From: Robiginitalea biformata HTCC2501
Lineage (GTDB): Bacteria; Bacteroidota; Bacteroidia; Flavobacteriales; Flavobacteriaceae
NCBI RefSeq assembly: GCF_000024125.1
Contig: NC_013222.1
Location: 248,001 to 312,000, forward strand
Length of the DNA: 64,000 bases
Direction of reading: 5' to 3'
Shown here: positions 1 to 64,000 of the stretch, piece by piece
How positions within the stretch are numbered: the stretch's first letter is position 1
How the letters are laid out: each line of letters begins with the position of its first letter
Notes under the pieces: model-generated
The model's database searches: none
Told to the model about the DNA's origin: nothing
The model's input: the letters and a program-made list of their open reading frames with translations, nothing else
Made by a program: the position numbers and the translations under genes

Positions 1-1297
1 CAATTTCAATTATACCGGTAAAAATATATCGAACACTATTGAAGAGGTGGGATTCAATGCATATTTCAAACAGCAAAGACTGCACATTGACCAAGTGACC
101 AATGTATTTTTTGAAGACACTATGGACATCAATCGAAGAATCGATGTCAGCTTGGACGTGGATGTGGATTTTGGTGGTTTCAAGGCCTTTACAGCACTTC
201 GATTGGCAGAAAATTCCAAGTTGACCGTCGGTGCGGATTTTTTGAGGGAACATCGTTTTGGTACTAAAAGGGAGTTGGTTGTGGACATATTTAATCCAAT
301 GGGTGCACAAGTGAATCAAGTGGCACCGCCGCCAGGACAAATCCAACCGGATAGTGATGCGACTTTCTTTGGGGTATTTGCCGTTGAGGAATGGAAACCC
401 AGTGAGGTTGTTGATCTGTTGTTCGCACTACGGTTTGATAATTTCAAGACAGAAATAGAGGACGAACCCTTTTTTATTCCAGAAATCGCCGATTTATACA
501 ATGAGGACAACACTTCAGATAACAACACCGCCCTTACCGGTAACATAGGTGCTAAAATCCATGCATCGGACAGATCAGATTTCTCGATCAATTTGGCCAA
601 CTCATTCCGGGCCCCAGATTTGTTTTCCAAATACAATTTTGCCGATGGGGTCATCCCTAACCCCGATCTTGGTCCTGAAAAAGGAGTATTCTACGAATTG
701 GGTTATGCTTACGATGGTTCAAAGTTCGATATCGGCCTCAATTTTTACCAAAATTTCCTGAATGATCTGTATGTCCCGGTCAGTGTGGATTTTCAGGGTA
801 CTCCGAATGTTCAGAATCAAGCCGTGGGGGAAGCCAGACTGACAGGTTGGGAATATCAGCTGAGCTATGCTATTGGCAAGTTGTCCAGTGTTTTCTGGAC
901 AGGTTCCTATATTAGGGGAAAAGACCGGGAAACTGATGAAAACCTTGCCTTTATGCCTGCGGATCAAAACATTTTCGGATTTCAACTTCGAGATAACCGC
1001 AATGCATTTTTCGGACGGGTGGAAGGCATCTTTACAAGCAAGCAAGATAGACCGGCCCCCACGGAAAGGGAAACCGATGGTTATAGCCTTTTCAATATCA
1101 GTGGCGGAATAAATCTGCATGAGGTCTGGCCAAAGTTTCCCTATTCCAAGTTGGTGCTATCTGTGGACAACCTTACGGACAAAGAATACCAAAGTCATGT
1201 TTTTAGAGGCACTCCTGGAAATCAAACCCGATTTTTTGCTCCGGGTCGAAGCATTAATGCCCAACTCATAATCAAACTGGGCGTCGCTGGTAAATAG
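1..1297 (+). CDS. TonB-dependent receptor, C-terminal part (5' truncated by window edge)
   Basis: The reading frame is open from base 2, so the start lies before the window. What remains is about 431 residues of alternating amphipathic strands rich in aromatic and charged residues, typical of the outer-membrane beta-barrel of TonB-dependent receptors. The segment NSFRAPDLFSKYNF and the end (DNLTDKEYQSHVFRGTPGNQ, then a short strand) match the conserved C-terminal barrel of this family. Such receptors import siderophores, vitamin B12 or metal chelates with TonB energy. The plug domain is not visible, so the substrate cannot be read. Its position ahead of hypC and a nickel-type ATPase makes a nickel or other metal ligand possible, but that is inference. 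Confidence 0.85.
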   Translation, partial: NFNYTGKNISNTIEEVGFNAYFKQQRLHIDQVTNVFFEDTMDINRRIDVSLDVDVDFGGFKAFTALRLAENSKLTVGADFLREHRFGTKRELVVDIFNPMGAQVNQVAPPPGQIQPDSDATFFGVFAVEEWKPSEVVDLLFALRFDNFKTEIEDEPFFIPEIADLYNEDNTSDNNTALTGNIGAKIHASDRSDFSINLANSFRAPDLFSKYNFADGVIPNPDLGPEKGVFYELGYAYDGSKFDIGLNFYQNFLNDLYVPVSVDFQGTPNVQNQAVGEARLTGWEYQLSYAIGKLSSVFWTGSYIRGKDRETDENLAFMPADQNIFGFQLRDNRNAFFGRVEGIFTSKQDRPAPTERETDGYSLFNISGGINLHEVWPKFPYSKLVLSVDNLTDKEYQSHVFRGTPGNQTRFFAPGRSINAQLIIKLGVAGK

Positions 1298-1307
1298 TAC
1301 ATCAATT

Positions 1308-1973
1308 GTGGGCAGTACAAAACAGAAAATATTGAAATCAGCAATTGGGCTTTTTAACCAAAAGGGGCTGGTCAATGTTCGACTGCAACAAATTGCTGAT
1401 GAGACCGGAATAAGTGTAGGGAATCTTGCTTATCACTATCACAGCAAGAAAGCCATCGTTCTCGCCATAGATTCCGAATTGGGGGAAGAATTGGAGCTAC
1501 TGCTTTCGATAGACCAAAACTTTCCTTCATTGCTTGATTTTGACAATCATCTGGGGCGCTATTTTTTTATACTGAATCGTTATTCGTTTTATTTTCTAGA
1601 TCTTTTGGAAATTGAACGGGCCTATCCAAAGTTGCATTCAAAACGGGTGGATTATGTAGAGAAAATGATTGCACAAATACATGAATGGCTTTTGCTCAAT
1701 GTGGAAAAAGAAATCTTAAGGCCAGAAAAAATGGAAAATCAGTATCAACATCTTGCTGAGTCCATATGGATGATCATCACGTTCTGGCTCACCCAACGCC
1801 AAGTGCGGGGTAAAACCGATATCGGTGAAGGCCACTTTAAGGAGTTTGTCTGGAACCAATTGATACCATTGTTCACGGAAGCAGGTTGGATGGAGTTTGA
1901 AGCGGTGATCCTTCCACAATTAAAATTTTACTTGGACCAATCTATCTCAGTGGATTTCCGTAAATTACCTTAA
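1308..1973 (+). CDS. TetR/AcrR family transcriptional regulator
   Basis: A 221-residue protein with an N-terminal TetR DNA-binding domain: a helix KQKILKSAIGLFNQKG, then the helix-turn-helix VRLQQIADETGISVGNLAYHYHSKKAI (about residues 24-50). The rest is a helical ligand/dimerisation domain without clear identity. The start is a GTG ten bases after the receptor stop, so the two genes are probably cotranscribed. hypC follows 16 bases after its stop. A role in controlling the receptor or the hydrogenase genes is inferred from position only; ligand and operator cannot be seen. Confidence 0.85.
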   Translation: MGSTKQKILKSAIGLFNQKGLVNVRLQQIADETGISVGNLAYHYHSKKAIVLAIDSELGEELELLLSIDQNFPSLLDFDNHLGRYFFILNRYSFYFLDLLEIERAYPKLHSKRVDYVEKMIAQIHEWLLLNVEKEILRPEKMENQYQHLAESIWMIITFWLTQRQVRGKTDIGEGHFKEFVWNQLIPLFTEAGWMEFEAVILPQLKFYLDQSISVDFRKLP

Positions 1974-1989
1974 TTGTAAATCCTAGTTC

Positions 1990-2247
1990 ATGTGTTTGGC
2001 AGTACCTGGAAAAATTATTGGCTTTGAAGATACCGTTGAAAGTGTGTTCAAAATAGGCAAGGTTTCCTTTGATGGAATAGTGAAGAAAATCAATCTGGGG
2101 CTGGTACCGGAGGCAAAAGAAGGTGATTATGTACTTGTGCATGTAGGTGTGGCCATGAGCATTGTTGATGAAGAAGAGGCGAAGCGAACCATGGATTTTC
2201 TTCTGGGAACGGACGAACTTGATGATATTCGACCCGATGAGGAATAA
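1990..2247 (+). CDS. hypC: [NiFe]-hydrogenase maturation chaperone HypC
   Basis: An 85-residue protein beginning MCLAVPGKI, the invariant HypC/HupF/HybG start whose Cys2 carries the Fe(CN)2CO precursor and contacts the large subunit before nickel insertion. Length and the acidic C-terminal tail fit the family. It acts in the cytoplasm with HypD and the hydrogenase large subunit. None of hypA, hypB, hypD, hypE or hypF is in the window, so they must lie to the left or elsewhere. The CooC-like ATPase gene starts 15 bases downstream. Confidence 0.95.
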   Translation: MCLAVPGKIIGFEDTVESVFKIGKVSFDGIVKKINLGLVPEAKEGDYVLVHVGVAMSIVDEEEAKRTMDFLLGTDELDDIRPDEE

Positions 2248-2262
2248 TAATACCAAATTGAA

Positions 2263-3033
2263 ATGAAGATAGCAATAGCAGGAAAAGGAGGGGTAGGCAA
2301 AACGACCATTAGCGGTACACTTTGTCGTATTTTAGGAGCCAAGGGGGATAAAGTACTTGCTATTGATGGCGATCCCAATCCCAATCTCTCCATTGTTTTG
2401 GGAATTGACAAATCTGATGCGGGGCCACCTAATTTAAGTACCGATATCATCGAAAGGGTTGAGACTGAAGATGGCAAATGGAAATTTCAAGTAAGGATGC
2501 CATTTCAGGAAGTCTTGGAAACCTATGGGCAAAAAGCCACGGATAACGTGACCTTATTAATGGTGGGCAAGCCCGAAAAGGCCGGTACCGGATGTATGTG
2601 CGGTTCCCATACAGTAGTCCGCGAATTGGTGAATGCTGCACTAAGTTCAGAACAGGGACAAATCATGGTTTTGGATACGGAGGCATCCTTAGAGCATATG
2701 AAGCGCGGTACTTCGAAGTACGTGGATAAAATATATACTGTGGTGGAACCTTACTACAGATCGCTTGAGGCAGCCTCAAGATTTGCTGAAATGGCACAAC
2801 AATTAGGCATTGGACAGGTTGAGGCCATTGCCAATAAAGTACGGACCAAAGAGGATGAAATGGCGATACGCGAATACTGTGCAAAGATAAACCTACCTAT
2901 AGCGGTATTTGTGCCCTTTGATGAACAGGTCATGGCAGCCGATTTAAAAGGAAAATCTGTAATAGATTTTGACCCGGAGGCGAAAGTTGTAAAAGCCCTG
3001 GAAGCACTAAGTGCTGCTATTTTGAAGAATTAG
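2263..3033 (+). CDS. CooC-like nickel-insertion ATPase (MinD/SIMIBI family)
   Basis: A 256-residue P-loop ATPase. The deviant Walker A GKGGVGKTT (residues 7-15) with its signature lysine, the switch region DGDPNPNLSIVLG and the GTGCMCGSH motif (Cys-x-Cys, near residue 112) match CooC, which loads nickel into carbon monoxide dehydrogenase. There is no CO dehydrogenase in the window, so here it may deliver nickel to the hydrogenase or stand in for HypB; that is inference from its place directly after hypC. It converges with the minus-strand operon, the two stop codons being one base apart. Confidence 0.85.
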   Translation: MKIAIAGKGGVGKTTISGTLCRILGAKGDKVLAIDGDPNPNLSIVLGIDKSDAGPPNLSTDIIERVETEDGKWKFQVRMPFQEVLETYGQKATDNVTLLMVGKPEKAGTGCMCGSHTVVRELVNAALSSEQGQIMVLDTEASLEHMKRGTSKYVDKIYTVVEPYYRSLEAASRFAEMAQQLGIGQVEAIANKVRTKEDEMAIREYCAKINLPIAVFVPFDEQVMAADLKGKSVIDFDPEAKVVKALEALSAAILKN

Positions 3034-3034
3034 T

Positions 3035-4018
3035 TCAACGCTCCACAAGTTCCGAGCCATCTCTTCTGTTGAAGAAACCATCGGGTAATTCGCGGCCCAA
3101 ATCAACATCTGAATATACATATTCGTCCATGACCTTGCCATTGGGCCAATAACGGGTCCAACGATGGCTGAATGTAATTCCATCCACGGTTTTGTGATCG
3201 GTCCAATAAATTTCTTCAGGTCTGGTCTCTCCCTTATCGGATTTGTTGTAATATTCCACCTTGTGTATCAGTTTATCCTGAGTGTCGACATAAAATCGCC
3301 AACTGTCCTTCCCTACTTCAGGATCATACGAAATATCCAGTAAAGTAGGTTCTTTGCCGGACCCTCCCAATAGGTTCAACTCGGCGATATTGAAGCCTGT
3401 AGACGCCAAACTTGCGTTCACGCCCCTATCTTTCAGTTTAAAGGGCATTGAAAACCTGAAGAACGCCATTGACGAAGCGCACTGGGGGTCGCAGAATTTA
3501 GAATCACACATCATGCCCTCTTCCTTGGCGGCAATCATCGGATCAACGGTTTGATTGTCCTTTGTTGCCCAAAAGCCATAATCATCTTTGCCCACAACTA
3601 CTTCGCTATCGTTATCTCCGACAGATTTAACCTGGAGCTTTAGCCCTTCCACGGTTCGTTTAAAGTAAAAGGTCTCTTCGGTAGATTTTAATAATTCCCC
3701 CGTTTCGTCATATAAGTTGTGGGTACGGGTAAACTGTCCTTGATCAATATCGTTCCATGTATCCAGGCCACCGGCAGCGTCAACAATCTCATCCACAAAT
3801 TCCGCTCCCGTGGGCTCCCTTAGTAAATTTTCCCACGCATAATAACCTACAACAGCTAGGGCAAGCACCAATGCCCCTGCCGATAACAATTGCATACGCT
3901 TAACGGTGATGGGTCTTACCAAATCCTTAACCTGTAAATCAACCCACCAAGGAATTTTTTCTTCTGATTTTTTCTGTGATTCTTTTGGGCCCTTCGAAGG
4001 CTTAATGTCTTGATTCAT
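3035..4018 (-). CDS. Membrane-anchored DUF6503-like protein with a Cys cluster (hydrogenase operon)
   Basis: A 327-residue protein. A lysine-rich cytoplasmic N-terminus (about 1-40) is followed by one transmembrane segment (LLSAGALVLALAVVGYYAW, about 44-62) and an exported beta-rich domain. That domain starts with a helix (VDEIVDAAGGLDTW) also found in the lipoprotein at 4612-5469, so the two are diverged paralogues. Both resemble secreted Bacteroidota DUF6503 proteins with a LolA-like fold. This copy has an insertion CDSKFCDPQC (Cys-x4-Cys-x3-Cys) that could bind metal or a cofactor. It is the last gene of the hydrogenase operon, 69 bases after the maturation protease. Function unknown; an outward-facing accessory or electron-transfer role is a guess. 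Confidence 0.75.
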   Translation of the reverse strand: MNQDIKPSKGPKESQKKSEEKIPWWVDLQVKDLVRPITVKRMQLLSAGALVLALAVVGYYAWENLLREPTGAEFVDEIVDAAGGLDTWNDIDQGQFTRTHNLYDETGELLKSTEETFYFKRTVEGLKLQVKSVGDNDSEVVVGKDDYGFWATKDNQTVDPMIAAKEEGMMCDSKFCDPQCASSMAFFRFSMPFKLKDRGVNASLASTGFNIAELNLLGGSGKEPTLLDISYDPEVGKDSWRFYVDTQDKLIHKVEYYNKSDKGETRPEEIYWTDHKTVDGITFSHRWTRYWPNGKVMDEYVYSDVDLGRELPDGFFNRRDGSELVER

Positions 4019-4087
4019 AACAAGCTGTTTACATTTTAAAAATACGAAATTCAGGAATACAATGAAACCGTTTCTTACTGTTGTTCT

Positions 4088-4606
4088 TTATTCAAAATTT
4101 GCAAGTTTTTTCTGGCTCAACCAATTTTGCAATTTACGCATGGCTTTTGGGAGGGCGTCTTCCACTGCTTCACTCATACCAACCGCAAAATCATCATGCT
4201 GTGCAGCCTCACAACCCAGTATATACACTTCATTGGGCAATACCTTCAGTGCTTTTGCCAACATCAACGCCCGAATGGGGTTGGTATAGTGCATATCGGC
4301 CAAAAAAGTTCTTTTTTCAAAAACAGGCATTTCTTCGATATCCGAAACCTTTTCCATCTCCCTAAAGTAGATGTGGCCCGCTTCTTCTCCCCAAGCCACG
4401 GCATCCGCCAAAATCAGAATATCATAGCCTGCATGTAACTCTTGCACCAAATGAATCCCCCCGATACCTACCTCCATGACCATAATATGGTCTAAGTGCG
4501 AGACAGCATCCCGAAACTTTTTGGCGAACTCAATACCAAAGGCATCATCCTGCTTCAATTCATTACCAACTCCCGCAACCAGGATCTTTTTCAACGCATC
4601 AGCCAA
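4088..4606 (-). CDS. Hydrogenase maturation endopeptidase (HyaD/HycI family)
   Basis: A 172-residue protein. The family start ILVAGVGNELKQDDAFGIEFA (residues 8-28) matches the GxGNxLxxDDxxG signature, and VMEVGIGGIHLVQEL (about 43-57) supplies an acidic nickel-sensing residue. These proteases cleave the C-terminal extension of the large subunit after nickel is inserted. The substrate is presumably the large subunit at 6654-8528, which has a 22-residue extension after its final His. It starts five bases after the lipoprotein stop in the same operon. Confidence 0.9.
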   Translation of the reverse strand: MADALKKILVAGVGNELKQDDAFGIEFAKKFRDAVSHLDHIMVMEVGIGGIHLVQELHAGYDILILADAVAWGEEAGHIYFREMEKVSDIEEMPVFEKRTFLADMHYTNPIRALMLAKALKVLPNEVYILGCEAAQHDDFAVGMSEAVEDALPKAMRKLQNWLSQKKLANFE

Positions 4607-4611
4607 CCCAT

Positions 4612-5469
4612 CTAGTTCTTTACTTTAAACAATTCCTCTGGTAATTCTATGTCAAATTGAATATTGGAATTACTATAAACAGTTCTTAAGTATACGGGTT
4701 CCCTGTTTTCATTGGAAACATAACTTTTTCTTTCCTTGGTTACCACTATGCCGTCAACTTCTATAAAAGTGTCATAATCGGTATAGGTGTATCCTTTTCC
4801 ATGATCCAAAAAGTTGGCCACAAACTGATAATTGTCTGTATTCAAATAGTAGTTCCATGTATGCATCCCTCCTGAGCTTCCCGCTCCCTTTTCATAGGTG
4901 ACCTGAAGATTGTGAACTATTCTGTTATTGGACAGGGTATCAATTCCTTCATATTTCAATAGGGTTCCGGGAGCCTTTAATTTAAATGGCATACATACCA
5001 TATATTGTGAGCCGAATGATGAATTCCAGGCTGAATTTACGGCCACCTTATCTTCTTGAATTTCCCCGTTTACCAGTTTCCAGGCCTGCTTGCCGTTATT
5101 AACTATTTCGTGTTTGTTACCATCGAGTTCCCAGCTCATATAAGTCTTGAAGGAAGGTTTTAATTGGTACTTATGTATTTGTGCAACGGTTCGCAATAAA
5201 GTTCCGCTGGAATCAAAGCTTTGAATGTTTTTTGTGTAGGACATGGTCTTCTTAGCGGACCAATTGCCCATACCTCCGGCACTATGTATCGCCTCTTTGA
5301 CGAGTTTGTCAGCTTTGCTCAATTCTTCCTTGGCAGGTACTGTTCGTTCTACCGAACTATCTTTTTTAGAATCACCCTTGCATCCCAGGCCCAAAAGGCC
5401 AATCAATACAATAAGAAGAAGACTATGTTTTCTCTTGCTTATCAGGAAGGTTGGTATTTTCAAAATCAT
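4612..5469 (-). CDS. DUF6503-like lipoprotein in the hydrogenase operon
   Basis: A 285-residue protein with a hydrophobic leader and lipobox (LLGLGC, Cys about 30), predicting an exported lipoprotein. The mature part begins with a Lys/Ser/Glu-rich linker, then VKEAIHSAGGMGNWSAKKT, homologous to the paralogue at 3035-4018, and a beta-rich LolA-like domain. It lacks that paralogue's Cys cluster. The start overlaps the previous gene by 47 bases; no later Met would keep the signal peptide, so this start is favoured. Function unknown. Two such exported proteins in an operon for a cytoplasmic-type hydrogenase are unexpected. Confidence 0.75.
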   Translation of the reverse strand: MILKIPTFLISKRKHSLLLIVLIGLLGLGCKGDSKKDSSVERTVPAKEELSKADKLVKEAIHSAGGMGNWSAKKTMSYTKNIQSFDSSGTLLRTVAQIHKYQLKPSFKTYMSWELDGNKHEIVNNGKQAWKLVNGEIQEDKVAVNSAWNSSFGSQYMVCMPFKLKAPGTLLKYEGIDTLSNNRIVHNLQVTYEKGAGSSGGMHTWNYYLNTDNYQFVANFLDHGKGYTYTDYDTFIEVDGIVVTKERKSYVSNENREPVYLRTVYSNSNIQFDIELPEELFKVKN

Positions 5470-5716
5470 AAAGTTCCAAAAGTGTGTTTATGGTATAGTC
5501 TTGTTTCAGGGTATCCTTCAAATCGGGATAACTACGTTCAATGGCCTGCAGCATTCTTGAAAGTGGCTCCCGGTGCATTAAATCAAAATACTTTAAAATT
5601 TCAGCCGTAAGTTCCCTGGTTTCTTCATCAGGAATGTTCCCCGACTGCTTCACCAGTTCCTGCACATACTGCATAATCTCCTTAAACTCTACGTTGTTGA
5701 ATAGTACGGGTTTCAT
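5423..5716 (-). CDS. Hypothetical small acidic helical protein (hydrogenase accessory candidate)
   Basis: The frame is open further upstream, but the first Met that does not run inside the preceding gene is at 5716, one base after that gene's stop. This gives a 97-residue, mostly helical, acidic protein (KEIMQYVQELVKQSGNIPDE ...) with no Cys or His cluster, signal peptide or membrane segment. I do not recognise the family. Tight packing between the winged-helix gene and the lipoprotein gene says it belongs to the hydrogenase operon, perhaps as an assembly factor. Confidence 0.7.
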   Translation of the reverse strand: MKPVLFNNVEFKEIMQYVQELVKQSGNIPDEETRELTAEILKYFDLMHREPLSRMLQAIERSYPDLKDTLKQDYTINTLLELYDFENTNLPDKQEKT

Positions 5717-5717
5717 A

Positions 5718-6116
5718 TTAGTGGGAGCCGCTTGCACAGTTATGGACACAATTGTCAAGTTTGACACCGTCTGGACCGTAACAGAATTCACAATCAGGGC
5801 CGCATTCGCCATGACCTGCTTTTTGCATACCCTGAAAAGCTTCAGCAAACTGTCGACCCCCCTCTTTTTTGCCTGATTTCGATAATTTATAGTGGATATT
5901 TCCATCTTTATCCAGCATCACTAACAATCCGATATCTGTAAGCTTATTTAGATGGTATTCCAAATTTTGATAGGACGTATTGAGAAAGGGAAGCATTTGG
6001 GTAAGGCTTACCTCGCTGCCCATACCTTCACCATGCATCCAATACATGACCTGCAGTATTTCTTCCTTCCAGAACAAGGAGCGCAATGCACTATCTTCTA
6101 CCGATTCATTTTTCAT
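5718..6116 (-). CDS. Winged-helix protein with a cysteine-rich tail
   Basis: A 132-residue protein. Residues about 12-90 look like a winged-helix fold (LNTSYQNLEYHLNKLTDIGLL as recognition helix, then a beta wing ending YKLSKSGKK). The tail, from about residue 100, carries HGECGPDCEFC and later DNCVHNC, giving five cysteines with interspersed His in about 25 residues, which suggests a metal or Fe-S site. The start overlaps the stop of the upstream gene by 4 bases, indicating translational coupling. It may be a metal- or redox-sensing regulator, or an Fe-S accessory protein for the hydrogenase; neither is established. Confidence 0.75.
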   Translation of the reverse strand: MKNESVEDSALRSLFWKEEILQVMYWMHGEGMGSEVSLTQMLPFLNTSYQNLEYHLNKLTDIGLLVMLDKDGNIHYKLSKSGKKEGGRQFAEAFQGMQKAGHGECGPDCEFCYGPDGVKLDNCVHNCASGSH

Positions 6117-6673
6117 ACACTTTCTTCAAATAAAGTATCTCCCCTTAATTTTTCGGTCTCTAAAACAATATCGTTTTCTTGAGCAAACTGCCCTAAAATA
6201 CGCAAAATTTCAGGAATTTTTGCCTCAACTTCAGCTGTTAGATACTCCCCCGCCTGTTCCGCTCCAGGTTCAACATCAACCAAATAGACCTCTTTTGGCC
6301 AAATCTTGAAGTGCTCACCAATGACCAAGAGGTTTTCAACCGAGATGACCCCGGTGGCCGCATCACCAACACAGGCCTGAATTTGTTTTTCAGAAGGTAA
6401 ATGACCTAACCACTGATACACGGATATATCACCAATTTTTCTTTCGGGCCTTTCAATGGCCACCAAAAAAACCACCCGATCAAAAGACTTTTTTAACGTC
6501 TGGAAATATTGGACAATGGCTATAGGTCCCCAGTTCATTTCTTCTACGGTAACCGGGCCATTCCATGAAATGGATTGTAATTGAGGTAGCAGAATTGGCC
6601 CAACCGAATGGTTGCGAAGTATATGATAGCCTACCGTACCAATAAGCACATTTTTACTCGACCCCACAGGCAC
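6113..6673 (-). CDS. Hydrogenase-protease-like accessory protein
   Basis: A 186-residue protein whose start (GTG, overlapping the end of the large-subunit gene by 20 bases) and first strand VLIGTVGYHILRNHSVGP resemble the opening GxGN..DDGxG of HyaD/HycI proteases, but the canonical Asn and Asp residues are replaced. Downstream blocks VEEMNWGPIAIVQYFQTL and VEPGAEQAGEYL keep the general fold order. A true maturation protease is present at 4088-4606, so this one may be a non-catalytic relative used in assembly. It directly follows the large subunit, as hydrogenase proteases often do. Confidence 0.75.
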   Translation of the reverse strand: MPVGSSKNVLIGTVGYHILRNHSVGPILLPQLQSISWNGPVTVEEMNWGPIAIVQYFQTLKKSFDRVVFLVAIERPERKIGDISVYQWLGHLPSEKQIQACVGDAATGVISVENLLVIGEHFKIWPKEVYLVDVEPGAEQAGEYLTAEVEAKIPEILRILGQFAQENDIVLETEKLRGDTLFEESV

Positions 6674-8528
6674 AGGTTGTTACTTCCCGTGTTACCATAT
6701 GGTCGGTATCCTTGGCCATAATATGCGTGGTACACGGCATACAGGGATCAAAACTCCGTATCGCCCTTAAAATATCTATTCCTTTATAATCCTCCGGATT
6801 GTCGAACTTTTCAAGGATCGGAGTATTGAGCACCGCCTCTTCATAGGGGCCCATTTCTCCCCAGGGTGTTCTTGGTGCCGCATTTAATGTGGAAGGGGTA
6901 ATAATCTGATAATTATCGATGACACCGTTCTCAACAATAAGATGGTGGGTTAAAAAACCTCTACCGGCGCCCCATGCACCAAATCCAATATGTGTTCCTT
7001 TTTTAGGAATTTCGTAGGGTACGCTCACTTTGGTTTCCCCATTCTTGATCAAATCCATGGCCAACAACCAATTCTCCATGGCTACCATGGCAGAGTAAGG
7101 AATACAATAGGCCCTTGCCCTATTGCGTTCAAAGGCATTCCAATGTTCGGGAATCTTCCATTCCAAAGTTTTCTCGGGTAGATAGTGCTTGGGCACATGA
7201 ATTTTCATGCTGGTGCCTGTATTTTCCAAGAACCTACTTGCAGGGGCTTTTTGGGCCTTGGCAGTCAGATACATTCGTGTATATGCGCCGGCTTCCATGG
7301 GCATTCTATCCCAAGTAGGAGCGGTATCCCAACTATAACGGTCTTTCCAGCTTTGCTTTCCAGGTTTTGGAATGGTTTCCTTGTTCCAAGGATGGTTGGG
7401 ACTTAAGGGCATTCCATTGGCATCTTCCTTAAAGCGATGTCCGTCCCATTTTTCATAATAAGAGTGCTCCACAAATTCTTCTATCCCGGCATTGAGTTCG
7501 GTAAGTTTTGTGGTGACCACTTCTCCATCCACCAACACTCCTGGAGTGGACCATCGTGCCTCTCCCCATTTATCACAATTTTCAAAAGAGGCATCGTAAT
7601 GTTCCGGTCTATCCCATACGCCAGTATCCATCATGGTGGCAGGGCGAATACCGCACTTAGCATACTCCGGATTGCTTTCCAAAAAGAAATCGAAAACATC
7701 GTCCCAGATTCCGGTTACCTTTTGGCTGTAGTCAAAAAACTTGATCAATCGACTATAGACTTCGTTAAGTACGGTAATGTTGACAGTTACGGAAAGTCCG
7801 CCTGGGACGACTGATTGAGGGTGTGGGTATTTACCACCTATCAACACGTAAGCTTCCCTGGCCACCCGCGTCATGCTCAAGGCCTCCAAGTATAATTTGC
7901 CCTTCAAGGGATTTAAATCTTTCATGATATCCAAAATGGTATCATAACCGTGTACCTCTTTATTCTTGGCTTTTGTATTGGCCGCCTTATCCAAAAGTTC
8001 AGGATTGGTTTCACGCACCAACTCCTCTGAATAATCAGGGCCAGCCAACAGAAAAAGATGTAAAGGGTGATCGTACAGGTACTCTATCGCCAGAAGAATA
8101 TTACGCATTACAATTCCCAATGGTGGTGGTTTAATCCCCAAGGCCATTTCAATGGCCAAGGCAGCAGTAGTAGCGTGCACTCCACCACAAACTCCGCAGG
8201 CTCGACTACTGATATAGGCAGCATCCCTTGGATCGCGCCCTTTGAGAATCACCTCATAACCACGAAAAAGGGTAGCCATGGAATTGGTAGATAATACTTT
8301 CCGCTTTTCCAGATCGACCACACTATGAAAAGCCAAAGCCCCTGCCACTCGAGTTACGGGATCATAGTCGATGTTTCTGATGAATCCATTGCGTTCCAAG
8401 AGCCCTTTTAAAACTTCCTGTTCCTCGCCTAAGTCAACTACTTTATGTTCATAGGGGTCCGCAAGGCCCTCTTTTAGATAAGCATTTCCTTGTTCATCAA
8501 AAGCAATCGGTAAATTTTTAAAGCACAT
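6654..8528 (-). CDS. [NiFe]-hydrogenase large (catalytic) subunit
   Basis: A 624-residue protein carrying the Ni-Fe site. The L1 motif RACGVCGGVH has Cys111 and Cys114; the L2 motif DPCMPCTTH has Cys596, Cys599 and His602. Residues 603-624 form the extension removed on maturation, unusual in ending TTCACGVE with two more cysteines. The enzyme splits H2 to protons and electrons. Overall features, with a Tat-less partner and Bacteroidota host, resemble the group 1h/1l uptake enzymes linked to low-level H2 oxidation; the subgroup needs a tree. The gene is separated from its small subunit by five membrane-protein genes, an unusual order. Confidence 0.95.
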   Translation of the reverse strand: MCFKNLPIAFDEQGNAYLKEGLADPYEHKVVDLGEEQEVLKGLLERNGFIRNIDYDPVTRVAGALAFHSVVDLEKRKVLSTNSMATLFRGYEVILKGRDPRDAAYISSRACGVCGGVHATTAALAIEMALGIKPPPLGIVMRNILLAIEYLYDHPLHLFLLAGPDYSEELVRETNPELLDKAANTKAKNKEVHGYDTILDIMKDLNPLKGKLYLEALSMTRVAREAYVLIGGKYPHPQSVVPGGLSVTVNITVLNEVYSRLIKFFDYSQKVTGIWDDVFDFFLESNPEYAKCGIRPATMMDTGVWDRPEHYDASFENCDKWGEARWSTPGVLVDGEVVTTKLTELNAGIEEFVEHSYYEKWDGHRFKEDANGMPLSPNHPWNKETIPKPGKQSWKDRYSWDTAPTWDRMPMEAGAYTRMYLTAKAQKAPASRFLENTGTSMKIHVPKHYLPEKTLEWKIPEHWNAFERNRARAYCIPYSAMVAMENWLLAMDLIKNGETKVSVPYEIPKKGTHIGFGAWGAGRGFLTHHLIVENGVIDNYQIITPSTLNAAPRTPWGEMGPYEEAVLNTPILEKFDNPEDYKGIDILRAIRSFDPCMPCTTHIMAKDTDHMVTREVTTCACGVE

Positions 8529-8558
8529 AGGCGATATCGTTATTTCAATTTAAATTCT

Positions 8559-8834
8559 TTAGGCCAGTTTAAGCACTTTGGCAATTGCCACTAAATGGGA
8601 ATCCACTGAGGACAACCCCCCATGCAATTTTTCCAAAGCTCCATTGATGACCCCCACCTTTTCTCCTAAGGGACTGGTATCATCCTGTATTTTCTGTAAG
8701 CCCCCCGCCAAACCTTCCAAATGAGTGCCGGCTCTTCTAAGAGCAACGATGATAAGTACTAAATATACAACTAATACAAGCACTAAAAGTGTTACTATTA
8801 TTATTGTGGCTATAAACAGAGTCGATGAGTTCAT
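8559..8834 (-). CDS. Small single-span membrane protein 5 of 5 (hydrogenase operon)
   Basis: A 91-residue protein: N-terminal transmembrane helix (about residues 5-32, rich in Ile, Val and Leu), then a soluble amphipathic helix (LEGLAGGLQKIQDDTSPLG ... LEKLHGGLSSVDSHLVAI). It is the last of five consecutive proteins with the same plan between the small- and large-subunit genes. The soluble parts resemble coiled-coil segments of chemoreceptor HAMP/signalling regions in composition only. A membrane tether or multimer scaffold for the hydrogenase is inferred from operon position; no catalytic residue is visible. Confidence 0.8.
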   Translation of the reverse strand: MNSSTLFIATIIIVTLLVLVLVVYLVLIIVALRRAGTHLEGLAGGLQKIQDDTSPLGEKVGVINGALEKLHGGLSSVDSHLVAIAKVLKLA

Positions 8835-8840
8835 ACGCTT

Positions 8841-9131
8841 TCAGTTAATTTTTTCAGCTCGTGTGGCCAAAGTTGTTTTTAGGGTATCTGCATTTTCATT
8901 GATAGACCCGGCCACATCCAACATACCTGAAGCAACACCAATGGTATCGTTTAAAGCTTTGATATGTTCCGTATTGCCTGCCACACCAATACCTGCTTCT
9001 TTCATTTCCTTAAAATAGCGCTCAATTGACCTTGAAGCCAGCCAGGTCCTATGTAACAGGCGCACCAAATAAGGTAATATAAGCACTGTTACTATTAACA
9101 AAATCAACCATAAGATGTTTACTGCATTCAT
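8841..9131 (-). CDS. Small single-span membrane protein 4 of 5 (hydrogenase operon)
   Basis: A 96-residue protein starting MNAVNILWLILL; the upstream in-frame Met would overlap the previous gene, so 9131, one base after that gene's stop, is preferred. One transmembrane helix (about 4-26), a basic turn (RLLHRTWLASRS), then a long helix with heptad-like hydrophobics (IKALNDTIGVASGMLDVAGS) ending in Arg/Lys. It shares the size and layout of its four neighbours but little direct sequence. Probably part of a membrane assembly with the hydrogenase. Confidence 0.8.
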   Translation of the reverse strand: MNAVNILWLILLIVTVLILPYLVRLLHRTWLASRSIERYFKEMKEAGIGVAGNTEHIKALNDTIGVASGMLDVAGSINENADTLKTTLATRAEKIN

Positions 9132-9132
9132 A

Positions 9133-9423
9133 TCAAATGTTTTGCTTAACGGCTGCATTTATTGATTCTTCAAGTTGACCATCCACCACTTTAAGTCCCT
9201 CGGCCACTTCGGTAAGTGCGCCATTCAGCTTGGTGACTTGAACGGGAAGATGTCCCGTCTCGGTTTCGATTGCCCTGAGACCCAATCTCAGTTTGGCGAG
9301 ATAACTTTGACCATCTCCTCCAATGCTGGTAAGAAGTTTTATAATTCCGTGCAGGTAGTACACCAAAACATAAACCAAAAGAAGTACCGCCAAAATGGTA
9401 ATGATCATTAATATCACGTTCAT
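9133..9423 (-). CDS. Small single-span membrane protein 3 of 5 (hydrogenase operon)
   Basis: A 96-residue protein, transmembrane helix at about residues 3-30 (MIITILAVLLLVYVLVYYL), then a helix LAKLRLGLRAIETETGHLP and a second KLNGALTEVAEGLKVVDGQL. The latter resembles the GALEKLHGGLSSVDSHL stretch of protein 5, the best hint that these five arose by duplication. Its start overlaps the previous stop by 4 bases (ATGA), a sign of translational coupling. Confidence 0.8.
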   Translation of the reverse strand: MNVILMIITILAVLLLVYVLVYYLHGIIKLLTSIGGDGQSYLAKLRLGLRAIETETGHLPVQVTKLNGALTEVAEGLKVVDGQLEESINAAVKQNI

Positions 9424-9746
9424 AAACTAGAATTTTTAGAGCTTTGCAACATACAATGTGGACATCCCGGACAACCTTCAATGTGTTGGGTAATGGCCTT
9501 GGAACCTCCAACAATGGCCACTGCGGAGTTCAGTATTTTACTGGCCACTTGATTGGTCTTGGTCAAAAACAAGGGGATATGTATGGTGTTGTTCGCTGTC
9601 AATTTACCTTGCGTCCAAATATCAGCGGCTGTACGGTCAATATCTTTTGCGGTCTTTTTTATCAAATTGAGCAGAAAGGCAACTACCCCAATAACCACTA
9701 GGCCAATTACCAGTGATATTATCCATAATTGTATTCCCGTATCCAT
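9420..9746 (-). CDS. Small single-span membrane protein 2 of 5, with a Cys-rich tail
   Basis: A 108-residue protein starting MDTGIQLWIISLV at 9746; an upstream in-frame start at 9806 would overlap the previous gene. A transmembrane helix (about 5-27) is followed by a soluble helical region and a tail IEGCPGCPHCMLQ with three cysteines and a His (Cys-x2-Cys-x2-Cys). That tail is unique among the five and could bind iron-sulphur, heme or another metal, which would make it a candidate electron relay from the hydrogenase to the quinone pool. This function is a hypothesis. Confidence 0.8.
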   Translation of the reverse strand: MDTGIQLWIISLVIGLVVIGVVAFLLNLIKKTAKDIDRTAADIWTQGKLTANNTIHIPLFLTKTNQVASKILNSAVAIVGGSKAITQHIEGCPGCPHCMLQSSKNSSL

Positions 9747-9765
9747 ATAATTTTCAATTAATACA

Positions 9766-10047
9766 TTATTCCAAAGCTTCTGCCACCAAAGTGGCATGTG
9801 CTTCAATGGCCTCTGCTTCTTTCTGAATACCCGCGGCCACGTTGTTTGTGGTCTCTAATTCCCAAATACTGTTCGTATTGTTCTTTATCTGGGTCACTAT
9901 TTCCAAAGCGGCCCCAGCCAGTCTAAGAATACGTTTGGCAGCCAACCATACCAAAATCAATAGTACTGCAGCAATAACAACAATTACCGAGACCAAGGCT
10001 AGTCCAATCAACCATTCGTTTAAAAGTGCTTCGTTTTCCATTTCCAT
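9766..10047 (-). CDS. Small single-span membrane protein 1 of 5 (hydrogenase operon)
   Basis: A 93-residue protein beginning two bases after the small-subunit stop. A short acidic N-terminus (MEMENEALLNEW) is followed by a transmembrane helix (about 13-36) and an Ala/Glu-rich amphipathic helix (EIVTQIKNNTNSIWELETTN, then EAEAIEAHATLVAEALE). Same architecture as the four genes after it. No cofactor residues are visible. Confidence 0.8.
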   Translation of the reverse strand: MEMENEALLNEWLIGLALVSVIVVIAAVLLILVWLAAKRILRLAGAALEIVTQIKNNTNSIWELETTNNVAAGIQKEAEAIEAHATLVAEALE

Positions 10048-10049
10048 TT

Positions 10050-11204
10050 TTATTTATTGGAACCAGGTTTAGGGCTATCACTAAACTGCATTTTCTCATA
10101 GGTATAATGCATCACCTTTTTGACCAAATTGGGCTCTTTGACATGTCCCCAGCCGGAGGGTACCTTGCCCTCTTTGTTCCACTTTGGGGTCCGGTTTTGG
10201 AACGCCATCGTCATTTCGCGCAAATTGCGAATAACTGTGCCGGTTACACGTGAAATATTGGAGGAAACCATTGTTCCCGGAGCCGTTTTATAAAATGGTG
10301 CAAAACTATCGGGAAACCCGGGCATGGTGCACCCTATACAAGGAGCACCCACATTCATACATCCACCTGCGTGATTTAGGGCTCCTCTTTTGTTTATGTT
10401 GCATTGCACCACTGGGCCCCAACATCCTATTTCTACCAAACATTCCTTGTCCCCATGTTCTTCGGCAAAAGTACCTTCCTCATAAAATCCTGCTCGGGTA
10501 CATCCTCTATGGACCGTTTCATCAAATAACCATGATGGTCTCCCTAGCTCATCGAATTCCGGTAAGGGGGCCAATCCATTGAGAAATAGCAACACGGCCG
10601 CAATGGTCTCGGTAATATTATCACCCTGTGGAGCACATCCAGGAATATTGACCACTGGGAGCCCAAGAGCACTTCGATAATCCTCACCCAATAAATCCAT
10701 GACACTAGCTGCATTCGTTGGATTATTTGCAGCAGCAGGGATTCCTCCCCATGTTGCGCAGGTCCCTACCGCGATGACTGCTGCAGCATGTTCTGACATT
10801 CTGGTTACCCAACTTGACGAAGGTATGGGTTGTGGATCACCATTCTCATCCTCATCGGCCCCGAGTCCAGACCAGTATCCTCCTGTCTGCGCCGCTATAC
10901 TTTCGTCCATAATTGAACCTTCACATAGCACTACAAATGGAGCGCCAAGTTCTCCCTTGGCCGCCAAACGAAAAGGTTTAATGAACTCCTCCCCAGCATT
11001 CACGGATAAAACAGGATGATGTAAAATAACTTTCGCCGCTCCGGGTATTGTTCCGTTTAGAAGATTTTCAACCGAAGGATTTGTTGCACCTACAGTAGCA
11101 ATAGAGCATCCATCACAACTGCCTCCTGCAATCCAAAAGGCATGTACCACATCAAAAACATTGGAAATGGGACCTTGAAAGTGTTTGGCTAGATTTTGTG
11201 TCAT
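10050..11204 (-). CDS. [NiFe]-hydrogenase small (Fe-S) subunit, no Tat signal
   Basis: A 384-residue protein that carries the Fe-S clusters passing electrons from the Ni-Fe site. GGSCDGCSIA holds Cys30 and Cys33 for the proximal cluster; GTCATWGG, NIPGCAPQ and a C-terminal Cys-rich block (HRGCTRAGF, IGCWGPVVQC, GGCMNVGAPCIGC) supply the rest. The N-terminus MTQNLAKHFQG has no twin-arginine signal, unlike classic periplasmic uptake enzymes, so the protein should stay in the cytoplasm. It is the first gene of the operon, with a palindromic AT-rich leader upstream. Confidence 0.95.
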   Translation of the reverse strand: MTQNLAKHFQGPISNVFDVVHAFWIAGGSCDGCSIATVGATNPSVENLLNGTIPGAAKVILHHPVLSVNAGEEFIKPFRLAAKGELGAPFVVLCEGSIMDESIAAQTGGYWSGLGADEDENGDPQPIPSSSWVTRMSEHAAAVIAVGTCATWGGIPAAANNPTNAASVMDLLGEDYRSALGLPVVNIPGCAPQGDNITETIAAVLLFLNGLAPLPEFDELGRPSWLFDETVHRGCTRAGFYEEGTFAEEHGDKECLVEIGCWGPVVQCNINKRGALNHAGGCMNVGAPCIGCTMPGFPDSFAPFYKTAPGTMVSSNISRVTGTVIRNLREMTMAFQNRTPKWNKEGKVPSGWGHVKEPNLVKKVMHYTYEKMQFSDSPKPGSNK

Positions 11205-11456
11205 ATCTTCATAAAATTAGAGCAAAAGCTTTTAAATTCTTAATAGAATTACACATTTATTATAGAAAATATTTTCTAATCATAGGTTAATTGATTTCGG
11301 GATTGTTTGTAAAAGGGTGGTTTCAAATCAAACTGGAAAACCAAATTAAAGTGTGCTCTAAGCATAGAAATCCATTACCATTCATTTTGATAGGTTATGG
11401 GTTTTATAAACGGGAACTTTTTCGAGACAAAATTTTTAGACGAAAAGAGAATTATA
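11205..11456. promoter_or_regulatory. AT-rich control region upstream of the hydrogenase operon
   Basis: The gap between the hydrogenase operon (leftward) and the DUF4143 gene (rightward) holds no gene. A perfect 16-base palindrome TAGAAAATATTTTCTA lies at 11263-11278, about 60 bases upstream of the small-subunit start, a plausible position for a dimeric regulator or an upstream promoter element. The remaining sequence is AT-rich without a clear Bacteroidota -7/-33 pair. Confidence 0.4.
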
Positions 11457-11495
11457 TTCACTAAAAAGCATTACTTTTAGTGAATACATTCACTA
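11457..11495 (+). promoter_or_regulatory. Inverted repeat before the DUF4143 ATPase gene
   Basis: TTCACTAAAA at 11457-11466 and its complement TTTTAGTGAA at 11475-11484 form an inverted repeat with an 8-base spacer, and a third half-site TTCACTA follows at 11489-11495, ending seven bases before the ATG. The arrangement suits an operator, possibly bound by the gene product or a partner; no binding protein can be named. Confidence 0.45.
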
Positions 11496-11502
11496 GATTC
11501 AT

Positions 11503-12615
11503 ATGATTAAGCGGATTTTAGAAGAAAAAATCACTCAACGGCTTGATAAGGGAAAAGCAATTCTGGTCATCGGACCCAGACAAGTTGGAAAAACGACCTT
11601 GATCAATTCCATTTTGGACAATAGGGAACATCTGTTTTTGGATGGTGATGATTCCACCGTCAGAAACCTATTGACCGACCCCAATACCGAGCAATTAAAG
11701 AGCATTATAGGCAACCACAATACTTTGTTCATCGATGAGGCCCAACGTATTGAGAATATAGGGTTGACCTTAAAAATCATTACCGACCAATTCAAAAAAG
11801 TACAGTTATTGGTAAGCGGATCTTCAGCCTTTGAATTGAACAACCAGACCAGCGAACCATTGACCGGAAGAAAATGGGAATACAAATTGTATCCAATTTC
11901 TTGGCGGGAATTGGAGGACAGTATTGGTTATGTAAAGTCAGAGCAGCAGCTCGAATTGAGAATCCTTTATGGTATGTATCCTGATGTCATTAACAATCTT
12001 GGGGACGAAATCGAGGTTTTAAAACAATTGACCAACAGTTATCTCTACAAAGATATTTTGGCATTTAGCGGAATACGAAAGCCCCAAATGCTGGAAAAGT
12101 TACTTCGTGCTCTGGCCTTGCAGTTGGGCAGCGAGGTGAGTTACAACGAACTTGCCCAATTGGTAGGCGTTGATAAGAACACCGTTGCCAATTACATCGA
12201 TGTTCTTGAAAAAGGGTATGTTGTTTTTAGGCTATCTAGTTTCAGTAGGAATCTAAGGAACGAAATAAAGACCAACCAAAAGATTTACTTCTACGATACA
12301 GGTGTTAGAAACGCTGTCATCGGTAATTTCAATCTGTTGGACAGCAGAAGCGATAAGGGGGGGCTCTGGGAGAACTTCTTGATAGCCGAGCGTATCAAAA
12401 AACTGGCCTACGATGGCTCTTTGGCCAATTCCTATTTTTGGCGAACAAAACAGCAACAGGAAATCGATTACGTTGAAGAAGTCTCAGGCCAAATAACAGG
12501 TTATGAGTTCAAGTGGAGTGAAAAAGCAAAAGCAAAGCTTTCCAAGTCCTTTATGGTAAGTTACAATGCCGCTATCGAAGTAATCCACAGAAATAATTTT
12601 AGGGAATTTGTTTAG
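11503..12615 (+). CDS. AAA-type ATPase with C-terminal DUF4143 domain
   Basis: A 370-residue protein with Walker A GPRQVGKTT (about 24-32), Walker B LFIDEAQRI (about 83-91), the family segment LLVSGSSAFELN, then a winged-helix-like region (LAQLVGVDKNTVANYIDVLEKGYVV) and a nuclease-like C-terminal block (SYFWRTKQQQEIDYVEE ... YEFKWS). These DUF4143 ATPases are common in Bacteroidota and often accessory or mobile; their role is not settled. It sits alone between the hydrogenase operon and the integrase and converges with the latter. Confidence 0.9.
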   Translation: MIKRILEEKITQRLDKGKAILVIGPRQVGKTTLINSILDNREHLFLDGDDSTVRNLLTDPNTEQLKSIIGNHNTLFIDEAQRIENIGLTLKIITDQFKKVQLLVSGSSAFELNNQTSEPLTGRKWEYKLYPISWRELEDSIGYVKSEQQLELRILYGMYPDVINNLGDEIEVLKQLTNSYLYKDILAFSGIRKPQMLEKLLRALALQLGSEVSYNELAQLVGVDKNTVANYIDVLEKGYVVFRLSSFSRNLRNEIKTNQKIYFYDTGVRNAVIGNFNLLDSRSDKGGLWENFLIAERIKKLAYDGSLANSYFWRTKQQQEIDYVEEVSGQITGYEFKWSEKAKAKLSKSFMVSYNAAIEVIHRNNFREFV

Positions 12616-12676
12616 CACTTTCCAGATACTAATCTCTACCAACATATAAACGGGCTGAAAATCCTTTAAGACTAAT

Positions 12677-13915
12677 TCAATCCAATCCCCAAGCCTCCTT
12701 CAATTTTTGGGCAGCTTCATAATTAGAGATTTTCAGATAACGGCGAAAGGCCTTTTCAGATTTATGCCCTGAAATTTTCATTATCAACTGTACATCGATG
12801 CCATTCAAGTAAGCATTGGTACAAAAAGAACGCCTGCACGTATGGGAACTTATTAATTTGTATTTTTCTAAAAGTTGTGCCTCTTTGATAGTTCCACGTT
12901 TATGTTCGATTTCAACTTTCTGGTGAAGTTTGGCCGAATCGCCCAGTTCTTTTATGCGCCTATTAAAGGTAAAAGAATCAATATCAGGGGCATATCCGCT
13001 GTATTTATCTAAGATTGCTTTGACCTGCTTACGAAGCGGCACTACTATTCGGCCAGAAGTTTTCTTTTGCCGAATATTCAAAAATCCTTCACTATCCAAA
13101 TACTCAGGTCGGATTCTAGAGATATCGGAAAATCGAAGTCCGGTTAAACAACCGATTACAAAGAAGTCTTTTACCTTTTCCAATTCTTTATCTTCTTTAC
13201 AATCGACATCGGCAATGGCCTGTATCTCATCATCGGTTAGGTAAATATGGTCAACCTCTTCCTGAACTACCTTGAATGAGGAAAGGTCAATGGGTTTAAT
13301 ACGGTTTCTTCGCACTCGATCGTTTAGAAATGCTTTTAGGTTTTTAACCAATTTGCCGATGGTATTGTTTTTCATACCAACACCTCCATTTTTCAAGGGC
13401 GCATGATAGGCAAGGTAATCCGTCCACTCTTGGTAAAAATGATAATCGAAGGCGTTAAAGTCTATTATAATACCGGAAAACTCTTCAAAACCTTCCAGAT
13501 GCTTTTTAAGGGAATTGTAATCTTTAATAACATCCTTAACTACCTTTCCTTTTTTACTTTCCAAATAATCTTCAAACTCGGTAAAAAAGTCTTGAAGTGG
13601 TTTTTGATTTACCGATGGTTCACCTTCTTCAAATTGTTTTTTGAAAAGTTTTTTTGAAAGTGGTTTGCCTTGGTTTTGAAAAGAAGTAACTATTTGATTT
13701 GCCAAACTGTCCATTTGGGTCAGTTGAACAAATTCGGATGCCACTTCTTTGGACTTTTTAAGAAATGATTTTTCCTTGTTCCAATATTTAGATGGTATTT
13801 CAATACCCGTGTCAATTTGAACTCTGGAATTACGATTTTCATAGTATCGTAATTTGACACTATGCGTTCCATTTAGGTTCGATTTATCCGATATGTAAAA
13901 CTTATAATTGTACAT
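12677..13915 (-). CDS. Tyrosine recombinase / integrase (left island)
   Basis: A 412-residue integrase of the Bacteroidetes type with an N-terminal arm-binding region (KFYISDKSNLNGTHSVKLRYY), a SAM-like core-binding domain and a C-terminal catalytic domain. Catalytic residues are intact: Arg in TGLRFSDIS, His-x-x-Arg in SSHTCRR, the GHKSE box, and Tyr in FRRYLKIS. The ATG at 13915 is preferred; another in-frame ATG at 13939 adds 8 residues. It marks the boundary between the AT-rich hydrogenase block and the GC-rich core and is the obvious mover of that block. Confidence 0.92.
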   Translation of the reverse strand: MYNYKFYISDKSNLNGTHSVKLRYYENRNSRVQIDTGIEIPSKYWNKEKSFLKKSKEVASEFVQLTQMDSLANQIVTSFQNQGKPLSKKLFKKQFEEGEPSVNQKPLQDFFTEFEDYLESKKGKVVKDVIKDYNSLKKHLEGFEEFSGIIIDFNAFDYHFYQEWTDYLAYHAPLKNGGVGMKNNTIGKLVKNLKAFLNDRVRRNRIKPIDLSSFKVVQEEVDHIYLTDDEIQAIADVDCKEDKELEKVKDFFVIGCLTGLRFSDISRIRPEYLDSEGFLNIRQKKTSGRIVVPLRKQVKAILDKYSGYAPDIDSFTFNRRIKELGDSAKLHQKVEIEHKRGTIKEAQLLEKYKLISSHTCRRSFCTNAYLNGIDVQLIMKISGHKSEKAFRRYLKISNYEAAQKLKEAWGLD

Positions 13916-13977
13916 TAGCGTGCCGCATTCGTGCCGCATTTTTCACGAAAAGTAGTGTTTTATAGTGTAAAATAAAA

Positions 13978-14002
13978 ATCAGTATTAACTTAAAATACTG
14001 AT
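13978..14002. repeat. Hairpin at the island/core junction
   Basis: ATCAGTATT (13978-13986) and AATACTGAT (13994-14002) form a perfect 9-base stem with a 7-base loop, about 60 bases upstream of the integrase start. It could be an integrase-binding or attachment-site element, or a terminator for transcription from the core side. Together with the next features it fills the gene-free stretch 13940-14516. Confidence 0.5.
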
Positions 14003-14075
14003 AATCAATAAAATAATGTATGTTAATGAAAAGTTAAATTGTTATGGAAGCATCCCGTCCAGACCGCTGTAAAGC

Positions 14076-14109
14076 AAAACCCTTCGCACGCAAGTGCGGG
14101 GGGTTTTTT
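14076..14109. terminator. Strong bidirectional hairpin terminator-like structure
   Basis: AAAACCCTTCGCAC, a GCAA loop and GTGCGGGGGGTTTT form a GC-rich stem flanked by A and T runs, so it could end transcription from either side. No gene abuts it directly; it is part of the repeat patch between integrase and hydrolase. Confidence 0.5.
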
Positions 14110-14196
14110 CGTTTCGCAGCCCTTGAGCTTGCTCAAAAGAGCGGAGAAACGGAAAAAGCCAACGGCGGCGATAGCCGGCGGAAGGATTTTGCTTTA

Positions 14197-14504
14197 CAGC
14201 AGGCCCACCCCTTGGGCCGCTTTCGAATGAAGTGAGAAAGCAATCCCGGCCCAAAAATGACAGATTACCAATAAAGCTCCTAAGCTTGCTCTCAGATTCG
14301 GATGAATGAAAAAACACCGCCGGACAACGAAGTTGGCCGGAGGGTTTTACTTGACAGCAGGCCCACCCCTTGGGCCGCTTTCGAGCCGAAGGCGAGAAAG
14401 CAATCCCGTCTTATGGGGACGCAGGGATTTCGAGCGCAGCGAGAAAAGAATCCCGTCTTGCGCGAAGGCAAGAATTTCGAGCCGAAGGCGAGAAAGCAAT
14501 CCCG
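14197..14504. repeat. Direct-repeat patch next to the integrase
   Basis: A 30-base unit starting CAGCAGGCCCACCCCTTGGG is identical at 14197-14226 and 14355-14384; each contains the stem GGCCCACCCCTTGGGCC. The 15-mer GAGAAAGCAATCCCG recurs at 14234, 14394 and 14490, with a variant (GAGAAAAGAATCCCG) at 14440. Short open frames across the patch are repeat artefacts. It may be a decayed REP-like element or remnants of repeated integration. GC content here already matches the core. Confidence 0.75.
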
Positions 14505-14516
14505 TCGCATAATTGA

Positions 14517-15467
14517 TCACCTATCCCGCAACATCCCGAGAAATTCCTCAATCGCAGCAAAATACCCCCCCGGGTTATCCAGCCAGCCGTAATGTTTGCT
14601 CTCTTCAAGGATGACCAACCGGGAATCCTGTAAAATCCGGTGTGCCTTCCCGGCGAGTTCCGGGCTCACGATATCCTGCCTGCCATGCAGGATCAATACC
14701 GGGCAGGCCAACATGCGCATTTGAGATTTCACGTCATAACCCATCCGCCTGAGGTCCTGCCAGACGAGCCGGTTGATTGTACGGTTCCCCTGGGTGAGCC
14801 GCTCGGCCACTACCGGTATATGTTCCCGATGGTACACATAAGCCGGGGCCAGGAATTCCCCCCGCTTTAACCGGGTCGCATGGGTGGTGTCGCCGCGTTG
14901 GATCCTGCGGTTGTAATAACGCAGGGAATCCTGCTCAACAGGGGTCAACCCACCCGGGATATCCAGGGTGGCCAGCAATTCCAAATCCATGCCCCCTGAA
15001 GAGGACTGGATCATCCCCAGCAGCCTGTCCGGGTACTTCGAGGCATAGTAATACGCCAGGATGCCCCCGAAGGAATGCCCCATCACCACCCACCGGTTGA
15101 TCCCCAGGTGCCGGCGCAGCGCCTCGATGTCCGCGACCATCCGATCCATGGTAACCGTGGAATCATTGACGACGTCCAATTCGGACAAGCCGGTCCCCCG
15201 CTGGTCGAAGAGTATTACCCGGTTGTTTTCGGCCAGATTCCCGGCCATCATAAGAAACCCTTCGCTGCTCATCCCCGGGCCGCCATTGATAAGCAGAACA
15301 GGCAGGCCTTCCCCCAGGTCCCGATAGTGGAGGGTAACGCCCGGCAGTTCCAAAAAATGGCTGGCCTGGGCGATGAGAGGCTGAGTCCAGGGATTCAAAA
15401 AGACCAGCAAGAGCCCGAGCCAAAAGTTCGAGTTGTCCGCAAGTAGATTTTTACAGCTGTATATCAT
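14517..15467 (-). CDS. Alpha/beta hydrolase, proline iminopeptidase-like (S33)
   Basis: A 316-residue protein with a hydrophobic N-terminus (about 16-35) that may be an uncleaved or secretory signal. NGGPGMSS (61-68) is the oxyanion motif of proline iminopeptidases, GHSFGG (130-135) gives the nucleophile Ser132, HGRQDIVSP the acid, and ESKHYGW the His. These enzymes release N-terminal residues from peptides or hydrolyse related amides. It is divergently placed from the S9 peptidase gene, 123 bases away, and the two may share a peptide-degradation role. Confidence 0.88.
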   Translation of the reverse strand: MIYSCKNLLADNSNFWLGLLLVFLNPWTQPLIAQASHFLELPGVTLHYRDLGEGLPVLLINGGPGMSSEGFLMMAGNLAENNRVILFDQRGTGLSELDVVNDSTVTMDRMVADIEALRRHLGINRWVVMGHSFGGILAYYYASKYPDRLLGMIQSSSGGMDLELLATLDIPGGLTPVEQDSLRYYNRRIQRGDTTHATRLKRGEFLAPAYVYHREHIPVVAERLTQGNRTINRLVWQDLRRMGYDVKSQMRMLACPVLILHGRQDIVSPELAGKAHRILQDSRLVILEESKHYGWLDNPGGYFAAIEEFLGMLRDR

Positions 15468-15590
15468 AGAAGGAATATCGTAAGTAGTCCTCGTAATCTA
15501 CCGCTTTGATTCCACTTCCTGGTAAGATATGATCAACCTTATCCCCAAAATCTCCGATTCCGTATCTTAAGGCCTCCAATACAACCAACC

Positions 15591-17624
15591 ATGAAACGAT
15601 TTGCCTTCCTCCTGCTGGCCCTTTGGGTCCTCCCTGCAACTACCCAGCAACCCTCACTACAACAAATCCTTGGTTACAGCTTCCCAACCGAGCTGACAGC
15701 CTCAGAAACCAGCGGCCTGGTTGCCTGGGTGGAAAACGCCGAAGGGGTCCGGAATATCTACTACGCAAGGGGCCTGGAGTACCTGCCGGTGCAACTCACC
15801 CGTTACACGGCGGACGACGGGCAGGAACTGTCCCAGCTCCGTTTCGGCCCCGAAGGGAAAACCTTGTGGTTCGTACGCGGCGGGTCTGCCAACCGCCAGG
15901 GGGAATACCCGAACCCCGTAAGCATGCCCGACCCGCCGGAGCAGACGATCCATAAGGCCTCCCTGGAAAACTCGGACATCCAGGCCCTGTCGGAGGGGCA
16001 CCACCCGCTGCTGGCCGGGGACCGGGTTATCTTCCTCAGGAAAGGGCAGCCCCGGATCATGGATTTGAGCGGGGAAAACGAAAGCCCGCTCTTTAAGGTG
16101 CGGGGTTCGGTTTCCGGCCTGGCGCTCTCCCCGGATGGATCCAAACTCGCCTTTGTCAACAGCCGGGGGGATCACAGTTTTATCGGCATCTACAACTTTG
16201 CCACGGAAGCATTCCATTTCCAGGATCCCAGCATCGATCGGGACTCCGACCCGGTCTGGTCCCCGGACGGGCAGCAGCTTGCCTTCCTCAGGACGCCGTA
16301 TGAGGAGCCGGAATTATTTGTCCCCCGGCGTCAGGGACTCCCCTTTTCGATACGGGTCACAGAGGTTGCCAGCGGGAAAACCCAAACTATCTTTACAGCA
16401 GATGCAGGGACGGGCAGCGTCTTCCAGGGGGTTTCCGCTTCCAACCAATTGTTCTGGACGGCCCGAAATACGCTGATATTCCCCTGGGAAAAGGACGGGT
16501 GGCGCCACCTGTATGAACTCCCTGCTGGTGGCGGGGAACCCCGGCTGATTACCCCGGGGGCCGGCGAAGTACAGTATGTTTCCCAAAACACGGACCGGGG
16601 AACGCTGCTTTTTAATTCCAACCAGGCAGACCGGGACCGGCCCCATATCTATTCGTATGACGGCGGCCTGAAACAGCTTACCCGGGGCGAATCGCTTGAG
16701 TGGACGCCCGTCATGGATGGAGACGGAGCGATTTTCTGCCTGGGCTCCACAGCCACCGATCCTGCCAATGTCAAGCGCATAATACCTGGCGGCATCGAGG
16801 CGGTTACCCGGGACCTCAACTATCCCTCCGAATCCCTGGTGGTGCCCGTCGCCGTTTCCCTTACCGCCAGCGATGGCCACCCGTCCTACGGCCAGCTCTT
16901 TGTCCCTCCCGGCCTGAAAAGAGGCGAAAAAGCCCCGGCAGTGATCTATTTCCACGGGGGGTCGCGCCGGCAGATGTTCCCGGGGTTCCACCACCTGGGG
17001 TACTACCACTACGCCTATGCAATGAACCAGTACCTGGCCCAGAACGGGTATGTGGTGCTGAGCCTGAATTACCGGAGCGGGACCGGCTACGGCCTGGAAT
17101 TCCGGGAAGCCGAAGGGTACGGGGCAGCTGGTGCCAGCGAATACCGGGATGTCCTGGCTGCGGCCGGTTTCCTGCAAAACCACCCGCAGGTGGATGCCTC
17201 CCGTCTGGGCCTCTGGGGCGGGTCGTACGGGGGCTACCTGACCGCCCTGGGCCTGGCCCGCAACTCGGATCGTTTCAAAGCCGGGGTGGATATCCACGGG
17301 GTGTACGACTGGAACAACATCATCGAAGGCTTCATGCCCAGCTACAACCCGCTGGCCAAGCCGGAATTTGCCAAAAGGGCGTATGAGGCTTCCCCCATCG
17401 CCGTGATGGAGGGGTGGAAATCTCCGGTGCTTTTGATCCACGGGGATGACGACCGCAATGTGCCTTTCAGCGAGACCGTAAAGAAAGCCGGGCGCCTGAG
17501 GGAATTGGGCGTAGAATTCGAACAGCTGGTCTTCCCGGACGATGTCCATATGTTCCTCCTGCACGACAACTGGTACCGGGCCCTGGAGGCCACCAAAGAC
17601 TTTTTTGACCGCAAGCTGAACTAG
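15591..17624 (+). CDS. Secreted S9 family prolyl oligopeptidase / dipeptidyl-peptidase
   Basis: A 677-residue serine peptidase with a signal peptide (MKRFAFLLLALWVLPATTQQ), an N-terminal beta-propeller with TolB/WD-like turns (LSPDGSKLAF, WSPDGQQLAF) and a C-terminal alpha/beta hydrolase domain. Triad: Ser545 in GGSYGG, Asp621 in HGDDDRNVP, His653 in DDVHMF. S9 enzymes cut oligopeptides, often after proline or at acylated N-termini; exact specificity cannot be read. The CAACCAACC leader before ATG is typical of this genome. Confidence 0.92.
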   Translation: MKRFAFLLLALWVLPATTQQPSLQQILGYSFPTELTASETSGLVAWVENAEGVRNIYYARGLEYLPVQLTRYTADDGQELSQLRFGPEGKTLWFVRGGSANRQGEYPNPVSMPDPPEQTIHKASLENSDIQALSEGHHPLLAGDRVIFLRKGQPRIMDLSGENESPLFKVRGSVSGLALSPDGSKLAFVNSRGDHSFIGIYNFATEAFHFQDPSIDRDSDPVWSPDGQQLAFLRTPYEEPELFVPRRQGLPFSIRVTEVASGKTQTIFTADAGTGSVFQGVSASNQLFWTARNTLIFPWEKDGWRHLYELPAGGGEPRLITPGAGEVQYVSQNTDRGTLLFNSNQADRDRPHIYSYDGGLKQLTRGESLEWTPVMDGDGAIFCLGSTATDPANVKRIIPGGIEAVTRDLNYPSESLVVPVAVSLTASDGHPSYGQLFVPPGLKRGEKAPAVIYFHGGSRRQMFPGFHHLGYYHYAYAMNQYLAQNGYVVLSLNYRSGTGYGLEFREAEGYGAAGASEYRDVLAAAGFLQNHPQVDASRLGLWGGSYGGYLTALGLARNSDRFKAGVDIHGVYDWNNIIEGFMPSYNPLAKPEFAKRAYEASPIAVMEGWKSPVLLIHGDDDRNVPFSETVKKAGRLRELGVEFEQLVFPDDVHMFLLHDNWYRALEATKDFFDRKLN

Positions 17625-17814
17625 TTTTGCGATCGGTTCAAGGCAGGGGTCGCTCAGGGAGCGAGACCGCCGTAATAATGAAAGCAGGGCTCTGACATGA
17701 AAGAAAGCAGGGCTACGGCATTACACAAAGCAGGACTACGGTTTAAAATATCCCCGGCAATATCCCCGCCCCGGATGCGTTCTAATATTCCGCAACCACT
17801 TAATTGCCAATATT

Positions 17815-18540
17815 ATGAAAAACGCATATGCCATCCTGGCAGGGGTATTTTTCCTGTTCTGCACCGCAGGCATCCAGGCCCAGGGCCTGTACCACAAAGG
17901 CACCCTCCAGCTCAAAAAAGGGAAGGAAAAGGAAGTATATATCGAAATAGACTTTGGCTTCCCGCAGCGGTTCCAGCAAGGAATCACCTACGTGGAGCCC
18001 AAGGACTGGGCCAAATACCAGAAAACCGGGAAACTCAAGGGAAAGATGAAGCAGAAGATGGAGCCCAAGCACTTTGAGAGCTTTACCCTGGAAGACGGAC
18101 GGGTCTTCGAAACCATCTGGTATACGGACCTTACGGGCCGGGCCATCAAGATGATCCCGAAGCGGATGACCCTGCAGCGCATTGCCGACGGGCCAATCAA
18201 GGTGTACAAACTCTACAGCCGGACCACCGGGAAGATCAACCACGAGCTGGCAGACTATGTCATGGGCAAGCGGGAAGACCTGGTCAACTATATCCAGAAC
18301 AATTTCCAATTGCTCATCCACAAGCACAGCAAGCACCCGAAAAACGTCCAGCAGATCAACCTGCTCAACTACATCGGGGACAATGCCCGCGTAAAGGAAA
18401 ACTACGACAAGAACCACTACGGGCTGCGCGACCAGTTTTCGGCAGAGCACAAAATGGGTATCTATGTAGGGAAGGAATACGAGGCTGCTTTCCTGCGCCT
18501 GGTCAACGACTACAACGGGGATACCGGGGCCGCCCGGTAG
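17815..18540 (+). CDS. Secreted hypothetical protein
   Basis: A 241-residue protein with a clear signal peptide (MKNAYAILAGVFFLFCTAGIQAQ) and a basic mature part rich in Lys, Tyr and His. I recognise no domain. The N-terminal half is beta-like (GTLQLKKGKEKEVYIEIDFGFP), the C-terminal half helical. The 190-base upstream gap has no gene, only short imperfect AGCAGG(A/G)CTACGG repeats. A weak terminator-like hairpin follows. Confidence 0.75.
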   Translation: MKNAYAILAGVFFLFCTAGIQAQGLYHKGTLQLKKGKEKEVYIEIDFGFPQRFQQGITYVEPKDWAKYQKTGKLKGKMKQKMEPKHFESFTLEDGRVFETIWYTDLTGRAIKMIPKRMTLQRIADGPIKVYKLYSRTTGKINHELADYVMGKREDLVNYIQNNFQLLIHKHSKHPKNVQQINLLNYIGDNARVKENYDKNHYGLRDQFSAEHKMGIYVGKEYEAAFLRLVNDYNGDTGAAR

Positions 18541-18562
18541 CCGCGCCGAATACCGTAAACCC

Positions 18563-18595
18563 AACCCCTCTGCAGCCAATTCCAGGGGGGTTTTT
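18563..18595 (+). terminator. Possible terminator after the secreted hypothetical gene
   Basis: AACCCC (18563-18568) pairs with GGGGTT (18587-18592) across an 18-base loop and is followed by T residues. The stem is short, so this is a weak call supported mainly by its place 23 bases after a stop codon. Confidence 0.35.
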
Positions 18596-18704
18596 ATATT
18601 GGCAACATCCTGACGCACATACCGTTTATCCCATTTCCCACAGAAATTTTATTGTCATTCCGACAGACATGCGCTATCTTAAAATGCCAAAAAACACCTG
18701 TCCA

Positions 18705-19316
18705 ATGAAATGTTTACGACTTACCGGACCGATGATAGTCCTGTTGCTACTTCCAGCATGCGGGGAATCCAAAAAGGAAGCGAACAGCCCGCAAGGGGCC
18801 GATGCAGCCGTGGAGGAAACCCCTTACGGGGATGAATCCAATGCCTCCCCGGCGCAACAGGGTGATTATTCAGCGCTTTACGCCCTGGGTGAATCCTGCA
18901 AACTAACCCCTGGACAACTAGCAGAAGCCCTCGATTTGGAGGCGGGGCAGGTTGAGGAAAAAGGCAATTACCAGGGGAACTGCACCTATGCGGTTACAGA
19001 ACCCGGAGGCCTGACCATCCAGTACCAGGTGGGCAACGAACGCTGGCCGCAGGACATTGTCCTTGACAATATCCGCACGGCCCGGGAAAGCGACCTGTAC
19101 GACATCCGGATGAGTGATTCCGGCGACACCTATATCACCCGGCACCCGGCCCAGGGATTCCTGCTCCTGCTGAACCCGGAGTACGCAAACCCCGTTAAGA
19201 TCAGCTTCAACTATTTTAATCCGGACGGCCCGAAACTTACGGAGGCCCAGATGGCCCAGCGCCGGGAAAACACCTATAAAATAGCCAATTACCTCATCGA
19301 GAGCTACCAAAAATAA
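18705..19316 (+). CDS. Lipoprotein of unknown function
   Basis: Starting at the ATG at 18705 gives a lipoprotein signal (MKCLRLTGPMIVLLLLPAC) with a lipobox LLPAC; a start at 18669 would place 12 polar residues before it. The 203-residue product has an Asp/Glu/Ser/Pro-rich linker followed by a compact domain with two Cys (GESCKLTPGQLAEAL, GNCTYAV) and conserved-looking aromatics. No family recognised. The next gene begins 6 bases after its stop, so they probably form an operon. Confidence 0.75.
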   Translation: MKCLRLTGPMIVLLLLPACGESKKEANSPQGADAAVEETPYGDESNASPAQQGDYSALYALGESCKLTPGQLAEALDLEAGQVEEKGNYQGNCTYAVTEPGGLTIQYQVGNERWPQDIVLDNIRTARESDLYDIRMSDSGDTYITRHPAQGFLLLLNPEYANPVKISFNYFNPDGPKLTEAQMAQRRENTYKIANYLIESYQK

Positions 19317-19322
19317 CCAACC

Positions 19323-20669
19323 ATGAAACCGAATAACCAACTCTGGATTCTCGGCGTCCTGCTGCTGGCAGTACTTCCCGTCAGCGCCCAGCCGTTCTCC
19401 CTTAACGACAAGATCCAACCCGTGGAACTGGCCCTGCAGGAAGATAGCCGCCCGGGGCGCGGGGATGCTAAATTCCTGGCAACCCTGAGCACCGTCGACA
19501 CCACTAATTATTATTACATCACGGGCCACGATATGTTTCGGTTTGTGGATATTATTGTGAAAGGCCTCGGGAATTCCTCCCCCCTGGAAGCTTCCCTGGT
19601 CTACGACAACTGGAAAGACGTGGTCGAGACGCAATCCTCCGGTCGAGCCGAAGACGGGATCATGCATTTTCAGGTGAGGGCCTACGGGGCCATTGGCCTC
19701 ATCATAAATTCGCCCAGGGATGAAACGGTAAATTTCACAATCATGGCAAGCGCCAGTACGCCGCGTAAATCCTACCTGGGCAACCCGTTTGTCCCGATCA
19801 GTGACGGGGATGCAGTGGCAGGAGCGGCAGGGACTTCGGGAGAAGGGGGCAGTTCCGGAAACAATACCTTCCTGTATATCGCCCTCGGGATAGCCCTTTT
19901 GGTCATCGGCCTTTTGGCCGGAAAGCTTATGGGCCGGAAATCGGCATCGGTGATTGCCCTAATGCTGACTTTTACCTTCCAGGCCGCCGGGCAGAATGGC
20001 GCCACACCCGGATTCTTTTACAAAGACCGGTACTACAACGGGGAAGACCTGGATAACGGCAAGTTTGAGGAGGACCTCGAGGAGGAGATGGGCGATGGCT
20101 ATGACCCCTCGGATGATATCAGCGATTTGAACGACAAATTAAACAGCATCAAGGAGTTCCTGGACAATGCGACCAACCTGTACGACAGCTACTCAGGCCT
20201 CGGGAGTTGCATCAATTCCACACCCCTCCCCGGGGAACCCCGTATCCCTTCTTTTTGCGACGAACCCCTGACCACGGCCGGCCCGGATAACGAAAACAGC
20301 TGTGCCGCGTGTTTCCTGGATGCCCGCAGGCAGTTCAATGAGGTGCGCTACCTTTTTGAGCAATTGGCCACGATATACAAATGCACGAAGGATTTCTCCA
20401 ATGCGGCCCTGTCCTTCGGGGACAACGCATCCGGGATCCATGCGGTTTCAGGTATGGCCTGGCAGACCCAGCGCCGGAATATTGAAAAATCCATCGTAGA
20501 CCTGGAAGCCGCCTACGACAATAAGTATGGCGAACTGTTGAACAGCCTGTCGGAGTCCATGCTGAAACTCAGCGAATGTGAAGCCAGGTACGGCGTGGAG
20601 GACTGGTTCGACCGCTTCGGGTATATGTATTTCGAATTTATCAAAGACAAATATCGCCGAAAGGATTGA
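19323..20669 (+). CDS. Membrane-anchored hypothetical protein with an internal signal-like segment
   Basis: A 448-residue protein. It has an N-terminal signal peptide (ending SAQP), an exported N-terminal domain (about 20-165), a Gly/Ser linker, a transmembrane helix (LYIALGIALLVIGLLAG, about 183-199), and then MGRKSASVIALMLTFTFQAAGQ (203-224), which itself looks like a signal peptide. The last 220 residues contain several Cys (GSCINS, CDEP, CAACF, YKC, SECEARY) and helices. It may be a natural fusion or a frameshift-healed join of two secreted proteins. Function unknown; part of the 18.7-21.1 kb lipoprotein operon. Confidence 0.75.
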   Translation: MKPNNQLWILGVLLLAVLPVSAQPFSLNDKIQPVELALQEDSRPGRGDAKFLATLSTVDTTNYYYITGHDMFRFVDIIVKGLGNSSPLEASLVYDNWKDVVETQSSGRAEDGIMHFQVRAYGAIGLIINSPRDETVNFTIMASASTPRKSYLGNPFVPISDGDAVAGAAGTSGEGGSSGNNTFLYIALGIALLVIGLLAGKLMGRKSASVIALMLTFTFQAAGQNGATPGFFYKDRYYNGEDLDNGKFEEDLEEEMGDGYDPSDDISDLNDKLNSIKEFLDNATNLYDSYSGLGSCINSTPLPGEPRIPSFCDEPLTTAGPDNENSCAACFLDARRQFNEVRYLFEQLATIYKCTKDFSNAALSFGDNASGIHAVSGMAWQTQRRNIEKSIVDLEAAYDNKYGELLNSLSESMLKLSECEARYGVEDWFDRFGYMYFEFIKDKYRRKD

Positions 20670-20671
20670 CC

Positions 20672-21082
20672 ATGGGATTAAACGAATTGAGATTGATTGG
20701 GATGGCATGGGCCTGCTGCCTGGTCCTGGGTTGTAAATCAACCGGGCCGGCAACCGCCCCGGCACCGATAGAGCATAGCATCCTGGGCTCCTGGGAGGGG
20801 TGTGACGGACGGGTAGTTACGTTTACCCGTGAACCGGATGGTCTGATTCTGGGGCATTACTCGGAATTGGGCGGGCTCGGGAAGTACGGTTTTACACGGC
20901 TTGAAGAGGGATACCGGATCCGCCGGCAGGGCCGGGGCACCTACAACGGGAAGGTGAAATGGCGGGATACCAAAGGAAACGCATCCTGGAAAAACGTGGT
21001 AATCACCATTGAAATCGACAACGTCTTTCGCAGTGACGGTTCGGATAGTTGCAGTGCTGAAATGACCCGGCTGGACCCTTGA
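20672..21082 (+). CDS. Small lipoprotein of unknown function
   Basis: The ATG at 20672, two bases after the previous stop, starts a 136-residue protein with a lipobox (CCLVLGC, Cys about 21). The mature domain starts with LGSWEGCDGRVVTFTRE and continues with beta hairpins (GHYSELGGLGKYGFTR, GYRIRRQGRGTYNG), resembling a small lipocalin- or META-like barrel. No functional residues stand out. Close spacing indicates cotranscription with the upstream gene. Confidence 0.75.
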   Translation: MGLNELRLIGMAWACCLVLGCKSTGPATAPAPIEHSILGSWEGCDGRVVTFTREPDGLILGHYSELGGLGKYGFTRLEEGYRIRRQGRGTYNGKVKWRDTKGNASWKNVVITIEIDNVFRSDGSDSCSAEMTRLDP

Positions 21083-21146
21083 ATTGGTTGGTTATCCTAT
21101 GCTATATTTGGCTGGCCGGCGGGATGCCGGTCCAATTGATCCTTGC

Positions 21147-21524
21147 ATGAAAAAGTTGCTACTCCTCTTTTTGGTCATCAGTTCACAGCCTATCCTGGCC
21201 CAGATCGAACAGGATAAACTATTGCACTACGGGGCCGGCGTGGCCTCCGGGGCGGCCGGTGCCTTTATCGCACACGAAATCTCCGGCGGCAACCGCTGGT
21301 GGACGCTCACCGGGGCCGTCGGGGGAAGCCTGATTGCCGGGCTGGCCAAGGAAGCCATCGACAAAAACCGCTACGGCGTATGGGACAACGGCGACCTGGC
21401 CGCAACCGTAGCCGGGGGCGTTACGGTTGGGGTGGTCATCGAGTTGTTCCGCGGGAAAAACCGACGCGGCCGGACCAATGCCTCCCGGAGCTTCCGGGGC
21501 TTCCGGGTGGTCGCCGGCAGGTAA
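21147..21524 (+). CDS. Small secreted glycine-zipper-like membrane protein
   Basis: The frame is open from 21084, but the signal peptide MKKLLLLFLVISSQPILAQ sets the start at 21147. The 125-residue product has two Gly/Ala-rich hydrophobic segments (YGAGVASGAAGAFIAHEI and LTGAVGGSLIAGLAKEA, then a third, LAATVAGGVTVGVVIELF) and a basic Arg-rich tail. The pattern DKLLHYGAG...A..KE..D....G.WDNGDLAAT recalls the short lipoprotein-like YfiM/DUF2279 family in outline; confidence in that is modest. Confidence 0.7.
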   Translation: MKKLLLLFLVISSQPILAQIEQDKLLHYGAGVASGAAGAFIAHEISGGNRWWTLTGAVGGSLIAGLAKEAIDKNRYGVWDNGDLAATVAGGVTVGVVIELFRGKNRRGRTNASRSFRGFRVVAGR

Positions 21525-21526
21525 TT

Positions 21527-22093
21527 TTATTCCTCCGCTATCTGGACGGCCAGGCCATTGACGTCAAAATACTCGGAAATCTGGGAAATTTTACCGGCTT
21601 CATTAATGGTTATCAGCGTAAAGAATTTCACCCCCACATCCTTGCCGGACTCCGTATGCGTAGCGTGCCAGGTGCCATAGACCCGGATTACGTCCGGTTC
21701 GATGGTGGCAGTGGCTTCAGGAAATACCGAGCCTGACCAGTACGCCCCGACGGTGGAATCGGGCATGACGATCCCTTCGTGCCATTGGATGTTGTCAAAG
21801 TTCTCGTGGTACCCCCTGATGCCGGACAGGAATTCCTCTTTCCCGACCCATTGGCCCCCATTGTAGGCGGGCGGGCTAAATTGCAGCGTATCGGCCAGCA
21901 TCCCGTCAATACGCTCCAGGTCTTCGGCAGCATGGGCGGCAAATAGGCTCTCTATGATGCCCACCTGTTTCTCAAAAGCCTGGTAATCCGGTTGGGCTTC
22001 TGCCGATTCCGACATTTCAGGTTCCGGTTGTTCCCCGCACCCCGCAAGGGCAATTACTGCCAGTGCCGACAGTACAAAATTCAAAGCTTTCAT
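21527..22093 (-). CDS. Lipoprotein with a SnoaL/NTF2-like domain
   Basis: A 188-residue protein with a lipobox (IALAGC, Cys about 19), a Glu/Pro-rich linker and an NTF2-like domain: IESLFAAHAAEDLERIDGML, then beta strands (VRVYGTWHATH, FFTLITINEAGKISQISEYF). Such domains bind small hydrophobic molecules or act as polyketide-cyclase-like folds; many secreted ones have no known substrate. Transcribed alone, convergent with the plus-strand lipoprotein operon. Confidence 0.8.
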   Translation of the reverse strand: MKALNFVLSALAVIALAGCGEQPEPEMSESAEAQPDYQAFEKQVGIIESLFAAHAAEDLERIDGMLADTLQFSPPAYNGGQWVGKEEFLSGIRGYHENFDNIQWHEGIVMPDSTVGAYWSGSVFPEATATIEPDVIRVYGTWHATHTESGKDVGVKFFTLITINEAGKISQISEYFDVNGLAVQIAEE

Positions 22094-22146
22094 AATTAAT
22101 TGGTTTTAAGGTTATCTATCTTCTTAAGATACAAAAACTTAGGATA

Positions 22147-22174
22147 CAAAAACTGCACCCGGATCCGGGTGCAG
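22147..22174 (-). terminator. Rho-independent terminator after the TerB-like gene
   Basis: A perfect 22-base palindrome at 22153-22174 (half-site CTGCACCCGGA) is followed on the minus strand by TTTTTG, a standard intrinsic terminator. It lies downstream of the gene at 22312-22638 and upstream of the SnoaL lipoprotein start, and so separates the two. Confidence 0.75.
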
Positions 22175-22311
22175 CCTTCATCAACCAAATAACCAACTAG
22201 CCCCTCCCGGAGGGTCCGGAAGGAACGCAAACCATCATGAGCGAACAGACACCCTCAAGGGGATGTCCCGAATGGTTTGCAACCTATATACGGAACAGAG
22301 GTACCAAAGGT

Positions 22312-22638
22312 TCAGTTTCTCAACTGGATGCCTGCAGCGGTCAGCACCCGGTAGATGAACTGGATTTCCCGCTCGTCCACCTCCCCGTCCGAATTGGCCG
22401 CTTCATTGAGCAGGCGGGCCAGGAGTTGTTTCTGTTCGTCCGGCATGGCGCGGAGTACGGCCAGGGCCTCGGCGGGCTCGGTATTCCGGGCCTCCAATAT
22501 CAGGTCCGGACCCACGTCCAGCGTATCGGACAGGCGGTTCATAAAATCTATTTCGCCGTCTTTGATTTCCTCATCCATCTGGATGACTTCGTCAATGGTT
22601 TTGAGGACGGCCAGTTTTTCCATTAAATTAAAAGGCAT
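22312..22638 (-). CDS. TerB-like small helical protein, copy 1
   Basis: A 108-residue all-helical acidic protein. It aligns along its length with the protein at 23197-23514 (MEKLAVLKTIDEVIQMDEE versus VEQLAVIKALDEVILVDKL; NEAANSDGEVDEREIQFI versus REAAGADGRITDAELELI). The last block, a D-G-x-[IV] turn followed by an acidic helix, resembles the metal-binding repeat of the tellurite-resistance TerB family. The start aligns with that of copy 2. Function is not known. Confidence 0.75.
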   Translation of the reverse strand: MPFNLMEKLAVLKTIDEVIQMDEEIKDGEIDFMNRLSDTLDVGPDLILEARNTEPAEALAVLRAMPDEQKQLLARLLNEAANSDGEVDEREIQFIYRVLTAAGIQLRN

Positions 22639-22803
22639 TCCAAAGATTTTACCTGCAGCCGAGTGTAATTTCTGCCGCTGCTGATTTGCAGGCGAAAAGA
22701 TAGGAAGATATTCGGTTGGTACCTATGGCACGAACCCCTCCAGCGGCAAATATTCCCGCAATTTGTCTACAGGGCGGCAGTAGGGATGTATTTTTACAAA
22801 ACT

Positions 22804-23187
22804 ATGGAAGGAAATTACAACGTACTGGGAACAAAACTCATCCCCTGCAGCCGGGACCCGCTTACCGGGTTTTACCGGGACGGGGATTGCCGTACGGGGC
22901 CAGGCGATACGGGTACCCATGTGGTTTGTGCGGTCATGACCGCAGAGTTTCTGCAGTTTACACGCTCCCGGGGGAACGACCTGAGTACCCCGATGCCCTA
23001 TTTTAATTTTCCCGGCCTGCAGCCCGGGGATAGCTGGTGCCTGTGCGCCTCCCGCTGGAAAGAAGCCTACCGGGAAGGGGTGGCACCTCCGGTCATTCTG
23101 GAAGCCACGCACCGGAAAGCCCTGGAAATCCTGGAATTTGAGTGGTTGCTGGAATACAAGCACACCCCGGAAGATGCGGCCGGGTAG
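22804..23187 (+). CDS. DUF2237 family protein
   Basis: A 127-residue protein matching DUF2237 through its length: NVLGTKLIPCSRDPLTGFYR, DGDCRTGPGDTGTHVVCAVM, GNDLSTPMP, GDSWCLCASRWKEA and LEATHRKALEI. The conserved Cys and His residues are present, but no reaction is established for the family. The ATG at 22804 gives the usual short N-terminus; one at 22786 adds 6 residues. It lies between the two TerB-like genes on the opposite strand. Confidence 0.9.
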   Translation: MEGNYNVLGTKLIPCSRDPLTGFYRDGDCRTGPGDTGTHVVCAVMTAEFLQFTRSRGNDLSTPMPYFNFPGLQPGDSWCLCASRWKEAYREGVAPPVILEATHRKALEILEFEWLLEYKHTPEDAAG

Positions 23188-23196
23188 CTTTGAAGA

Positions 23197-23514
23197 TCAA
23201 TCGGGTTCAATTTCCCGGAGGATCCCCTGAATCAATTCGAGCTCGGCATCGGTAATCCGCCCGTCGGCCCCCGCGGCCTCCCGCAGCAGCACGGACAGGG
23301 CGTGCTTTTTGTTTTCGGACATAAGCTTCAGAACGGCCATGGCCTGTGCGGCCTCTACATTCCGTGCTTTTCGGATCAGGTCCATCTTAAACCCGAGCAC
23401 TTTGGCCAGGTGTGCGATAAAAGACGCTTCTTCCTCGTAGACGAGTTTGTCCACCAGGATTACTTCATCCAGGGCCTTGATGACGGCCAGCTGTTCGACT
23501 AGGTTGTATTTCAC
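23197..23514 (-). CDS. TerB-like small helical protein, copy 2
   Basis: A 105-residue paralogue of the protein at 22312-22638, with the same helical layout and the conserved AAGADGRITDAELELIQ block. The two copies flank the DUF2237 gene and both read leftward, so a local duplication with the DUF2237 gene between them is likely. No catalytic function visible. Confidence 0.75.
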   Translation of the reverse strand: MKYNLVEQLAVIKALDEVILVDKLVYEEEASFIAHLAKVLGFKMDLIRKARNVEAAQAMAVLKLMSENKKHALSVLLREAAGADGRITDAELELIQGILREIEPD

Positions 23515-23575
23515 ACGAATCCGTTGAGTTCCAATGATGCGGTATGGAGTTAAACCCTCCCCGAGCCGGGCAGGA

Positions 23576-23887
23576 TCAGGATTTGGATTGTACCCCGGGG
23601 CCCGTTTTGGATTTCACCCCCGGGCCTGTTTTGGATTTCACCCCGGGGCCCGTCTTGGACTTGACCCCTGGCCCTGTTTTGGACTTGACCCCCGGGCCTG
23701 TTTTGGACTTCACTCCCGGGCCTGTTTTGGACTTCACCCCAGGGCCTGTTTTGGACTTCACCCCAGGGCCTGTTTTGGACTTCACCCCAGGGCCCGTCTT
23801 GGACTTGACCCCCGGGCCTGTTTTGGATTTAACCCCCGGGCCGCTCTTGGGCGACAGCGGGGATTTTGGATTCGATGCATCGGACAT
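23576..23887 (-). CDS. Lys/Gly/Pro repeat protein (disordered)
   Basis: A 103-residue basic protein: a short N-terminus MSDASNPKSPLSPKS, then an exact octapeptide array of SKTGPGVK. All reading frames are open through this array, but copy-to-copy base changes are silent only in this frame: Thr ACG/ACA, Lys AAA/AAG, Val GTG/GTC/GTT, Gly GGG/GGA/GGC, Pro CCG/CCC/CCA/CCT. That marks this strand as the coding one. The peptide is disordered and positively charged, so it may bind nucleic acid or polyanions. It is divergent from the TPR membrane gene, 107 bases away. Confidence 0.75.
   Translation of the reverse strand: MSDASNPKSPLSPKSGPGVKSKTGPGVKSKTGPGVKSKTGPGVKSKTGPGVKSKTGPGVKSKTGPGVKSKTGPGVKSKTGPGVKSKTGPGVKSKTGPGVQSKS
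23600..23839. repeat. 24-bp tandem repeat, ten full units
   Basis: Ten complete 24-base units lie head to tail with partial units on both sides. The period is a multiple of three and the units differ by a few bases each, so the array is not a fresh duplication. No spacers are present, which excludes CRISPR. Confidence 0.95.
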
Positions 23888-23994
23888 GGCTTTGTTCTTA
23901 AGTAGTTAGTATATTCACTATATTAGTTAAAATAACCATCTAATCCAAGGATTTCGACCGGTATTTCCCTCTCAAAAACAACCGGTTACGGCAT

Positions 23995-25995
23995 ATGAAA
24001 TTCAGTAAATTCATCAAGGAATGCCAGGAGTACAATGTCCTGAAAAACATTTCTATTTACATAGTTTCCAGTTGGGTTTTGCTCCAGGTGATCGACCTGA
24101 TTGCCGGACCCCTGGGTTTTTCAAACCAGGTAGTGGCCTGGGTGCTCATCCTCCTGCTGATCGGCCTGCCGCTTTACATCTTCGGGATTTGGAAACTCAA
24201 ACTGGCCAATTCCATCAAAAGGAAACCCGTAACCGACGCCGAAGGCAACCCGGTTCCCGGTAAATTCCGGCGGAGCGGCTTCCAGAAAATCTACTTCTTC
24301 TTCCTGGCGCTGATCAGCCTGATATGCCTGGGGATCGCGCTGTTTATTGTCAACACGAATTTTGTCCGGTCCATGGACCTCCCGTCCCTGGAAACCGGCG
24401 ATAAAATTGCCATCCTGGAGTTTGAAAACCTTACCGGCGACCCGGAAAACGACCTGGTTGGAAAGATGGCCGTGGACTGGATCATCCACGGGGTTACCCG
24501 CAACAAGCTGGGCCAGGTGATCTCCCCGGAAATCATCTCGGATTATTCCAAGGTGCTGCGGGCCAGCCTGGTCCCCTCTGAGGATAATGGGCTATTCAGC
24601 AATTACCTGAAACCCTCCCGTATCGTGGAGGGGGAATACTACCTGGCCGACGGCCGGCTCATCTTCCAGTGTGCGATCCTGGACGGGTCCATGGACCGGA
24701 CGCTGATCTCCTTCGAACCCGTATCCTGCGACCCGGATTCCCCGCTGGATTGTATCGAGGCACTGAACCAGCGGATTCAGGGCTATTTTGTGAATGTGGA
24801 GCGCAAGGAGGAAAGCCTGGAGGAACACCCGCCCAAGTACGAGGCATACGAATTATTCAACCGGGCGAAACAGTGGCGCTACGAGGATGACCGGAAATAC
24901 CTGGATCTGCTCAACCAGGCCATTGCCGCAGACACCACGTTCTTTGAGCCGAAAATCTACCGGTTCATGCACTACTTCAACCGGGGGGCATACCGCACTG
25001 CGGACAGCCTGCTGACCCGGATCAAGCTCTCCTCGGGCATGTTCCCCAGGCAGCGGAACCTGCTGAATGTATATGATGCCCTGTTACAGGGCAACCACCG
25101 CAATACCTACCGCTATCAGAAGGAGGAGTACAAGATTACGCCCCTCCACCTGGAGACCAATTCGAACATGATGGTATTCACCCTGCAATTGGTGAACAAG
25201 CCCCGGGGGGTGGACTCCATTTTCCGGGAAGTGGCAATGGGGGAAATGGACCTGTCCCAATGCGATTTTTGCACCGAGCGCTACAAGATCAAGGCGATGT
25301 CGGATATTGAACTGGGAGACTTCCCCGCGGCCATCGCGCTGTTGCGGCAATTTGAGGACGGGGTGGAATTCGGGATCCTGAAGAAAATCCTGCTGCGCGC
25401 CCATATCCGGAAGGGGGACTTCCCGAAAGCCCAATCCCTCCTTTCACGCTACGCGGACCTTTTTGACCCCGCCCAACTTTCCGACATACGGCTTTTTGCC
25501 GCCAAGGAATTCATCATAGCAGGCCGGCAGGACCTGGCGGATGCAACGCTCTCCGAGATCCTTACTGACCAGGACTACGGGTCGGCCAAAACAGATTCCA
25601 CGGCCCTGCCTGTAATAGCCGAAAGCCTGTTTTACAAAGGGGACTACCAGGAGGCGGAAACAGTCCTGGAGGAACTCACCGGCCGGGGGGAAGCGGATTT
25701 TTATTTTACGAGCCTGCTGGCGGCCTGCTATCATAAAAATGCTGAGCCCCAACGGGCTGCGGCATTGATTGCGGACCTGGAGTCTCGCAAAGGACCCTAC
25801 CAGTTTGGGGAGGTGCCCTATTCCCTCGGACAGTATTACGCCATTACCGGCGATGCACAACGAACCTACCAGTACCTGCTTCGGGCAATAGCCGAAGGGC
25901 ACTGGTATGAAACGGGCGCGTTCCGGAACGACCCATTGCTCAAAGATTACATCAATACGGACACCTTTTCCAGGATACGGACCTTCTGGCATTGA
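23995..25995 (+). CDS. TPR membrane protein with FlgO/TolB-like N-terminal domain
   Basis: A 666-residue protein. Three transmembrane helices lie at about 18-37, 45-64 and 97-119; then a periplasmic-type segment DKIAILEFENLTGDPENDL (about 138) begins a domain like the FlgO/TolB-N module of bacterial adenylate-cyclase-associated TPR proteins. The remaining 400 residues are helical repeats (KAQSLLSRYADLFD, EAETVLEELTGRGE, LGQYYAITGDAQRTYQYL), consistent with TPRs. No cyclase or kinase domain is attached. It precedes the caspase gene by 23 bases in one operon and may be a membrane sensor or scaffold for it. Confidence 0.82.
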   Translation: MKFSKFIKECQEYNVLKNISIYIVSSWVLLQVIDLIAGPLGFSNQVVAWVLILLLIGLPLYIFGIWKLKLANSIKRKPVTDAEGNPVPGKFRRSGFQKIYFFFLALISLICLGIALFIVNTNFVRSMDLPSLETGDKIAILEFENLTGDPENDLVGKMAVDWIIHGVTRNKLGQVISPEIISDYSKVLRASLVPSEDNGLFSNYLKPSRIVEGEYYLADGRLIFQCAILDGSMDRTLISFEPVSCDPDSPLDCIEALNQRIQGYFVNVERKEESLEEHPPKYEAYELFNRAKQWRYEDDRKYLDLLNQAIAADTTFFEPKIYRFMHYFNRGAYRTADSLLTRIKLSSGMFPRQRNLLNVYDALLQGNHRNTYRYQKEEYKITPLHLETNSNMMVFTLQLVNKPRGVDSIFREVAMGEMDLSQCDFCTERYKIKAMSDIELGDFPAAIALLRQFEDGVEFGILKKILLRAHIRKGDFPKAQSLLSRYADLFDPAQLSDIRLFAAKEFIIAGRQDLADATLSEILTDQDYGSAKTDSTALPVIAESLFYKGDYQEAETVLEELTGRGEADFYFTSLLAACYHKNAEPQRAAALIADLESRKGPYQFGEVPYSLGQYYAITGDAQRTYQYLLRAIAEGHWYETGAFRNDPLLKDYINTDTFSRIRTFWH

Positions 25996-26018
25996 TTCGC
26001 CTGTAAAGCACTCAAACT

Positions 26019-28307
26019 ATGGACTTACTTCAGAACGCGCACGCCCTGCTCATCGGAATTTCCTACGAAGACGGCCTGGATACCATCGGGGATGCCGAGG
26101 ACGTGGCCCGGATCCTCCGGGACCCGGAGCGCTGCGGTTACCCGCCCGGGCAGGTTACCTTACTGACAGGGGCGGATGCCGACCGGAAAGGAATCCTGGG
26201 AGCGCTCGAGGCGCTGGCGGAGCGAACCGACGAACAGTCATCCGTCTTCCTCTACTATTCCGGGCACGGGGATGTGCTGGATGGTGTATTCCATTTTGTC
26301 CCCCATGGAATCCGGGAGGGGATGGAATACGACGAATATACCGCCGCCTGGGTGACCGCCGAGGAAATCCGGGATCGGATCAATGCCCTGTCTACCCGGA
26401 GGCTGATCTTTTTTATGGATTGTTGCCACGCAACGGGAATTGCTTCCAGCGGTTTCCGGCCAAAAATCGCCGGGTCCGGGGACGAAGGCCCGGGCAAGCA
26501 GGGGCCCAGCTTTGAAAAACTCGAAGGCCTTGCCCAGAAAGTGGATAATGAAAAGGGCATTTCCATCGTCGCTTCCTGCAAGGAGGAACAGGAATCCTAC
26601 CAGCTCAACGGAGATAAAAACAGCGTATTTACCAAATACCTGCTGGAAGCCCTGGAGGGGAACCACCTGACCGAGGTGACCGACCCGTACGTACGTATCC
26701 TGGAGGTGGCCGGCTACCTGCTCCGGGTAGTCCCCGAGACCATCGAACAGGTAGCCCGGGATTGCGACCCGCCCCTGGATATCCGCCAGGAGCCCTATGT
26801 CAACCTGGAAATGTACGACAATTTCATCCTGAGCCGGATCCCCGGAAACCGGCCTGCCCAGGGCGCCTCAGCCACCGTTGGAAAGGCTCCGGGTGTAGCG
26901 GCCACGGATAAATCGGCCCCGGAGGCGGGCCAGCCCCAGGCCAAAGAGGCCCGGCTGATCTACCGGGAAACCCCCGGGGCGAACAACCTGATCTTGTTTA
27001 TCCACGGCTTTACCGGGGAGGCATCCCGGACGTTCGGGAGCCTGCCGGACCTGCTTATGGACGACCCGGAGTTTGACGGCTGGGACATGAAACCCTTCGG
27101 GTACTCGCAGTTTATCGAACCGGAACACGGGAAACAGGTGTGGGGCGGGATCCGGGATATCCAACGCATCGTGGACTATTTCTGTACGTCTGTGAAATAT
27201 AAATTTGCCGACTACGACCGGATTGCCATTGTCGCCCACGGCCTCGGCGGGCTCGTGGCCCAGAAAGCACTCTTGCAAATCCCCGGGGATGCCCTGGGCA
27301 AAATCTCCCACCTGGTCCTGATGGGGTGCCCGAGCCATGGGCTCGCCCCGGAGGAATTCGAGGCGGAATGGCACAAGGACTACGCGCAGATGCGACGTGA
27401 AGGCCCGTTTATCTCGGGTTTGCGCAAAGACTGGGACACCCGGTTTGGGGGGGAGTTACCATTTTCGCTCAGCGTCATCGGGGCCTCCTCGGACACCTTT
27501 GTATCGCCCGAATCCTGTTTCGGGCCTTTCCCGGAGGCGGCCTGCGTTACCCTGGACGGGGACCACTTCTCCATTGTCCGGCCGGATGGGCCTCAGGCGC
27601 CATCTCACCGGCTCATCCGCGAATTCCTCACCGGTTCGGAAGCCCTCGGGGAATTCGGGGACGCACAGGAGCGCAACCTCGCCCTGGGCCGGTACGAAGC
27701 CGTGGTACGGGAACTCGGGGAAGACCCGATGGCTTTAAGCGGCAAAGGGATCAAACAACTGGTCTTTGCGCTGGAGGGGCTGGACAGGAGGGATGAAGCC
27801 ATGAAATTGCTGGATTCCCATCCGGAGGCGGAGCGATCCACCGACCTGATGGGGATTATCGGGGGACGGTACAAACGGGCCTACCTGCGCAAGCCCAACA
27901 AGAAAGACGGGGAAACCGCCCAGGTGTATTACGGCATCGCCCTGGATGCCGCCCGCGAAAAGAACGATTCCCCCCAGGTCTACTACCTGGCGATCAACCT
28001 GGCCTTCCTGGCCCTGGTGGTGGATGAAGACCGCGATAGCATGCAGACCTTTGCCCGCCTGGCACTTGAAGCCGCGGAGAATTCCCCGGATTCCCTCTGG
28101 AAAACAGCCACCCTGGGGGAGGCAGCCCTCTACCTGGGCGACCTGGAGGCAGCCCAAACCCACTATGCCCTGGCCTCCTCACAGGCGGGGATACGGGAAA
28201 AATTATCCATCCACCTGAATGCCCTGGCCGCCTATTGCGAATTGTACGAAACCCGCAGGGAGGAAGACGCATTTATCCGGTTCCTCAAGGCGCATTACCT
28301 ATCCTGA
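26019..28307 (+). CDS. Caspase-like (C14) protease fused to a serine-less alpha/beta hydrolase and TPR-like domain
   Basis: A 762-residue, three-part protein. Residues 1-270 form a caspase/metacaspase domain with His83 in YYSGHG and Cys136 in FFMDCCHATG. Residues about 310-530 form an alpha/beta hydrolase (ILFIHGFTGEASRTFG, VLMGCPSHG), but the nucleophile elbow reads VAHGLGG: Gly408 replaces the serine, so it is probably a binding domain. Residues about 550-762 (GIIGGRYKRAYL ... YYGIALDAAREKN ... YYLAINLAFLAL) are TPR-like and recall the TRAFs-binding DUF4071 domain seen in bacterial conflict proteins. Caspase activity would cut target proteins on signal; targets unknown. Confidence 0.88.
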   Translation: MDLLQNAHALLIGISYEDGLDTIGDAEDVARILRDPERCGYPPGQVTLLTGADADRKGILGALEALAERTDEQSSVFLYYSGHGDVLDGVFHFVPHGIREGMEYDEYTAAWVTAEEIRDRINALSTRRLIFFMDCCHATGIASSGFRPKIAGSGDEGPGKQGPSFEKLEGLAQKVDNEKGISIVASCKEEQESYQLNGDKNSVFTKYLLEALEGNHLTEVTDPYVRILEVAGYLLRVVPETIEQVARDCDPPLDIRQEPYVNLEMYDNFILSRIPGNRPAQGASATVGKAPGVAATDKSAPEAGQPQAKEARLIYRETPGANNLILFIHGFTGEASRTFGSLPDLLMDDPEFDGWDMKPFGYSQFIEPEHGKQVWGGIRDIQRIVDYFCTSVKYKFADYDRIAIVAHGLGGLVAQKALLQIPGDALGKISHLVLMGCPSHGLAPEEFEAEWHKDYAQMRREGPFISGLRKDWDTRFGGELPFSLSVIGASSDTFVSPESCFGPFPEAACVTLDGDHFSIVRPDGPQAPSHRLIREFLTGSEALGEFGDAQERNLALGRYEAVVRELGEDPMALSGKGIKQLVFALEGLDRRDEAMKLLDSHPEAERSTDLMGIIGGRYKRAYLRKPNKKDGETAQVYYGIALDAAREKNDSPQVYYLAINLAFLALVVDEDRDSMQTFARLALEAAENSPDSLWKTATLGEAALYLGDLEAAQTHYALASSQAGIREKLSIHLNALAAYCELYETRREEDAFIRFLKAHYLS

Positions 28308-28320
28308 TCCACACCCCGGC

Positions 28321-28545
28321 ATGAAACACTTTAAAAAAGGGCAAATACCCGATTTGGATTTTCAAAAGGCGGTCAAAAAGCCGATTCCCATACGATGCGT
28401 CCAACTCGACGTTCCTTTCCGGGTGGAAACCATGGAGGGGGTAATGGAGGGGAAAGCCGGCGACTGGCTGGTGGTGGGGGTGCATGGGGAAATGTATCCT
28501 ATCGATGCGGAAATATTCAGCAAGACCTACGATCTGGTCCGCTAA
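28321..28545 (+). CDS. Small PGDYG-domain-like protein
   Basis: A 74-residue protein starting at the ATG 13 bases after the caspase stop. VETMEGVMEGKAGDWLVVGVH and GEMYPIDAEIFSKTYDLV match the short PGDYG-type domain of phage- and mobile-element-linked proteins. The family has no known activity. It ends 29 bases from the convergent nSTAND gene and closes the rightward half of the cluster. Confidence 0.7.
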   Translation: MKHFKKGQIPDLDFQKAVKKPIPIRCVQLDVPFRVETMEGVMEGKAGDWLVVGVHGEMYPIDAEIFSKTYDLVR

Positions 28546-28574
28546 GGCGCAACTTCAAAAGCGGCGGCCCTGAT

Positions 28575-31031
28575 TCAATAGGCAACTTTTAAAAACAGGA
28601 CATCTCCCAGGATTTTTCGTTCCAGGACCAAAACCAGGTTGCCATTCTGGATAAAGGCCCCTTTCTTCCCCTTGACCGAATTACCGGTAAATTCATTGTA
28701 CGCCGCCCGGTTGCTTTTGGACAGCAGGACATCCTCCACCTTGGGTATCCGGCTGCTTTCCACATTCGGTTCACCCAGGCGGAAGACCAGGTCAAAAACC
28801 CGGTCCTGCCCCAGCAGGGAATCGTCGTCCACCTCATCGGTGAGCGCGCGTCCGGCAAACAACCACCCCACCCGGCTTACTGCGCGGATGCGTTCCAGCG
28901 CTTCCTGGGATTGGGGGGACAGGTCTTCTTTGGTGCTTCCCTCGGTGTTTTCAATATGGGTCCTCAGGTATTCCAAATAGGCGTTTGCCGTATTGGTGGT
29001 TTGCGCCTGGGTCCACTCGGGGTCCTGACTGAGTTCTTCCTGCTTCTCCCGGGCTGCCTCCAGATGCCCGGCCACTTCCGGGAAGTTGTATTTATCGACG
29101 GCCTGGAGGTAATTGGTATACGCCTCCACCGTGCCCTCGCTGTCGGCAATCTCCCAGTTTTCCTCATCGAGCTCGGCCTCGAGGTCCTTTAGTTTTGCCA
29201 GGATATCGACCCATAATTCACTCATATCCGCCTTTAACTTCCCGGCCACATCTTTTCCGGGCCGGTAGGCGGCTTCCTCTGCACCGGCTGTGATATCCCC
29301 GGGGTCTTCACCAAGGGCTTCTATCTGAGCCCTCACGGCATCCTCCCTATAAAAAATGCCCTGTTTTTCGATGGATTCCAGCAATTTCAGATAGGGCTCC
29401 TGGGGGGAAATGCCCGCCTGCTCCGGGTCGTCAGAGGCTTGGGGGTCCTGGTCCTGGAGTTGTTCAAAACTGGCCACTGCCTGCGCCTTCAGGTCGTTGT
29501 AGGTCCTCATCGTATCCAGGGAATCCCGGATTATCGGGTAGACGAAAAAATAGACAGCGGCAAGTACCATCACCCCTGCCAGGGACCATATCCCGATCTT
29601 GAGGTTGCGCCTGTTTTTCCTGTCGCGTTTTTCCGCTTTTTCGCTATCCCCAAGATATTCGCGGCATGCCGCAAATAGTGTGTTGTAGCGTTTGGCCCAG
29701 GCCTCGGTGGGCTGGAACCGCTCATACCAGTCCCGGGCCAGGGACAGTTCCGTCCCCTTGAGCAGGTCCTTCTTTTTATCGGCATAGAGCTGGTAATCCT
29801 GGGAGAGTTTCATGTAAGTGGATGCCATTTCCCCTTCCTCTTCCACCCATCGGTCCAGTCGCTTCCATTGCCGGATCAGGCTCTCGTGGGAGATATCGAT
29901 GATGTTGTCTTTTTTGTCGGACATCTGGTCGATCATCAGGAAGGACCGCCGGCCTTCGATAAAGACACGGATTACCTTGTCCAGTACGGCTTCGCTGGTG
30001 CCGGTGAGTGCGAGCAGTTCCCCGTAGTGCGCCGGGCGCCGGGTTTTGCGGCCGTGCTCATCGACGGTAGTCAATGCCTGGAACATTTGTTTGGCCACCT
30101 GGAACTCATTTTTGTCCAGGGTCTTAAGGGCCTCATCCGCATGGTTCGACAAGGCGTTCTCCAGGCCTCCGATGGCCTTGTAATCTTCCAGGTCCATCTC
30201 CCCATTGGCATCCTCCCGGGTCTCAAATTCCCAGATGCGCATCAGGGCATGCTGCAACAGGGGAAGCTCGTCCTGGACCCGCCCCATCTCGTTGAGCAGT
30301 TTGGAACTCAGGGCGGAATTTACCCGGGCACCAAAAAGCCTGGCGGGGCCCTCGATAACCATTTTAAGTTGTTGGCGGTTCAGGCGCGGTACCAGGTACA
30401 GGCTCTGGTTCATCGCCTCCGGCAGGCCGTGGAACTCCGCACAATCCCCGATAAAGTCGGAACGCATGGTCAGCACAACATAGATCGGCAGGTCCTTTTG
30501 GCGGGCGAGCTCCAGGATGATATTGACAAAATCGATGGCATTGTCCCGGCGTTTCCGGTTCCCTTTCTCCGTGGCAAAACGAAAGAGCTCTTCGAATTGA
30601 TCGACCAGGATGAAAAAATTGGTCTTGCGCTCCCGGAACAGGGGTTCCAGCAGGGAGAGGATTGCGTCTACCCCTTCCTCTTCGATAGTTTGCACCAACT
30701 GGTTGGTGGCATCGGCGTCGTGGGCCTGATACAATTCGCTCAACAGGGATTTCGCCAGGTTCCCCATGGGGTTCTGCCCGGGTTTCATGATGGAGATCAA
30801 CCACTGGTCGCTGTCGTCCACGAGGTACCCCGCTTTGAGGGAAGGGATGAGCCCGGCGCGCAGCAGGGAAGACTTCCCGCATCCGGAACTGCCCACCACG
30901 GCCACAAAATGGTGCGCATGGAGCCGTTGCAACAATTCCATGGTTTGTTCCTTCCTTCCAAAAAACAAAAGGCTTTCGTCGTCGTTGTACGGCCGGAGGC
31001 CTACATAGGGGTTTTCCACATCTACTAGCAT
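28575..31031 (-). CDS. nSTAND ATPase with transmembrane segment and helical C-terminal region
   Basis: An 818-residue protein. NPYVGLRPYNDDESLLFFGR (8-27) is the usual lead-in to nSTAND1 domains; Walker A is GSSGCGKSS (47-55) and Walker B ILVDQFEELF (141-150); IDISHESLIRQWKRLDRWV (378-396) is the conserved winged-helix end. A transmembrane helix (about 479-501) follows, with a roughly 315-residue helical outer region. STAND ATPases switch by oligomerising when a sensor domain meets a ligand; here the sensor may sit across the membrane. The start overlaps the TIR stop by one base (TGATG), so the two are translated together. Confidence 0.9.
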   Translation of the reverse strand: MLVDVENPYVGLRPYNDDESLLFFGRKEQTMELLQRLHAHHFVAVVGSSGCGKSSLLRAGLIPSLKAGYLVDDSDQWLISIMKPGQNPMGNLAKSLLSELYQAHDADATNQLVQTIEEEGVDAILSLLEPLFRERKTNFFILVDQFEELFRFATEKGNRKRRDNAIDFVNIILELARQKDLPIYVVLTMRSDFIGDCAEFHGLPEAMNQSLYLVPRLNRQQLKMVIEGPARLFGARVNSALSSKLLNEMGRVQDELPLLQHALMRIWEFETREDANGEMDLEDYKAIGGLENALSNHADEALKTLDKNEFQVAKQMFQALTTVDEHGRKTRRPAHYGELLALTGTSEAVLDKVIRVFIEGRRSFLMIDQMSDKKDNIIDISHESLIRQWKRLDRWVEEEGEMASTYMKLSQDYQLYADKKKDLLKGTELSLARDWYERFQPTEAWAKRYNTLFAACREYLGDSEKAEKRDRKNRRNLKIGIWSLAGVMVLAAVYFFVYPIIRDSLDTMRTYNDLKAQAVASFEQLQDQDPQASDDPEQAGISPQEPYLKLLESIEKQGIFYREDAVRAQIEALGEDPGDITAGAEEAAYRPGKDVAGKLKADMSELWVDILAKLKDLEAELDEENWEIADSEGTVEAYTNYLQAVDKYNFPEVAGHLEAAREKQEELSQDPEWTQAQTTNTANAYLEYLRTHIENTEGSTKEDLSPQSQEALERIRAVSRVGWLFAGRALTDEVDDDSLLGQDRVFDLVFRLGEPNVESSRIPKVEDVLLSKSNRAAYNEFTGNSVKGKKGAFIQNGNLVLVLERKILGDVLFLKVAY

Positions 31032-32575
31032 CAGGCGGGCATTCTGAGTTCCTTCAGGAATTCCTCAATAGCGGCATCATTGAGGTCCGGGTTGTCGCTC
31101 TGGTCGATCATGTTGATCTTCAGCAGCCGCTGGTTAATACCGATATCGGCATCCTCCTTGTGCGGCGGGGCCACGTAGATAAAAAAATCTTCCACCGGGT
31201 AGTTGTTTTTCATGATGAGCTGCAGGGCTGCGTTAACGCGTTCCTTGACCCATTCCTTGGAAACATTGCCGTAAAGAAAGATCAGCTTCCTCACCTGGCT
31301 CATCCGGTTGCCGAGCATTTCGAGGTTTTTCAACGGGTCGTCTTCCTGGGGGTTGATAAATGGGAGTATTTGTTTCTGGACGAGTAGCCGGCTGAGGTCC
31401 AGGGCGTAGAGGTGGTCCTTTTCATGGGTATCCAGCAATACGGACATCCTGCCGTCCGATGGCATTTCCGCTGGTTTTCGATCCTTGATCTGTTGGGCGT
31501 AGTCCTCGATCTGCTGGGCCAGGGAACTTTTGCTTCCCCGGATAAATTCATATTGTTTGTCCACCAGCTTGCCGGCTTCCACCGCCGTCAGGAAATTCCG
31601 GTATTCCCCTTCCTCTATATCGGCAAATTCGGCATCGCTGGGTATCCAAACCATCTGGGGGGTCTCCGACTGCAGGCAAATTTCGGTTTGAACCTGCGGG
31701 TACCACAGGTCGGGTTGGTCCACCAGTTCGCGCCCCGGGTAAATATCCAGGAGGTTCACCGCCAGGTCGGCTCCGGCTACGGCTTCCTCCGTGGCCGCCT
31801 TCAGGGCATCCGATGCATCGGGGGGCGGGATCCCGCACTTTACGCGGTAACCGCGTTTTCCGAGCTCGGCAATCAAGCGCTTCCTGGGGCTGCGCAGTGT
31901 GTCCGGGACTTCGCTCATAAAAATCGTAAATGCATCGTCGTCCGCGGTTTCAGCTTGGGCAGGGTCGGCGGCAAGCTTCGTGGTTTGGCTGGCCAGTTTG
32001 GCCGGAGCCTCACACCGGGTCTTCATGGCCTCCAGCAAACGCGCCACGGCATTTTTTACATGGCGCATCTGCGCCTTGAATTTGGGCGATGTCGTCTCTA
32101 CGGTTTCGCCAAAGTCGTCGGCAGTTTCGGCATCGTGGAAGGGAAAGCCGGTGGTCCCGTTCAGGGGCTCCAGCCACTTCTCGTGGGGAATGTTGTTCAA
32201 CAACACATGCAGGATGCGGGACTGGTCGCCCACCTTGAGTCCGAGTTTATCCGCACTGGCAGAATCGCGGAAGGTACCCAGCTCCTGTTTGCAATAGTCC
32301 GAGGCGTTATAACCCGGCGAATCCAGGCAGATGATAATGGCCGATTTCCGAATCCCGTCGGCGATGGAGTCGTCAAAGAGGACGCTGCCGTCCAGTTTTT
32401 TGGTGTCCCACCAAATCTTAACCGAGTCCATCCGGCCGAATTGCCTGGCGAGCATCAGGTTGAGGTTCTGGTAAAACTGCTTGATCCATCCGTCTTCCTG
32501 GTCCGGAAAACAAATATTGTCTACATGAGCATAACTGATAAAGATGTCATACTCGTACCCGGGTACGTATGCCAT
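31031..32575 (-). CDS. TIR-domain protein with two further TIR-like segments
   Basis: A 514-residue protein. The N-terminal TIR domain (about 8-150) has box 1 YDIFISYAH, a WWDTKKLDGS loop and YCKQELG, where Glu98 fits the catalytic glutamate of NAD-cleaving TIRs. A second segment (about 220-320; IFMSEVPDTLRSPRKRLIAEL, then GADLAVNLLDIYPG) and a third (about 375-480; VLLDTHEKDHLYALDLSRLL, RKLIFLYG) look like diverged TIR/SLOG-like folds used as adaptors. The first may be an NADase effector. It lies between a DUF4231 gene and the nSTAND gene, the layout of an immune-type module. Confidence 0.88.
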   Translation of the reverse strand: MAYVPGYEYDIFISYAHVDNICFPDQEDGWIKQFYQNLNLMLARQFGRMDSVKIWWDTKKLDGSVLFDDSIADGIRKSAIIICLDSPGYNASDYCKQELGTFRDSASADKLGLKVGDQSRILHVLLNNIPHEKWLEPLNGTTGFPFHDAETADDFGETVETTSPKFKAQMRHVKNAVARLLEAMKTRCEAPAKLASQTTKLAADPAQAETADDDAFTIFMSEVPDTLRSPRKRLIAELGKRGYRVKCGIPPPDASDALKAATEEAVAGADLAVNLLDIYPGRELVDQPDLWYPQVQTEICLQSETPQMVWIPSDAEFADIEEGEYRNFLTAVEAGKLVDKQYEFIRGSKSSLAQQIEDYAQQIKDRKPAEMPSDGRMSVLLDTHEKDHLYALDLSRLLVQKQILPFINPQEDDPLKNLEMLGNRMSQVRKLIFLYGNVSKEWVKERVNAALQLIMKNNYPVEDFFIYVAPPHKEDADIGINQRLLKINMIDQSDNPDLNDAAIEEFLKELRMPA

Positions 32576-32640
32576 GGAGTGACGGTTTGGTGGTTAGTTC
32601 TCTGTAAGGTAGTGAATTAATCCGAAATACAGAGGTATTT

Positions 32641-33090
32641 TCAGGCCCCCGCTTCGGAGGCCCCGCTCGAAGCCATAATTTCGTTCCAGCCGCGATTCTC
32701 GTTGCTGAGGATATCTTCCACATTGCTGACAAACAAGGCGTAGGCTTCCCGGTTGCCGGCATAGGCCCGTGTACGGGTTTGATAGAGTATTTTTTCACGG
32801 AGCAGCGCCTCGGCCGCGGTCCGGTAGCTCAGCCACTTCTCCTGGAATTTGTAGAGGGCGGCAATCCCGGTAGCCATTGCCGTCAATACCCCAAGGCAGG
32901 CCACAAGCAGGCCGTCAAACTGGCTGTTCCACTGGGAATATCCGGCCACCAGCGGGATCAGCGAACCCGAAACGATGATGATGCCGCTGAACAGCATGTG
33001 GTACTTCTTGTTGCGGGTGCTTTTTTTCCGGTACCAGTTCAGTTGGTCGTCCACCCGGTCACGCATAAATTGTTCCTCGTTCATTTCCAT
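32641..33090 (-). CDS. DUF4231 (SLATT-type) two-helix membrane protein
   Basis: A 149-residue protein with an acidic N-terminus, the segment DDQLNWYRKKSTRNKKYH, two transmembrane helices (about 33-50 and 60-80) and a C-terminal helix (YKFQEKWLSYRTAAEALLREK). This matches DUF4231, part of the SLATT superfamily, whose members are predicted pore-forming effectors in bacterial conflict systems. It is first in the leftward operon, 65 bases before the TIR gene. A pore or membrane-leak effector is the family-based expectation, not shown here. Confidence 0.85.
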   Translation of the reverse strand: MEMNEEQFMRDRVDDQLNWYRKKSTRNKKYHMLFSGIIIVSGSLIPLVAGYSQWNSQFDGLLVACLGVLTAMATGIAALYKFQEKWLSYRTAAEALLREKILYQTRTRAYAGNREAYALFVSNVEDILSNENRGWNEIMASSGASEAGA

Positions 33091-33132
33091 GGCAATGAGA
33101 GAATTACCCGTTACAAGTTACACCTTTTCATT

Positions 33133-34338
33133 TCACCCGGCATATAGCAGCCCCTTTTCCAATCCGCGGAGTTCCGCCAGGCCTTTCAGGCGTCCAGTAA
33201 GGGAATAGCCCGGATAGCTCTTGCTGCCGTGTTCCAGCTCGTGTAAAAAGCCGTGGTCGGGCCGCATTGGCAGGGAAAGCCCCCGCCGCGCCATCAGCCG
33301 GAGGAGCCGGGAGACCACTTCCTCCATCGGGACATGGCCGTCCAGGTGGTCGGATTCCCGGAAGGCACCGTCTGCCTCGTGGGCGACGTTTCTGAGGTGG
33401 AGAAAATGAATCCGCTCCCCAAAGGCGTCTACCATGGACGGCAGGTCGTTCGTTTTACCGGCGCCCAGGGAGCCCGTACAGAAACACAGGCCGTTGGCAA
33501 CACTCGGTACGGCATCGAACAGCTTTTGGAGGTGATCATGCCCGGATACCACACGGGGGAGCCCCAGCAGCGGATAGGGCGGGTCGTCCGGGTGGACCGC
33601 CAGCACGGCGCCGCTGGCCTCGGCTACCGGCACCACGGCCTCCAGGAACTCAATAAGGTGCTTCCGCAACCGGGATTCCGGGATCCGGTCGTAGTCGGCC
33701 AGCAACGCCATCAATGCGGCCTCCGTAAAATGCTCGTCGCTCCCCGGGAGCCCCTGCAGAACCGACCGCCGGATGCGGTTGCGGCGCTCCTCGCCCAGCG
33801 AATCATCGAGTGCTGCCGCCCGTTTGCGAACGCCGGCATCGTAATCGGCATCGGCCCCGGGGCGCCCCAGGCTGTGGATATCGAACCAGGCAAAGGCCGC
33901 GCGGTCAAAACGGAGGGTACGGGTGCCGTCCGGGTTCGGGTGCTCCAGTTCAGTACGCACCCAATCCAGCACCGGCATAAAATTGTAGGTGATCACCCGG
34001 ATGCCGCAGGCGGCCAGGTTCCGGATGCTTTGTTGGTAATTGGCGATATGGTCCAGGTAGTCGCCTTTTTGCTGTTTGATCGCTTCGGAAACCGGGAGGC
34101 TCTCAACGACCACCCATTCCATCCCGGCTTCCCGCACCACGCGTTGGCGCTCGCGGATGGCAGCGGTTTCCCAGACCTGGCCGGGCGGGATTTGATGGAG
34201 GGCAGTCACGATACCCGCTGCCCCGGCCTGTCGGATAGCGGTCAGGCTCACCCCGTCCTGCGGCCCGTACCACCGCATGCAGGGCATCATCCGATAGTCC
34301 TCAGGACCTCCTTTCAGCCCCTTGCTACTTTTTGACAT
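33133..34338 (-). CDS. uxuA: Mannonate dehydratase
   Basis: A 401-residue protein matching UxuA: MRWYGPQDGVSL and AGAAGIVTALHQIPPGQVWE at the N-terminus, GIRVITYNFMPVLDWVRT, and VHPDDPPYPLLGLPRVVSG with metal-binding residues. It dehydrates D-mannonate to 2-keto-3-deoxygluconate in glucuronate breakdown. The ATG at 34338 follows the A-rich leader AAAGAAAACAACAC; a start near residue 17 (MMPCMRW) is also possible and closer to E. coli UxuA. It follows the SDR and GH67 genes, matching a glucuronoxylan pathway. Confidence 0.93.
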   Translation of the reverse strand: MSKSSKGLKGGPEDYRMMPCMRWYGPQDGVSLTAIRQAGAAGIVTALHQIPPGQVWETAAIRERQRVVREAGMEWVVVESLPVSEAIKQQKGDYLDHIANYQQSIRNLAACGIRVITYNFMPVLDWVRTELEHPNPDGTRTLRFDRAAFAWFDIHSLGRPGADADYDAGVRKRAAALDDSLGEERRNRIRRSVLQGLPGSDEHFTEAALMALLADYDRIPESRLRKHLIEFLEAVVPVAEASGAVLAVHPDDPPYPLLGLPRVVSGHDHLQKLFDAVPSVANGLCFCTGSLGAGKTNDLPSMVDAFGERIHFLHLRNVAHEADGAFRESDHLDGHVPMEEVVSRLLRLMARRGLSLPMRPDHGFLHELEHGSKSYPGYSLTGRLKGLAELRGLEKGLLYAG

Positions 34339-34390
34339 GTGTTGTTTTCTTTAATGATACATCCAGACTCTGAATCCCGATTCATCGGGT

Positions 34391-35131
34391 TCAGAAACCG
34401 ATACTGTTGCCTCCGTCCACAGGCAGGACCACCCCGGTAATAAAGCGGGCTTCCTCGGAAGCCAGGTAAAACACGGTATCGGCAATGTCCTCCGGCAACC
34501 CCATTTCCCCCATCGGGGTCCGGGCAAAAACCCGGTCTTTACGCGGGGGGTCGCTGTCCAGCGCCTTGGCTGTCATCGGGGTCTTGATAAATCCCGGGGC
34601 AACGCAATTCACGCGGATGCCCATAGGCGCCAGTTCCACGGCCATAGCCCGCGTCAACCCCTCGATAGCCGTTTTGCTGGCCGAGTACGCCACCACATAC
34701 GGAAGGCCATATTGGGCAGCCATGGAGCTGATATTTACGATGTTGCCCTGCCCCTGTTCCTTCATCACCTTGCCGGCTTCCCGGCTGATGGAGAAAACGC
34801 TGTGCAGGTTGGTTTGCAGGATTTGGTTGAATTCGGCGTCACTGACCTCCAGCAGGGGTTTTTTCATATTGATCCCCGCGTTGTTCACCAGGACGTCGAT
34901 CCGGCCTGCTGCCTCCTGCACCTGCCGGACGGCCCCGGGGATATCCTCCAGGCGCGACAGGTCCAAAACGAGTTCCCGGGCTTGCGGCCCGAGTTCCTTG
35001 CAGGTTTTACGCGTTTTCTCCGGGTTGCGTCCCAGGACATAGCAAATGTGCCCTGCCTGGCAAAACTTTTTGGCGGTGGCATACCCCAATCCGGAGGTTG
35101 CGCCGGTAACAATGACTATTTTCTGTTTCAT
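34391..35131 (-). CDS. SDR oxidoreductase, probable fructuronate/mannonate oxidoreductase
   Basis: A 246-residue short-chain dehydrogenase with the cofactor motif TGATSGLG (residues 9-16), NNAG, the Ser-Tyr-Lys catalytic set (SSMAAQYGLPYVVAYSASK) and the C-terminal segment VVLPVDGGNSIGF. Lying between the alpha-glucuronidase and uxuA, it likely interconverts fructuronate and mannonate, the step just before UxuA, taking the place of a classical UxuB, which is absent. That assignment is from context; the SDR fold itself is certain. Confidence 0.88.
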   Translation of the reverse strand: MKQKIVIVTGATSGLGYATAKKFCQAGHICYVLGRNPEKTRKTCKELGPQARELVLDLSRLEDIPGAVRQVQEAAGRIDVLVNNAGINMKKPLLEVSDAEFNQILQTNLHSVFSISREAGKVMKEQGQGNIVNISSMAAQYGLPYVVAYSASKTAIEGLTRAMAVELAPMGIRVNCVAPGFIKTPMTAKALDSDPPRKDRVFARTPMGEMGLPEDIADTVFYLASEEARFITGVVLPVDGGNSIGF

Positions 35132-35167
35132 ATTGTAAAATCTGTTATCTATAAAATGGCCCCAGCA

Positions 35168-37468
35168 TCAATCCCATTGCGGGCGAATCCCGGGGGCATA
35201 AGGGAATTTCAGGTTTTTGTAATAGTTCAACGGATGTGCCGGAGGTTCCATCCCCTCCGGGAACTCCCTGCCGGAAAACGTCTGGAAGTACAACATACAG
35301 GCATCCTTCCACCACCGCGCTTCCTGCAACTGGATCCCCAGCCGCATCTCCACATCCCGGTAGGCCGCATCGGGTAGCAGGCCCTTCAGCCCCTGCCAGT
35401 CCGACAGCATCCCGGACACCGTGTCGATGCCTTCCTGGTATTTCAACCCGAGGCCCTCCCAGAGGGTATGTCCGTCACGCAATTTATAGTCCCAGGGAAG
35501 GTGGTGGAACCACAGCAGGAATTCCTCCGGACAGGTAGCCGGGTCCCCGTATCGCTCCGCGAGTTCCGGGGCGTACTGGGCCACTGCATTGCTCCCTGTG
35601 GAAGTCCGGTCGAACCCGATACCCAGCGAATCCGCCTGGTGGTAGTATACGGGGTTCCATTCCGGGCGGGAATGCTCGTCCACCCAGGGCCCCGGGCCGT
35701 AATGGTGGCTCGAGTCGAATATGTGATGAAGCCCCAGGGGCGTCATATAATTCACGACGGCCTCCCGGGAGCGCATCATCAGGGCCTGTACCCGGCTTAC
35801 AACCACCGGGTTATTCCCGAAAGTTGCCCGGATCCATTCCTCGGCAATGTCTCCGCTGTCCAGGTTGGGGTCCCAGGCCAGCCTCCCGAAGCCGTACCAA
35901 TCGGCCTGCCCGAAAGGGTGGCCCGTCCAGTTGATATCCGTCCCGATATTGGCTACCCCGGCCATCCCGCTCAACGGCTTGTCGTGCAGGCTGCCGTCCA
36001 CTACCCGGGCCACCGTAGACCCCGGGCCCTCCCTGTACGTATCCGTTTGAAGGACTTCCTCGAACAGCCTGGGGAGGTAAACCAGGTGGGTGGCAAAGCC
36101 CAGGTATTCCTTGGTGATCTGGAATTCCGCAAGCATCGGGGTTTCCGGCATCGCCCCGAACAACGGGTGGACGGGCTCCCTGGGCTGGAAGTCGATCGGG
36201 CCGTTTTTTACCTGCAGCAAAACGTTTTCGCGAAATTTTCCATCCTCGGGCGCAAACTCCGTATACGCCTGCTTTGCCCGGTCGTCCGGGTCTTCTTCCG
36301 AATAGACAAAGGCCCGCCAGATCACATTCCCCCCGTATGGAGCCAGGGCGTCCGCCAACATGTTGGCACCTTCCCGGTGGGAGCGACCGTAATTCTGCGG
36401 CCCCGGCTGGCCCTCCGAATTCGCTTTGACCAGGAACCCCCCGAAATCCGGGATTTCGGCGTACAATTCTCCCGCTTTGGCCGCCCACCAGGCAATCACC
36501 CGGGGGTCGAGCGGGTCGGCAGTTTCGAGACCGCCAATCTCCATGGGGGCCGAAAACCGCGCTGTCAGATAAAGCCGGATCCCGTATGGGCGAAAGATAT
36601 CGGCCAGGGCTTTGGCTTTTCGGATATACGGTGCCGTAAGTACGAGCGCATTCGAATTCACATTGGTCACCGCCGTGGCGTTGATCCCCACAGAGGCATT
36701 CGCCCGGGCGTAATCCGCATACCTGGGGTCCCGCAGCTCCGGGAGCGTATGCCAGTTGAAGATGGAGAAACCCGCATACCCCCGTTCCACTGTCCGGTCC
36801 AGGTTGTCCCAATGATTGAGCATCCGCAGTTTCGTCTTCGGCGCGTCCAGCAGGTCTATGCCATCCAGGGGCTGGTGGGTTTGCACCAGCCGGAGGAGCC
36901 GGTAGGCCCCATAGAGCAAACCGGCGTCATCTGCGGAGGTTAGCACAAGGTGCTTTTTCTCCCCGGCCCGGACTTGCCGGATCAGGAAACCTTCCGCAGG
37001 GATTTCAGGGCGATCCATTATTTCCCGGATAAAGCGGGGCAGCCTGTCCCAGGTGGCAACCAGCAGCAGGCCCGCCTCTGCGGATTTCATTCCCGCAGGC
37101 GCTGGCAATGATTCCAGGGGCCGTTCGAGCATGCTGCCGAGGCCTTCCGTCAATTCGCGGTAAACTATTTGCCCGGTAGCTCCCACGGGCTCCATATACA
37201 TTCCTGTGATGGCTTCCCGATAGGCATCCTTCAGGCGGGCATCGTCCAGCGGCTCGAAATTCAGCCAGAGATCATACCCCCAGGGGATTGGATTCGGCGA
37301 CGCCACAACGGCCCGGTTCGGTTCCGGCAAACACCTGGCGGTATCGGCCAGGTGCGGTTCCCGCGAATCGCTGGCCCCGGGCTTTGGGAGGACCTGGCCT
37401 GAAAACAGGAAAAAAAGGATCAGGAGGGTAAATACCGGAGGTGCCGGTCGGATGCTGGTAAACTTCAT
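35168..37468 (-). CDS. aguA: Secreted alpha-glucuronidase, GH67
   Basis: A 766-residue protein when started at the ATG 37468, which yields a signal peptide (MKFTSIRPAPPVFTLLILFF). The GH67 core is clear: GGFLVKANSEGQPGPQNYGR, GGNVIWRAFVYSEEDPDDRAK, NGPIDFQPREPVHPLFG and the C-terminal LWFHHLPWDYKL. The enzyme removes 4-O-methylglucuronic acid from xylo-oligosaccharides in the periplasm. With uxuA, the SDR and xylAB it makes a complete route for glucuronoxylan side chains and backbone sugar. Confidence 0.93.
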   Translation of the reverse strand: MKFTSIRPAPPVFTLLILFFLFSGQVLPKPGASDSREPHLADTARCLPEPNRAVVASPNPIPWGYDLWLNFEPLDDARLKDAYREAITGMYMEPVGATGQIVYRELTEGLGSMLERPLESLPAPAGMKSAEAGLLLVATWDRLPRFIREIMDRPEIPAEGFLIRQVRAGEKKHLVLTSADDAGLLYGAYRLLRLVQTHQPLDGIDLLDAPKTKLRMLNHWDNLDRTVERGYAGFSIFNWHTLPELRDPRYADYARANASVGINATAVTNVNSNALVLTAPYIRKAKALADIFRPYGIRLYLTARFSAPMEIGGLETADPLDPRVIAWWAAKAGELYAEIPDFGGFLVKANSEGQPGPQNYGRSHREGANMLADALAPYGGNVIWRAFVYSEEDPDDRAKQAYTEFAPEDGKFRENVLLQVKNGPIDFQPREPVHPLFGAMPETPMLAEFQITKEYLGFATHLVYLPRLFEEVLQTDTYREGPGSTVARVVDGSLHDKPLSGMAGVANIGTDINWTGHPFGQADWYGFGRLAWDPNLDSGDIAEEWIRATFGNNPVVVSRVQALMMRSREAVVNYMTPLGLHHIFDSSHHYGPGPWVDEHSRPEWNPVYYHQADSLGIGFDRTSTGSNAVAQYAPELAERYGDPATCPEEFLLWFHHLPWDYKLRDGHTLWEGLGLKYQEGIDTVSGMLSDWQGLKGLLPDAAYRDVEMRLGIQLQEARWWKDACMLYFQTFSGREFPEGMEPPAHPLNYYKNLKFPYAPGIRPQWD

Positions 37469-37686
37469 AATGGGTTGGGCTGTCAAATTCCGAAATTTAA
37501 GGAATTTTTGCTGCAATTATCCCGGAGTCTGCCAGGGGGGATTTATCCACCCAAAACAGGGTCGGCCCCTATTGAAAATTTTGCCCGCGGATTTGGGGAA
37601 TTCAGATTATATACGGATTTTAACGGGCCCAAAAGCCAAATCGGGGATTCCCCCGGGAAAATAATCAAACACGCCCTGCACAAACA

Positions 37687-39180
37687 ATGTACTGGATTGG
37701 ATATGATATCGGGAGTTCTTCCGTAAAAGCTGCCCTGGTTTCCGACGCCGATGGTTCCGAAGTGGCCCGGGTCCAGTATCCCAAAAAGGAAATGCCCATT
37801 GACTCCCCCCAGCCCGGATGGGGCGAACAGGACCCGGACCTCTGGTGGGAGCAGGTGCGCCTCGCCACAGCAGAACTCCTGAAAATGCCCGGTATCGACC
37901 CCAAAGCAATCCGGGGCATCGGAATCTCCTACCAGATGCACGGTCTGGTGGTAGTAGATGCATCCCTGCGTCCGTTGCGCCCTTCGATCATCTGGTGCGA
38001 CAGCCGCGCGGTGGGGGCCGGGGAAAAACTCCTGGACCTGGCAGGCGAGGAAGCCTGCAGGGAACGCCTGCTGAACGGCCCGGGGAATTTCACCCTGTCC
38101 AAACTGGTCTGGGTACGGGACAACCAACCCGACGTATTCAGTCAAATCCATAAAATCATGTTGCCTGGGGATTACATCGCCCTGCGATTCTCCGGGAACG
38201 CGACCACTACGGCATCGGGCCTGTCCGAAGGCATTATGTGGGACTTCCGGGACGACCAGCCGGCCGGATGGCTCCTGGAAAAAGCAGGGATTAGCCCGGA
38301 TTTGCTGCCCGAGATCGTCCCAACTTTCGGCGTCCAGGCGACACTTAGCGAAGCCGGTGCCCGGGAAACCGGGCTGCCCGAGGGGATCCCCATCCTGTAC
38401 CGGGCCGGGGACCAACCCAACAACGCCCTCTCCCTGGATGTTATGCAGCCCGGGGATGTAGCAGCCACCGGAGGCACGTCCGGGGTAGTCTACGCCGTGA
38501 CAGATGCCACCCGGACCCGGGAGATGAACCGGGTCAACAATTTTGCCCATGTAAACCACACCCGGAAGGCCCCCCGAATCGGCAAACTCCTCTGTATCAA
38601 CGGCACGGGCATCCAGTACAGCTGGATGCAGCAGCAAGTATCCCCAAATGCCAGCTACCCGGAGATGAACCAACTGGCCTCCGAAATTCCCGTTGGCTGC
38701 CAGGGCCTGCGCATTTACCCGTTCGGCAACGGCGCCGAGCGCATGCTGGGCAATGCCCGGGTGGGGGCGCGGATCCAGGGCCTGAATTTTAACACGCACA
38801 CCCGGAGCCACCTGTACCGGGCCGCCCTGGAAGGCATTGCCTTCTCGTTTGTCTACGGTATGGAAATTATGGCCGCAGACGGGGTGGGCCTGGGCAGGAT
38901 AAAAGCCGGGAACGACAACCTGTTCCGGGCCCGGACATTTGCTGAGACCATCGCGACGCTTACGGGCGCCACCATCCAAATGGTGGCCACTACCGGGGCA
39001 GTGGGGGCTGCGCGGGCTGCTGCAGTGGCCGCCGGGGCATTCGGCTCCATGTCCGAAGCCACGGCTACCGACAAGGTACAACTGGAATACGCCCCATTGG
39101 CTGGCACGGAGCCGTACCGGGAAGCTTATGCCGACTGGAAAAACGAACTGAATAACATCCTAAAACAACACAAACCATGA
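37687..39180 (+). CDS. xylB: Xylulokinase
   Basis: A 497-residue FGGY-family kinase. [17 protein letters not shown] begins the ATPase fold; [36 protein letters not shown] and [14 protein letters not shown] follow in family order. It phosphorylates D-xylulose to xylulose 5-phosphate in the cytoplasm. The gene is divergent from the alpha-glucuronidase across a 218-base gap that should hold both promoters, though I see no clear operator. Its stop overlaps the xylA start by four bases (ATGA). Confidence 0.94.
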
Positions 39181-40502
39181 TTACCACCGGAGACAAAGAA
39201 TACTTCAAAAATATCGGGAAGATCCCATTCGAAGGCAAGGAGTCCGACAATCCCCTGGCCTTTAAATACTACGACGAAAACCAAAAAGTCGGCGACAAGA
39301 CCATGAAGGAACACTTCCGGTTTGCGGTTTGCTACTGGCATACGTTCACCGGGCTCGGGGCCGATCCATTCGGGGCGCCCACCCAACAATTCCCATGGCT
39401 CGAAAATTCAGACCCCGTGCAGCAGGCCAAGGACAAAATGGACGCGGCCTTTGAGTTTATCACCAAGATTGGCGCGCCCTATTACTGTTTTCACGACTAC
39501 GACCTGATCGCCGAGGGGCCCACCCTGGCCGAATCGGAACGTCGCCTGGACATCATCACGGACTACGCCCGGGAAAAGATGGACGCCTCCGGGGTAAAGT
39601 TGCTCTGGGGCACTGCCAATTGCTTCGGCAACCCGCGGTACATGAACGGGGCCGCCACGAACCCGGATTTCAAAGTACTGGCCGCAGCCGGGGCCCAGGT
39701 TAAAAACGCCCTGGACGCCACCATCAAACTGGATGGGGAAAATTACGTGTTCTGGGGGGGACGCGAAGGCTATATGTCCCTGCTCAATACGGACATGAAA
39801 CGGGAACAGGACCACATGGCCAGGTTCCTGCATATGGCCCGCGACTATGCCCGGAAGCAGGGCTTTAAAGGGGTCTTCTTTATCGAGCCGAAGCCCATGG
39901 AGCCCACCAAACACCAGTACGATTTTGACTCAGCCACCGTCCTGGCCTTTTTGAGCAAGTACGACCTGCTGGACGACTTTAAGCTGAATATCGAAGTGAA
40001 CCACGCCACCCTGGCGCAGCACACCTTTGAGCACGAATTGCAGGTGGCAGCGGACAACGGCCTGCTGGGCAGTATCGATGCCAATCGGGGCGATTACCAG
40101 AACGGCTGGGACACCGACCAGTTCCCGGTAGATGTGTACGAACTTACCCAGGCGATGCTCGTGATCCTCGAAGCCGGGGGCTTCCAGGGAGGAGGCGTGA
40201 ATTTCGACGCCAAGATCCGCAGGAATTCCACAGACCTGGAAGACATCTTCTATGCCCACATCGGCGGGATGGATGCGTTTGCAAGGGCGCTGCTGGCCGC
40301 GCATGCGGTGCGGACCCAATCGGACTTCCTGAAAATGCGGAAGGATCGCTACGCGTCCTTTGACAGCGGGAAGGGTGCCGAATTCGAAGCGGGCAAACTG
40401 TCGCTGGAGGATCTCCACAAATTTGCAGGAGCGAACCAGGAGATCCCGCGGACGAGCGGCCGGCAGGAACTCTACGAAAACATTATCAACCAATTTATCT
40501 GA
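39177..40502 (+). CDS. xylA: Xylose isomerase
   Basis: A 441-residue protein with the family blocks [62 protein letters not shown] and [12 protein letters not shown], including the metal-binding Glu, Asp and His residues. It converts D-xylose to D-xylulose. It is the second gene of the xylBA operon, translationally coupled to xylB. Confidence 0.96.
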
Positions 40503-40556
40503 AAATCCCAGGGAAAGGGCTGCACCGGAGGTTTGGAGCCAATCAGTTTCCGGGCC

Positions 40557-41672
40557 TCAGGGCATGACATTCTCGGGGATTGCGCTGCGCAGTTTCCGCA
40601 GGGCCACCTGCCAAATACGCGGAAGAAGTGAAAGGGCCACGAGGGTCAACCCGGCAGTGGCCAGCACCCAGGTATGCGCCAGGGTTTCGGAAAAATTGAA
40701 CAGCAACAGGATCATACCGCTTGAGAACGGCAGGGAACACGCCAGCAGGTTCACGGCAAAACCGTTGTCGAAAGTAGGCTGGGTGCGGGTTTCCGCCTTT
40801 TCCCGTTCCGACACCAGGTGCATGTGCGCATAGGGCCAGAAACTGCAGGAGCTTTGCGGAAAAACAATGACGAGCAATGCCAGGGCCGGGGTAAGGGCCG
40901 GCAACAGCAGCAACATCAATGACGAGAACAACAGGGCCAACCCGGATCGCCAACTCAGCAGTAAGGCGATCGTGCGCAGATCAGATAAACTCACGCGTAC
41001 TGCCATCCCGATAAACAGCAACACCAGGGCTACCATCATCACACTGAAACGATTTATGGCAGCGGCTATAAAACCGGGCAGGCTTTCCAGATTCAGCCCT
41101 GCGATCAACAAAATAATGGCGGTGCCAATTACGAGGTTGATAGGTTCTCGCACCAATGAGAGGAAAAGTCCCCTCAACTTTTTTGCAACCGGGGCCTTCC
41201 GGTCGGTGGGACGTCCCCCCTGGTGGTACCAGTGCATGGCCAGCAGGTAGAGGAGGATCAGCCCGAAAAATTTGTTGCCCACATCCGCCAGGGCCGCCAG
41301 GGCAAGGCTCGATTCATCCATGTAGGCCATAATAAACGGGTAACAGGACAACCCGGGCGCCAAAGAGGGCAGCATCAGGGCCAGCGTCCGCCGCTGAGGA
41401 GCCCCGTGTCGGGGGGCAAATAGCGGGAGTGCGTACCGCACTGCCAGGAACATCGCCAGGTTAAAGGCCAGTGCCAGGCCCGGCAGGAGGAGCAGGCCGG
41501 GTTTGAGTTCCACTTTTAGTAGCGCCAGGAAGATGGTTGCCGGCAGGGCCACATTCAGGATGATCAGTTTGATGCCTTCCAATTGCTGCCGCCCGGCCAG
41601 GCGTTTCTGCAGCAACAGGCCGATGCCCACAATCAGCAGCAATTCCAAGGTCCGTTGTAGGGCTGGATCCAT
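40557..41672 (-). CDS. AEC (auxin efflux carrier) family permease
   Basis: Starting at the ATG 41672 gives a 371-residue protein opening MDPALQRTLELLLIVGIGLL; the upstream frame overlaps the aminotransferase gene and carries no hydrophobic start. About ten transmembrane helices and the pattern ILNVALPATIFLALLKVE support the AEC/bile-acid-sodium-symporter fold, which exports organic anions. It is 23 bases from the stop of the aminotransferase gene, so they may be cotranscribed. Substrate unknown. Confidence 0.85.
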   Translation of the reverse strand: MDPALQRTLELLLIVGIGLLLQKRLAGRQQLEGIKLIILNVALPATIFLALLKVELKPGLLLLPGLALAFNLAMFLAVRYALPLFAPRHGAPQRRTLALMLPSLAPGLSCYPFIMAYMDESSLALAALADVGNKFFGLILLYLLAMHWYHQGGRPTDRKAPVAKKLRGLFLSLVREPINLVIGTAIILLIAGLNLESLPGFIAAAINRFSVMMVALVLLFIGMAVRVSLSDLRTIALLLSWRSGLALLFSSLMLLLLPALTPALALLVIVFPQSSCSFWPYAHMHLVSEREKAETRTQPTFDNGFAVNLLACSLPFSSGMILLLFNFSETLAHTWVLATAGLTLVALSLLPRIWQVALRKLRSAIPENVMP

Positions 41673-41695
41673 ATCAGGCGGTTGCGTTGGGGCTA

Positions 41696-42886
41696 TTAAA
41701 CAAGGGTCTTCCGGACAGCATCCAGGAACAGGTCCATTTCTGCACGCGTACCCATACTCACCCGGCACCAATTCTGGTCCATAAACCGGAATGCCCGCAC
41801 CCCTACATCCAATGCAGTCATCCTGCTGAGGAATTCACGCCCTTCCATCTCGATAGGGAAAATCATAAAACTCGTGTAGGAAGGAACCGGTTGGTGGCCG
41901 AGTTCCTGCAAGGTCTCGAATACATGTTTGCGCACCGAGGAATTCAGGGAGCGGCATTCGGCCAGGAATGCCTCGTCCGACATGCTGGCTGCGGCCGCGG
42001 CTATGGACGGGCCGGATATCCCCATCCCGCCTCGGGTAATCGCATTGATCCGTTCCAGGGTTTCGGGCAGGGCCACGGCATATCCCACCCGCAGGCCGGC
42101 CATCCCGTGGATTTTTGAAAAGGTGCGGGCTACGATCACATTCTTGCCCTTTGCCACCAGGGAAACCATGGATTGCCGTGCTTCCGGCTCCAAAAAGCCC
42201 AGGTAGGCCTCGTCGACAAAAACGGGAACCTGATCAGCGACCCGGTCGCAGAACTTGAGCAAAGCATCGGCCGGCGTGAGGGTTCCCGTAGGATTGTTCG
42301 GGTTACAGATATATACCAGGCGGGTCTGCTCGTCTATGGCTGCCTCCATGGCGTCCAGATCGTGCGACCAGTCGGTTTTCAACGGGACGGGCTTCCAGTC
42401 CGCCCCGCAGGCTTTGGCCACCTGGATCAGGGACATATAGGAAGGGTCGGCGGAGACCACGTTGCCGCCGTCCCGGAAGAAGACCATGGCGGTTTTCTCC
42501 AACAGGTCCGAAGACCCAGGGCCTGTAATGATATTTTCGGGTGTTACCCCTTCGAGTTCCGCAATGGAGTCAATCAGGCCCATGAGATCCCGCCAGGCGT
42601 AGCGGTTGCCGTTGGCCGCGGCAGCACCGAGTGCCTCCCGGGCTTTGGCCGACGGGCCGTAGGGGTTTTCGTTGGCATTCAACTTGGCTGCCAGGGCAGT
42701 TGGGCGAGGCGCTTTGGGCAGGTATTCCCGGAAGAACGGACTGTAAAGGGCTTCCCCGGCCGGGTTTATCTGCAGTGGGGCGCGGGGCGTTTCACAGAGA
42801 CCGGAGACCGGGATCATCCCGATCCCACCGGCCGTAAGAACAGTGGTGCGCATCCAGTCCCGGCGGTTGAAGGTACGTGGTTTCAT
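41696..42886 (-). CDS. PLP-dependent aminotransferase (histidinol-phosphate type) with a Tat signal
   Basis: A 396-residue fold-type I aminotransferase: ANENPYGPSAKAREAL, ICNPNNPTGT, VDEAYLGF, and the PLP lysine Lys258 in ARTFSKIHGMAGLRVGYA. The N-terminus RTFNRRDWMRTTVLTAGG has a twin-arginine (Arg8-Arg9) followed by a hydrophobic stretch, a Tat export signal, so the enzyme is probably periplasmic and loads PLP before export. Cytosolic HisC lacks this. Substrate unknown. Confidence 0.88.
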   Translation of the reverse strand: MKPRTFNRRDWMRTTVLTAGGIGMIPVSGLCETPRAPLQINPAGEALYSPFFREYLPKAPRPTALAAKLNANENPYGPSAKAREALGAAAANGNRYAWRDLMGLIDSIAELEGVTPENIITGPGSSDLLEKTAMVFFRDGGNVVSADPSYMSLIQVAKACGADWKPVPLKTDWSHDLDAMEAAIDEQTRLVYICNPNNPTGTLTPADALLKFCDRVADQVPVFVDEAYLGFLEPEARQSMVSLVAKGKNVIVARTFSKIHGMAGLRVGYAVALPETLERINAITRGGMGISGPSIAAAAASMSDEAFLAECRSLNSSVRKHVFETLQELGHQPVPSYTSFMIFPIEMEGREFLSRMTALDVGVRAFRFMDQNWCRVSMGTRAEMDLFLDAVRKTLV

Positions 42887-43073
42887 GAGGTTGTGATTAG
42901 CGGTTTTGACAGGGTTTTGGTTCGTGCTGATAGGTTAAGTTCCATAAAAATCCGGGGGCCGGCGAAAATTCCTTTCATTTTTACGGGGTTCGGGAAGCGG
43001 GCTGCCCGAATTTGTCAAACTGGTAATTTTAGGGGGGTAAAATTCCGCGGTTGGGAATTTGGGCCATCGCCGT

Positions 43074-46000
43074 TCAGGAGCCTTTGGCCCGGGGCCTCCC
43101 CGGTTCGCTTTCCGGCTGGCTTTCCGGTTGGCTTTTCCCTTCGCTTTTTGCCAACGCGTCCTCTTGCTGCCGGAGCGAGAGGCGTTTGGCAGCCGTCTTC
43201 ATATCTGCATAGCGGGGGTCCGGTATGTAACCCTGCTTCTCCATCCGGAGCACCTCGAGGCTCAGGAACCCGAATTCACTCACCACCTTGCCATAGGAGC
43301 GGTAGATGCCCCGGCCCCGGAAGCGGTACCTGGCCGCCACCGGCGGGAACAGCACCGTGTCGAACACCTCCCCGTACAGGTCTATAAAAGTGGCAAAGTG
43401 CATGCGCTTCCCGTTGTGGGTCTTTGTGTTCTTGACCGTCACCAAATACCCGTAGATGTCGATATACCGCCCCATGTATTCCGGGAAATGCCTGCAGCCG
43501 TTCCGGTTGGCCGGCGGCTCCTCCAGCAGGTCAAAGGGGCTGCAGAGACAGAAGCCCAGCAATTCCATCTGGGTAAAGGCGGTTTCCAGTTCCGTGCCGT
43601 GCAGGCTGGGGATGCGGAACTTTGTCTGCTGGGGCGGAAACAGGCGCGGGTGGTCCGCAACGCCTCCCCTGGAAAGCAGCAGGTGCGCCTTCCATAGCAA
43701 CCGGTGCTTCTCGGCCCCTGTACTGCGGAAGGCGTCGATACGGACCAGGATGCTGAGTTGCTCGATGGAAATAGGGACCCGGTCCAGGAAATCTTCCAGG
43801 TCCGAAAATGCCCCCCCGAGCTGCCGCTGCCTGACAATCCGGTCCATGACCCGGCCCTCCAGTTCCCGCAGGTACATGAGCCCCAGGTAAATGTCGGCCC
43901 CTTCGATCCGGTTGGCCACCCCGGAGCGGTTGATACAGGGCGGGTGGACCCGGGCCCCGAGCATCCGCGCCTCGTGTACATAGCATTCCGGCCGGTAGAA
44001 GCCACCCCCGTTGTTGAGTACCGCCACCAGGTACTCCAGGGGGAAATACGCCCGCAAGAACAAACTCTGGTAACTCTCCACCGCATAGGAGGCCGAATGC
44101 CCCTTGGCAAAGGCATAGCCGGCAAAACTGGCCACCTGCTCCCAGATTTCCGAGATCAGGGATTCGGCGTACCCCTTCCTGCGGCAATTGGCTACAAACG
44201 CCGCTTTGACGCGCTCAAACTCCTCGCGCGAGCGGAATTTCCCGCTCATGCCCCGGCGGAGCACATCGGCCTCGCCCAGGCTGAGCCCGGCAAAGTAGTG
44301 GGCCACCTTGATCACGTCCTCCTGGTAGACCATCACCCCGTAGGTGTCCGGCATGATGTCCAGCAAAACCGGGTGGGCCTGTTTCACCCGCTCCGGATCC
44401 CGGTGGCGCAGGATGTATTCCCGCATCATCCCGCTTTTGGAAACCCCGGGCCGGATGATGGAACTCGCCGCCACCAGCCCCAGGTAGTTGTCCACCTCCA
44501 GCTTTTTGAGCAACATGCGCATGGCCGGGGACTCCACGTAAAAGCACCCCATGCACTGGGCAGACCGGATCAGCTCATTGACCGCGGGGTCTTCCTTGAT
44601 TTTGCGGATATCGTGGATATCCACCCCCCGGGTTGCCTCCGGCTGGTTCTGCCGTGCAATCTCCAGGGCTTCCTTAATCTTGGCCAGGCCGCGCTGGGCC
44701 AGGATGTCGAATTTGTAGAGGCCCGCATCTTCGGCAATGACCATGTCGAACTGGGTGGTGGCAAAGCCCTTGGGCGGCAGGTGGGTGGCGGAAAACCAGT
44801 GGATCGGCTTCCCTGCGATCAGGATGCCCCCTGCGTGGACGCTCAGGTAATTGGGCATCCCCCGGATCAGCTGTCCGTAGCGAAGCACGAGCCGGGCCAC
44901 CCCGTCCAGGCGGGAAGACTCGTACGACCCGTCGCAGAGCTGATCGATCTCCGCCTTGGGCAGCCCGAATACCTTCCCGAGTTCACGGATAATCCCCCGT
45001 TCCCGGAAAGTCACGTACGTCCCCAGCAGGGCCACGTGCTGAAAGCGGTCAAAGATATACCGGGTAATCGCTTCCCGGTCCCTCCAGGAAAAGTCGATAT
45101 CGAAATCCGGGGGGTTTGTGCGGAACAGGTTGATGAACCGTTCAAAATACAGGTCCAGCTCAATGGGGTCCACATCCGTGATGCGCAGCAGGTAGGCGAC
45201 GATGCTGTTGGCCCCGCTCCCCCGCCCCACGTAGAAAAACCCCCGGCGGCGGGCTTCGCTGACAATGTCCCAGTTGATCAGGAAATAGGAGACAAACCCC
45301 TTGGCCCGGATCAGTTCGAGCTCCTTGGCCAGCCGCTTTCGGATCTGCGGGCCGGGGGCGCTGTACCGGTAAGGCATGCCCTCCTCGCAGAGCCGCTCCA
45401 GCAACGCCTCGTCCTCCTCCCGGCTGCCCGTGTAGGTGTCCAGGTTCTGGGGCTGGCGGTTTTCCGAGAAATCGAAGTGGATGCTGCAGCCTTCCATCAG
45501 CGCCCGGGTATTCTCCAGGATAAAGGCGTACTCGGCAAATACCTCGGCCAGGTTGGGCAACGCATACATACAGTCTTCCGGATGGGCCTGTTCGGACTCC
45601 GGCAGCTTGCTCAGCAGCGCGTTGTTGTCGATGGCCCGGAGCAGCCGGTGCGCGTTAAAATCCCGTTTGTTGCGGAAGGTGACGGGTTGCAGCACCACCA
45701 GCCGGTCCCGGCGTTCGACCAGGTGGGAGAAAGGCAGCCTTCTTAAGTCCCGCACCGAGATGCCGATGTATTCGTGGGGTGCAAAATCCCCGAGTTCTGC
45801 CAGCAGCACCCGCTCAAAGGGGTAGATAACCACCGCGTCCGAAAAGGCCGGCGCCCGCTCCGGGAGCGGGTGTTTTCCGTGCAGGTGGTCCGAGAGGAAG
45901 GCATTGAGTTCCATGTAGCCCCGGTTGTTCTTCGCCAACCCGACAAAGCAGGATTCCACCCCGTTCCGAAAATCGATGCCCAGCAGGGGCCGCACCCCGA

Positions 46001-46160
46001 ACTCCGGTGCCCGACGCACAAAATTCAACCCCGCCGAGGTGTTGTTTATATCCGTCAGCGCCAGGCAGGACACCCCGTTTTCCCGGGCGAGTTCCAGCAG
46101 GTCCACCTCGGAAAAGGTGCCGTAGCGGAGGCTGTAGTATGTATGGCAGTTCAAATACAT
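43074..46160 (-). CDS. dnaE2: DnaE2-type error-prone DNA polymerase III alpha subunit
   Basis: A 1028-residue C-family polymerase. It has a PHP domain (CHTYYSLRYGTFSEVDLLEL, residues 5-24), the palm GRGSGANSI (312-320) and the catalytic PDFDIDF with Asp352, Asp354 and Asp356, then a fingers/OB-fold region (YGVMVYQEDVIKVAHYFAG, KGHSASYAVESYQSLFLRAY). It is shorter than replicative DnaE (about 1160) and lies behind dinB, the pairing typical of the ImuC/DnaE2 damage-tolerance cassette. The replicative copy should be elsewhere. It ends in a Lys/Glu/Ser-rich tail. Confidence 0.85.
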   Translation of the reverse strand: MYLNCHTYYSLRYGTFSEVDLLELARENGVSCLALTDINNTSAGLNFVRRAPEFGVRPLLGIDFRNGVESCFVGLAKNNRGYMELNAFLSDHLHGKHPLPERAPAFSDAVVIYPFERVLLAELGDFAPHEYIGISVRDLRRLPFSHLVERRDRLVVLQPVTFRNKRDFNAHRLLRAIDNNALLSKLPESEQAHPEDCMYALPNLAEVFAEYAFILENTRALMEGCSIHFDFSENRQPQNLDTYTGSREEDEALLERLCEEGMPYRYSAPGPQIRKRLAKELELIRAKGFVSYFLINWDIVSEARRRGFFYVGRGSGANSIVAYLLRITDVDPIELDLYFERFINLFRTNPPDFDIDFSWRDREAITRYIFDRFQHVALLGTYVTFRERGIIRELGKVFGLPKAEIDQLCDGSYESSRLDGVARLVLRYGQLIRGMPNYLSVHAGGILIAGKPIHWFSATHLPPKGFATTQFDMVIAEDAGLYKFDILAQRGLAKIKEALEIARQNQPEATRGVDIHDIRKIKEDPAVNELIRSAQCMGCFYVESPAMRMLLKKLEVDNYLGLVAASSIIRPGVSKSGMMREYILRHRDPERVKQAHPVLLDIMPDTYGVMVYQEDVIKVAHYFAGLSLGEADVLRRGMSGKFRSREEFERVKAAFVANCRRKGYAESLISEIWEQVASFAGYAFAKGHSASYAVESYQSLFLRAYFPLEYLVAVLNNGGGFYRPECYVHEARMLGARVHPPCINRSGVANRIEGADIYLGLMYLRELEGRVMDRIVRQRQLGGAFSDLEDFLDRVPISIEQLSILVRIDAFRSTGAEKHRLLWKAHLLLSRGGVADHPRLFPPQQTKFRIPSLHGTELETAFTQMELLGFCLCSPFDLLEEPPANRNGCRHFPEYMGRYIDIYGYLVTVKNTKTHNGKRMHFATFIDLYGEVFDTVLFPPVAARYRFRGRGIYRSYGKVVSEFGFLSLEVLRMEKQGYIPDPRYADMKTAAKRLSLRQQEDALAKSEGKSQPESQPESEPGRPRAKGS

Positions 46161-46197
46161 GTTTCAAATTCCAAATCACGGGCTGGCTCCCGAATCC

Positions 46198-46234
46198 CCA
46201 TCTTCAAATCTTCAAATCGGCAAATCTTCAAATC
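46198..46234. repeat. AT-rich ATCTTCAAATC short repeats between dinB and dnaE
   Basis: The 76-base gap between the two polymerase genes contains the motif TCTTCAAATC three times in 37 bases, clearly lower in GC than both flanking genes. It may be slipped-strand expansion or a binding array; no function is known. Confidence 0.5.
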
Positions 46235-46236
46235 AA

Positions 46237-47451
46237 CTACTGTTTCCGATGCGCCAGCACCGTCGGCGGCTGCCCGTTAAACGGGTTCTGCATCCGGCCG
46301 ATGGTCCGGGCCCCCATCCCCGAGGCCCGCAGGACGCTCTTGTCCCCGAAGCGCTCCCGGATGCGGTCCATGGCCGCGTACAAATTCAGGGCTTCCTGGG
46401 TGTCGTCGAACAGGTCGATCTGGTAATTCCCCGGCACCAGGTGGCTGAAACGGACCCCGATCAGGCGCACCAAAAGCCGCCGGTCGTAGAGCCTTTCGAA
46501 AAGGTCCATCACCCGGGGAATCAGGATGTGGTCTGCAGAGGTATACGGGATGCGCAGCTGCCGGGAATACGTGTTGAAGTCCGAATACCGCAGCTTGACC
46601 GTGACGCAGGCGGTGAGCTTGCCGCCCCGCCGGAGCTGGAAGGCCAGGTTCTCGGTCATGGCGGTGAGGATACCGCGCAGGCGCACCACGTCGATGGTGT
46701 CCCGGTCGAAGGTGCGCTCGGTGGAAATCGACTTCCGCTCGCAGAAGGGGATGACCGGGCGGTTGTCGATACCGTTGGCGCGCTTCCAGATGACCGTGCC
46801 ATTGGCGCCCAGCACCCGCTGCACCACATCGAGGGGCATTTCCTGCAGGGTCCGGACCTGCCGCAGCCCGAGGTTGCGGAGCGTCTGGTAGGTCTTGTCC
46901 CCCACCATCGGGATCTTCTTGATGGACAGGGGGGCCAGGAAAGGCTTCTCGTACCCGAAATCGATCTTGAGCTGGTTGTTGGGCTTCGCCTCCCCCGTGG
47001 CCACCTTGGACACTACCTTGTTCACCGAAAGCCCGAAGGAAATGGGCAGGCCGGATTCCCGGATGATGCGCTCCCGGAGTTCAGAGGCGTAGCGGTAGCA
47101 GCCAAAAAACCGGTCCATGCCGGACAGGTCCGCGTAGAACTCGTCGATACTCGACTTTTCGAACAGGGGCACCTGTTCCCTGATGATGTCCGTGACCTCG
47201 TCCGAGTGTTTGCTGTAGGTACCCGCATTGCCCCGGATGATCACCGCTTCCGGGCAGAGTTCCCGGGCCATCCGCATGGGCATGCCCGAATGCACCCCGT
47301 ACCCCCGGGTCTCGTAGCTGCAGGCCGCCACCACGCCCCGGTCGCTGAGCCCGCCCACCAGGATCGGCTTGTTTTTCAGGCGGCTGTCCAGCTTGCGTTC
47401 CACCGAGACAAAAAAGGTGTCCAGGTCCAGGTGTAGGATAGTTTTTTGCAT
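46237..47451 (-). CDS. dinB: Y-family DNA polymerase IV
   Basis: A 404-residue Y-family polymerase starting at ATG 47451. Catalytic blocks are intact: HLDLDTFFVSVE (acidic Asp residues), SSIDEFYADLSGM, and the helix-hairpin-helix PMVGDKTYQTLRNLGLRQVR. The C-terminal little-finger domain ends at HRKQ. Unlike ImuB of proteobacteria it keeps the catalytic residues, so it can synthesise DNA itself. It heads an operon with the dnaE2-like gene, which suggests a translesion pair; no imuA or lexA lies next to it. Confidence 0.92.
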   Translation of the reverse strand: MQKTILHLDLDTFFVSVERKLDSRLKNKPILVGGLSDRGVVAACSYETRGYGVHSGMPMRMARELCPEAVIIRGNAGTYSKHSDEVTDIIREQVPLFEKSSIDEFYADLSGMDRFFGCYRYASELRERIIRESGLPISFGLSVNKVVSKVATGEAKPNNQLKIDFGYEKPFLAPLSIKKIPMVGDKTYQTLRNLGLRQVRTLQEMPLDVVQRVLGANGTVIWKRANGIDNRPVIPFCERKSISTERTFDRDTIDVVRLRGILTAMTENLAFQLRRGGKLTACVTVKLRYSDFNTYSRQLRIPYTSADHILIPRVMDLFERLYDRRLLVRLIGVRFSHLVPGNYQIDLFDDTQEALNLYAAMDRIRERFGDKSVLRASGMGARTIGRMQNPFNGQPPTVLAHRKQ

Positions 47452-47503
47452 AGCGTTTCTCAAAAAAAGAGGGAAGCTAATTTATGGATATTTTCCGTTT
47501 TTA

Positions 47504-47527
47504 TGGAATTATTCCAATTTATAAATT
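47504..47527 (-). promoter_or_regulatory. Two adjacent palindromes upstream of dinB-dnaE2
   Basis: TGGAATTATTCCA (47504-47516) and AATTTATAAATT (47516-47527) are perfect palindromes, about 53-76 bases before the dinB ATG. Their place suits an operator for a damage-response repressor, but no LexA-like regulator is in the window to tie them to. Confidence 0.4.
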
Positions 47528-47644
47528 GTTAAAAATGCCGGGGCGTTGCAGGGCGGGGGGTTAGGTTCGTTAAAGGGCAGGTAGGTAGGTGGGTCAGGGT
47601 TCCAATGAATCAAGTTGCGCACCCCCATACTTCGGGATGATCGC

Positions 47645-47678
47645 AGACAAAAAAAAACGGGGCAATGCCCCGTTTCAA
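47645..47678 (-). terminator. Intrinsic terminator of the sigma-AhpD-DoxX operon
   Basis: AAACGGGG, a short loop and CCCCGTTT form a perfect stem, followed on the minus strand by a run of nine T. It lies 17 bases after the DoxX-like stop and upstream of the dinB promoter region, so it insulates the two operons. Confidence 0.85.
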
Positions 47679-47694
47679 AATCACCTCCAAAAGA

Positions 47695-48060
47695 TCACTT
47701 CCGGGAGAGGGTCACTAGGGAGAAAGCTCCCACAGCCATCACCAGGTCGCGGACGGCCACATCCACAAAGCTCCACGTGAGGAGAAGGGAAAGGGCAATA
47801 AGCACAAGCCAGGCGGCGACCACGATCCCCCCGATCATCGGACGGAGCAGGACCAGAGCGCCTGCCGCGATCTCCACAATCCCCACCACAGACATGAAAA
47901 CACCGGCCTCCACCGGGATCAGGTCCAATAAACCGGCAGACACATATTGGGACCAGTCCGTCAGGATATTGGTAAACTTATCCAGTCCGGCCACAATGGG
48001 CACCAGGCCAAAAGTATACTGCAATACGCGCTTTACGAGATAAACACTTTCCAGAGTCAT
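47695..48060 (-). CDS. DoxX-like four-helix membrane protein
   Basis: A 121-residue protein with four hydrophobic helices: VLQYTFGLVPIVAGLDKF, FMSVVGIVEIAAGALVLL, GGIVVAAWLVLIALSLLL and AVRDLVMAVGAFSLVTL. Length and the FGLVPIVAGLDKF start match small DoxX-like proteins, which are linked to thiol/oxidative stress in other bacteria. It is the last gene of the ECF-sigma operon and ends in a strong terminator. Confidence 0.8.
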   Translation of the reverse strand: MTLESVYLVKRVLQYTFGLVPIVAGLDKFTNILTDWSQYVSAGLLDLIPVEAGVFMSVVGIVEIAAGALVLLRPMIGGIVVAAWLVLIALSLLLTWSFVDVAVRDLVMAVGAFSLVTLSRK

Positions 48061-48171
48061 AATAAGGGTTTTAGAATTATCACCCTTTGGATGAAACTTA
48101 AGGGAATCGGTTACATAAGTGCGAGTATTTCAACTGGGGCATCGGAAATTTTTCGGAGGTACGACCAGTTG

Positions 48172-48528
48172 TTACCGATTCTCCCCATATCCCTGCCGCT
48201 CCATTTCGTCAAAGGCTATCGCCGCATGGGCACTGGCGGCCCCCGCGCTCATTTCGGCGGCAATCCAAATCGCCTCAGAGATTTCCTTCGCCGATGCTCC
48301 TGCCTTCAGGGCCTGGGCGGTATGGGCCCGGATACAATACGGGCAGCGGGTGGCATGGCCCACGGCCAGGGCGATCAACTGCTTGGTCCGAACGTCCAGG
48401 GCCCCGGGTTTAAAAACCGTTTGGCTAAAGGTGCGCCACGCATCGCTGGTTTCCGGGGTCAGGGCGGCCTGTTTGTTGAACAGCCCCCGGGTAGACCCCG
48501 GGAACAGGTTGTCGGATGTGGTACTCAT
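48172..48528 (-). CDS. AhpD/carboxymuconolactone decarboxylase-like protein
   Basis: A 118-residue protein with the redox motif Cys62-Pro-Tyr-Cys65 and downstream His69 (RCPYCIRAHTAQALKAGAS), the AhpD catalytic signature, so it probably acts as a peroxidase or disulphide reductase. It overlaps the sigma-factor stop by 4 bases, showing translational coupling; an AhpD directly behind an ECF sigma gene suggests an oxidative-stress response. Confidence 0.88.
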   Translation of the reverse strand: MSTTSDNLFPGSTRGLFNKQAALTPETSDAWRTFSQTVFKPGALDVRTKQLIALAVGHATRCPYCIRAHTAQALKAGASAKEISEAIWIAAEMSAGAASAHAAIAFDEMERQGYGENR

Positions 48529-49235
48529 AGCGCACGGGATTCATTGCGCATCCAGGTGAGCACGCCTTCCACCACCCGGTCGCAACGGGCATTCCCGAAC
48601 TCAAAGACAGTTCTGGTGTCCGTGGCCTTGAAGAGGTATTCCTTCATCATGTTGCGCGCCCGGTGGAGGCGCACCTTGACGTTGCTGTTGCTCAAATCCA
48701 GGCTCTTGGAAATCTCCTTGATCTCCAACCCTTCGACTTCCTTAAGCATATACACGATTTTGTATTTCCGGGGCAAGGCGTCAATGGCGTGTTCAATATA
48801 GGCCAGGGATTCCCTGTGCATGGTGATACGTTCTGGGTTCATAATGGATTTATCGGGTATTTGGGGTGCCTCCGCATCTTGGTTAATCTCCACGGTGAGC
48901 ATTTGTTTGCCCTTTCGGATTCGCATCAGGGCTTCGTTGATCCCTATGCGGATGAGCCAGGTCGAAAACTGGGATTCGTTGTTGAACTGCCGCAATTTGC
49001 GATACGCCTTGATGTAGGCTTCCTGCATACAGTCTTCTATGTCCTCCTCCCGAGAAAGGTAGCTTCGTATTGTCCTGTACATCAACTCGTTATGTCTTCG
49101 CATCAGGACCTCAAAGAGTTCTTTGTCCCCGCCGAGCACAGCTTCGATGATCCACGGGTCGGGCCGGGAGGCTATGTCGCCGGCCTTTTTTTCTTTTGGT
49201 GTGGTTTGTATATCCATGAAGGTGTTGTTTCCCAT
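48525..49235 (-). CDS. ECF-type RNA polymerase sigma factor
   Basis: A 236-residue sigma factor from the ATG at 49235 (a shorter form could start at 49217). Region 2: LMRRHNELMYRTIRSYL, IEDCMQEAYIKAYRKL, FSTWLIRIGINEALM; region 4: IDALPRKYKIVYMLKEVEGL and IKEISKSLDLSNSNVKVRLHRAR. An extra C-terminal Cys-containing tail (RCDRVVEGVLTWM) resembles anti-sigma/sensor appendages. No anti-sigma gene is adjacent; AhpD and DoxX follow in the same operon. Confidence 0.92.
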   Translation of the reverse strand: MGNNTFMDIQTTPKEKKAGDIASRPDPWIIEAVLGGDKELFEVLMRRHNELMYRTIRSYLSREEDIEDCMQEAYIKAYRKLRQFNNESQFSTWLIRIGINEALMRIRKGKQMLTVEINQDAEAPQIPDKSIMNPERITMHRESLAYIEHAIDALPRKYKIVYMLKEVEGLEIKEISKSLDLSNSNVKVRLHRARNMMKEYLFKATDTRTVFEFGNARCDRVVEGVLTWMRNESRAL

Positions 49236-49330
49236 TAGATGCTCCAAAAATCCCCAGGTTACAAATTTGTAACCCGTCGTTCCCTTCTACATCCAATTTA
49301 CGAATTCGGAAGAAGACTTCCGGTAAAACT

Positions 49331-50005
49331 ATGATTCAGATGAACTACCACGTACAGATCAAATCCATCTCGCGTCTTACCCATGACACACTCTGCCTCC
49401 GCCTTTCCAAACCCCACGGATACCGCTATGGGATTGGCCAGGCCATAGAGGTGGCCATCGACAACCCCGGATATGAACAGCAGTTCAGGCCCTTTACCCT
49501 GACCAGCCTCCCCTTCGACCCCTACCTGGAGTTGATCGTCAAGGTATACCCCGACCATGGCGGGTTTACCCAGGCGCTGTCCCGTTTAGGGGAGAATGGT
49601 CCCCTGATCATCACCGCGGCCTGGGACTCCTACGACTACCGGGGCGAAGGGGTGTTTATTGCAGCCGGTTCCGGAATTACCCCATTTATCCCCATGATCC
49701 GCCAACTCTCCCTTTCCGGGCGTATCCCGGGCCACACCCTGCTTTACGCCAACAAGACTGAAGCGGATATCATCCACAAGCAAGCCCTAAATAAAGCCCT
49801 GGGCTCCCGGTTCATCAACATCCTGAGCCGTGAATATCATTCCAAGCTCGATTACGGGCGCCTAGACCAGGCCTACCTCAAGGACAAGGTATCGGACTTC
49901 TCCGAACATTTCTACATCTGCGGCCCGGAAGCCTTTTCCGGGGCCATCAAGGGATACCTGATCAACCAGGGTGCGGCCGAGGCGCAAATCCAAATAGGAT
50001 ATTGA
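49331..50005 (+). CDS. FAD/NAD-binding flavin reductase (FNR-like), copy 1
   Basis: A 224-residue ferredoxin-reductase-type flavoprotein. RPFTLTSLPFDPYLELIVKV is the FAD-binding strand pair, GEGVFIAAGSGITPFIPMIRQL the NAD(P) pyrophosphate motif, and EHFYICGPEAFSGAIKGYL the C-terminal block. It lacks an Fe-S or flavodoxin domain, so it needs a partner. It is divergent from the sigma operon and directly followed by folE (1 base). A paralogue lies at 57251-57967. Confidence 0.88.
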   Translation: MIQMNYHVQIKSISRLTHDTLCLRLSKPHGYRYGIGQAIEVAIDNPGYEQQFRPFTLTSLPFDPYLELIVKVYPDHGGFTQALSRLGENGPLIITAAWDSYDYRGEGVFIAAGSGITPFIPMIRQLSLSGRIPGHTLLYANKTEADIIHKQALNKALGSRFINILSREYHSKLDYGRLDQAYLKDKVSDFSEHFYICGPEAFSGAIKGYLINQGAAEAQIQIGY

Positions 50006-50006
50006 T

Positions 50007-50693
50007 ATGAAGCAAGACGCTCAACCAGGTGCCCGTACCCAAGAATCCCAACGCAATGGGGAGGCCGACCCTGTAAGTCCCGGCGCCGTGGGGGCGCCCG
50101 GCATACCCGATCGGTCCAGGGGCGAAAAGATAGACACTATAGCGCATCATTTTGGGAAGATCATGCAGGCCCTGGGGATGGATCTCTCGGATACCAGCCT
50201 GGCCGATACCCCCATGCGCGTAGCGCGAATGTATGTGAACGAGACCTTCCGGGGCCTTTCCGCGAAGAATTTCCCCAGAATCTCCTTCTTTGAAAAAGCC
50301 CCCGGCACCCCCGAGATGATCGTGGTGAACGACATTACGCTCTATTCCTACTGCGAGCATCACTTTGTCCCCTTTTTTGGCAAAGTCCACGTGGCCTATA
50401 TCCCGGGTGACCGCTTGCTGGGGCTCTCCAAGGTGAACCGCGTGGTGGATTACCTGAGCAGGAAACCCCATTTGCAGGAACGCCTCACCCGTGAAATTGC
50501 AGACACCCTTTCCGAACTGCTGCAAACCCGACACGTGGCGGTTTTTGTGGAAGCCCAGCATCTCTGCGTGGCCTCCCGGGGCGTCCGAGACGCCAAAAGC
50601 ATAACGCGCACCGGCTGCTATCTGGGTCAGTTCCAGAATACGCATACCCGTGCCGAATTCATGGCTTCCCTAAAAATGCAGGGCAGTTTGTAA
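50007..50693 (+). CDS. folE: GTP cyclohydrolase I
   Basis: A 228-residue protein; the first 40 residues are a low-complexity extension, then the conserved core GEKIDTIAHHFGKIMQALGMD. The zinc ligands are present: Cys and His in YSYCEHHFVPF and the later Cys in HLCVASRGVRD, with the active-site SKVNRVVDYLS. It makes 7,8-dihydroneopterin triphosphate for folate or tetrahydrobiopterin. Lying one base after the flavin reductase, it may be co-expressed with a pterin-reducing partner; that is inference. Confidence 0.95.
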   Translation: MKQDAQPGARTQESQRNGEADPVSPGAVGAPGIPDRSRGEKIDTIAHHFGKIMQALGMDLSDTSLADTPMRVARMYVNETFRGLSAKNFPRISFFEKAPGTPEMIVVNDITLYSYCEHHFVPFFGKVHVAYIPGDRLLGLSKVNRVVDYLSRKPHLQERLTREIADTLSELLQTRHVAVFVEAQHLCVASRGVRDAKSITRTGCYLGQFQNTHTRAEFMASLKMQGSL

Positions 50694-50743
50694 CCTGTCC
50701 CGGTTTATAGCATCCAAAAGGAAAGCTCTAATAAATACATACC

Positions 50744-51268
50744 ATGAAAAAACTAGTAATCATTTGTTGCCTGGGGTTGTTTGCATCGGCAACCCTGCTG
50801 GGGCAGGACAAAACCAACCTCAGTGATGCAGAAATCGCCTCGGTGGCGGTGGTCGCCAACCAAATCGACATTGAATTTGCCGAAATGGCCATAAAAAAAA
50901 GCCGGAACGCGGAAATCCTTGATTTTGCGAAACGAATGGTCCAGGACCATCAGGCAGTCATCGGACAAGCTTCCGCCCTGGTTTCAAAATTAGGGGTACA
51001 ACCCCAGGATAACCCAATCAGCCAATCCATGCTGGCCGATGCCCGATTGACCCAGAAGGAACTGCGCAAAGCGCCTCGCAAGGCATTCGACGCCCGGTAC
51101 ATCGCCAACGAAGTGGCCTATCACAAAGCGGTGATCGAAGCCATTCGCGACGTGCTTGTCCCCAATACCGAAAATGGGGAACTCAAGGAGTTGCTCCAAA
51201 CGGTCCTACCGGCCCTAGAGGCTCATTTGGGCCATGCCGAAATGGTTCAGAAGAAATTGGGCAAATAA
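50744..51268 (+). CDS. Secreted DUF4142 ferritin-like protein
   Basis: A 174-residue protein with a signal peptide (MKKLVIICCLGLFASATLLGQ) and the DUF4142 four-helix pattern: ANQIDIEFAEMAIKKSRNAE, MVQDHQAVIGQASALV, YIANEVAYHKAVIEAIRDVL and LPALEAHLGHAEMVQKKL. Its His and Glu residues could form a ferritin-like di-metal centre, but none is proven for the family. It overlaps the cupredoxin gene by one base. Confidence 0.88.
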   Translation: MKKLVIICCLGLFASATLLGQDKTNLSDAEIASVAVVANQIDIEFAEMAIKKSRNAEILDFAKRMVQDHQAVIGQASALVSKLGVQPQDNPISQSMLADARLTQKELRKAPRKAFDARYIANEVAYHKAVIEAIRDVLVPNTENGELKELLQTVLPALEAHLGHAEMVQKKLGK

Positions 51269-51609
51269 TGAAAATAGTTTACGGATTACTATTTCCCCTG
51301 GGCTTCTGGGCAACCCTGATCACCGGAAGCGACCGTGAGGCAATCCCCGATGCGAGGCTCCCCAAAAGGCACACGGTGGAGATATTCAGAATGAAATTCA
51401 ACCCGGCCGAACTGCACGTCAATCCAGGGGATACTGTTGTATGGGTCAACAAGGATTTTGTCCCCCACGACGTCACCGAAGAGAAAACCCGGGCCTGGAC
51501 TTCCCATCCCTTCGGGCAAAATGAATCCTGGAGTCGGGTAATCACCGAGGATGTAGATTACTTCTGCAACCTTCACAAAGTGATGAAAGGCACCATAGTG
51601 GTAGAGTAG
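51268..51609 (+). CDS. Periplasmic cupredoxin (plastocyanin-like)
   Basis: A 113-residue blue copper protein with an N-terminal export signal. Copper ligands His67 (PHDVT) and the Cys100-x2-His103-x2-Met106 loop (FCNLHKVM) complete a type 1 site. It carries electrons in the periplasm, for example between cytochrome c and an oxidase. It is cotranscribed with DUF4142 and precedes the diheme cytochrome gene. Confidence 0.9.
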   Translation: MKIVYGLLFPLGFWATLITGSDREAIPDARLPKRHTVEIFRMKFNPAELHVNPGDTVVWVNKDFVPHDVTEEKTRAWTSHPFGQNESWSRVITEDVDYFCNLHKVMKGTIVVE

Positions 51610-51682
51610 GGTTCCTTAGCCCCGACAGTGTATAACAAACGCGTATTCAACAACGTCGATAAATAGTCAAATCAACTTAAGT

Positions 51683-53035
51683 ATGAAAAAAAAATATATC
51701 GCAGCAGCAGGCAGCTTATTGCTGGCTGCCGGGCTTCTTACCCGGTGTACCAAAACTGAAACCATTACGGAAACCATCACGGAAACCGTAACAGACACCA
51801 TAATCCAAACCGAAATTGACACCCTGTTCCTGGACCCCTCCCTAGTGGCCGAAGGCAAGGAAATCTTCCGGCACGACACCTTTGGGGATGAGGCGTTCTG
51901 GAGTGGAGTTCTCCACTTGGACAAGGCGATCCTCGGGGAGGCCAACGGGGGCTACGGCGACGGTGTAAGCCCGGCTACCGCCCTGGTTGTGGGGCTCAAG
52001 GTAGATGCCGAAGCACTGCCCTCCGAGGTGGTCTCGGCCATCCAGGCCGGGCAGGTAGACCTCGAGGACCCGGCTACTACGGTGGAACTCCTCCGCCTGA
52101 ATTCCGTAGTGGGCGTGAAGGGGAATTTCGATGACAACGGTGATTTGTCCTCAATCGGAATTACGTGTGCACTGTGCCACTCTACTGTAGACGATTCCTT
52201 TGCCGACGGGATCGGCAAGCGGCTGGACGGGTACCCGAACAGGGATCTCAATGTGGGGGTGATCGTATCCCTTACGGATAACGCCCAATTCCTGGCCGAC
52301 CTCCTGCATGTGGACGAGGCCACGGTGCGCACTGTACTTACCGGATGGGGGCCCGGGAAATTCAACGCCGGGCTCATGGCAGACGGGATTGCCACCAAAC
52401 CCGACGGGTCCATCGCGGCGAACTTGCTTCCCGCGGCCTACGGACTACAGGGGGTACACCTGGCCACCTATACCGGGTGGGGGGACGTAACCTACTGGAA
52501 TGCCTTTGTGGCCAACCTTGAAATGCACGGGCAGGGTAACTTTACAGATGCACGGCTCAATGATCCGATCCAGTTCCCCATCGCGGCCGAAAACAATTTT
52601 GGAAACGTGACGAATTCCCCAGACCTCATTACCGGGAAACTGCCGGCACTGCAGGCCTACCAACTCTCGCTAAAAGCGCCTATCCCCCCCGTGGGAAGCT
52701 TTGACGCGGCTGCGGCCGAGCGTGGGAAGGTGGTCTTTGAAGGCGTGGCCCAGTGCGCCACTTGCCACATTGCCCCCATCTTTACCGATGCGGGCCAGAA
52801 CCTCCATACGGCCGAGGAAATTGGCATCGACGATTTTGAGGCCAAAAGGTCCCCCACCGGGAAATACCGGACCACTCCCCTCCGGGGATTGTGGGCCCGG
52901 ACCCAGGGAGGGTTTTACCACGACGGGCGCTTTGCCACTCTGGCGGAAGTGATCGATCACTACGATTCGCACTTTCAGCTGAACCTGTCAACCGCAGACA
53001 AGAACGACCTCAGCGAATATCTGATGTCCCTATAG
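51683..53035 (+). CDS. Diheme cytochrome c lipoprotein
   Basis: A 450-residue protein with two CxxCH heme sites: Cys162/Cys165/His166 (TCALCHST) and Cys358/Cys361/His362 (QCATCHIAP); the second heme region and PFD-like layout recall cytochrome c peroxidase or MauG. The N-terminus is a lipoprotein-type leader (LLTRC, Cys22) with an unusual Arg before the Cys, followed by an ETITETITETVTDT repeat (26-39) as linker. A stable hairpin terminator follows. It likely receives electrons from the neighbouring cupredoxin. Confidence 0.88.
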   Translation: MKKKYIAAAGSLLLAAGLLTRCTKTETITETITETVTDTIIQTEIDTLFLDPSLVAEGKEIFRHDTFGDEAFWSGVLHLDKAILGEANGGYGDGVSPATALVVGLKVDAEALPSEVVSAIQAGQVDLEDPATTVELLRLNSVVGVKGNFDDNGDLSSIGITCALCHSTVDDSFADGIGKRLDGYPNRDLNVGVIVSLTDNAQFLADLLHVDEATVRTVLTGWGPGKFNAGLMADGIATKPDGSIAANLLPAAYGLQGVHLATYTGWGDVTYWNAFVANLEMHGQGNFTDARLNDPIQFPIAAENNFGNVTNSPDLITGKLPALQAYQLSLKAPIPPVGSFDAAAAERGKVVFEGVAQCATCHIAPIFTDAGQNLHTAEEIGIDDFEAKRSPTGKYRTTPLRGLWARTQGGFYHDGRFATLAEVIDHYDSHFQLNLSTADKNDLSEYLMSL

Positions 53036-53074
53036 CATGGTTTGGTGGTTTAAGTTGGTTGGTTTGTTGTTTGC

Positions 53075-53108
53075 CCCAGACCCGTTCGTCCTCTACGACG
53101 GGTCTGGG
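53075..53108 (+). terminator. Hairpin terminator after the diheme cytochrome gene
   Basis: CCCAGACCCG pairs with CGGGTCTGGG, with a further TCGT/ACGA extension across one bulged T, giving a long GC stem 40 bases after the stop and followed by ATTTATT. It probably ends the DUF4142-cupredoxin-cytochrome transcript; 53036-53242 holds no gene. Confidence 0.75.
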
Positions 53109-53242
53109 ATTTATTGCTGCCGAAATCCGAGGGAAGGAGCCCGGCGGGACGTCTGGGATGTTACCTGGACAGGAGCCAGGCACTCTCCGGCCAGGGATCC
53201 CGATCTAGAACACGACAGTTATTGCAATCAAAACCATAGCTC

Positions 53243-54040
53243 ATGAAAAATTCAAAAATCATCTTTACCACCCTGTTTGCCTTTGGGGTGTATTTTGGCC
53301 TGGACGACCTGTATTTCGGCACCGTTCGAAATGGGATAGACCAGGTGGTCAACCAACGGGGCACCAGCCACAACCTGGCTTACCTCCTCTCCGGAATTCC
53401 CCTGTACCTGGGCCTGTTAATCATGCACCGGCCCCAGGATTTTTTCAAGGTTTTGGGATTAAGCGGCCCGTTAGGCCGCGCGGTGCGCTTTGCTTTTTTA
53501 TGCACCCTGCCCATGGTGTTGGGGTATGCGATCCTGTTTTCGCCCTCCCGGGAGGTCACCTTGAACGGCTTGTTGATTTCAGGTCTTGCAGCTGCCTTTT
53601 TTGAGGAAGTCTTTTACCGCGGGTTCCTCTTTGGACAACTCTACCGGTATACCCGCCTGGGCTTCATCCCAGCGGTGGCCCTGGGGGCGCTCCTGTTTGC
53701 CGCTATTCACCTGTACCAGAGCCAGGACCTCTGGATTTCGCTGGGGGTCTTTGCTACCACCTTCCTCGGGGCCGTGGTATTTGCCTGGACCTATGCGGAG
53801 TGGGATCACAACATCTGGGTTCCAGTCATGCTGCACCTGTTTATGAACCTGGCCTGGATGCTATTTGCGGTCAGTGACAATGCCCTCGGTGGCGTCTATG
53901 CCAATGTCTTTCGCATCGTTACGATCGGTGCCATTATTGGCCTGACCCTGTTCTATAAGCGACGACGCAACATCCCGCTGGAAGTGACCCGGCACACCCT
54001 CTGGCTCAAGCCCGGCCAACCCGTTGGATATACGCCATGA
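53243..54040 (+). CDS. CPBP-family intramembrane metalloprotease
   Basis: A 265-residue, multi-span membrane protein. The Abi/CAAX protease motif Glu121-Glu122-x3-Arg126 (FFEEVFYRGFLFG) is followed by the second His-containing motif AAIHLYQSQDLWIS and a third, VPVMLHLFMN. This family cuts prenylated or small peptides inside the membrane, but most bacterial copies have no known target. It overlaps the CcsBA start by 4 bases, so it is coupled to cytochrome biogenesis. Confidence 0.9.
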   Translation: MKNSKIIFTTLFAFGVYFGLDDLYFGTVRNGIDQVVNQRGTSHNLAYLLSGIPLYLGLLIMHRPQDFFKVLGLSGPLGRAVRFAFLCTLPMVLGYAILFSPSREVTLNGLLISGLAAAFFEEVFYRGFLFGQLYRYTRLGFIPAVALGALLFAAIHLYQSQDLWISLGVFATTFLGAVVFAWTYAEWDHNIWVPVMLHLFMNLAWMLFAVSDNALGGVYANVFRIVTIGAIIGLTLFYKRRRNIPLEVTRHTLWLKPGQPVGYTP

Positions 54041-57000
54041 ATCGAGTGCGCCCCACGCATTTTACTTCCCGGATCCTGGCTTACCTGGGCAGTACCCGGC
54101 TCATGGCCCTGCTCTTTCTAGCCCTGGGTGTCGCCATGGGATGGGCCACCTTTATCGAAAACGACCTGGGCACCCCGGCGGCCCAGGCCCTGGTTTACCG
54201 GGCCTGGTGGTTTGAGGGCCTGATGTTGCTCTTCGTGGTCAACTTCCTGCTAAACATCCGCAAATACGGCCTGGAAAAGCGGCGCAAATGGCCCGTACTC
54301 CTGGTACACGCCAGTCTTGTGATCATTATCCTAGGGGCCTTTGTAACCCGGTACTTTGGGTATACGGGGCTAATGACCATCCGGGAGGGGGAAGTGTCCA
54401 ATACGGTATACTCGGATGAGGCCTACCTGAGGGTTGCCATGGAGGAACCCAGGGGGTCGACACCTACCCGTCGCATCATCGAGCGCCCCGTACTACTATC
54501 CGGGGCCACCCCCTGGCACAATCGCTTTGAGTTGCACACCGAGTTCAACGGTAGCCCCATCCAGGTGTCGTATCGAGACTTTATTCCTGATGCACGCTAC
54601 CGGTTTAGGGAGCAAACCGGGGGGGCATTGTATCTCCGTATTGTGGAGACGCACCGGGATGAGCGGCATGAACACTATCTCAGGGAGGGGGTGAAAACAA
54701 ACTTCCACGGACACCTCTTTACACTGAATGCACCACAACCCGGAGCGTTTAATTTCACCTACATCTCGGACACCTTGTATTTAAGCCCATTCCGGGCCGG
54801 CTCCCATACCGACATGGTTTCCCGGGAATCCACCCCCCTGCCCCGCAGGGTAAATGAAAGGGCCAGACGGGGGCTTTATCGCTTTGGCGACCTGCAGTTT
54901 GCCCTGTCCGCCCCCCCCAGGGCGGGCATACTCCTGTTGGAACCCGCAAGGGCTGAACAGCGGGGGGAATCCCCGGATGCCCTCCTGCTGCAAATCCGGG
55001 CGGGGGATTCCGTTCGGGACACCGTGGTCCTGGGCCAGGCCAGGGCCGCCGGGGAACCGGTGCACCTCAACATAGACGGGAAGGATTTTGAACTGAGCTA
55101 CGGCAGCAAGCTGCACAGTCTTCCATTTGCCCTGGAACTCCTGGACTTCGACGCCCAAAAGTACCCTGGCACACAAACCGGGTATTCCGGGTTTAAAAGC
55201 CGGGTTCTGGTCCGGGACCCCGACCGGACCTTTGAGGCGGACATCTTTATGAACCATGTCCTGGATCACGGGGGGTTTCGGTTTTACCAGGCCTCCTTCC
55301 ATGCGGACGAAAAAGGGACCATCCTATCGGTAAACCACGATGCCGCCGGGACCTTGATCACCTATACGGGATACTTCCTGTTGTACCTGGGTCTCCTTGG
55401 CGTGCTCTTTAGCAGGCATACCCGCTTTGCCCGGGTGGTCCGGCAATTGAACGCCCATGCCGCCTCCCGGGCAGGGGTGCTGGGCCTGACACTCACCCTG
55501 AGCGGCGCCCTGGGGGCGCAACAGTCCCCGGACCCTACGCACCCGGAGATCCAGGCCCGCCTGGATTCCATTGTGGACTACTATGCCCCACCTCCTGACC
55601 ACACCTCCCGGTTTGCCGGGTTGGTCGTGCAGGATCCTGACGGCAGAATGAAACCCATGGACAGCTATGCTTCGGAGATCCTGCGCAAACTCAGCAAACG
55701 GGAGGTGTACCGCAACCTGACGGCAGACCAGGTGGTACATTCCATGCTGCAACTGCCCGAAATCTGGTTCAACGTCCCCCTGATCTACCTGGGCAAGGAT
55801 AGCCGGCCCCTGCGTAATTTGCTTGGGATATCCGTACCGCTGGACCGCGTGCCCCTGGTGGCCTTTTTTCGGGGGGATGGGGGATATAAGATCGAGGCCG
55901 AAGTAAAAACGGCGCACCGGGCCCGCATCCCCAGCCAGTTCCAAAAGGACCTCATTGCCGTTGACGGCCGGGTGCATCTGTTGCATGCGATCCTCTCTGG
56001 ACGGGCCATGCGGCTGTTCCCCCTCCCCGGTCACGACATGAACCTGTGGATTTCAACCGCCGAACTTGGGGAAAAAGCCCAGACCCTTACCGCTCCGGAT
56101 TCCACCTTCATCGCCCAGGCATTGCCCATCTACTTTGATGCCTGCAGCACGGCTGCCAGGACCGGCGACTACACCGAAGCAACTACCATTCTCAGGCACC
56201 TGGAACGCTTCCAGCGCCACCACGGAGCGGAGGTGATCCCAAACCCTCTGAAAATCAGGACAGAAATGCTGTACAATCGCCTGAACCTGTTCAAAAACCT
56301 GGTTCAGGCCTACCTCTTTGGGGGCCTGCTCTTGTTGGCACTGGCTATTCGAGGGATTTTCCGGGCGTCGCGACCCCTCCGATTGGGAATTCGACTGCTC
56401 ATGGCCGTCCTGTGGTTGTGCTATGCCATCCATACCGCGGGTTTGGGATTACGCTGGTACATCGCAGGACACGCCCCCTGGAGCGACGCCTATGAGACCA
56501 TGATATACATTGCTTGGGCCACCATGCTGTTCGGGATCTACCTGGGCCGGAAATCGGCTCTTGCCATGGCCTCCACGGCCTTTGTGGTATCCGTGATCCT
56601 GATGGTTGCCCACTGGAACTGGCTCGATCCGGCAGTAGCAAACCTGCAACCCGTACTGAACTCCTATTGGCTGATGATCCACGTAGCCATTATCGTTGCC
56701 AGTTACGGGCCGTTCACCGTAGCCATGATTCTCTGCCTGTTGGTCCTGGCGGGTATGGTGTTTTTGAACCGACGCAACCGCACCTCCCTATCAGCGCCCC
56801 TGCGCCAGCTCCTGCTTTTAGCCGAACTGGCCATGACCATGGGCCTGGTGATGCTGACCATAGGAAATTTCCTGGGCGGGCAATGGGCCAACGAAAGTTG
56901 GGGCCGCTACTGGGCCTGGGACCCAAAAGAAACTTGGGCATTGGTTAGCATCCTGGTCTATGCCCTGATCATCCACATGCGCCTGGTCCCGGGGTTGCGA

Positions 57001-57207
57001 GGCCGGTGGGTCTTTGCCATGATGGGGGTTGTGGGGTATTCGGCCATCCTGATGACATATTTTGGGGTAAACTTCTACCTCTCCGGCCTGCATGCTTATG
57101 CTAGTGGGGAGCAATTGGTTACCCCCTCCGTGGTCTTTTATGCTATCGGGGTCGTTGGTATTCTTGGGGTGGTATCCTATGTAAAAGCACATCGACACCA
57201 CGTATAA
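54037..57207 (+). CDS. Fused cytochrome c biogenesis protein CcsBA (ResB-CcsA)
   Basis: A 1056-residue System II cytochrome c synthetase. The N-terminal half is ResB-like (early helices, then a large periplasmic domain with beta strands), the C-terminal half is CcsA with the heme-handling signature WGRYWAWDPKETWAL starting at Trp955, where WD is conserved. It transports and attaches heme to CxxCH apocytochromes such as the diheme protein upstream. The middle also holds TLSGALGAQQSPDPTH, which may be a cleavage or linker site between the halves. Confidence 0.92.
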   Translation: MNRVRPTHFTSRILAYLGSTRLMALLFLALGVAMGWATFIENDLGTPAAQALVYRAWWFEGLMLLFVVNFLLNIRKYGLEKRRKWPVLLVHASLVIIILGAFVTRYFGYTGLMTIREGEVSNTVYSDEAYLRVAMEEPRGSTPTRRIIERPVLLSGATPWHNRFELHTEFNGSPIQVSYRDFIPDARYRFREQTGGALYLRIVETHRDERHEHYLREGVKTNFHGHLFTLNAPQPGAFNFTYISDTLYLSPFRAGSHTDMVSRESTPLPRRVNERARRGLYRFGDLQFALSAPPRAGILLLEPARAEQRGESPDALLLQIRAGDSVRDTVVLGQARAAGEPVHLNIDGKDFELSYGSKLHSLPFALELLDFDAQKYPGTQTGYSGFKSRVLVRDPDRTFEADIFMNHVLDHGGFRFYQASFHADEKGTILSVNHDAAGTLITYTGYFLLYLGLLGVLFSRHTRFARVVRQLNAHAASRAGVLGLTLTLSGALGAQQSPDPTHPEIQARLDSIVDYYAPPPDHTSRFAGLVVQDPDGRMKPMDSYASEILRKLSKREVYRNLTADQVVHSMLQLPEIWFNVPLIYLGKDSRPLRNLLGISVPLDRVPLVAFFRGDGGYKIEAEVKTAHRARIPSQFQKDLIAVDGRVHLLHAILSGRAMRLFPLPGHDMNLWISTAELGEKAQTLTAPDSTFIAQALPIYFDACSTAARTGDYTEATTILRHLERFQRHHGAEVIPNPLKIRTEMLYNRLNLFKNLVQAYLFGGLLLLALAIRGIFRASRPLRLGIRLLMAVLWLCYAIHTAGLGLRWYIAGHAPWSDAYETMIYIAWATMLFGIYLGRKSALAMASTAFVVSVILMVAHWNWLDPAVANLQPVLNSYWLMIHVAIIVASYGPFTVAMILCLLVLAGMVFLNRRNRTSLSAPLRQLLLLAELAMTMGLVMLTIGNFLGGQWANESWGRYWAWDPKETWALVSILVYALIIHMRLVPGLRGRWVFAMMGVVGYSAILMTYFGVNFYLSGLHAYASGEQLVTPSVVFYAIGVVGILGVVSYVKAHRHHV

Positions 57208-57250
57208 CCTCTTGAAATGCCCCATCCGGGTCCGAATTCCTAAGGATCGC

Positions 57251-57967
57251 TCAAAGTGCCTCCTTATAGATTGGGTATCCGGTCTGTACGTGCGCAGCAT
57301 CAACGCCCATGCCCAGCAGCAAGCCGTGTATCGACTTTTCAAAAGAGCGCGGGCCACAGACATAATAATTGGAAGCGTCTTTATGGACCACCTGCCGCAA
57401 CAGATTTTCGGAAATGTGCCCCGTATACCAGCCTTTCCCCGTTGGCACCGGACTCCGACTCACAACACAGGTAAAGCCATGACTTAAGAGGGATGCGAGT
57501 TCCTCCTCATAGAGCATGTCGGACGGTTCGCTAATGGCATAAACCAGGTGATGATCCGGATACAACTGTTTACCTTGGGCCGCAAGCTCCCGTAGGAGAG
57601 GTAGAAATGCAGTAATGCCGGTACCGGCAGCAAGGAATACCCCGGGGCCAATATACCTGTATACTTCCCAGGGAGCGGTTATCTGTAAAGTGGCCCCCGG
57701 CCAAAGGCGGGATAGGCTGCCAGTGAGACTCCCCGGGTTTGGGCGGATTTTCACGATCAGCTCAAGATAGGGGTCCGCGGGACGGTTGAACAAGGTAAAA
57801 GGAGCCACATCCAGCTCATGTCCTGGTTCCGCAATACTTACATCAATAGCCTGACCCGGTCTAAAGGTGTAACCGTCTGGTTTTTCCAATTGCAGTCGGA
57901 AGATATCCTGGTTAACGCGCTCAATCCCGAGAAGACTGACCTGATAGGGAAAAATAAATCCTCGCAT
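57251..57967 (-). CDS. FAD/NAD-binding flavin reductase (FNR-like), copy 2
   Basis: A 238-residue paralogue of the gene at 49331-50005: LEKPDGYTFRPGQAIDVSI, VAPFTLFNRPADPYLELIVKI, GVFLAAGTGITAFLPLLREL and SNYYVCGPRSFEKSIHGLLL align block by block. The start ATG 57967 is preceded by the leader TAAACAACACACC. The upstream open frame to 58054 lacks sense as a protein start. It converges with CcsBA. Partner unknown. Confidence 0.88.
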   Translation of the reverse strand: MRGFIFPYQVSLLGIERVNQDIFRLQLEKPDGYTFRPGQAIDVSIAEPGHELDVAPFTLFNRPADPYLELIVKIRPNPGSLTGSLSRLWPGATLQITAPWEVYRYIGPGVFLAAGTGITAFLPLLRELAAQGKQLYPDHHLVYAISEPSDMLYEEELASLLSHGFTCVVSRSPVPTGKGWYTGHISENLLRQVVHKDASNYYVCGPRSFEKSIHGLLLGMGVDAAHVQTGYPIYKEAL

Positions 57968-58376
57968 GGTGTGTTGTTTAGTCAATTTATCTATTGGATT
58001 CGTGTACGCCCCTGGGGTTACATCTGATAACACATCCGGCGCATATACCTCCAAACCCAGCCTGAAATAAAAGGAGTAGGTCCTCAGTCTCAGTTGCCTG
58101 TACGATCGCTTTGCGCTAGTAATGGAATCCGAACAGTAATGCCCAGGTCAATTTAAACCACATCACAATCGTCCGGTCGGCATGCTCTCTCTGCATCAAA
58201 TTAGCAACAAAACCTGCAGGATGTGTGCTAAAAAACCAGGGGCGTGCCCGGAAAAAACTCTCAAAAAAATAAAATTCTGGGCGCCAGGGAGATAGAAAAC
58301 CCTTAAAAAAATTTTAACATCCAGCGGATAGGGTAAACGGGTATATAACTGTTATAACCCCAAAAAACAACACACC
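57968..58376. other. Gene-free stretch between flavin reductase and DUF4382 gene
   Basis: About 410 bases without a convincing open frame or RNA gene. Towards the right end is AT-rich sequence with an imperfect hairpin GGGTATATAAC/GTTATAACCC (58339-58360), 17 bases before the DUF4382 ATG, which may sit in its 5' leader. Both flanking genes read outward, so promoters for each must be here, but no clear -7/-33 pair was seen. Confidence 0.5.
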
Positions 58377-59324
58377 ATGAAACGAGTAAACATGAAACGA
58401 ACGATTCAATCTGTAATCCTCGCAACGGCAGTAACCGCTTTTACTGCATGCAGCAGCGACGACCGAGGTGAATCCATGCCGGAGGAAACCTCGCAGACAA
58501 CCTTTAAAATCACCGATGCCCCTATTGACGACGCCCAGGTGGAAGGCGTCTTTGTCACCCTGGCCGACGTCCGCGTCGACGGGCAGTCCCTGGAGGGATT
58601 CTCCAAGACCACCATCGAACTTTCCGCCCTGGTGGAAGGGCAAACCCTGACACTCGGGGAGCTCGACCTGGCTGCGGACAGCTATTCCTCCCTGGAACTG
58701 GTCCTGGATACGCAAACCGATGCGGCCGGGAACACCCCGGCCAATTACATCGCCCTGGCCAACGGGACAAAAGAGGAGCTCGAGGCTTCGGCCGAAACCA
58801 TCCGCGTGACCGACGGCTTTGAGGTCATCGCCGGTGCAGCCAACGAAATCGTCATCGATTTTGACCTGCGGAAAACCATCACCAAGTCGCAGGGGGCCCT
58901 GGAGGCCGATTACGCCTTTGCCTCCACGAGCCAGCTCGAGGCAGGTATCCGCGTGGTTAACGAACAGGCAACCGGCGAGATTGAAGGTACTGTTACCGAT
59001 TCCCAGGACTACGCAGAAACCATTATCGTTTACGCCTACCCGGAAGGGACCTTCAATGCGGAGGCTGAAACCCAGGGCGAAGTGCAATTTGCCAATGCGG
59101 TGACCAGCAGCAAGGTGAGCGGCCTGGACAATTCCTACAGCCTGAATTTCCTGGAGGAAGGCACTTACGAGCTGGTCTTTGCATCCTATGAGGAAACCGA
59201 AGGCAGCGTGAATTTTGCAACCCTCCTGGAAGTGGAATCCACCACCGGGCTGAACCTCGGGGCACTGACCCTGTCCGCCGCCCTGCAACTCAGCGCGAAC
59301 GTAACCGTAACCGGGACGTTGTAA
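58377..59324 (+). CDS. DUF4382 lipoprotein
   Basis: A 315-residue lipoprotein (AVTAFTACSSDD lipobox). ITDAPIDDAQVEGVFVTLADVRV is the hallmark start of DUF4382 domains, followed by an Ig-like C-terminal part (GEIEGTVTDSQDYAETIIVYAY). The product is acidic and secreted to the outer membrane. Family function unknown; often linked to surface or stress proteins. An in-frame second Met at 58392 would also give a full signal. Confidence 0.9.
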   Translation: MKRVNMKRTIQSVILATAVTAFTACSSDDRGESMPEETSQTTFKITDAPIDDAQVEGVFVTLADVRVDGQSLEGFSKTTIELSALVEGQTLTLGELDLAADSYSSLELVLDTQTDAAGNTPANYIALANGTKEELEASAETIRVTDGFEVIAGAANEIVIDFDLRKTITKSQGALEADYAFASTSQLEAGIRVVNEQATGEIEGTVTDSQDYAETIIVYAYPEGTFNAEAETQGEVQFANAVTSSKVSGLDNSYSLNFLEEGTYELVFASYEETEGSVNFATLLEVESTTGLNLGALTLSAALQLSANVTVTGTL

Positions 59325-59356
59325 CCCCGGATAAAACCGGATCAAATATCTGAATG

Positions 59357-59384
59357 AAGCCCCAGCGGAATGCCGTTGGGGCTT
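59357..59384 (+). terminator. Terminator after the DUF4382 gene
   Basis: AAGCCCCA and TGGGGCTT pair around a 12-base loop (which can pair further), followed by ATTTAT, 33 bases after the stop. It separates the DUF4382 and CsbD transcripts. Confidence 0.7.
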
Positions 59385-59519
59385 ATTTATGCTCCCTATC
59401 GGAGCGAATAGTGGCAGCAAATCCATTGGAGCAAATATTCGAACCGTCCGGGCACCCCTGTCCCCTGTGATCATCTTATCTTATGGGTATTCAAGTTAAT
59501 AACAACAAAAACCCATATC

Positions 59520-59705
59520 ATGACGAATGAAGAATTGAAAGGAAAATGGAATCAGGTGAAAGGCAAGTTCAAGCAACGCTATGGCAACCTGACGGACGAC
59601 GACGTCACCTTCTCAGAAGGCAAGTTCGACGAAATGCTTGGGCGCATCCAGGAAAAAACCGGGAAGCGCAAGGAGGAAATCCGCAAGGAGATCGAAAGTT
59701 GGTAG
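59520..59705 (+). CDS. CsbD family stress protein
   Basis: A 61-residue protein matching CsbD: LKGKWNQVKGKFKQRYGNLT, DDVTFSEGKFDEMLGRIQEK and KRKEEIRKEIESW. These small charged helical proteins are induced by general stress in many bacteria, role unclear. It stands alone between two terminators. Confidence 0.95.
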   Translation: MTNEELKGKWNQVKGKFKQRYGNLTDDDVTFSEGKFDEMLGRIQEKTGKRKEEIRKEIESW

Positions 59706-59727
59706 GATCCCCGAGATTGAAAACCGC

Positions 59728-59755
59728 AAAAAGCCTCCGTTGGGGGCTTTTTTTT
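59728..59755 (+). terminator. Rho-independent terminator after csbD
   Basis: AAAGCCTCC, a short loop and GGGGGCTTT followed by eight T, 23 bases after the CsbD stop. It also marks the end of the GC-rich core. Confidence 0.85.
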
Positions 59756-59766
59756 GTCGATACGGC

Positions 59767-59881
59767 ATTGCTTGCCTGGCGGCAAGCTTCCCTACTCGCT
59801 CCATCAACACATTCTCAATAAGGAACAAGTCAAAACTTCGCGGTGGGATTGCTTGCCTGACGGCAAGCTTCCCTACTCGCT
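59767..59881. repeat. Pair of 34-bp repeats with internal stem
   Basis: The sequence starting ATTGCTTGCC and ending CCCTACTCGCT occurs at 59767-59800 and 59848-59881, differing at one base; each contains the stem CTTGCC/GGCAAG. Like the patch at 14.2 kb it lies where core meets AT-rich island, and both share GGGATTGCTT (on opposite strands). Confidence 0.8.
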
Positions 59882-59890
59882 CGTTTTGAA

Positions 59891-59979
59891 AACCAAAAAA
59901 AGAAACGCTTCGCTTACTTCCAAAAAAGAAGCGAGCTTCTTTTTTGGAAGCCCGCTCGCATTTCACTCTTTTTTTGGTT
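59891..59979. repeat. Nested inverted repeats at the right island boundary
   Basis: An inner perfect 15-bp stem (CTTCCAAAAAAGAAG at 59917-59931, complement at 59936-59950, 4-base loop) lies inside an outer pair AACCAAAAAAAG (59891-59902) and CTTTTTTTGGTT (59968-59979). The structure could be a cruciform, an attachment site or a strong bidirectional terminator. No coding capacity is supported in 59706-60136. Confidence 0.8.
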
Positions 59980-60136
59980 TATTCGTACCTCGGGTGGGAT
60001 TTATGAATTCATTTTTTTTGACTCAAAATGCCTCTATTTATCTGTTTATCAGATTTTTAAATTGTTAAAGTTCTCTGCTGATTTCCTTCTATTTCCTATT
60101 TTTAGTCCTAAACCGTCACTTTTCCGTCACCTGAAA

Positions 60137-61198
60137 ATGGCCGTACATCTAAGAAGTCGAAAACTGAAATCGGGAGATAGAAGTCTCTATTTGGACATTC
60201 ACCACCATGGCGATCGTTGGAGGGAATTCTTAAAAATACGTATTTCCCCTAAGGATTCTGATCGGACGGAGAAAAAACGAATTGCAGAAAGAATTAGGGC
60301 TAATAGAGAATTGGAACTCCTCTCCCAGTCAACCGGACATATTCCAAGTCACCTTACGAACTTGAACTTTTTTGACTTTGCCGAGAATTATCTCAGCAAT
60401 TATCCATTTAAGGATGTTCGAATTGTACATAATGCCGTTCAAAAATTCAAAGTGGCTTTGGGAAATACCAGATTGACTTTTGCCCAAATTACCCCTAAGG
60501 TCATGGAAGCTTTTAAGGACTATCTGATTCATGAATCCGGGCTTACGGGCGAAACCGCGCATAACTATTTCACTCGTTTCAAGAAAATTTTAAAGGCGGC
60601 CAAAATTAAAGGATATTTAAGGGAAATGCCTACGGCTGATATTCGCTTTGCGAATCCGAATAAGGACGATACGATCCGGAAACAAGTTCTTGATACGAAA
60701 GAATTACAGATTCTGGCTACAACTCACTGCGGAAATTCAGAAGTAAAGCGAGCTTTCCTCTTTGCCTGTTATACTTCCCTGGGCCTGGCAGAAATTAAGC
60801 TACTGAAATGGTCGAACATCAATAAAGGCCGCTTGATTACATACCGAAACAAAACGGGAGAAATAATCAATAATCGCCTGAATCCAACAGCCCTAATCAT
60901 TTTAGGTGAACCAAAAGGTCGAAATGAATTTGTTTTTCAATTGCAAAAGTTGAGTAACAACGGGGTAAATAAAGCAATTGAATACTGGGTGAAACGGGCA
61001 GGGATCCAAAAGCACATTACCTTCTATTGTGCCCGGCACACGTTCGCCTGCCAGCTCCTTATTCACGGTGCGAATTTAAAGACCGTAGCAGATGCCATGG
61101 GTCACAGCTCAACACAAAGTACCTTGAAATACCTGAATTATGTGCAAAAACTACAAGACGAGGCGATCGACAAATTACCGGTTCTTCAAATTGACTGA
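60137..61198 (+). CDS. Tyrosine recombinase / integrase with IntDOT-like substitutions (right island)
   Basis: A 353-residue integrase starting at ATG 60137 (MAVHLRSRKLKSGDRSLYLD, an arm-binding start). The catalytic domain has Arg in FYCARHTFACQ, the GHSSTQST box and Tyr in LKYLNYV. The first catalytic Arg is Gly (YTSLGLAEIKLL instead of TGLRxxE) and the box II His is Tyr. IntDOT of CTnDOT also lacks the first Arg, so this may be a working variant rather than a dead gene. It reads away from the core into the AT-rich metal block. Confidence 0.88.
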   Translation: MAVHLRSRKLKSGDRSLYLDIHHHGDRWREFLKIRISPKDSDRTEKKRIAERIRANRELELLSQSTGHIPSHLTNLNFFDFAENYLSNYPFKDVRIVHNAVQKFKVALGNTRLTFAQITPKVMEAFKDYLIHESGLTGETAHNYFTRFKKILKAAKIKGYLREMPTADIRFANPNKDDTIRKQVLDTKELQILATTHCGNSEVKRAFLFACYTSLGLAEIKLLKWSNINKGRLITYRNKTGEIINNRLNPTALIILGEPKGRNEFVFQLQKLSNNGVNKAIEYWVKRAGIQKHITFYCARHTFACQLLIHGANLKTVADAMGHSSTQSTLKYLNYVQKLQDEAIDKLPVLQID

Positions 61199-61357
61199 TT
61201 TCACATTGAGAACGCTGTCAAAACCATTTCGCTTACCCATGATGCTACGGAATTGAGTTTTGATATATTATATCTTGTAAGATATCAATGAAGATTATGG
61301 ATAGTATTTTTATACACATACCTCAACGGTAAATCGAGAGGTCGCAATAAACTAAAG

Positions 61358-61567
61358 TTAACAACACGAGGAGTTCTGCTGAATAGGTGGACAGGCCACA
61401 GTACCGTAAGAACAGAATACACAGCAATCCCCGTCATTTGGTTTTAATACTTGATTGCAATTATCACATTCATAAAAGAATTGACAGGCCGTGGTTGGCA
61501 TTTCTTCTGCCTTTTTGTGACCGCATTCTGGGCAGGTAATCGTAGATTTTAATATAGTAGTTTCCAT
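61358..61567 (-). CDS. GDCCVxC small metal-binding protein
   Basis: A 69-residue Cys-rich protein: ITCPECGHKK, ACQFFYECDNC and the hallmark GDCCVFCSYGTVACPPIQ, then a CC end. GDCCVxC proteins (some are selenoproteins) travel with mercury or other metal resistance genes; here the Cys is normal. Probably a thiol metal chaperone. It is next to a truncated reductase and upstream, at 61199-61357, is only AT-rich DNA. Confidence 0.88.
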   Translation of the reverse strand: METTILKSTITCPECGHKKAEEMPTTACQFFYECDNCNQVLKPNDGDCCVFCSYGTVACPPIQQNSSCC

Positions 61568-61576
61568 AAATAATAG

Positions 61577-61795
61577 TTAGAGCATATAGGTTAGGTCAGA
61601 TGCCATTGTAGGATATGAAAATATCATTGTCCGCAAATCGCTTATGGTCATCTTGGTCTTTATCGCCATTGCGAAAAGATTGATGGTTTCTTCACAATGA
61701 GGCCCGATAAGATGTGCGCCCAAAATGGTATTGTTATCTTTATCGATGATTGTTTTAAAAGCATATTCATCCATATTCAGGTGTAGACTTCCCAA
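61577..61795 (-). pseudogene. C-terminal fragment of a flavoprotein disulphide reductase
   Basis: Only about 70 residues remain: YAFKTIIDKDNNTILGAHL, IGPHCEETINLFAMAIKTK and IFSYPTMASDLTYML, matching the dimerisation domain at the end of glutathione/dihydrolipoamide/mercuric-type reductases (normally about 450 residues). The N-terminal FAD and NAD domains are gone and the frame upstream is not homologous. It ends in TYML, not the Cys-Cys of MerA. This is a deletion remnant next to the GDCCVxC gene. Confidence 0.85.
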
Positions 61796-61812
61796 AAAAT
61801 CAACTTCTTGTT

Positions 61813-61968
61813 CTAGGAAAAAGCAAGTACAAAAACCAATATTGTCGTTATCAAGAACAAAAGCACTATGGCAAGTATGCCATAAACTCTGTCTTTCCTA
61901 CTAATACCATCTTTTGTGGGTTTTCTTTTATTTTTTCTTCGTTTCCTTCGATTCTCGCTCATCATCAT
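61813..61968 (-). CDS. Small basic single-span membrane protein
   Basis: A 51-residue frame with three in-frame ATGs at its start, a strongly basic N-terminus (ENRRKRRKNKRKPTKDG) and one transmembrane helix (about 29-49) ending at the stop. Shape suggests an inner-membrane peptide, Nin-Cout. It ends 17 bases before the reductase fragment. No homologue recognised; small size keeps confidence low. Confidence 0.45.
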   Translation of the reverse strand: MMMSENRRKRRKNKRKPTKDGISRKDRVYGILAIVLLFLITTILVFVLAFS

Positions 61969-62037
61969 ACAATTAAAAATTCAGAGTGATTTCAGCGTCG
62001 TTCTTAATCTTAAATGACTTAATGCCGCTATGCGACT

Positions 62038-62073
62038 ATTTATACTTACTCCAATATTTATACTTACTCCAAT
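62038..62073. repeat. Perfect 18-bp tandem duplication
   Basis: ATTTATACTTACTCCAAT is repeated twice head to tail with no spacer (62038-62055, 62056-62073) in the AT-rich gap 61969-62238, which otherwise holds no gene. It may be a regulator's direct-repeat site for nearby metal genes or a replication slip. Confidence 0.9.
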
Positions 62074-62238
62074 TAGTCATGATAAACAGCGTTACCAGAG
62101 TTTATATCACATACATATGAGGGGTATATAGACCGACTTTTGCCGTAGTTATGTTATTTGGCATAACTCTTAATTTTTCCATCTTCTTCTTTTGGATTCC
62201 TGACCTTTCTAAAATATAACCCCTTGGACTGTATTTGA

Positions 62239-64000
62239 TTAACGTAATGTGGCCGTTATTTCTCCGCAGGTTAACATTTCCTCTCCGTAATACGGATTAC
62301 GAATCTCCTTTTCCAGACTTACCCAGTATGCACCATTGTTGCTATCTGCCATTGGACAGTAATTGCTGAAAACGGTTTGATTAATGCCGAAAAGCTGTAT
62401 TGTGCTTATCATATGGGCCGATAAATGCTTGAAATGACTTCTTTGTTCAGCAATTTCAGTGGCAATTGCAATAGCATTGGCAGAGGCTCTTATTTCCTTT
62501 TGAAGAGTCATCCAATGGTTATGAGCCTTATCATTTTCAAGTAATTTCATATCTACCCCGTCAAGGCTTTTCCCGATTTCTTTTGCAGAAGACTGGGCTT
62601 TACCCGCGTTGTCGGCGACCAAGGCATCTTTTAAAAGCGTGTACCCTTCAAAAACAACTTTCAGCTGCTCTTGAAAATTATTGGAAACCTTTAAACGCTT
62701 GTCCATTTTGGCATGATCAACAGTAGGTTCGGACGTTTCGCTACTTTCTGGTTGCATTCCTAAATGTCCTTCGTGACCCGTCATCGTCTTGCCGCCTTTT
62801 GCATTCATCATCGATTTTTTTCCTTGCAACTGGGCAGCGGCATCCACTGTAAAGGTTCCGTTGGTCACTATTTCATCGCCGCCTTCCAGTCCGCTCAAAA
62901 TGGTAAAACTTTCGCCGTTGGTATTTCCCAATGAGACTTCCCTCATTTCAAAAATCGGTTCGTCGGGGTTGGTCTTTACATAGACGACAGAACGTTCGCC
63001 CGTCCACATCACCGCGGTTGAGGGAACGCTTATCACTTTACCCGACTCATCGTTCGGCATATCTATTCTTCCCTCTACGAACATCCCAGGTTTTAATAGG
63101 CCTTCCGAATTGTTAAGTACAGCACGGACCATTACCGTTCTCGTAGTGGAATTCAACAGTGGATCCACAAACGATACCTTTGCCGTAAATTCTTTGTTCG
63201 GATATGCATTGGTAGTAAGCTTGATTATTTGACCTGTCTTTAGGGATGCTATCTGATTTTCATAGGCATCAAATACCGCCCAGACAGAATTCAGGTTTGC
63301 TATTTTATAGAGAGGCTGGCCCTGTTTAACATAGTCTCCTTCTTCGACCAGTTTTTCTGTTACCGTTCCAGATACAGTGGCATAAACGGGAAAGTTTTCT
63401 TGAACTTGTCCTGACTCCTCAATACCATTGATTTGTTTATCAGATAGCTTCCATAATTTTAGCTTGTTACGGACGGCCTTGTATAAAGCAGGCTGGGATT
63501 CTTTCAACGATGTCGCGGTTAACAATTCCTGCTGTGCCGACACCAGTTCAGGGGAATAAATTGTAGCAAGTAGTCTTCCTTTCGCCACCCTTTCTCCGGC
63601 ATAGTTTACATACAATCTTTCAATCCTGCCTCCAAAATAAGTAGCCTGTACAGCGTTGGCCTCTTCGTTTTCCCTAATCTTCCCTGAAAGTTTTAAGGAA
63701 TTTCCATCCATGCCGCCCACACCGACCACAGTAGTACGTATGTTGGCCAAGGCCATAGCATTTTCGGTCATCCTAATTTCATTGGCACTAAGACCTTCGG
63801 TCCCGGTATCCGCTGGAATCAAATCCATTCCACAAATAGGACAATCGCCAGGTTCTGGCTGCATAATTTGTGGATGCATAGAGCAGGTCCACATTTGTTC
63901 GGCCGTTTCGCCAGAGTGGTCGTGCGTATCTGACATATCTGACAAGTCCTTTACCGCTATCTCATCCTCCGCCGAAATGCTGAAAATAAAGTATCCCGCC
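62239..64000 (-). CDS. RND metal-efflux periplasmic adaptor, CusB-like (5' truncated by window edge)
   Basis: About 587 residues are visible; the frame stays open to the window end, with part of an N-terminal helix (GYFIFSIS), so the start lies beyond. WTCSMHPQIMQPEPGDCPIC is the heavy-metal-binding domain (Cys and His). Then come barrel-sandwich (FGGRIERLYVNYAGERVAKG), alpha-hairpin and beta-barrel domains of membrane-fusion proteins, and a C-terminal DUF3347 (AHNHWMTLQKEIRASANAIA, YCPMADSNNGAYW). It links a CusA-type pump to an outer-membrane channel to export Cu/Ag or similar ions. The pump genes should lie to the right. Confidence 0.92.
   Translation of the reverse strand, partial: AGYFIFSISAEDEIAVKDLSDMSDTHDHSGETAEQMWTCSMHPQIMQPEPGDCPICGMDLIPADTGTEGLSANEIRMTENAMALANIRTTVVGVGGMDGNSLKLSGKIRENEEANAVQATYFGGRIERLYVNYAGERVAKGRLLATIYSPELVSAQQELLTATSLKESQPALYKAVRNKLKLWKLSDKQINGIEESGQVQENFPVYATVSGTVTEKLVEEGDYVKQGQPLYKIANLNSVWAVFDAYENQIASLKTGQIIKLTTNAYPNKEFTAKVSFVDPLLNSTTRTVMVRAVLNNSEGLLKPGMFVEGRIDMPNDESGKVISVPSTAVMWTGERSVVYVKTNPDEPIFEMREVSLGNTNGESFTILSGLEGGDEIVTNGTFTVDAAAQLQGKKSMMNAKGGKTMTGHEGHLGMQPESSETSEPTVDHAKMDKRLKVSNNFQEQLKVVFEGYTLLKDALVADNAGKAQSSAKEIGKSLDGVDMKLLENDKAHNHWMTLQKEIRASANAIAIATEIAEQRSHFKHLSAHMISTIQLFGINQTVFSNYCPMADSNNGAYWVSLEKEIRNPYYGEEMLTCGEITATLR

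Follow-up and report, generated by a model that had tools for sequence, protein, structure and literature searches.

How electrons drawn from H2 inside the cell could reach the membrane is the question raised by a hydrogenase locus of Robiginitalea biformata HTCC2501 (genome of 3.53 Mb, one contig), in which five small genes lie between the genes for the small and large subunits. The window referred to below is the whole stretch of DNA that was analysed, 64,000 nucleotides in length. We know of no structural answer to this question for group 1l hydrogenases. For Huc, a cytoplasmic high-affinity hydrogenase without a cytochrome b subunit, the passage of electrons has been given a structural answer (PMC10017518, partial text). 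The five genes are themselves in print: short predicted transmembrane proteins encoded between the small- and large-subunit genes of group 1l, which has Bacteroidota among its hosts, have been named HylTM1-5 (PMC9561532, partial text), and the gene set is therefore not new. What is new here, and absent from the portion of that account available to us, is the paralogy of the HylTM proteins, models of their helices, a tail of one His and three Cys on HylTM2, and a probable selenocysteine form of that tail. The original prediction knew of no described function for such a set, and we likewise found none for HylTM1-5 in the open literature searched.

Organization and conservation of the locus

The structural genes are all encoded on one strand, the minus strand, and run S-TM1-TM2-TM3-TM4-TM5-L; all five predicted small frames were recovered between the subunit genes, at 8559-10047. 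The best solved relative of the small subunit HylS (10050..11204, minus strand) is 5aa5_A, HofK of C. necator (E 1e-102). The large subunit HylL (6654..8528, minus strand) matches PF00374 over the cut-off and has 5aa5_C as its best solved relative (E 3e-138), while its score against NF033181, 290 bits, is under the model cut-off of 600; its frame reads RACGVC and DPCMPC, which we take to be the Cys motifs of a [NiFe] large subunit. Judged by sequence, the locus is that of a group 1l [NiFe]-hydrogenase, an assignment that rests on the likeness of its gene arrangement to the published description, the trees having been built with unlabelled loci.

Between the subunit genes, all on the minus strand, lie HylTM1 (9766..10047; 93 or 91 aa, from an ATG at 10047 or 10041), HylTM2 (9420..9746; 108 aa, with the ATG at 9746 the likely start in alignments), HylTM3 (9133..9423; 96 aa), HylTM4 (8841..9131; 96 aa from an ATG at 9131 that alignments favour, or 105 aa in a longer frame from 9158) and HylTM5 (8559..8834; 91 aa). 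The expected gaps of 1-30 bases are nearly right: 2 bases separate S from TM1, 19 TM1 from TM2, 1 TM3 from TM4, 6 TM4 from TM5 and 30 TM5 from L, but TM2 and TM3 overlap by 4. Wider gaps, some of about 80-235 bases, occur in two relatives (L011, L012). Direct reading of the HylS N-terminus revealed no twin-Arg motif, and neither HylS nor HylL has a membrane span, which agrees with the earlier statement that the enzyme lacks a Tat signal and a membrane subunit; by these features the two subunits are of the cytoplasmic type. HylS reads CDGC at the site of CDGD in 5aa5, so that its proximal cluster ligand set may differ. The idea that HylTM2 supplies a ligand missing from HylS was rejected, as the Cys and His positions of 5aa5 are all retained when HylS is aligned with it, and a Cys takes the place of the 5aa5 Asp.

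The surrounding genes include several with likely roles in maturation. A maturation protease is encoded at 4088..4606 on the minus strand (TIGR00072, 94.8 bits, over cut-off; PF01750), and a second, degenerate-looking protease-like protein directly follows the large subunit (6113..6673, minus strand; TIGR00072 E 8e-6, below cut-off). Next to it, a small protein (5718..6116, minus strand) combines an HTH-like part, matched weakly and below cut-off, with a Cys-rich tail, HGECGPDCEFC...CVHNC; it is retained in the Bacteroidota loci L003-L007 and L010-L013 and in the actinobacterial loci L057 and L061. On the plus strand are HypC (1990..2247; TIGR00074, 78.9 bits against a cut-off of 48) and a MinD-like ATPase of the CbiA/MinD type (2263..3033; PF01656, 67.3 bits, over cut-off), presumably CooC-like; hypF, hypD and hypE sit just left of the window. 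Inside the cluster, two proteins (3035-4018 and 4612-5469) have weak DUF6503 matches below cut-off, and frames of similar size appear in the Bacteroidota loci that extend that far. A TonB-dependent receptor between hypE and hypC (contig 247117-249297, reaching window 1-1297) may serve metal uptake.

Absence of the five genes from related loci had been named as grounds for abandoning the prediction; when related loci were inspected, the five were present, and in order. The five genes recur in unchanged order in every Bacteroidota locus spanning the region (L003-L007, L009-L013, L021 and L022), three others being truncated (L008 after TM3, L016 before TM1 and L023 ahead of the end of TM5). Across these relatives the HylTM proteins have a mean column identity of 64-85%, so that the set is not a product of chance. 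The order S-TM1-TM2-TM3-TM4-TM5-L recurs in the actinobacterial loci L057, L060 and L061, the other contigs being short. Flagellimonas allohymeniacidonis (L003) is the closest relative among those compared, at 98% for the small subunit. At E<=1e-60 HylS was matched in 1/395 genomes of a phylum draw, 4/397 of a family draw and 1/198 of a class draw, where the first two counts include the window's own genome and the third includes G777, the genome around which the class draw was made. No Hyl match of at least 60% identity was found among 18 plasmid records. Cold-desert soil and the sea are reported habitats of group 1l (PMC9561532, PMC10305171), which is said to support the persistence of an Antarctic Bacteroidota isolate, while two cultured strains said to carry it showed no substantial H2 consumption (PMC10305171; partial texts in both cases).

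Predicted shape and paralogy of the HylTM proteins

Each HylTM protein has a single hydrophobic stretch, as had been predicted; 19-residue Kyte-Doolittle maxima of these spans in relatives are about 2.4-3.8. There is no K or R in the first six residues and there are 1-4 after the span, a distribution that suggests an orientation with the N-terminus out and the helix in. The further claim that an amphipathic helix follows the span found uneven statistical backing, borderline to good: the hydrophobic moment compared with shuffled sequences (best global) gave P values of 0.00, 0.016, 0.07, 0.024 and 0.004 for TM1 to TM5, with TM3 the weakest.

Because membrane spans exaggerate similarity between profiles, full-length comparisons among the five were discarded, and only the soluble parts were compared. 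These fall into two paralogous families, TM1/TM2/TM4 (E 2.3e-6 for TM1/TM2, 2.4e-6 for TM1/TM4 and 4.4e-4 for TM2/TM4) and TM3/TM5 (1.5e-6); the remaining six pairs gave 0.05 or worse, and reversed and column-shuffled controls never fell below 0.01. Two ancestral small proteins therefore seem, from these sequence similarities, to have been duplicated into five. AlphaFold2 modelled HylTM2 as a single long helix over residues 3-90 followed by a Cys loop (mean pLDDT 77) and HylTM5 as a single helix over residues 3-90 (mean pLDDT 79), in single-chain models whose confidence past residue 40 is modest (pLDDT block means 48-81). With a helical rise of 1.5 A per residue, either modelled protein would project some 80-90 A from the membrane.

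Searches for known relatives returned little. Pfam and NCBIfam gave only weak matches below cut-off for the five window proteins (HylTM5 to DUF948, 17.5 bits; HylTM4 to HemY_N, 18.4), and the same held for four actinobacterial HylTM proteins. Solved structures searched with the TM2 and TM5 profiles contained no homologue, the best match to the TM5 profile being a designed coiled coil (8qae, E 4.5e-4), and a PDB fold search with the TM2 model gave no match. Within the window, a TM2-profile match at 51667-51945 (E 4.4e-4, 1/249 ORFs) looks like an artefact of composition, so a threshold of 1e-4 was applied to the ORF counts, at which 67/1257 forward ORFs and 0/1257 reversed ORFs matched.

The HylTM2 tail and its probable selenocysteine form

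As predicted, one of the five proteins has a Cys tail: HylTM2 ends in CPGCPHC, and Cys is absent from the other four in the window. The tail, His-x3-Cys-x2-Cys-x2-Cys, runs from His88 to Cys98 (9453..9485, minus strand) and is present in 153/153 Bacteroidota-type relatives examined, which were drawn from 120 listed of 323 matches and 120 listed of 2087. The distal [4Fe-4S] cluster of [NiFe]-hydrogenases is likewise bound by a His and three Cys, and we treat the matching ligand set as a lead.

A TM2 profile was then run on 396 genomes from the phylum of G978, an Actinomycetota MAG, and 20 matched at E<=1e-5. In the six strongest, the match contains one in-frame TGA, which aligns with the middle Cys of the tail (HALDCPG*PHC in four, PRC at the end in one, and CPM*PQC in one). 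Sequence after the TGA reads P-x-C-V-L, as in the Cys homologues, with H/R/Q changes at the variable x position. The family of G1056, whose name, Rubrobacteraceae, we take from two database entries (P0196 and P0218), is represented by 39 genomes, of which 8 have TM2: these are the 6 with the TGA and 2 without the tail (G1121 and G1376). An error of short contigs is unlikely, since G1056 carries its TGA-bearing TM2 on a 2.86-Mb contig. A weak match with two TGA codons (G1201, E 2.0e-9) was rejected as a selenocysteine case because the TM2-like frame there stops short of any Cys tail.

Sec machinery was found in every one of the TGA genomes: tRNA-Sec over cut-off in 6/6 (62.9-66.5 bits), SelB over cut-off in 6/6, and SelA over cut-off in 5/6, the sixth (G1307) having a partial match of 226.6 bits. 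Neither tail-less genome has a tRNA-Sec match at E<=1e-10; SelA and SelB are both present in G1121, while in G1376 nothing matches SelA at E<=1e-20. In the window's own genome, where the middle ligand is Cys, tRNA-Sec and SelB do not exceed their cut-offs and SelA has no match. These results should be weighed against the base rate, however; tRNA-Sec occurs in 29/39 genomes of the family and SelB in 14/16 actinobacteria tested, so the machinery is a needed condition in the six rather than strong proof.

Downstream of the TGA, a hairpin, GUCCUC-GGUC-GAGGAC, a candidate SECIS element, starts 9 nt after the codon and is identical in 5/6 genomes, the sixth having one G-U change. Its GGUC loop is the same as in E. 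coli fdhF. The codons GGT-CGA-GGA are kept in 6/6 although each makes up only 8-10% of its own codon family (usage taken from the S and L genes of three TGA genomes, GC3 0.867), and codons for the same residue are identical in 108/126 comparisons after the TGA against 750/1194 before it. Folded one sequence at a time, the hairpin scores weakly (z -0.24 to -1.81; the best fold in G1143 differs), Rfam contains no match to it, and its variation is too small for covariation. In the two tail-less genomes (L095 in G1376, L063 in G1121) an in-frame stretch that includes the Sec codon has been lost, and the 3' arm of the hairpin persists as coding sequence.

The TGA could also be a plain stop, with actinobacterial HylTM2 ending at CPG and the conservation beyond it belonging to the translation start of TM3. 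The second stop does meet the TM3 start in the five TGA genomes shown, so that the DNA past the TGA is also the region just before that start, and both the ordinary hairpin energies and the wide occurrence of the Sec machinery, in family members with or without TM2, would suit such an end. Yet six genomes place the TGA at the sole codon that is Cys elsewhere and continue with P-x-C-V-L, their residue changes are confined to the variable position, and all six have tRNA-Sec and SelB; we consider a plain stop very improbable. The middle ligand of HylTM2 in these six actinobacterial genomes is thus, on sequence evidence, very probably selenocysteine. A Sec at this place would point to a residue directly engaged in redox or metal chemistry, and with Cys exchanged for Sec such a role of the tail becomes likelier. 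If the TGA encodes Sec, current annotation cuts HylTM2 inside its tail: among 120 listed of 235 actinobacterial-type relatives, 66 stop precisely where Sec would stand.

The rest of these 120 listed proteins vary. Three Cys are present in 20, two of which have one residue inserted, the third Cys is replaced by His in 4, and the motif is missing from 30, one of which (P0251) looks like a junk-fused call. The four with His (P0223, P0229, P0240 and P0262) read CPGCPHTH or CPGCPHAH, offering a nearby His for the third Cys, and metal sites often tolerate such an exchange. The missing tails mean that the site is dispensable in places. The proposed electron relay could pass only through HylTM2, the sole member with a Cys tail, and even this path is absent from those 30 relatives. 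A rival reading is that the five proteins do no more than tether HylSL to the membrane and that the HylTM2 tail is structural, for instance a zinc-type knot that fixes the ends of helices, with no part in electron transfer. Such an anchor would account for four of the five window proteins having no Cys, for a gene that is kept after its tail is lost, and for the His replacements, which structural metal sites allow; it struggles with the invariant His and three Cys of the Bacteroidota-type proteins and with Sec at the middle position in 6/8 TM2 genomes of one family, which is hard to explain structurally. We regard a purely structural role as unlikely, if still worth weighing.

Proteins like HylTM, with no tail, also adjoin other actinobacterial hydrogenases, and many are transcribed divergently with respect to the small-subunit gene (L014, L015, L017-L019, L064, L066, L068-L071 and others). 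Sets of three to four such proteins lie at 6763-7639 of L014, 6406-7563 of L017, 6776-7652 of L019 and 7535-8578 of L069, and they are possible membrane anchors for the neighbouring hydrogenases. A whole-genome search of two of the genomes concerned (G977 and G979) with the TM2 profile gave nothing at E<=0.01; a local ORF scan still finds TM1-, TM2- and TM3/5-like frames in them (L014, L019). The large subunits placed for the tail-less sets lie apart from six classical group 1h loci, which form a separate starred clade on a branch of 1.61 that also leaves the window locus outside, in trees that are midpoint-rooted and unlabelled and in which long branches meet at that join (L076); L072, L076 and L102 are long branches in the second tree, from which L065 and L037 were left out. 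At the six classical group 1h loci, 0/350 ORFs were TM homologues at E<1e-2. Because the tail-less sets stand beside sister hydrogenases, the stalk proteins look older than the Cys/Sec tail.

A candidate membrane stalk and known hydrogenase systems

The original proposal, that the five form a membrane scaffold for an uptake hydrogenase of the cytoplasm, remains the best reading of the locus and is partly supported; the alternative offered with it, an electron relay, is possible for HylTM2 only. In our proposal HylTM1-5 would assemble into a hetero-oligomeric stalk of helices, with their N-termini outside and the long helices in the cytoplasm, and this stalk would tie HylSL to the membrane and let it reach menaquinone, much as the HucM stalk does for Huc, although the two stalks appear unrelated. 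The His and three Cys/Sec of HylTM2 would sit at the tip farthest from the membrane, beside HylSL, where they could form a metal or Fe-S site, or a thiol/selenol relay, that passes electrons from H2 to quinone. Taken as a whole, the reading in which a helical stalk anchors a cytoplasmic H2 oxidase to the membrane and bears a redox or metal site at its tip has in our judgement about an even chance of being correct. The fuller version, in which five chains carry quinone and the HylTM2 tip adds a further cluster (His/Cys3 or His/Cys2Sec) or a selenol that completes the path from H2 to menaquinone, is tentative and rather doubtful as it stands.

The tail could instead belong to a maturation or protection factor, serving as a metal-delivery arm or as a thiol/selenol arm that handles peroxide for an O2-exposed hydrogenase. 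A C-terminal Cys/Sec arm after a long helix, as AlphaFold2 draws it, would be suited to such work, and maturation genes are at hand in the locus; however, the HylTM genes lie between those for structural subunits, and no thioredoxin-fold or metallochaperone family was matched over cut-off, so that we hold this explanation to be improbable. The His/Cys3 tail and its natural Cys-to-Sec swap single out one residue of one small subunit. If the fuller version of the stalk reading is true, some actinobacteria would have a selenoprotein as a stalk subunit of a respiratory high-affinity hydrogenase.

Selenocysteine is known from hydrogenase-linked electron paths in FrhA, FrhD and HdrA (PMC1794560, partial text). 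HylTM2 differs from these in being a small single-span protein, and the families presented in the part of that source available do not include it; no Sec protein of the kind, a HylTM2-like stalk subunit, was found in the literature searched, that source included, which tabulates 5 selenoproteins for Rubrobacter xylanophilus. The nearest solved structure of both window subunits, 5aa5 (HofKG of C. necator), is classed in group 1h (PMC9561532, partial text). Group 1h has adjacent S and L genes, whereas five genes intervene in the window locus, and the classical group 1h loci have no TM homologue, four annotated ones having other accessory genes. For group 1m, an ATPase of the CooC type and a pair of small single-span proteins have been reported (PMC9561532, partial text); L064, L068 and L070 are at most candidates for that group. 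In group 1l (Hyl), the published set of short predicted transmembrane proteins, five in number and encoded between S and L, corresponds to the one found here (PMC9561532, partial text).

A close known parallel is HucM, whose helical stalk ties Huc dimers (group 2a) to the membrane and brings menaquinone to them 94 A away from it (PMC10017518, partial text). HucM was not among the listed solved-structure matches at E<=10 to the TM2 and TM5 profiles, a result conditional on HucM being in the set searched. Long amphipathic cytoplasmic helices, as in a stalk of the HucM type, are at most suggested by the modelled helix over residues 3-90 of HylTM2 and HylTM5 and by the moment P values of 0.00-0.07. 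The HucM stalk, however, consists of four copies of one protein that is peripherally associated with the membrane (PMC10017518, partial text), whereas the HylTM proteins are five different single-span proteins.
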